In this document: positions 1 to 13,017 of the stretch, one piece after another
How the letters are laid out: each line of letters starts with the position of its first letter
Position numbering within the stretch: position 1 is the stretch's first letter
Source of the DNA: Nitrospinae bacterium RIFCSPLOWO2_12_FULL_45_22
GTDB taxonomy: Bacteria; 2-12-FULL-45-22
Length of the DNA: 13,017 bases
Reading direction: 5' to 3'
NCBI GenBank assembly: GCA_001803565.1
Contig: MHDQ01000074.1
Location: 1,200 to 14,216, forward strand
Notes under the pieces: generated by a model
What the model saw: the letters and a program-made list of their open reading frames with translations, nothing else
Told to the model about the DNA's origin: nothing
Databases searched by the model: none
Made by a program: the position numbers and the translations under genes

Positions 1-10
1 CTCCCTCTCT

Positions 11-53
11 TTTGGTTATTGGTTATTGGGTCATTGGTCATTTACTAATGACC
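11..53. repeat. Tandem TTGGTTA/TTGGTCA words ending in a hairpin
   Basis: The stretch 12-42 repeats a 7-base word (TTGGTTA, TTGGTTA, then TGGGTCA and TTGGTCA). The last word forms a perfect 7-bp inverted repeat, GGTCATT at 36-42 and AATGACC at 47-53, with a 4-base loop. It lies in the gene-free left edge (1-179), downstream of the minus-strand glycosyltransferase gene. No coding signal is seen in 1-179. Its role is unknown; it looks like an intergenic repeat word rather than a terminator, because no T-tract follows on either strand. Confidence 0.6.
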
Positions 54-115
54 AGTAACTGATGACGATATGTTCATCTGCGTCCAAAATTTCTATAGTG
101 TCATTGCAACTTGGT

Positions 116-184
116 ATTAGCCACAAAAATACACGAATGAGCATTAATGAAAGAAGCTGGAATTCGTGTCTATTTGTGGCTAAT
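116..184. repeat. Long imperfect inverted repeat at the 3' end of the glycosyltransferase gene
   Basis: A 23-base arm at 116-138 (starting ATTAGCCACAAAAA) is matched at 162-184 by its reverse complement with 2 mismatches, leaving a 23-base loop. The right arm covers the TAG stop codon of the glycosyltransferase gene at 180-182. In RNA it would form a stable hairpin at the end of the minus-strand transcript, so it may act as a 3' stabiliser or an imperfect terminator. The words ACACGAAT and ATTCGTGT have the look of dispersed intergenic repeats. Confidence 0.7.
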
Positions 185-1247
185 CAGTTATCATTTCTAT
201 ATAGACTTTTAATTGGGGAAGGAGCTTCTCTTTGTCGAAATCTTTTAGTCTGGCCGATTGGTTTTCTATTATCCTTTCCCTTAAGCCTTGATCCTTTAAG
301 ATTGTATCTACCAACTCAGCTAATTCTTCATACCGCTTTTCTTTAACCAATACCCCTGACCTGCCCAGGGTATAAGGTACCGCACTGGACTTAAAGGCTA
401 CAATAGGTAGCTGGAAGAACATGGCTTCTAAAAAGGGTACCCCAAAACCTTCATGCTCACTCATAGACAAAAATATGTGGCTTGAGCGATAATAGGCAAT
501 AAGCTCTTCCAGGGCTACCTGGCCGGTAAAGATAACCTGATCAAGATTTAGCTTTTTAATGAGATCTTGCAGGGCAATAAAGTATTGCTCCATGCCTTGA
601 TAAGAACCGACCAATATGAGTCGGGACCTGGGATTAATATATTTATGGTAGAAATAGAAGGTCTTAATAAGGTCTTCATATTTTTTATTAGGTACAATCC
701 TACCTACATAAATGATATTGATATTCCCATCATTATATTTGCTCATTATCTCCGGAGCAGGTTGTCGGGAAAATTTAGAAAAATCCTGAATAATAGGCAG
801 AATTTCTACCCGCTTATAGCCTAATGCCTTGAGCTCTTGTAGGTTATACTCCGAGTCTGCCAGGCAGAGGAGTGGCATAGCGGAGAAGTTTTTCAATTCA
901 GCCCGGCCAGCTTCTAAGAGGTGAGTCAACTGGTGGTTAAACCCTTCGAAAAACCAATGAGGGGTTATATTATGATAGATCATTACCTTCTTATCCGGAA
1001 TCTTTTTGACATAATCCTGTATATCAGTACCTATGGAGTAATGATAGATGGTTATATTTTGGGGCGAACTGACCTCCTTATGCTCCTGGTAATAGAAACA
1101 TTCTTTACTCATACGGGGATGGATATACTGCACATAAATATTTGACTGATATCCCCATTGCCGCAAGAAATTGCGGATTTCCAGGGCATGGTTGCTGATA
1201 GCATCACCATAGTCTAGATTGGGTAACAGTTGGTGAATCTGGATCAA
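180..1247 (-). CDS. GT4-family glycosyltransferase
   Basis: This is a 355-residue retaining glycosyltransferase of the GT-B fold (Glycos_transf_1 type). The C-terminal half carries the donor-binding segment YVGRIVPNKKYEDLI (about 180-194) and the EX7E motif, seen as E266-GFGVPFL-E274, which marks GT4 enzymes and contacts the nucleotide-sugar. No signal peptide or membrane segment is visible, so it should act at the cytoplasmic face of the inner membrane. The start is TTG at 1247-1245, one base after the TAA stop of the methyltransferase gene, with a purine-rich AGAGGGG just upstream inside that gene, so the two are translationally coupled. Pairing with a coiled-coil methyltransferase suggests O-antigen or another surface polysaccharide. 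The donor and acceptor sugars cannot be read from sequence. Confidence 0.9.
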   Translation of the reverse strand: MIQIHQLLPNLDYGDAISNHALEIRNFLRQWGYQSNIYVQYIHPRMSKECFYYQEHKEVSSPQNITIYHYSIGTDIQDYVKKIPDKKVMIYHNITPHWFFEGFNHQLTHLLEAGRAELKNFSAMPLLCLADSEYNLQELKALGYKRVEILPIIQDFSKFSRQPAPEIMSKYNDGNINIIYVGRIVPNKKYEDLIKTFYFYHKYINPRSRLILVGSYQGMEQYFIALQDLIKKLNLDQVIFTGQVALEELIAYYRSSHIFLSMSEHEGFGVPFLEAMFFQLPIVAFKSSAVPYTLGRSGVLVKEKRYEELAELVDTILKDQGLRERIIENQSARLKDFDKEKLLPQLKVYIEMITD

Positions 1248-1248
1248 A

Positions 1249-2979
1249 TTATCCCCTCTTAGCTATAATGGCGTAGTCCTGGTAGCCATAAAGCACTTCA
1301 TTTATCTGATCTATGTTTCGGTTCATAAGTTCTAAGAGCCCCTGGTATTCTTTTCCCAGGCTGTTTTCTGGTATCAGCTTCTGGAGAATAAGCTCCGGGG
1401 AAAAGGGACTCAGGAAAAGGGTCTGGACTTCTTTAAAGCCTAAATATTCCAGGAGGAACCGTAAGGCTTCGGGATGCAAGGGCTTGATGTGAGAAAGATC
1501 AAGGTAGAAATTTCTGATAGCCGAAATAATACTCAACGGATTAATGGTCTCAGCAATAAAGATACCACCGGGCTGCATCTTCTGATAGCAGAGTTTAATA
1601 AATTCCTGCAGAGAAGGGCTAGGTAAGTGTTCCAGGAGTTGAGCAGCGAAGACCCCCCCAAGGGAGGAGTCTGATAATGATGTTAGATAGTCCAGGGCCT
1701 CTTTCTGCTCTACTACTAATCCCCTTTGCTGGCAATAATAAACCATGTCTTCGGAAATATCTATGCCTCTTGCGGGTATGCCTTGCTCTCTCATCAATTC
1801 TAAAAATTCTCCTCGGCCACAGCCCACATCCAATATATCAGACATACCTGAAAAATAGGGGAGATATACCTTGAACCGTTCTCTTATCTCGTCAGGTAAG
1901 CCCCGGTAAGTATGTTCGAAGAGGAAATAAGCGTGGTCCATAAGCCGCTCCTGGTGAATAACCAAACTGCGGGCTAGTTCAGGTTTTAAATGGGTTTTCT
2001 TACGTAGATCGGATAGAATGATATCTAGCCTTCGTTTTAACAGGATATTTTCTTGTTGTAGGGCAGTATATTTCTGGTAAAGGGTTAGGTGCCGATCCTT
2101 CAACTGGGCAAGCTCTTTTTGCAACCCCTCATTCCATTGATCAACCTTATCAAACAGGGCCTGGTGGTGTTGTGCCAACTGTGCATGGTCTTGCCTTACC
2201 TCAGCATTCCACAAATCAACCTTATCAAACAGGGCCTGGTGGTGCTGTACCAGCTCAGCATGGTTTCGATTCAATTCAGCCTGTTGTTGTCTGGTTTCAG
2301 CATTCCAGCGATCCACTTTATTGAAGAGCTGGTCATGTTCCAGCCTCAACTGGGCATGGTCTTGTCTGGTCTCAGCATTCCAGCGATCCACTTTATTGAA
2401 GAGCTGGTCATGTTCCAGTTTCAACTGGGCATGGTCTTGTCTGGTCTCAGCATTCCAGCGATCCACTTTATCGAAGAGCTGGTCATGTTCCAGTTTCAAC
2501 TGGGCATGGTCTTGCCTGGTCTCAGCATTCCACAAATCTACTTTATCAAATAACTCCTCATGCCTTTTGGTAAGGTTATTATTTTGCCCTTCTAATCCAC
2601 CAAGTTTTGCGGTTAACTGATTTATCACCCTGGTAGCGTTAGCATTAAATACCACCTGCTCACCTAATATTAGATTTATGTAAGGCTTGGTTAATCTTCG
2701 TAAGGCTTTTTTAGAGAAGATAATTACCGGCCCCAGGATTCTGCGATGGGACAGGATAGGGACTTTGTTTTTTAACTCCCAGTCAAGATTCATTTGCCGT
2801 AATTGTTCCTGAAAGCCATGATCAGCCGGGCCATGCGCAGAATCTACTTTACCATCCATCTTCTTTACCCATTCTATCTCCTCATCGGAATATACTCCTA
2901 GAGCTTTCTTTCGTCCTATGTTTTCCTTGATCTGTTCCATTATCTTTTCTACTTCTTGATCCTTAATCTCTATATCCAT
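1249..2979 (-). CDS. Class I SAM methyltransferase with a tandem-repeat coiled coil
   Basis: This is a 576-residue protein with three parts. Residues 1-135 are charged and without a recognised domain. Residues about 140-310 hold six or more tandem 25-residue repeats (consensus LFDKVDRWNAETRQDHAQL), predicted to be a long helix or coiled coil; one unit is extended to 32 residues. Residues about 345-576 are a Rossmann methyltransferase: motif I DVGCGRGEF at 384-392, acidic GIDIS at 405-409, then FAAQLLEHLP and a HIKPLHPEALRFLLEYLGF segment common in sugar-modifying methyltransferases. ATG at 2979 is preceded by AAGGAGGG (2990-2997 on the plus strand). A cytoplasmic methyltransferase on a rod beside a glycosyltransferase resembles WbdD, which caps and measures O-polysaccharide, although the kinase domain of WbdD is absent. 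That role is inference; the methyltransferase call is secure. Confidence 0.88.
   Translation of the reverse strand: MDIEIKDQEVEKIMEQIKENIGRKKALGVYSDEEIEWVKKMDGKVDSAHGPADHGFQEQLRQMNLDWELKNKVPILSHRRILGPVIIFSKKALRRLTKPYINLILGEQVVFNANATRVINQLTAKLGGLEGQNNNLTKRHEELFDKVDLWNAETRQDHAQLKLEHDQLFDKVDRWNAETRQDHAQLKLEHDQLFNKVDRWNAETRQDHAQLRLEHDQLFNKVDRWNAETRQQQAELNRNHAELVQHHQALFDKVDLWNAEVRQDHAQLAQHHQALFDKVDQWNEGLQKELAQLKDRHLTLYQKYTALQQENILLKRRLDIILSDLRKKTHLKPELARSLVIHQERLMDHAYFLFEHTYRGLPDEIRERFKVYLPYFSGMSDILDVGCGRGEFLELMREQGIPARGIDISEDMVYYCQQRGLVVEQKEALDYLTSLSDSSLGGVFAAQLLEHLPSPSLQEFIKLCYQKMQPGGIFIAETINPLSIISAIRNFYLDLSHIKPLHPEALRFLLEYLGFKEVQTLFLSPFSPELILQKLIPENSLGKEYQGLLELMNRNIDQINEVLYGYQDYAIIAKRG
2130..2570. 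repeat. 75-bp in-frame tandem repeats inside the methyltransferase gene
   Basis: On the plus strand the word CATTCCA recurs at 2130, 2205, 2301, 2376, 2451 and 2526. The spacings are 75, 96, 75, 75 and 75. The units starting at 2301, 2376 and 2451 are nearly identical in DNA (only a few base changes), which points to recent unequal crossover or slippage. The 96-base interval is 75 plus 21, that is seven extra codons. All lengths are multiples of three, so copy-number change would lengthen or shorten the coiled coil without breaking the reading frame. Confidence 0.9.
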
Positions 2980-3216
2980 GACAAAGAACCCTCCTTAATT
3001 GCTTAGAAGGCCCCCCTGGCCCCTACGTGCCACAATAAACAACATTAAACAAAAATAATATGTAAAATGAAGTAACAGTTACAATTATTCAATAACCCAA
3101 GCCTAAGCCTAATCTTATCATTATAGGGAGGGGTAAAGCAAGCGGCTTTCTGTCTCTTCAGTGATAAGAATACTTGAATTCAAGGGGAAAAAAGTATAAA
3201 CTTGTGGATTATTAAG

Positions 3217-3266
3217 AATTTTGTTTGAGCAAAATTTAGAGACAAAAGTTTTTCCCTAAAACTTTT
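3217..3266. repeat. Two adjacent A/T-rich hairpins
   Basis: The first is AATTTTG (3217-3223) with CAAAATT (3230-3236), a 7-bp stem and 6-base loop. The second is AAAAGTTTT (3244-3252) with AAAACTTTT (3258-3266), a perfect 9-bp stem and loop TCCCT. Both lie just before the composite element at 3277. The second has a short T-run in each arm but no GC-rich stem, so it is not a convincing terminator. Confidence 0.55.
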
Positions 3267-3276
3267 CAGACATTTA

Positions 3277-3397
3277 GCCACAGAGTCACGGAGGACACAG
3301 AGTAACAGCAGGGCCTTGCCCTGCCATAAAGGTAAAGGTTTAAGCAGAGCAAGGCTCTGCAACTACCCTTCCTCTGAGTTATCTGGGCCTCTGTGGC
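3277..3397. repeat. MITE-like composite inverted-repeat element
   Basis: Outer 9-bp inverted repeats, GCCACAGAG (3277-3285) and CTCTGTGGC (3389-3397), enclose two perfect internal hairpins: GCAGGGC-CTT-GCCCTGC (3308-3324) and GCAGAGC-AAG-GCTCTGC (3344-3360). The two hairpins are near copies of each other. The 121-bp size, nested symmetry and absence of coding potential recall a miniature repeat or REP-type element. No clear target-site duplication is visible, so mobility is unproven. Confidence 0.6.
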
Positions 3398-3691
3398 AAT
3401 ATTAAAAAAGCTACTATCTCTCTAAACTGGGGAAAATTTAATGTCTCTTTGCAGACTTAAAAAGGCTATAAACAAAATTCCTGTCAAGAAAGACTGGAGG
3501 AGGTGATGAGCTGACAAAGGGTTTTGCTCTAGCAATAAGAAATTCCCTTCTGTAATTACTTGCCACAGAGACAGAGGGTGGAGAGAGAAAACTTTTTATA
3601 CTCCGTGTTCTCGGTATTTAAGTTTTTTGTTCCCTGCAAACTGTGGTGAGAAAGGCTTACTATTAATTTTCTAAAAAGGAGGTTAAAAGGC

Positions 3692-4246
3692 ATGATAATA
3701 TATCGCTTAAAGAAATATCAACTTTTTCTCTTATCCTTTATTATTTTATCCCTTTTCGGAACAGCTAGTTGTGCAAAAAAAGGCAAGGTAAAACCCGGAA
3801 CAACGGCTGGTATTGAGGGTCCATCAGCCTTAGAAGAAGAGGAGCTTGGGGAGCTGGAGGCAAAGGGGCCAGGGGGATTAGAAGAAGCCGAAGGAGCCGT
3901 TATGCCGGCGGAGGGGTTGGGAGATGTATATTTCGATTATGACAAAGCTATTATTGGATCCGAGCATAGGGCTACCCTAGAAAAAAATGCTCAATGGTTA
4001 AAAGCTAACGCACAAACCAAGATTTTGATTGAAGGACATTGTGATGAACGGGGTACTATAGAATATAATCTGGCACTAGGTGATAGGAGGGCCAATGCGG
4101 CCAGGGATTATCTGATATCTCTCGGTATTGATCCATCAAGGATAGCTACTATCAGCTATGGGGAGGAAAAACCTTTTGACCCTGGGCATAATGAAGAGGT
4201 ATGGTCACAAAATAGACGGGCCCATTTTGTGTTAACTAATAAATAG
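3692..4246 (+). CDS. pal: Pal-like OmpA-family peptidoglycan-associated lipoprotein
   Basis: This is a 184-residue outer-membrane lipoprotein. A basic N-terminus and hydrophobic stretch end at a lipobox-like GTASC with the acylated cysteine at 27. An acidic, low-complexity linker (about 33-77) leads to an OmpA-C domain (about 78-182). The peptidoglycan-binding core is clear: VYFDYDKAII, then ILIEGHCDERG (111-121), NLALGDRRANAARDYL (126-141) and NRRAHFV near the end. In Pal and OmpA the matching Asp and Arg hold the meso-diaminopimelate side chain. ATG 3692 has AAAAAGGAGG upstream. Pal normally follows tolB in a tol-pal operon; here no tol gene is adjacent. The lipobox has Thr rather than Leu at -3, a mild departure. 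A generic OmpA-family lipoprotein is the alternative. Confidence 0.88.
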   Translation: MIIYRLKKYQLFLLSFIILSLFGTASCAKKGKVKPGTTAGIEGPSALEEEELGELEAKGPGGLEEAEGAVMPAEGLGDVYFDYDKAIIGSEHRATLEKNAQWLKANAQTKILIEGHCDERGTIEYNLALGDRRANAARDYLISLGIDPSRIATISYGEEKPFDPGHNEEVWSQNRRAHFVLTNK

Positions 4247-4272
4247 GCGTCTCCATTACATTTCGATATCTA

Positions 4273-4294
4273 CCAATAGGAGAGCCCTTATTGG
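4273..4294 (+). terminator. Weak hairpin after the pal-like gene
   Basis: CCAATA (4273-4278) pairs with TATTGG (4289-4294), and the inner bases can add GG/CC pairs. It sits 27 bases past the stop codon. No T-tract follows, so it is at best a poor intrinsic terminator or a 3' stabilising hairpin. Confidence 0.3.
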
Positions 4295-4362
4295 TCTCAC
4301 CACCGAGCGGCCCAAATTACCCCTTTACAATAGAGCTATGGGTGCGATAGAGAAAAATTTTA

Positions 4363-4391
4363 TTGACAGCCCATAGATAATGGTTTAGCAT
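4363..4391 (+). promoter_or_regulatory. Sigma70-type promoter for the zinc-repeat and lipoprotein genes
   Basis: TTGACA (4363-4368) and TAGCAT (4386-4391) are separated by exactly 17 bases. The -35 box is perfect and the -10 box matches TATAAT at four of six positions. Transcription would start near 4398, about 90 bases before the zinc-repeat start codon. A perfect 7-bp inverted repeat, CTATGGG (4336-4342) and CCCATAG (4370-4376), places its right arm in the spacer, a position where a repressor could act. That operator idea is inference. Confidence 0.55.
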
Positions 4392-4436
4392 AAAAAAAAC
4401 TCAGAGGGAACGCTTCCCAGCTTAATTAATAGAAGG

Positions 4437-4463
4437 GAGGGAAACAATCCCTCATTATTTTTT
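4437..4463 (+). terminator. Terminator- or attenuator-like hairpin in a leader
   Basis: GAGGGA (4437-4442) pairs with TCCCTC (4448-4453) around a 5-base loop and is followed by ATTATTTTTT. It lies between the 4363 promoter and the start codon at 4489, so it could attenuate this transcript. An upstream hairpin GGGAA/TTCCC (4406-4418) is also present. The stem is only 6 bp, so the effect may be small. Confidence 0.4.
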
Positions 4464-4488
4464 AGTGCTGACTGGAAGGAGAGGACAG

Positions 4489-4746
4489 ATGACATCCCAT
4501 AAAGGGAAAAATCTTTACGTATGTAGGACTTGTGGTATAGCTACAGTAGGGACAGGTCATCTGTGTGACCCAGCGCCATTGCCTAAAGAAGAGGCCTTTA
4601 ATTGTGACTATTGTGGGAAGATTGTTACCAATCCCCGGCATATTTGCAAACCTATGGCCTTAAAAGCCGAATATAACTGTAAGATTTGTGGTCGGGTTTC
4701 AGACCGACAGGATAAACTGTGTGACCCGCATAAGATGGAAGGGTAG
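4489..4746 (+). CDS. Small protein with three CxxCG zinc-binding repeats
   Basis: An 85-residue protein built from three tandem copies of one unit: CRTCG...GHLCDP, CDYCG...RHICKP and CKICG...KLCDP. Each has CxxCG, a gap of about eight residues and a final Cys followed by Asp/Lys-Pro; the first two also have His two residues before that Cys, and the third has Lys there. The pattern fits one zinc per unit (CCHC, or CCC in the last). No signal peptide or other domain is visible, so it should be cytoplasmic. I prefer ATG 4489, seven bases after AAGGAG (4476-4481), over an in-frame GTG at 4465. It lies between envelope genes and may share a transcript with the lipoproteins downstream. Function is unknown; nucleic-acid or protein binding are possibilities only. 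Confidence 0.8.
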   Translation: MTSHKGKNLYVCRTCGIATVGTGHLCDPAPLPKEEAFNCDYCGKIVTNPRHICKPMALKAEYNCKICGRVSDRQDKLCDPHKMEG

Positions 4747-4834
4747 GGAGATTTATTTTTTGTAAGTAGCGTACCAAAAAAGTATAGGTTTTTTTAATAA
4801 GATTAATTTTTGACAGGGAAGGAGGTGATAGAGG

Positions 4835-5155
4835 GTGCTCAGAAGAGATAATATTAGATTATTTATGGTGTGCGGACTGGTGTTGGTTTTTATGTGTACT
4901 TTGACAACAGGCTGTACCTGGCGCAGTCACGGCATTAAGGCAAAAGATGAGGCATTAGCGGCTGCCCAGAAGGCAGATGCGGCTGCCCAGAAGGCGATGG
5001 AGGCTGCACAAAAGATTGAAGCCTCTGCCGGCACTATAAAAGAATCAGCCGATAAAACTGAAGCGGCTGCTTCGAAGGCGGAGGATGCGGCAAACCGGGC
5101 AGAAACAGCCGCCGAAAAGACCGAGGCTATCTTTGACAAATTGGGCAGGAAGTAA
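4835..5155 (+). CDS. Lpp-like alanine-zipper lipoprotein, copy A1
   Basis: A 106-residue lipoprotein. The signal peptide ends in a lipobox (TLTTGC, Cys 27). The mature part is an almost unbroken run of heptads such as ADAAAQK, AEDAANR and AETAAEK with Ala at both core positions, an alanine-zipper helix, and it ends LGRK. Braun lipoprotein (Lpp) and OprI have the same plan, and the last Lys of Lpp is joined to peptidoglycan by L,D-transpeptidases; Lpp ends YRK. The GTG start at 4835 lies nine bases after GGAGG in a near-perfect AAGGAGGTGAT site. It is the first of four tandem paralogues and is closest to A2 (5642), sharing the IF-K-LGRK end. Trimer formation and covalent attachment are inferred from the family, not shown here. 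Confidence 0.85.
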   Translation: MLRRDNIRLFMVCGLVLVFMCTLTTGCTWRSHGIKAKDEALAAAQKADAAAQKAMEAAQKIEASAGTIKESADKTEAAASKAEDAANRAETAAEKTEAIFDKLGRK

Positions 5156-5164
5156 ATCTGCTAA

Positions 5165-5189
5165 GGGCTGGGTTCAACCGATCCAGCCC
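5165..5189 (+). repeat. Hairpin between lipoproteins A1 and B1
   Basis: GGGCTGG (5165-5171) pairs perfectly with CCAGCCC (5183-5189). The left part, AAGGGCTGGGTTCAACC, recurs with one change at 5981-5997 between A2 and B2. There is no T-tract, so it may serve as an mRNA processing or stability element that sets relative amounts of the two lipoproteins. Confidence 0.6.
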
Positions 5190-5232
5190 CTACCTCTGTC
5201 TCCGAGAGGCAGCAGAAAGGAGGGGATTTTTG

Positions 5233-5547
5233 GTGCAGTTAAGAAAATTAACAGCCATTATTGTGCTTCTAGGATTTCTATTGGCTAATTTAACAGCTTG
5301 TTGCCCAAAATGGCGTAAAGAGACCCTAAAGGCGAGGGATGATGCTATTGCAGCAGCGGCTAAGACCGAAGAAGTCTCAAATAAAGCATTAGGGGCTGCT
5401 TTAGACTTAGAATCCTCGATTCAAGGGGTTAATGATGCTGCCCAGCGGGCAGAAAATGCTGCCACACGGGCAGTAACCGCGGCTGACAAGGCTGAAGCGA
5501 TAGTAGGAAAGATGGAAAAAGCCTTTGAAAAAAGAGGGAGAAAATAA
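5233..5547 (+). CDS. Lpp-like alanine-zipper lipoprotein, copy B1
   Basis: A 104-residue lipoprotein with a hydrophobic signal and lipobox-like NLTAC, followed by a second Cys (ACCPKWRK). The acylated residue is probably the first of the two. The mature helix has heptads such as AENAATR and AEAIVGK and ends EKRGRK, with the terminal Lys in place for attachment to peptidoglycan as in Lpp. Its core is less purely Ala than the A copies (Val, Leu, Ile and Met appear). GTG 5233 lies nine bases after GGAGG, the spacing used by its siblings; a TTG at 5230 is directly adjacent and possible. It is closest to B2 (6038): both have a CxxxWRKE segment after the lipobox and AQRAENAA or GQRAENAA in the helix. 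Confidence 0.83.
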   Translation: MQLRKLTAIIVLLGFLLANLTACCPKWRKETLKARDDAIAAAAKTEEVSNKALGAALDLESSIQGVNDAAQRAENAATRAVTAADKAEAIVGKMEKAFEKRGRK

Positions 5548-5595
5548 TTTAATCGTATAGGAATTTTCATTTTAATAATGCGGTTTTGTGGTAGT

Positions 5596-5613
5596 CGCAG
5601 GTTTTAGCCTGCG
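5596..5613 (+). repeat. CGCAGG/CCTGCG hairpin between the two lipoprotein pairs
   Basis: CGCAGG (5596-5601) and CCTGCG (5608-5613) form a perfect 6-bp stem with loop TTTTAG. It sits between the A1-B1 and A2-B2 pairs, with a few T residues after it (TTAATTT). A weak terminator or processing site is possible. Confidence 0.45.
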
Positions 5614-5641
5614 TTAATTTAAAGAAAGGAGGTGAGATTTG

Positions 5642-5971
5642 GTGATTAGATTACATAATATTAAAGGATTAATGGTTTGTATATTGCTGGTGGCTTTTAT
5701 GGTAGCTTTGAACACGGGCTGCTCCTGGCGGGGTCATGTCAACGATGCCATGAAGGCCAAGGATGATGCCGTAGCAGCGGCTGATAAAGCTGAAGCGGCT
5801 GCGCAGAAGGCGGCGGATGCTGCTCAAAAGATTGAGACTTCTGCAGCAACCTTAAAAGAAACGGCTGATAAAGCTGAAGCGGCTGCTTCCGGGGCAGAAG
5901 ATGCGGCAAACCGGGCAGAAACCGCGGCAGAAAAAGCGGAAGCTATCTTTAGTAAATTAGGTAGAAAATAA
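5642..5971 (+). CDS. Lpp-like alanine-zipper lipoprotein, copy A2
   Basis: A 109-residue lipoprotein and the second A copy. The lipobox reads ALNTGC. The mature part has eight consecutive clean heptads (AEAAAQK, AADAAQK, IETSAAT, LKETADK, AEAAASG, AEDAANR, AETAAEK, AEAIFSK) ending LGRK. Core positions are Ala with two bulky exceptions, Ile and Leu. A1 has the same heptad count and the same C-terminus, so the pair are recent paralogues. GTG 5642 lies nine bases after GGAGG in AAAGGAGGTGAG; TTG 5639 is the alternative. The role is probably an Lpp-like outer-membrane to peptidoglycan tether. Confidence 0.85.
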   Translation: MIRLHNIKGLMVCILLVAFMVALNTGCSWRGHVNDAMKAKDDAVAAADKAEAAAQKAADAAQKIETSAATLKETADKAEAAASGAEDAANRAETAAEKAEAIFSKLGRK

Positions 5972-5974
5972 ACC

Positions 5975-6004
5975 TAGGCAAGGGCTGGATTCAACCCTTG
6001 CCTA
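5975..6004 (+). repeat. Hairpin between lipoproteins A2 and B2
   Basis: TAGGCAAGGG (5975-5984) pairs perfectly with CCCTTGCCTA (5995-6004), a 10-bp stem with a 10-base loop. It holds AAGGGCTGGATTCAACC, shared with the A1-B1 spacer, but pairs through different flanking bases. The hairpin therefore exists at both duplicated junctions with different pairing partners. Confidence 0.65.
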
Positions 6005-6037
6005 CCGCTACGATGAGAAAAAGGGAGGTGTGCCGAA

Positions 6038-6349
6038 TTGCGGATAAAAAGATTACTTATTATTCCTCTAGGGTTGATATTTCTGGTTAATTTAGTGGCC
6101 TGTTCCCCGGCCTGGCGTAAGGAAGCCTTAAAGGCAACGGATGCTGCTGTAGCAGCGGCTGATAAGGCTGATACCGCCTCAAGTAAGGCTTTAGCTGCTG
6201 CTCAAGAGTTGGAAGCATCTATCCAAAAAGCCAATGATGCGGGCCAGCGGGCAGAAAATGCTGCCTCCCGGGCAGAAAGCGCGGCTGGCAAGGCTGAAGC
6301 CGTAGTGCAAAAGTTGGAAGAGACCTTTGCTAAAAGGGGGAAGAAATAG
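6038..6349 (+). CDS. Lpp-like alanine-zipper lipoprotein, copy B2
   Basis: A 103-residue lipoprotein and the second B copy. The lipobox is LVAC, followed by SPAWRKEALK, matching CPKWRKETLK in B1. Heptads include ADTASSK, ALAAAQE, LEASIQK, AENAASR and AESAAGK, and the end is AKRGKK, again finishing in Lys. TTG 6038 lies nine bases after GGAGG (6024-6028), the same spacing as the other three copies, which supports this start although TTG is weak. It is the last gene before the terminator at 6373. If A and B copies mix in one trimer, the basic KRGRK/KRGKK tails of B against LGRK of A could alter attachment; that is speculation. Confidence 0.83.
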   Translation: MRIKRLLIIPLGLIFLVNLVACSPAWRKEALKATDAAVAAADKADTASSKALAAAQELEASIQKANDAGQRAENAASRAESAAGKAEAVVQKLEETFAKRGKK

Positions 6350-6372
6350 GTACCAGCGATAAGAAGTTCTTC

Positions 6373-6413
6373 AAAAAGCCGGGACTTTAAATAAAGAAGG
6401 CCCGGCTTTTTTT
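6373..6413 (+). terminator. Intrinsic terminator of the lipoprotein operon
   Basis: AAAAAGCCGGG (6373-6383) and CCCGGCTTTTTTT (6401-6413) form a GC-rich stem extended by A:T pairs, with an inner CTTT/AAAG helix, ending in seven T residues. It lies 24 bases after the B2 stop and is the clearest terminator in the window. It could also work weakly on the minus strand because of the A-run on the left. Confidence 0.88.
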
Positions 6414-6417
6414 ATCC

Positions 6418-6539
6418 AAAATTATTCATCACCAGACGCAAAAGGCGCAAAAAGCCGTAAGGCGATAACTCTTCATCCCCTTACGCCTAACCCCTCACTC
6501 CTTACGAGGGACATATCTTTGTGTCTGGTGCATAATTTA
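6418..6539. repeat. Imperfect long inverted repeat enclosing purine-rich words
   Basis: CACCAGACGCAAA (6430-6442) is matched by TTTGTGTCTGGTG (6518-6530) with one mismatch, and the arms extend through AAATTAT (6418-6424) and ATAATTT (6532-6538) with a small bulge. The interior, read on the minus strand, holds GTAAGG, GTGAGGGGT and GGCGTAAGGGG words. Similar words recur in the next two intergenic regions (7061-7140 and 8438-8490). It is a non-coding element of unknown role. Confidence 0.6.
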
Positions 6540-6598
6540 GGATTGTGGTGATCAACCACCACAGGGGTTTATAAATCCTATTATAGGGGAGTGAGGTA

Positions 6599-7054
6599 TT
6601 GCAAAAAAGGATTGGCGTTATAGGATCCGCCGAATGCCCTGCGACTACCTCTACCCTGGCAGAAGAAGTTGGCTCCCTGATAGCAGAAAGGGGAGGGGTT
6701 CTTATTACCGGCGGGTTGAGTGGCGTGATGGAAGCTGCTTGTAGAGGGGCCAAAGCCGCTGGTGGCTTGACGGTAGGTATTTTGCCAGGATTTGATGCCT
6801 ATGAAGCCAATCCCTTTGTGGATATACCTATTGTAACAGGGCTCAGTCATGCCCGAAATGTAATAGTAGTAAGGAGTGCCGAAGGAATCATTGCTATTGA
6901 GGGAGGTTATGGCACCTTATCAGAGATTGCCTTTGCCTTAAAGATCGGGAGGCCTATTGTAGGGATAAATACCTGGCAGGTAGTGCCCCAAATTATTCAG
7001 GCCAGAGACGCCAAAGAGGCGGTAAGAAAGATTTTTGAGGCCATTGGCCCCTAA
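6599..7054 (+). CDS. TIGR00725-type LOG-like Rossmann protein
   Basis: A 151-residue protein of the SLOG/LOG-like Rossmann family, often annotated as TIGR00725 or 'putative lysine decarboxylase', a historical misnomer. It begins KRIGVIGSAECP and has GGLSGVMEAACRGAK (38-52), ILPG (61-64), and EGGYGTLSEIAFAL (101-114), which matches the PGGxGTxxE nucleotide-binding motif of LOG proteins with Glu in place of Pro. LOG enzymes hydrolyse cytokinin nucleotides; the natural substrate of the short bacterial TIGR00725 group is unknown. The start is TTG 6599 after GGGGAGTGAGG. It may be co-transcribed with the LysM-M23 gene downstream, with a 97-bp spacer between. A nucleotide-binding role fits loosely with apt nearby, but this is only neighbourhood. 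Confidence 0.82.
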   Translation: MQKRIGVIGSAECPATTSTLAEEVGSLIAERGGVLITGGLSGVMEAACRGAKAAGGLTVGILPGFDAYEANPFVDIPIVTGLSHARNVIVVRSAEGIIAIEGGYGTLSEIAFALKIGRPIVGINTWQVVPQIIQARDAKEAVRKIFEAIGP

Positions 7055-7060
7055 GAGAAA

Positions 7061-7140
7061 GCCGTGAAGAGTGGGGAAGTAAGCAGCAACAGGAGTTAAC
7101 ACCTCTCGGCTCACTCGTTACTCCTCACTGCTGACGGTCT
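7061..7140. repeat. Imperfect inverted repeat in the spacer before the LysM-M23 gene
   Basis: AGTGGGGAAGTAA (7070-7082) roughly matches the reverse complement of TTACTCCTCACT (7118-7129). The right half, read on the minus strand, gives GTGAGGAGTAACGAGTGAG, resembling the words at 6450-6510 and 8440-8490. No ribosome binding site of the usual strength precedes the next gene. Confidence 0.45.
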
Positions 7141-7151
7141 AATAGTTCAAG

Positions 7152-7844
7152 ATGGCTTCTTACCGGGCGATAAGTAGATATTTTTTGGTACTTTTTGTAA
7201 TGAGTTTAATAGTGGGTTGTGCTTCTCCCCGCCCCTATAAGGTCTCAACTCCATCAGACCGGGTACGTTATGTACCTAAAAAAGGTACTTATCATACGGT
7301 GAAGAGGGGCGAAACCCTCTGGCAGATAGCAAACACTTATGATGTTTCCATAGAAAGCCTGATAAGGGCAAATAAGCTATCCGATCCCAACAAGATTATA
7401 GTGGGCCATAAGCTGTGGATTCCAGGGGTTGAGGAGGTTTCCCGTACTACCGGGTGGAGTAAGAATCCAGATTTTATCTGGCCCGTGAAGGGGGAAATAA
7501 TTAATTATTTTACTAAATCAGACCGGGAGATACGTCCGGGGATTGATATTGCAGCCCCCCTGGGGAGTGATATAATAGCCGCTTTGCCTGGCAAGGTAAT
7601 TTTTAGTGGGGATGGTCCTGGTACCTTAGGGAAGATGATAATCATTGCCCATCCTGATGCGTTTACTACTATCTATGCTCATAATTTAGAGAACCTTGTC
7701 TCGGTTGATCAACAGGTAAGAAAAGGGGAAAGGATTGCCCGGATAGGTACTCCCCTAAGATCTCCTTCCCCTTCATTACATTTTGAGATCAGGAAAGCCG
7801 CTATACCTTATAACCCTTTGTTTTATCTCCCTAGTAGGTATTGA
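7152..7844 (+). CDS. NlpD-like LysM + degenerate M23 lipoprotein
   Basis: A 230-residue lipoprotein with signal peptide and lipobox LIVGC (Cys 23), LysM domain (about 46-91: YHTVKRGETLWQIANTY to VGHKLWIPG), and C-terminal M23/LytM domain (about 107-225). LysM binds peptidoglycan glycan. Active M23 peptidases carry HxxxD, a middle His, and HxH. Here the first motif is R128-PGI-D132, the middle YAH is kept (H177), and HxH is S208-L-H210. One zinc ligand (His to Arg) and one catalytic His (to Ser) are lost, so hydrolase activity is unlikely. E. coli NlpD and EnvC are likewise inactive and instead switch on cell-wall amidases at division; that is the favoured role. The ATG at 7152 lacks a clear Shine-Dalgarno, unlike its neighbours. 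No amidase gene is in the window. Confidence 0.85.
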   Translation: MASYRAISRYFLVLFVMSLIVGCASPRPYKVSTPSDRVRYVPKKGTYHTVKRGETLWQIANTYDVSIESLIRANKLSDPNKIIVGHKLWIPGVEEVSRTTGWSKNPDFIWPVKGEIINYFTKSDREIRPGIDIAAPLGSDIIAALPGKVIFSGDGPGTLGKMIIIAHPDAFTTIYAHNLENLVSVDQQVRKGERIARIGTPLRSPSPSLHFEIRKAAIPYNPLFYLPSRY

Positions 7845-7894
7845 AAGCTAAAAGCGCAAAACGCAAAGGGTAAAACTAAGGAGGGTATTAATTT

Positions 7895-8413
7895 ATGGTA
7901 GAAGAGTTAAAGCAAAAGATTCGGGACATACCAGATTTTCCTAAGAAAGGTATTTTGTTCAAAGACATTACTACTCTGTTAAGTGATGCCGAGGCATTTT
8001 CCCGGGCAGTTGACCTTATAGCTGAGCGGTACAGGGACAAAAAGATAGATAGTATTGTATGCATTGAAGCGCGTGGATTTATATTCGGTGGTGCTTTATC
8101 ATACAGATTAGGTACGGGGCTTATTCCAGTAAGAAAAGCTGGTAAGCTGCCCTATAAGACTTATAAGGCTACTTATGAGCTGGAATACGGGACGGATACC
8201 CTGGAGATCCATCAGGATGCTATCCAACCCGGCCAGCGGGTATTGATTATTGATGACCTTCTGGCTACGGGTGGTACTACCAACGCGGTAGCTAACCTGG
8301 TCAGGCAGTTAGAAGGTGAGGTAGTAGAGCTGGCTTTTTTAATTGAATTGACTTTCCTGGAAGGCAGGAAAAAACTAATAGATTATGAAGTCTTTTCCCT
8401 AATTAAATTCTAA
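7895..8413 (+). CDS. apt: Adenine phosphoribosyltransferase
   Basis: A 172-residue enzyme of normal family length. It converts adenine and PRPP to AMP and pyrophosphate in purine salvage, in the cytoplasm. Diagnostic segments are all present: [15 protein letters not shown] (12-26), EARGF (58-62), RKAGKLP (80-86), and the PRPP-binding loop [13 protein letters not shown] (116-128). ATG 7895 follows AAGGAGGG. It is 50 bases after the LysM-M23 gene on the same strand and may be co-transcribed. It faces the NifK-like gene tail to tail, with an inverted-repeat-rich spacer between. Confidence 0.97.
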
Positions 8414-8417
8414 GATA

Positions 8418-8510
8418 AGCTATCAGCTAAAAACAATCGTGAGGCATAAGGGGTAAATGGAATTTTACCTCACGCCTTACCCCTTACGACTTACGGAAAA
8501 GCTGATAGCT
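8418..8510. repeat. Compound inverted repeat between convergent genes
   Basis: Outer arms AGCTATCAGCT (8418-8428) and AGCTGATAGCT (8500-8510) are perfectly complementary over 11 bp. Inside, CGTGAGG (8438-8444) can pair with CCTCACG (8468-8474), and TAAGGGGTAA (8447-8456) with TTACCCCTTA (8477-8486). These two pairings cross each other, so they are alternatives or a pseudoknot. The element fills the apt/NifK-like convergent junction and could serve as a bidirectional transcription end, though neither side has a strong T-tract. Confidence 0.65.
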
Positions 8511-8530
8511 GACGGCTGAACGCTTACATT

Positions 8531-9853
8531 CTAAGGGAGCTTCAGGATAGCATTTAAGAGTTCTTCTAGTAAGGTTAATACTCCCTGGTAGCCGAGGAAA
8601 GGCCGCTCTGTCAATATAACCTTATCCCATACTGGATAGCCTATATTGATAAAAGGGGTATGGGGTCGAAGCCCTTTTTCTAAGCTGCTACCCAGGATAA
8701 GCTCGGGTTCAGTCTCGGTCAGGGCTTGTTGCACACCATAAAGGTCGTAGTTGGTTAAGATAAGGGGATTTAAGCCGGTGGTTTGCAAAAAGTCTTTAAC
8801 CAGCTTTTCTACCCCGGGGCTATAGGTCTTTAGCCCTAAAAGGGCCGGCTCCAACCCCAAATAATCATAGAAGAATGAGGCCAGGGATAAGGCTGCTGAG
8901 CCTTCAGCAAAGATAGCTACCGAGAGCCCCCTTATCCGCCGGGCCATAGAGATGCGGGAGAGGCGCGGGCGGACTTTTTCTCTTAAGCGACGGGCCTCGT
9001 CTTCTATAAAGCCATCGGCTGATACACCCAGGACAGAAGCAATAGCCCGGAGCCATTCCTGGGTGTTTTGTATACCGTAGGGGGGAAGACGTCCAGCCAG
9101 GTAAGGGAGCCCAAAAACCTCTTCCATCTCCCGGGCTATCAGCCCACCATATTCATCATAAAAGACTACATTAAGGTTTGCTTCTGGTGCCCGTACTATA
9201 TCGGCCAGGGATGTTCCAGCCGTCAGGACAGTATTTATCGCTATCCCTACCCGCTCGAACATCCTTTTTAACTCCTGTAGATCATTATACCAGTTATATT
9301 GCCCTATACTGAGACCGACAATATTTATACTCCTGGGATTCTTTTTTATTGGGGGCTCCATCAATCTATGAACCATAATCTTCACCGCCTGTTGAAACCC
9401 TTCTGCCATGCCTCCGGTAAAGCCACTACTTTCTATGAGGATAGTGGAGGTTCCATCCTGGGGCAGTTCCTTTATTGCTGCCGCAATATTATCTCCTATG
9501 AGGCCCAGGGTACAGCTATTGACGATACCGATAAGGCCGGGGGACTCTTCCTCTTTGATCTTCCTCATGGTGTCTAACAGACGGGTTTCGCTGCCAAAGA
9601 TTACATCTTCTTCCATCAGGTAAGTGCAGGGGACACGGGGTTGGAAAAAATTTTTTAAACTGGCATGCCTCTTAGGGTCAAAAGATAACCCTTCTGGGTC
9701 TTGCAGGTCTATAAAGGATGAGGCAAAGAGCTTACAGCCTATGGGTCCATTGATTAAAGCCACTGCCTCTCGGATACCTTCAATAGCACAGATAGCGCCC
9801 GATAAAGAGCAGGGTAATAAAACATTATTAGGAACAGATTTCGGGCAGCTCAA
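8531..9853 (-). CDS. Nitrogenase component 1-like protein, NifK-like subunit
   Basis: A 440-residue Oxidored_nitro-family protein, resembling the beta (NifK/NifN) branch. Cysteines C15 (LPCSLSGA), C40 (NGPIGC) and C114 (NSCTLGLIGDN) match the P-cluster ligands 70, 95 and 153 of Azotobacter NifK; the first two have the same 25-residue spacing. VPCTYLMEEDVIFGSETRL corresponds to the NifK segment after the second Cys. The C-terminus (GYPVWDKV...GYQGVLTLLEELLNAIL) matches the NifK/NifN ending. It is shorter than NifK (usually over 500), lacking N-terminal and internal extensions. The TTG start overlaps the TGA of the NifD-like gene (TTGA, 9850-9853), with GGAGG just before, so the subunits are co-translated. 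It probably forms a heterotetramer with that partner. The substrate is unknown. Confidence 0.85.
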   Translation of the reverse strand: MSCPKSVPNNVLLPCSLSGAICAIEGIREAVALINGPIGCKLFASSFIDLQDPEGLSFDPKRHASLKNFFQPRVPCTYLMEEDVIFGSETRLLDTMRKIKEEESPGLIGIVNSCTLGLIGDNIAAAIKELPQDGTSTILIESSGFTGGMAEGFQQAVKIMVHRLMEPPIKKNPRSINIVGLSIGQYNWYNDLQELKRMFERVGIAINTVLTAGTSLADIVRAPEANLNVVFYDEYGGLIAREMEEVFGLPYLAGRLPPYGIQNTQEWLRAIASVLGVSADGFIEDEARRLREKVRPRLSRISMARRIRGLSVAIFAEGSAALSLASFFYDYLGLEPALLGLKTYSPGVEKLVKDFLQTTGLNPLILTNYDLYGVQQALTETEPELILGSSLEKGLRPHTPFINIGYPVWDKVILTERPFLGYQGVLTLLEELLNAILKLP

Positions 9854-11163
9854 TCGCCTGTCCTCCAGCGTTCTTTATAATAGGGATTACGTAATAACCT
9901 GGCCCATTCCTTAGCTATCCCTAATGTCCCAGCAGTACCTGTCCGGGGCACCATAGGTATGGTAGAAAAGACCGTGCCAGGAAGGTCCAATTCCAACGGG
10001 TAGAAGGAGAGGCAGAGTTGGGGCTTTGCTTCTTTGACTTCCTCTTCTATCTCAGCCAGAGAAGTCCTCTTTTTTATAGCCAGGCCAGGCCGTGAAATTC
10101 CTAGATTATTTATCCTTTCTGCCGAAGTATCTTCGGGCATAAGGGAGAAAATATTAATGGCCTGGAACTCCATCCCAGCCTGATCAATCAGCTCTACTAA
10201 CCACTCTATATTTTTATCCAGGGTATTAATTATCACCCTTTTGCCAGCCAGAAACATCCTGAGAGGTTGGATAGTTTGGTAAAATCTGCTTTTTTCTTGC
10301 CCGATAAGTTCTGCGGCCTTTTCTTCTTGCCGAAAATACTTTCCTAATTCCTCCAGCCAGGCTTCTGTCTCAGCCAGTCCGGTAGGAAAATCTCGCGCTA
10401 AATATTCCTGACCAAATTTTTCTTTTAATATCTGAGCCACCAAAAGGCCGGTTTCGTATGAGCTAATAAGATTTAGTCGAGATTCAGCCATAGTTTTTAT
10501 TTCTGTCAAAGTAGTTTCTTTAGCAAAGCGGGTATGGACACTAATACCCAGGCAGTCCAACCACCTCTTTATCTCTTTATAGTTCCAGTCTACCTCGGAG
10601 GACATGCTCTTCTCACCCAGGATATTCACCCGGTCAGAGAACCTATCTCTGGGAGGGGCTACCAGGTTTTCAATCAGGTCCCGACAGGCATTCCTCACAC
10701 CCTTCTCGTACCCACCACCCATAAATCCCCCTGACTCAATAACTAATATAGGGATGCCTAACTCCCGCTCCAACTCTTTAGCAATGGCTCTAATGTTGTC
10801 CCCAATGACTTCTACCGCACAGGCAGAGACAATGCTGATCAGATTAGGTCTGTGCCGTTGATAGACTTCTAAAACAACCTCTTTTAATCGGCCTTCTCCA
10901 CCAAATACCATATCCGCTTCCTGTAGACAAGTGCTGACCATACGTGGCGGAGAGAGGGGTACGGCTAATTGGTCATTTATGATCTGTCTGCGCAAGGCCA
11001 TGGATACTTGCATAGCAATATTTTGGTGGATGCAACCTACCGGCCCATGGATTATGACCATACTATCTTTTATCTGCTCAGCTATTACTGCTGCGCCGGC
11101 CATGGTACAGCCATATTGAAGACCTCTGAACCGTGGACTGCTATCTTTACCACATAGCTCCAT
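9850..11163 (-). CDS. Nitrogenase component 1-like protein, NifD-like subunit
   Basis: A 437-residue Oxidored_nitro protein of the NifD/NifE branch. C19 (YGCTMAGA), C44 (HGPVGC) and C115 (SACAVEVIGDN) align with NifD P-cluster ligands 62, 88 and 154, so an Fe-S cluster at the subunit interface is likely. FeMo-cofactor ligands are missing: where NifD has Cys275 before Tyr (HCYRS), this protein has Ser235 (ISSYETG), and no His equivalent to His442 is seen in its short C-terminus. It is therefore not a nitrogenase, and NifE is also unlikely. Relatives such as BchNB, CfbD and methylthio-alkane reductase reduce other substrates with a NifH-like partner, none of which is in this window. ATG 11163 has GGGAGG about 15 bases upstream, a long spacing; an in-frame TGA nearby excludes a longer start. 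Confidence 0.85.
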   Translation of the reverse strand: MELCGKDSSPRFRGLQYGCTMAGAAVIAEQIKDSMVIIHGPVGCIHQNIAMQVSMALRRQIINDQLAVPLSPPRMVSTCLQEADMVFGGEGRLKEVVLEVYQRHRPNLISIVSACAVEVIGDNIRAIAKELERELGIPILVIESGGFMGGGYEKGVRNACRDLIENLVAPPRDRFSDRVNILGEKSMSSEVDWNYKEIKRWLDCLGISVHTRFAKETTLTEIKTMAESRLNLISSYETGLLVAQILKEKFGQEYLARDFPTGLAETEAWLEELGKYFRQEEKAAELIGQEKSRFYQTIQPLRMFLAGKRVIINTLDKNIEWLVELIDQAGMEFQAINIFSLMPEDTSAERINNLGISRPGLAIKKRTSLAEIEEEVKEAKPQLCLSFYPLELDLPGTVFSTIPMVPRTGTAGTLGIAKEWARLLRNPYYKERWRTGD

Positions 11164-11228
11164 AATACAATATCATTTGCCTCCCATACAGGCTGTACGC
11201 ATCCCAGAAGTTTTTTGCAGAATAGTCC

Positions 11229-11257
11229 TTTACATCTGTTCTTGTTCTATTCATAAT
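11229..11257 (+). promoter_or_regulatory. Candidate promoter of the TIR gene
   Basis: TTTACA (11229-11234) and CATAAT (11252-11257) are separated by exactly 17 bases; each matches its sigma70 consensus at five of six positions. Transcription would begin near 11264, about 100 bases before the TIR start codon. A small inverted repeat, TCTAG (11280-11284) and CTAGA (11293-11297), falls in the leader. The region also lies upstream of the divergent NifD-like gene, whose own promoter I could not pick out. Confidence 0.5.
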
Positions 11258-11364
11258 AATACCCATAAAAAGATTGGTATCTAGCGGAATTACTAGACGG
11301 ACTTAGTATATCACTATATGTTTTTTCTATCCATTATCTGTTCGACAATAAACAGGTACTAACG

Positions 11365-12849
11365 ATGACAGATAATTTATCCTGCCCGATATGTAAATTG
11401 GAGTCACCAGAATTTCAGATAACTGACGGTACTGGTGATTACGGTGAGGAAATAATATGCAATTGTGCACGCTGTGGCAAGTTTTTGATATCCAAAACAA
11501 CCGCTGCTGAAATCAATAAGAAGGGCATCGATGTTCGTACCAAGGTTTCATCATGGCTTAGAATGCAGAATGAGTTTCAGAAGCCCATGCCAAAAATAAA
11601 GATTAATGATGGTACTTTGGCTGAAATATTAAAGAATTTACCTAGCTATACCCCGTTCCAGAAACAATCTATACTATTAAATGCATTGGCAAACAAATCA
11701 GAATATCCCGGGAAGCCTATTTTATTCATTCCCAGATTTGATTACCCTCTTGCATGGGCAATCAACGAGGATGAATTAGTTTTTCATACAAAATCTCTGT
11801 TGGAAAGGAATTTGATTGATAGTACCGAAAATAATGAACTTAATAAGTATACCCTAACGACAGATATAATTGTGACTGTACACGGCTGGGATTACTTTCA
11901 AAAACATTTATCAAAACAAGTTTCTTCTGGAAATATCCCATGGGAACCTAATTTTCAACATGGGTCATTGGATGCCGAAACACAGGAATCGCATTGGGAT
12001 GTTTTTATTTCGCATGCAAGCGAGGACAAAAAAGATGTAGTTGAGCCCCTAGCAAAAGAATTGAGAAGTCGAAATTTGAAAGTATGGTATGACAAATGGG
12101 TCTTAAAAATTGGGGATCGTTTATTAGAAAAAATCGACCATGGGTTGTTACAGTCGCGCTACGGTATAGTTGTATTAAGCCCCAACTTTTTAAGGAAAGA
12201 CTGGCCCAAAAATGAACTTGATGGTTTAATACAAAAAGAAGTTGGGGGGAGAAAAGTAATCCTTCCTATTTGGCATAATTTGCGTAGAAGTGAAATCATA
12301 TCTTATTCTCCAATTTTGGCAGGCAGGTTAGCAGGCTCAACCGAGACAGGCATTAAGGCATTGGCCGAAGAACTTATTGAGGCTATGGAAGATTTGCCAA
12401 TACAAACAGAAGAAGTAGTTATATCCAAATCATTCGATATAAATGCTTCTTTTAAGAATGTGCGCATTACTGGTGATCTCCATAGATATTCTTTCATTTT
12501 TGGTATAACTCTCAATACCCCACCAGCTAAAAAGAATTTTCTGGTAAGATTATATTGGCCCGCTTTTATAAGAGTAACTATGAATAGAGATTTTACGAAT
12601 AGTCGTACAGTGATTAGGGATGGTAACGACTTTACAGAGTATTCCTATCAAAGTGAACAACGGCTTTATCCTGGAGACACATTCGAGGTCGTGTCTCCAA
12701 AAGGAAGAACTGAACTCGAATATGAGTTTGATCATAACATATGGTCTAAAGTGGAGCATGGTAAACATGAAATTTTATGGGAGATTTATTTTGAAGATCA
12801 ATTGCCAGTAAAAGGATCAATAAACTTTAAACAATTGAACATTTTCTAA
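11365..12849 (+). CDS. TIR-domain protein with N-terminal zinc ribbon
   Basis: A 494-residue protein. Residues 7-37 hold CPIC and CARC (C7, C10, C34, C37), a zinc ribbon. Residues about 45-200 form a region I do not recognise. A TIR domain starts at HWDVFISHASEDKKD (210-224), with WYDKWVLKIGDRL (241-253) at the BB-loop position and W280-PKN-E284, the WxxxE motif whose Glu is catalytic in NAD-cleaving TIR proteins such as SARM1. Residues about 350-494 look strand-rich and are also unrecognised. It is probably a soluble NADase or cyclic-ADP-ribose-making effector in phage defence, with the flanking domains sensing the trigger. ATG 11365 has only a weak AGGT upstream. The coding DNA looks more AT-rich than the neighbours, and an attC-like site follows, both suggesting transfer. 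A signalling role other than defence is possible. Confidence 0.82.
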   Translation: MTDNLSCPICKLESPEFQITDGTGDYGEEIICNCARCGKFLISKTTAAEINKKGIDVRTKVSSWLRMQNEFQKPMPKIKINDGTLAEILKNLPSYTPFQKQSILLNALANKSEYPGKPILFIPRFDYPLAWAINEDELVFHTKSLLERNLIDSTENNELNKYTLTTDIIVTVHGWDYFQKHLSKQVSSGNIPWEPNFQHGSLDAETQESHWDVFISHASEDKKDVVEPLAKELRSRNLKVWYDKWVLKIGDRLLEKIDHGLLQSRYGIVVLSPNFLRKDWPKNELDGLIQKEVGGRKVILPIWHNLRRSEIISYSPILAGRLAGSTETGIKALAEELIEAMEDLPIQTEEVVISKSFDINASFKNVRITGDLHRYSFIFGITLNTPPAKKNFLVRLYWPAFIRVTMNRDFTNSRTVIRDGNDFTEYSYQSEQRLYPGDTFEVVSPKGRTELEYEFDHNIWSKVEHGKHEILWEIYFEDQLPVKGSINFKQLNIF

Positions 12850-12867
12850 TAAGGACAGAAATAAAAT

Positions 12868-12932
12868 AGCGAACAAATCAATCCAGCCGACTCGTTATAC
12901 TCGCGGCTGATTTTCACGTTCAAACGTTATGC
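12868..12932 (+). other. attC-like integron recombination site
   Basis: Nineteen bases after the TIR stop codon is an imperfect palindrome laid out like an attC. A left AAC core (AGCGAAC, 12868-12874) is followed by CAGCCGAC (12884-12891), a 12-base central loop, CGGCTG (12904-12909), and a right core GTTATGC (12926-12932). CAGCCG and CGGCTG pair perfectly, with an unpaired spacer and an extra-helical base outside the L-box helix. The left core departs from RYYYAAC, and an extra GTTC lies before the right core. No T-tract follows, so a terminator is less likely. No integrase gene or second attC is visible here. Confidence 0.55.
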
Positions 12933-12943
12933 ACACAAATTAA

Positions 12944-12975
12944 TTGACAAAAACACAGGTATGATATAAAGTAAT
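12944..12975 (+). promoter_or_regulatory. Candidate promoter of the right-edge gene
   Basis: TTGACA (12944-12949) is a perfect -35 box, followed by TATAAA (12965-12970) as the likely -10. The spacer is 15 bases, shorter than the ideal 17. It lies just after the attC-like site and about 20 bases before the ATG at 12989, giving a short leader with AGAGGT as ribosome binding site. A private promoter inside a cassette is typical of toxin-antitoxin cassettes. Confidence 0.5.
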
Positions 12976-12988
12976 ACTAGAGGTACCT

Positions 12989-13017
12989 ATGGGCAAAAGA
13001 AAAATTGCAATAACTTT
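12989..13017 (+). CDS. Partial gene at the right edge, possible RHH antitoxin
   Basis: Only the first nine codons are in the window: ATG 12989 reads MGKRKIAIT and is cut by the end. AGAGGT precedes it at a suitable distance. A short basic start followed by a KIAIT-type strand is how many ribbon-helix-helix (CopG/Arc-like) antitoxins begin, but nine residues cannot settle a family. The position after an attC-like site with its own promoter makes a toxin-antitoxin cassette a reasonable guess. Confidence 0.4.

Follow-up and report, generated by a model that had tools for sequence, protein, structure and literature searches.

The window, by which we mean the whole 13,017-nucleotide stretch of DNA that was analysed, is part of contig C74 of a draft genome (3.67 Mb in 321 contigs, 85% complete) in which absences are provisional and a contig may be misplaced. 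Its minus strand carries two overlapping genes for PF00148 proteins, a D-like and a K-like subunit, which stand alone between two genes on the plus strand:

7895-8413 (+): phosphoribosyltransferase gene, flanking the pair
8531..9853 (-): K-like subunit, 440 aa, PF00148, Pfam score 269.2 bits, with a TTG start inside the end of the D gene
9862..9866 (-): GGAGG, a Shine-Dalgarno-like site of K within the end of the D gene, identified from the sequence
9850..11163 (-): D-like subunit, 437 aa, PF00148, Pfam score 252.5 bits
11365-12849 (+): TIR protein gene, on the other flank of the pair

Both proteins score about nine times the PF00148 cut-off of 28.6 bits, and both fall below all specific NCBIfam cut-offs. 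NifE is among the best sequence matches of the pair, and the family models for COR BchYZ and CfbD give weak scores only. An earlier reading of the sequence alone had placed the two genes here with lengths of 437 and 440 residues and an overlap, and the two open reading frames agree with it in each respect. The genes share 4 nt (TTGA) and GGAGG precedes the K start; judged from this arrangement, the pair is translationally coupled. D and K are 31% identical over 288 aa. A recent duplication, which this identity suggested, was rejected because each subunit groups with its own orthologues in the trees. Contig C74 encodes neither NifH nor NifB, and no cobalamin or transporter gene lies beside the pair.

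Other genes of the window have features of their own. The TIR protein has an N-terminal zinc-ribbon-like region; among PADLOC models, PDC-S66 and ThsB come closest to it, and it is possibly a single-gene defence protein. Positions 4835-6349 hold four small paralogous ORFs in tandem, lipoprotein-like and ~105 aa long, whose coiled-coil repeats are rich in alanine, and a methyltransferase gene at 1249-2979, adjoining a glycosyltransferase gene, encodes a long N-terminal coiled coil built from 75-bp (25-residue) repeats.

Interface cysteines and the cofactor pocket

Residue columns were read from a 41-sequence alignment that includes the P-cluster columns of NifD and NifK, and the corresponding codons were located as follows:

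11107..11109 (-): D Cys19, P-cluster column 1
11032..11034 (-): D Cys44, P-cluster column 2
10819..10821 (-): D Cys115, P-cluster column 3
10459..10461 (-): D Ser235, at the position of NifD Cys275 and MarD Cys270
9809..9811 (-): K Cys15, P-cluster column 1 (Asp in the HDK relatives described below)
9734..9736 (-): K Cys40, P-cluster column 2 (Cys kept in HDK relatives)
9512..9514 (-): K Cys114, P-cluster column 3 (Pro in HDK relatives)

The sequence-only reading had assigned six P-cluster-type cysteines to the pair, a Ser to the position of NifD Cys275 and no counterpart to His442, and the alignment bears it out on all three points. C19/C44/C115 of D and C15/C40/C114 of K match every P-cluster column of NifD and NifK exactly, and the Cys275 column is occupied by Ser235 in D and Tyr232 in K. 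The only histidines of D are residues 39, 46, 104 and 210; with none after 210, the positions of NifD His442 and MarD His429 cannot be filled. A Cys/His pair hidden in the cofactor pocket by misalignment, about which that reading had been wary, is absent from the sequence alignment. To our knowledge, every enzyme in which the six-Cys set has so far been seen holds a large cofactor as well (PMC12552129); its occurrence without cofactor ligands is therefore unusual, a point against the reading preferred below.

This combination sets the pair apart from each characterised enzyme with which it was compared. In DPOR, three Cys of BchN and an Asp of BchB ligate one 4Fe-4S cluster. BchNB resembles the pair in having no cofactor ligands and in holding an organic substrate in its cavity, as is proposed for the pair, but BchB has its Asp at P-cluster column 2, whereas window K keeps a Cys in each of the three. 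NifDK and NifEN share the fold and the P-cluster-type Cys with the pair, which differs from both in lacking the cofactor ligands and in falling outside their clades. MAR combines six P-cluster Cys with Cys270 and His429, which hold an [Fe8S9C] cluster (PMC12552129). MarDK, a group IV enzyme, thus has the same three-plus-three arrangement of P-cluster Cys; the pair, in contrast, has no equivalents of Cys270 and His429, lies outside the Mar/Nfa clade and has no NifB in its locus.

Structure models (AF2 monomers built on six sequences) place the pair within this fold. The D model (pLDDT 77) has MarD as its best match, tied with NifD: MarD (9d9u_A; Z 28.3, rmsd 5.2, 357 aligned) and a cofactor-poor NifD match it equally (Z 28.3, rmsd 4.8-5.2, 356-357 aligned), and its PDB fold matches do not separate the families, since MarD, NifD, BchB and NifE fall within ~2 Z units. 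The K model (pLDDT 74.4) is nearest to BchB (3aeu_D; Z 30.3, rmsd 4.6, 381 aligned), with MarK below it at Z 28.2. This modelled proximity to BchB agrees with a DPOR-like subunit and does not decide for one.

Kinship with a NifH-D fusion family

Relatives were sought in about 1,250 genomes, with one further member of the source genome's order among those compared, and by a signature scan of GTDB contigs. A search with the D protein for related loci in genome contigs returned no close relative. The nearest family found is one that we name HDK, in which NifH is fused to D and followed by K. It occurs in seven genomes (G196, G745, G781, G623 (same class as G196); G390 (contig C79), G817, G1167), and the fused form is found in Clostridia. 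Two short signatures in window K recur in this family:

9731..9751 (-): NGPxGCK, K residues 35-41
9629..9649 (-): FxQxR[IV]P, K residues 69-75

Among 121 PF00148 sequences, each of the two signatures is present only in window K and five HDK K proteins. The K proteins of G817 and G1167 also have FxQxR[IV]P, and NGPxGCK reads HGPTGCR in G1167.

The trees give the same kinship. Window D is sister to all HDK D domains and window K to all HDK K proteins, each with support of 100/99; another sequence sample gave sister support of 100/97 and 97/98, and the D and K trees are congruent. A position of D inside the Mar/type-1 clade (G043/G320/G390/Mar) is rejected (AU p 0.0005), as is one inside the NifD/NifE/VnfD clade (AU p 0.0017); K does not join BchB in the tree, with a borderline AU p of 0.048. 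The sequence-only reading had proposed placing both proteins in a PF00148 tree, and in these trees, which are without reference BchYZ, CfbD, IsrDK and NfaDK sequences and include MarD in part only, the pair clusters with no characterised clade. Residues, trees and AU tests together uphold its view that the pair is unlike nitrogenase, NifEN and DPOR and extend this to MAR; the pair is almost certainly not a nitrogenase, a NifEN or a MAR. A degenerate nitrogenase component still reducing N2 would have the overall fold and the P-cluster Cys seen here, but the pair has no Cys275/His442 counterpart and lies outside all nitrogenase clades, and neither nifEN nor a nitrogenase was found in its own 85%-complete assembly, so that we regard this explanation as vanishingly improbable.

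HDK and the window pair share their D and K clades, the K signatures and a D subunit without the cofactor Cys, which is missing at the Cys275 position from all HDK D proteins examined. They differ in that window D is separate from NifH, in that HDK K has Asp/Cys/Pro at the P-cluster columns, keeping one Cys, where window K has Cys/Cys/Cys, and in that the transporter or corrinoid genes seen at some HDK loci are absent beside the window pair. Because its NifH is unfused and its K keeps all three Cys, the pair is not a strict member; as read from these sequences, it is an unfused six-Cys sister lineage of HDK. No description of the HDK family was found, and the openly accessible literature yielded nothing on NifH-D fusions or on Nfl enzymes in corrinoid metabolism. 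The pair itself is real and uncommon, and belongs among the nitrogenase-like, group IV-type reductases.

The HDK family also bears on the cofactor. The genome of G196 (100% complete, 3 contigs) encodes one NifH-D fusion with its K and gave no match to NifB, and a NifB-made cofactor is therefore not needed there. Since the pair shares its clade and its missing ligands with HDK, and G196 has no NifB, the pair probably holds no NifB-type cofactor. The presence of NifB in the pair's own genome counts against this.

NifH and NifB in the source genome

The sequence-only reading had described a self-contained pair without NifH. The absence of NifH stands for contig C74 and fails for the genome, which encodes three NifH domains elsewhere, all keeping the P-loop and both cluster Cys. 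Self-containment is not upheld, with NifH candidates and NifB elsewhere in the genome and NifH fused to D in near relatives. A genome-wide search for an unpaired NifH and for nifB, as that reading had recommended, located a lone NifH on contig C86 and a truncated NifB on contig C80. On C80, a 584-aa NifH-NifH fusion is followed by a SnoaL-like protein and then by NifB, cut short by the contig end; the 3' half of nifB was searched for throughout the assembly and not found. The NifH of C86 (L013 1-8442) has no DK partner nearby. Its grouping with the HDK NifH domains has no support and is not rejected either (AU p 0.29), and the NifH tree supports no specific partner for the pair. The cluster around it contains a variant radical SAM protein, OYE/BaiCD-like flavoenzymes, a nitroreductase, an alpha/beta hydrolase and a 2-hydroxyacyl-CoA dehydratase/benzoyl-CoA-reductase-like subunit.

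The C80 fusion resembles a set of uncharacterised relatives, which we call type 1, with two NifH paralogues (H1 and H2), NifB and DK. The gene order is NifB-H1-H2-D-K in a Tectomicrobia genome, NifB-D-K-H1 in a KSB1 genome and NifB-D-K-H1-H2 in bacterium PL23a_bin.76 (G390), and G043 and G320 have H1-H2-K with D and NifB unlinked. H1 and H2 form anciently split sister clades in the NifH tree that include both halves of the C80 fusion, and the cofactor Cys at the Cys275 position is kept in all type-1 D proteins examined. Loci of this two-NifH/NifB/DK system are L012 4415-7165 (on C80), L109, L142, L144, L077 and L079. In H1, Ser replaces NifH Asp39 (GCSPK) and Lys often replaces Arg100, substitutions that suggest an asymmetric, heterodimeric Fe protein; a conserved system of NifB and double NifH would thus predict a heterodimeric Fe protein. 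The G390 operon (L142 6960-17856) is flanked by genes for two carbon-nitrogen hydrolases, an arginase-family protein and a dihydroorotate-dehydrogenase-family protein with a ferredoxin domain, flanks that hint at a nitrogenous substrate for that system.

Membership of the pair in the C80 operon was the first idea, and the trees and the cofactor-Cys survey moved the pair to HDK. As a rival explanation, the pair would be the catalytic part of the C80 NifH-NifH/NifB system, binding NifB-made [Fe8S9C] through unrecognised ligands and using the double NifH as its reductase. The genome does hold NifB and a fused H1-H2, and no PF00148 pair besides that of the window turned up in the 85%-complete assembly; moreover, G032, KSB1 and G390 have NifB-D-K-H1(-H2) as one operon, and window K matches KSB1_K with 154.8 bits. 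However, the cofactor Cys is present in all five HH/NifB-linked D proteins surveyed, where window D has Ser, and the AU test excludes window D from the Mar/type-1 D clade (p 0.0005, as above). Separate HH/NifB and HDK systems occur side by side in G390, as may be the case in the source genome, where the gap beyond the truncated nifB may hide a second DK, since the 3' half of that gene is missing from the assembly. We hold this explanation to be decidedly unlikely. The matches to NifE and the genomic NifB could suit a scaffold or maturase, NifEN-like, that serves the cofactor of another enzyme; no nitrogenase for it to serve was found in the 85%-complete genome, whose only PF00148 pair is that of the window, D is rejected from the NifD/NifE clade, and the sister family is present in a NifB-free genome, which together make such a role highly improbable.

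Several further nitrogenase-like (Nfl) loci were recorded during the survey. Delta-proteobacterial MAGs (L122, L126, L123, L120) have their own tandem NifH duplication with D and a long K (~580 aa), and no NifB showed up in the stretches examined; in L123 a MarR-like regulator lies upstream. A Sporomusa termitida plasmid (L116 1747-9878) carries a FecCD/BtuC-type importer, NifH, two very divergent Nfl proteins and an alpha/beta hydrolase, with a TonB receptor further on. In G257 (L111 1050-6617, L114 1831-8071), each locus has two very divergent Nfl proteins beside NifH and radical SAM proteins; one L114 Nfl protein is fused to NifH, and some subunits have few cluster Cys. In G1117 (L199 1689-8702), D, K and a NifB-like radical SAM protein lie beside an ABC transporter, an uncharacterised NifB-linked Nfl locus.

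Proposed substrate and reaction

Two of the seven HDK loci lie among corrinoid (cobalamin) salvage genes, and three more are only suggestive. On contig C79 of G390, HDK has CobC, CobS, CobT and a BtuF-like protein in its vicinity. In G1167, a TonB receptor of the heme/B12 type is followed, in this order, by HD, K, a BtuF-like periplasmic binding protein and a BtuF-CbiS fusion. In G196, HDK stands between an ECF transporter ATPase with a DUF4430 protein and an ECF S component, and the HDK genes of G781 and G623 come after one for a cysteine-rich PF04071 protein. The loci of G745 and G817 have no corrinoid genes nearby. The sequence-only reading had left the substrate open among a tetrapyrrole, a thioether and something new; with two of seven relatives in corrinoid-salvage loci, a tetrapyrrole is the better of these guesses, and to that extent the question is narrowed, the window's own locus saying nothing on the matter. 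The assignment is weak for the window pair, because it has no corrinoid neighbour and a search of its genome for CbiZ found none. A corrinoid or any other tetrapyrrole is accordingly only a tentative candidate.

On a rival view, the pair would be a reductase that works without a cofactor, comparable to isethionate reductase, and whose substrate is something other than a tetrapyrrole (a sulfonate, a thioether, an aromatic or a nitrogenous compound). IsrDK is without cofactor ligands, has a single cluster Cys (Cys74) in IsrD and acts on isethionate (PMC11423573). It resembles the pair in having no Cys275/His442 and in its dependence on NifH, which for the pair is proposed; it differs in needing the radical-SAM partner IsrB and in keeping one of the three cluster Cys in IsrD, where window D has all three. 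The OYE/BaiCD-type flavoenzymes, nitroreductase and benzoyl-CoA-reductase-like subunit around the C86 NifH, and the G745 and G817 loci, are consistent with such a substrate, but every informative context in the sister family indicates corrinoids, and we consider a non-tetrapyrrole reductase unlikely.

Our preferred reading, tentative when taken as a whole, is that of an Fe-protein-driven, DPOR-like reductase of an organic substrate, with a corrinoid or another tetrapyrrole as the leading candidate. D and K, most likely assembled as a (DK)2 heterotetramer, would make up the catalytic component of an ATP-dependent reductase of the nitrogenase-like kind. An Fe protein of the NifH type with its gene on another contig, either the lone NifH of C86 or the NifH-NifH of C80, would dock onto this component and pass single electrons, with ATP hydrolysis, to an Fe-S cluster at the D/K interface, for which the three Cys of D and the three of K would supply a full P-cluster ligand set. 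In relatives, FeMo-co or [Fe8S9C] occupies a cavity; in the pair this cavity lacks the Cys/His ligands, and it would contain no nitrogenase cofactor and bind the organic substrate instead, as in protochlorophyllide reductase. A bolder version, which we think somewhat unlikely, is that the pair is the first nitrogenase-like reductase with a P-cluster only, in which an eight-iron interfacial cluster would deliver electrons straight to a corrinoid or large organic substrate with no active-site metal cofactor; the pair would then sit at the branch where the sister family cut its ligands from three plus three to three plus one Cys and fused NifH to D.

The P-cluster is so far known only alongside a large FeS cofactor. 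If this picture is true, an interface with six Cys and no cofactor ligands would part the P-cluster from the cofactor in evolution, and the novelty would rise if the cluster is a P-cluster without a partner cofactor. Together with the three-plus-one Cys of the sister family, the pair would show how DPOR-like four-ligand enzymes and P-cluster enzymes change into one another. A nitrogenase-like reductase in corrinoid salvage would, in turn, put ATP-driven low-potential chemistry to a new use.
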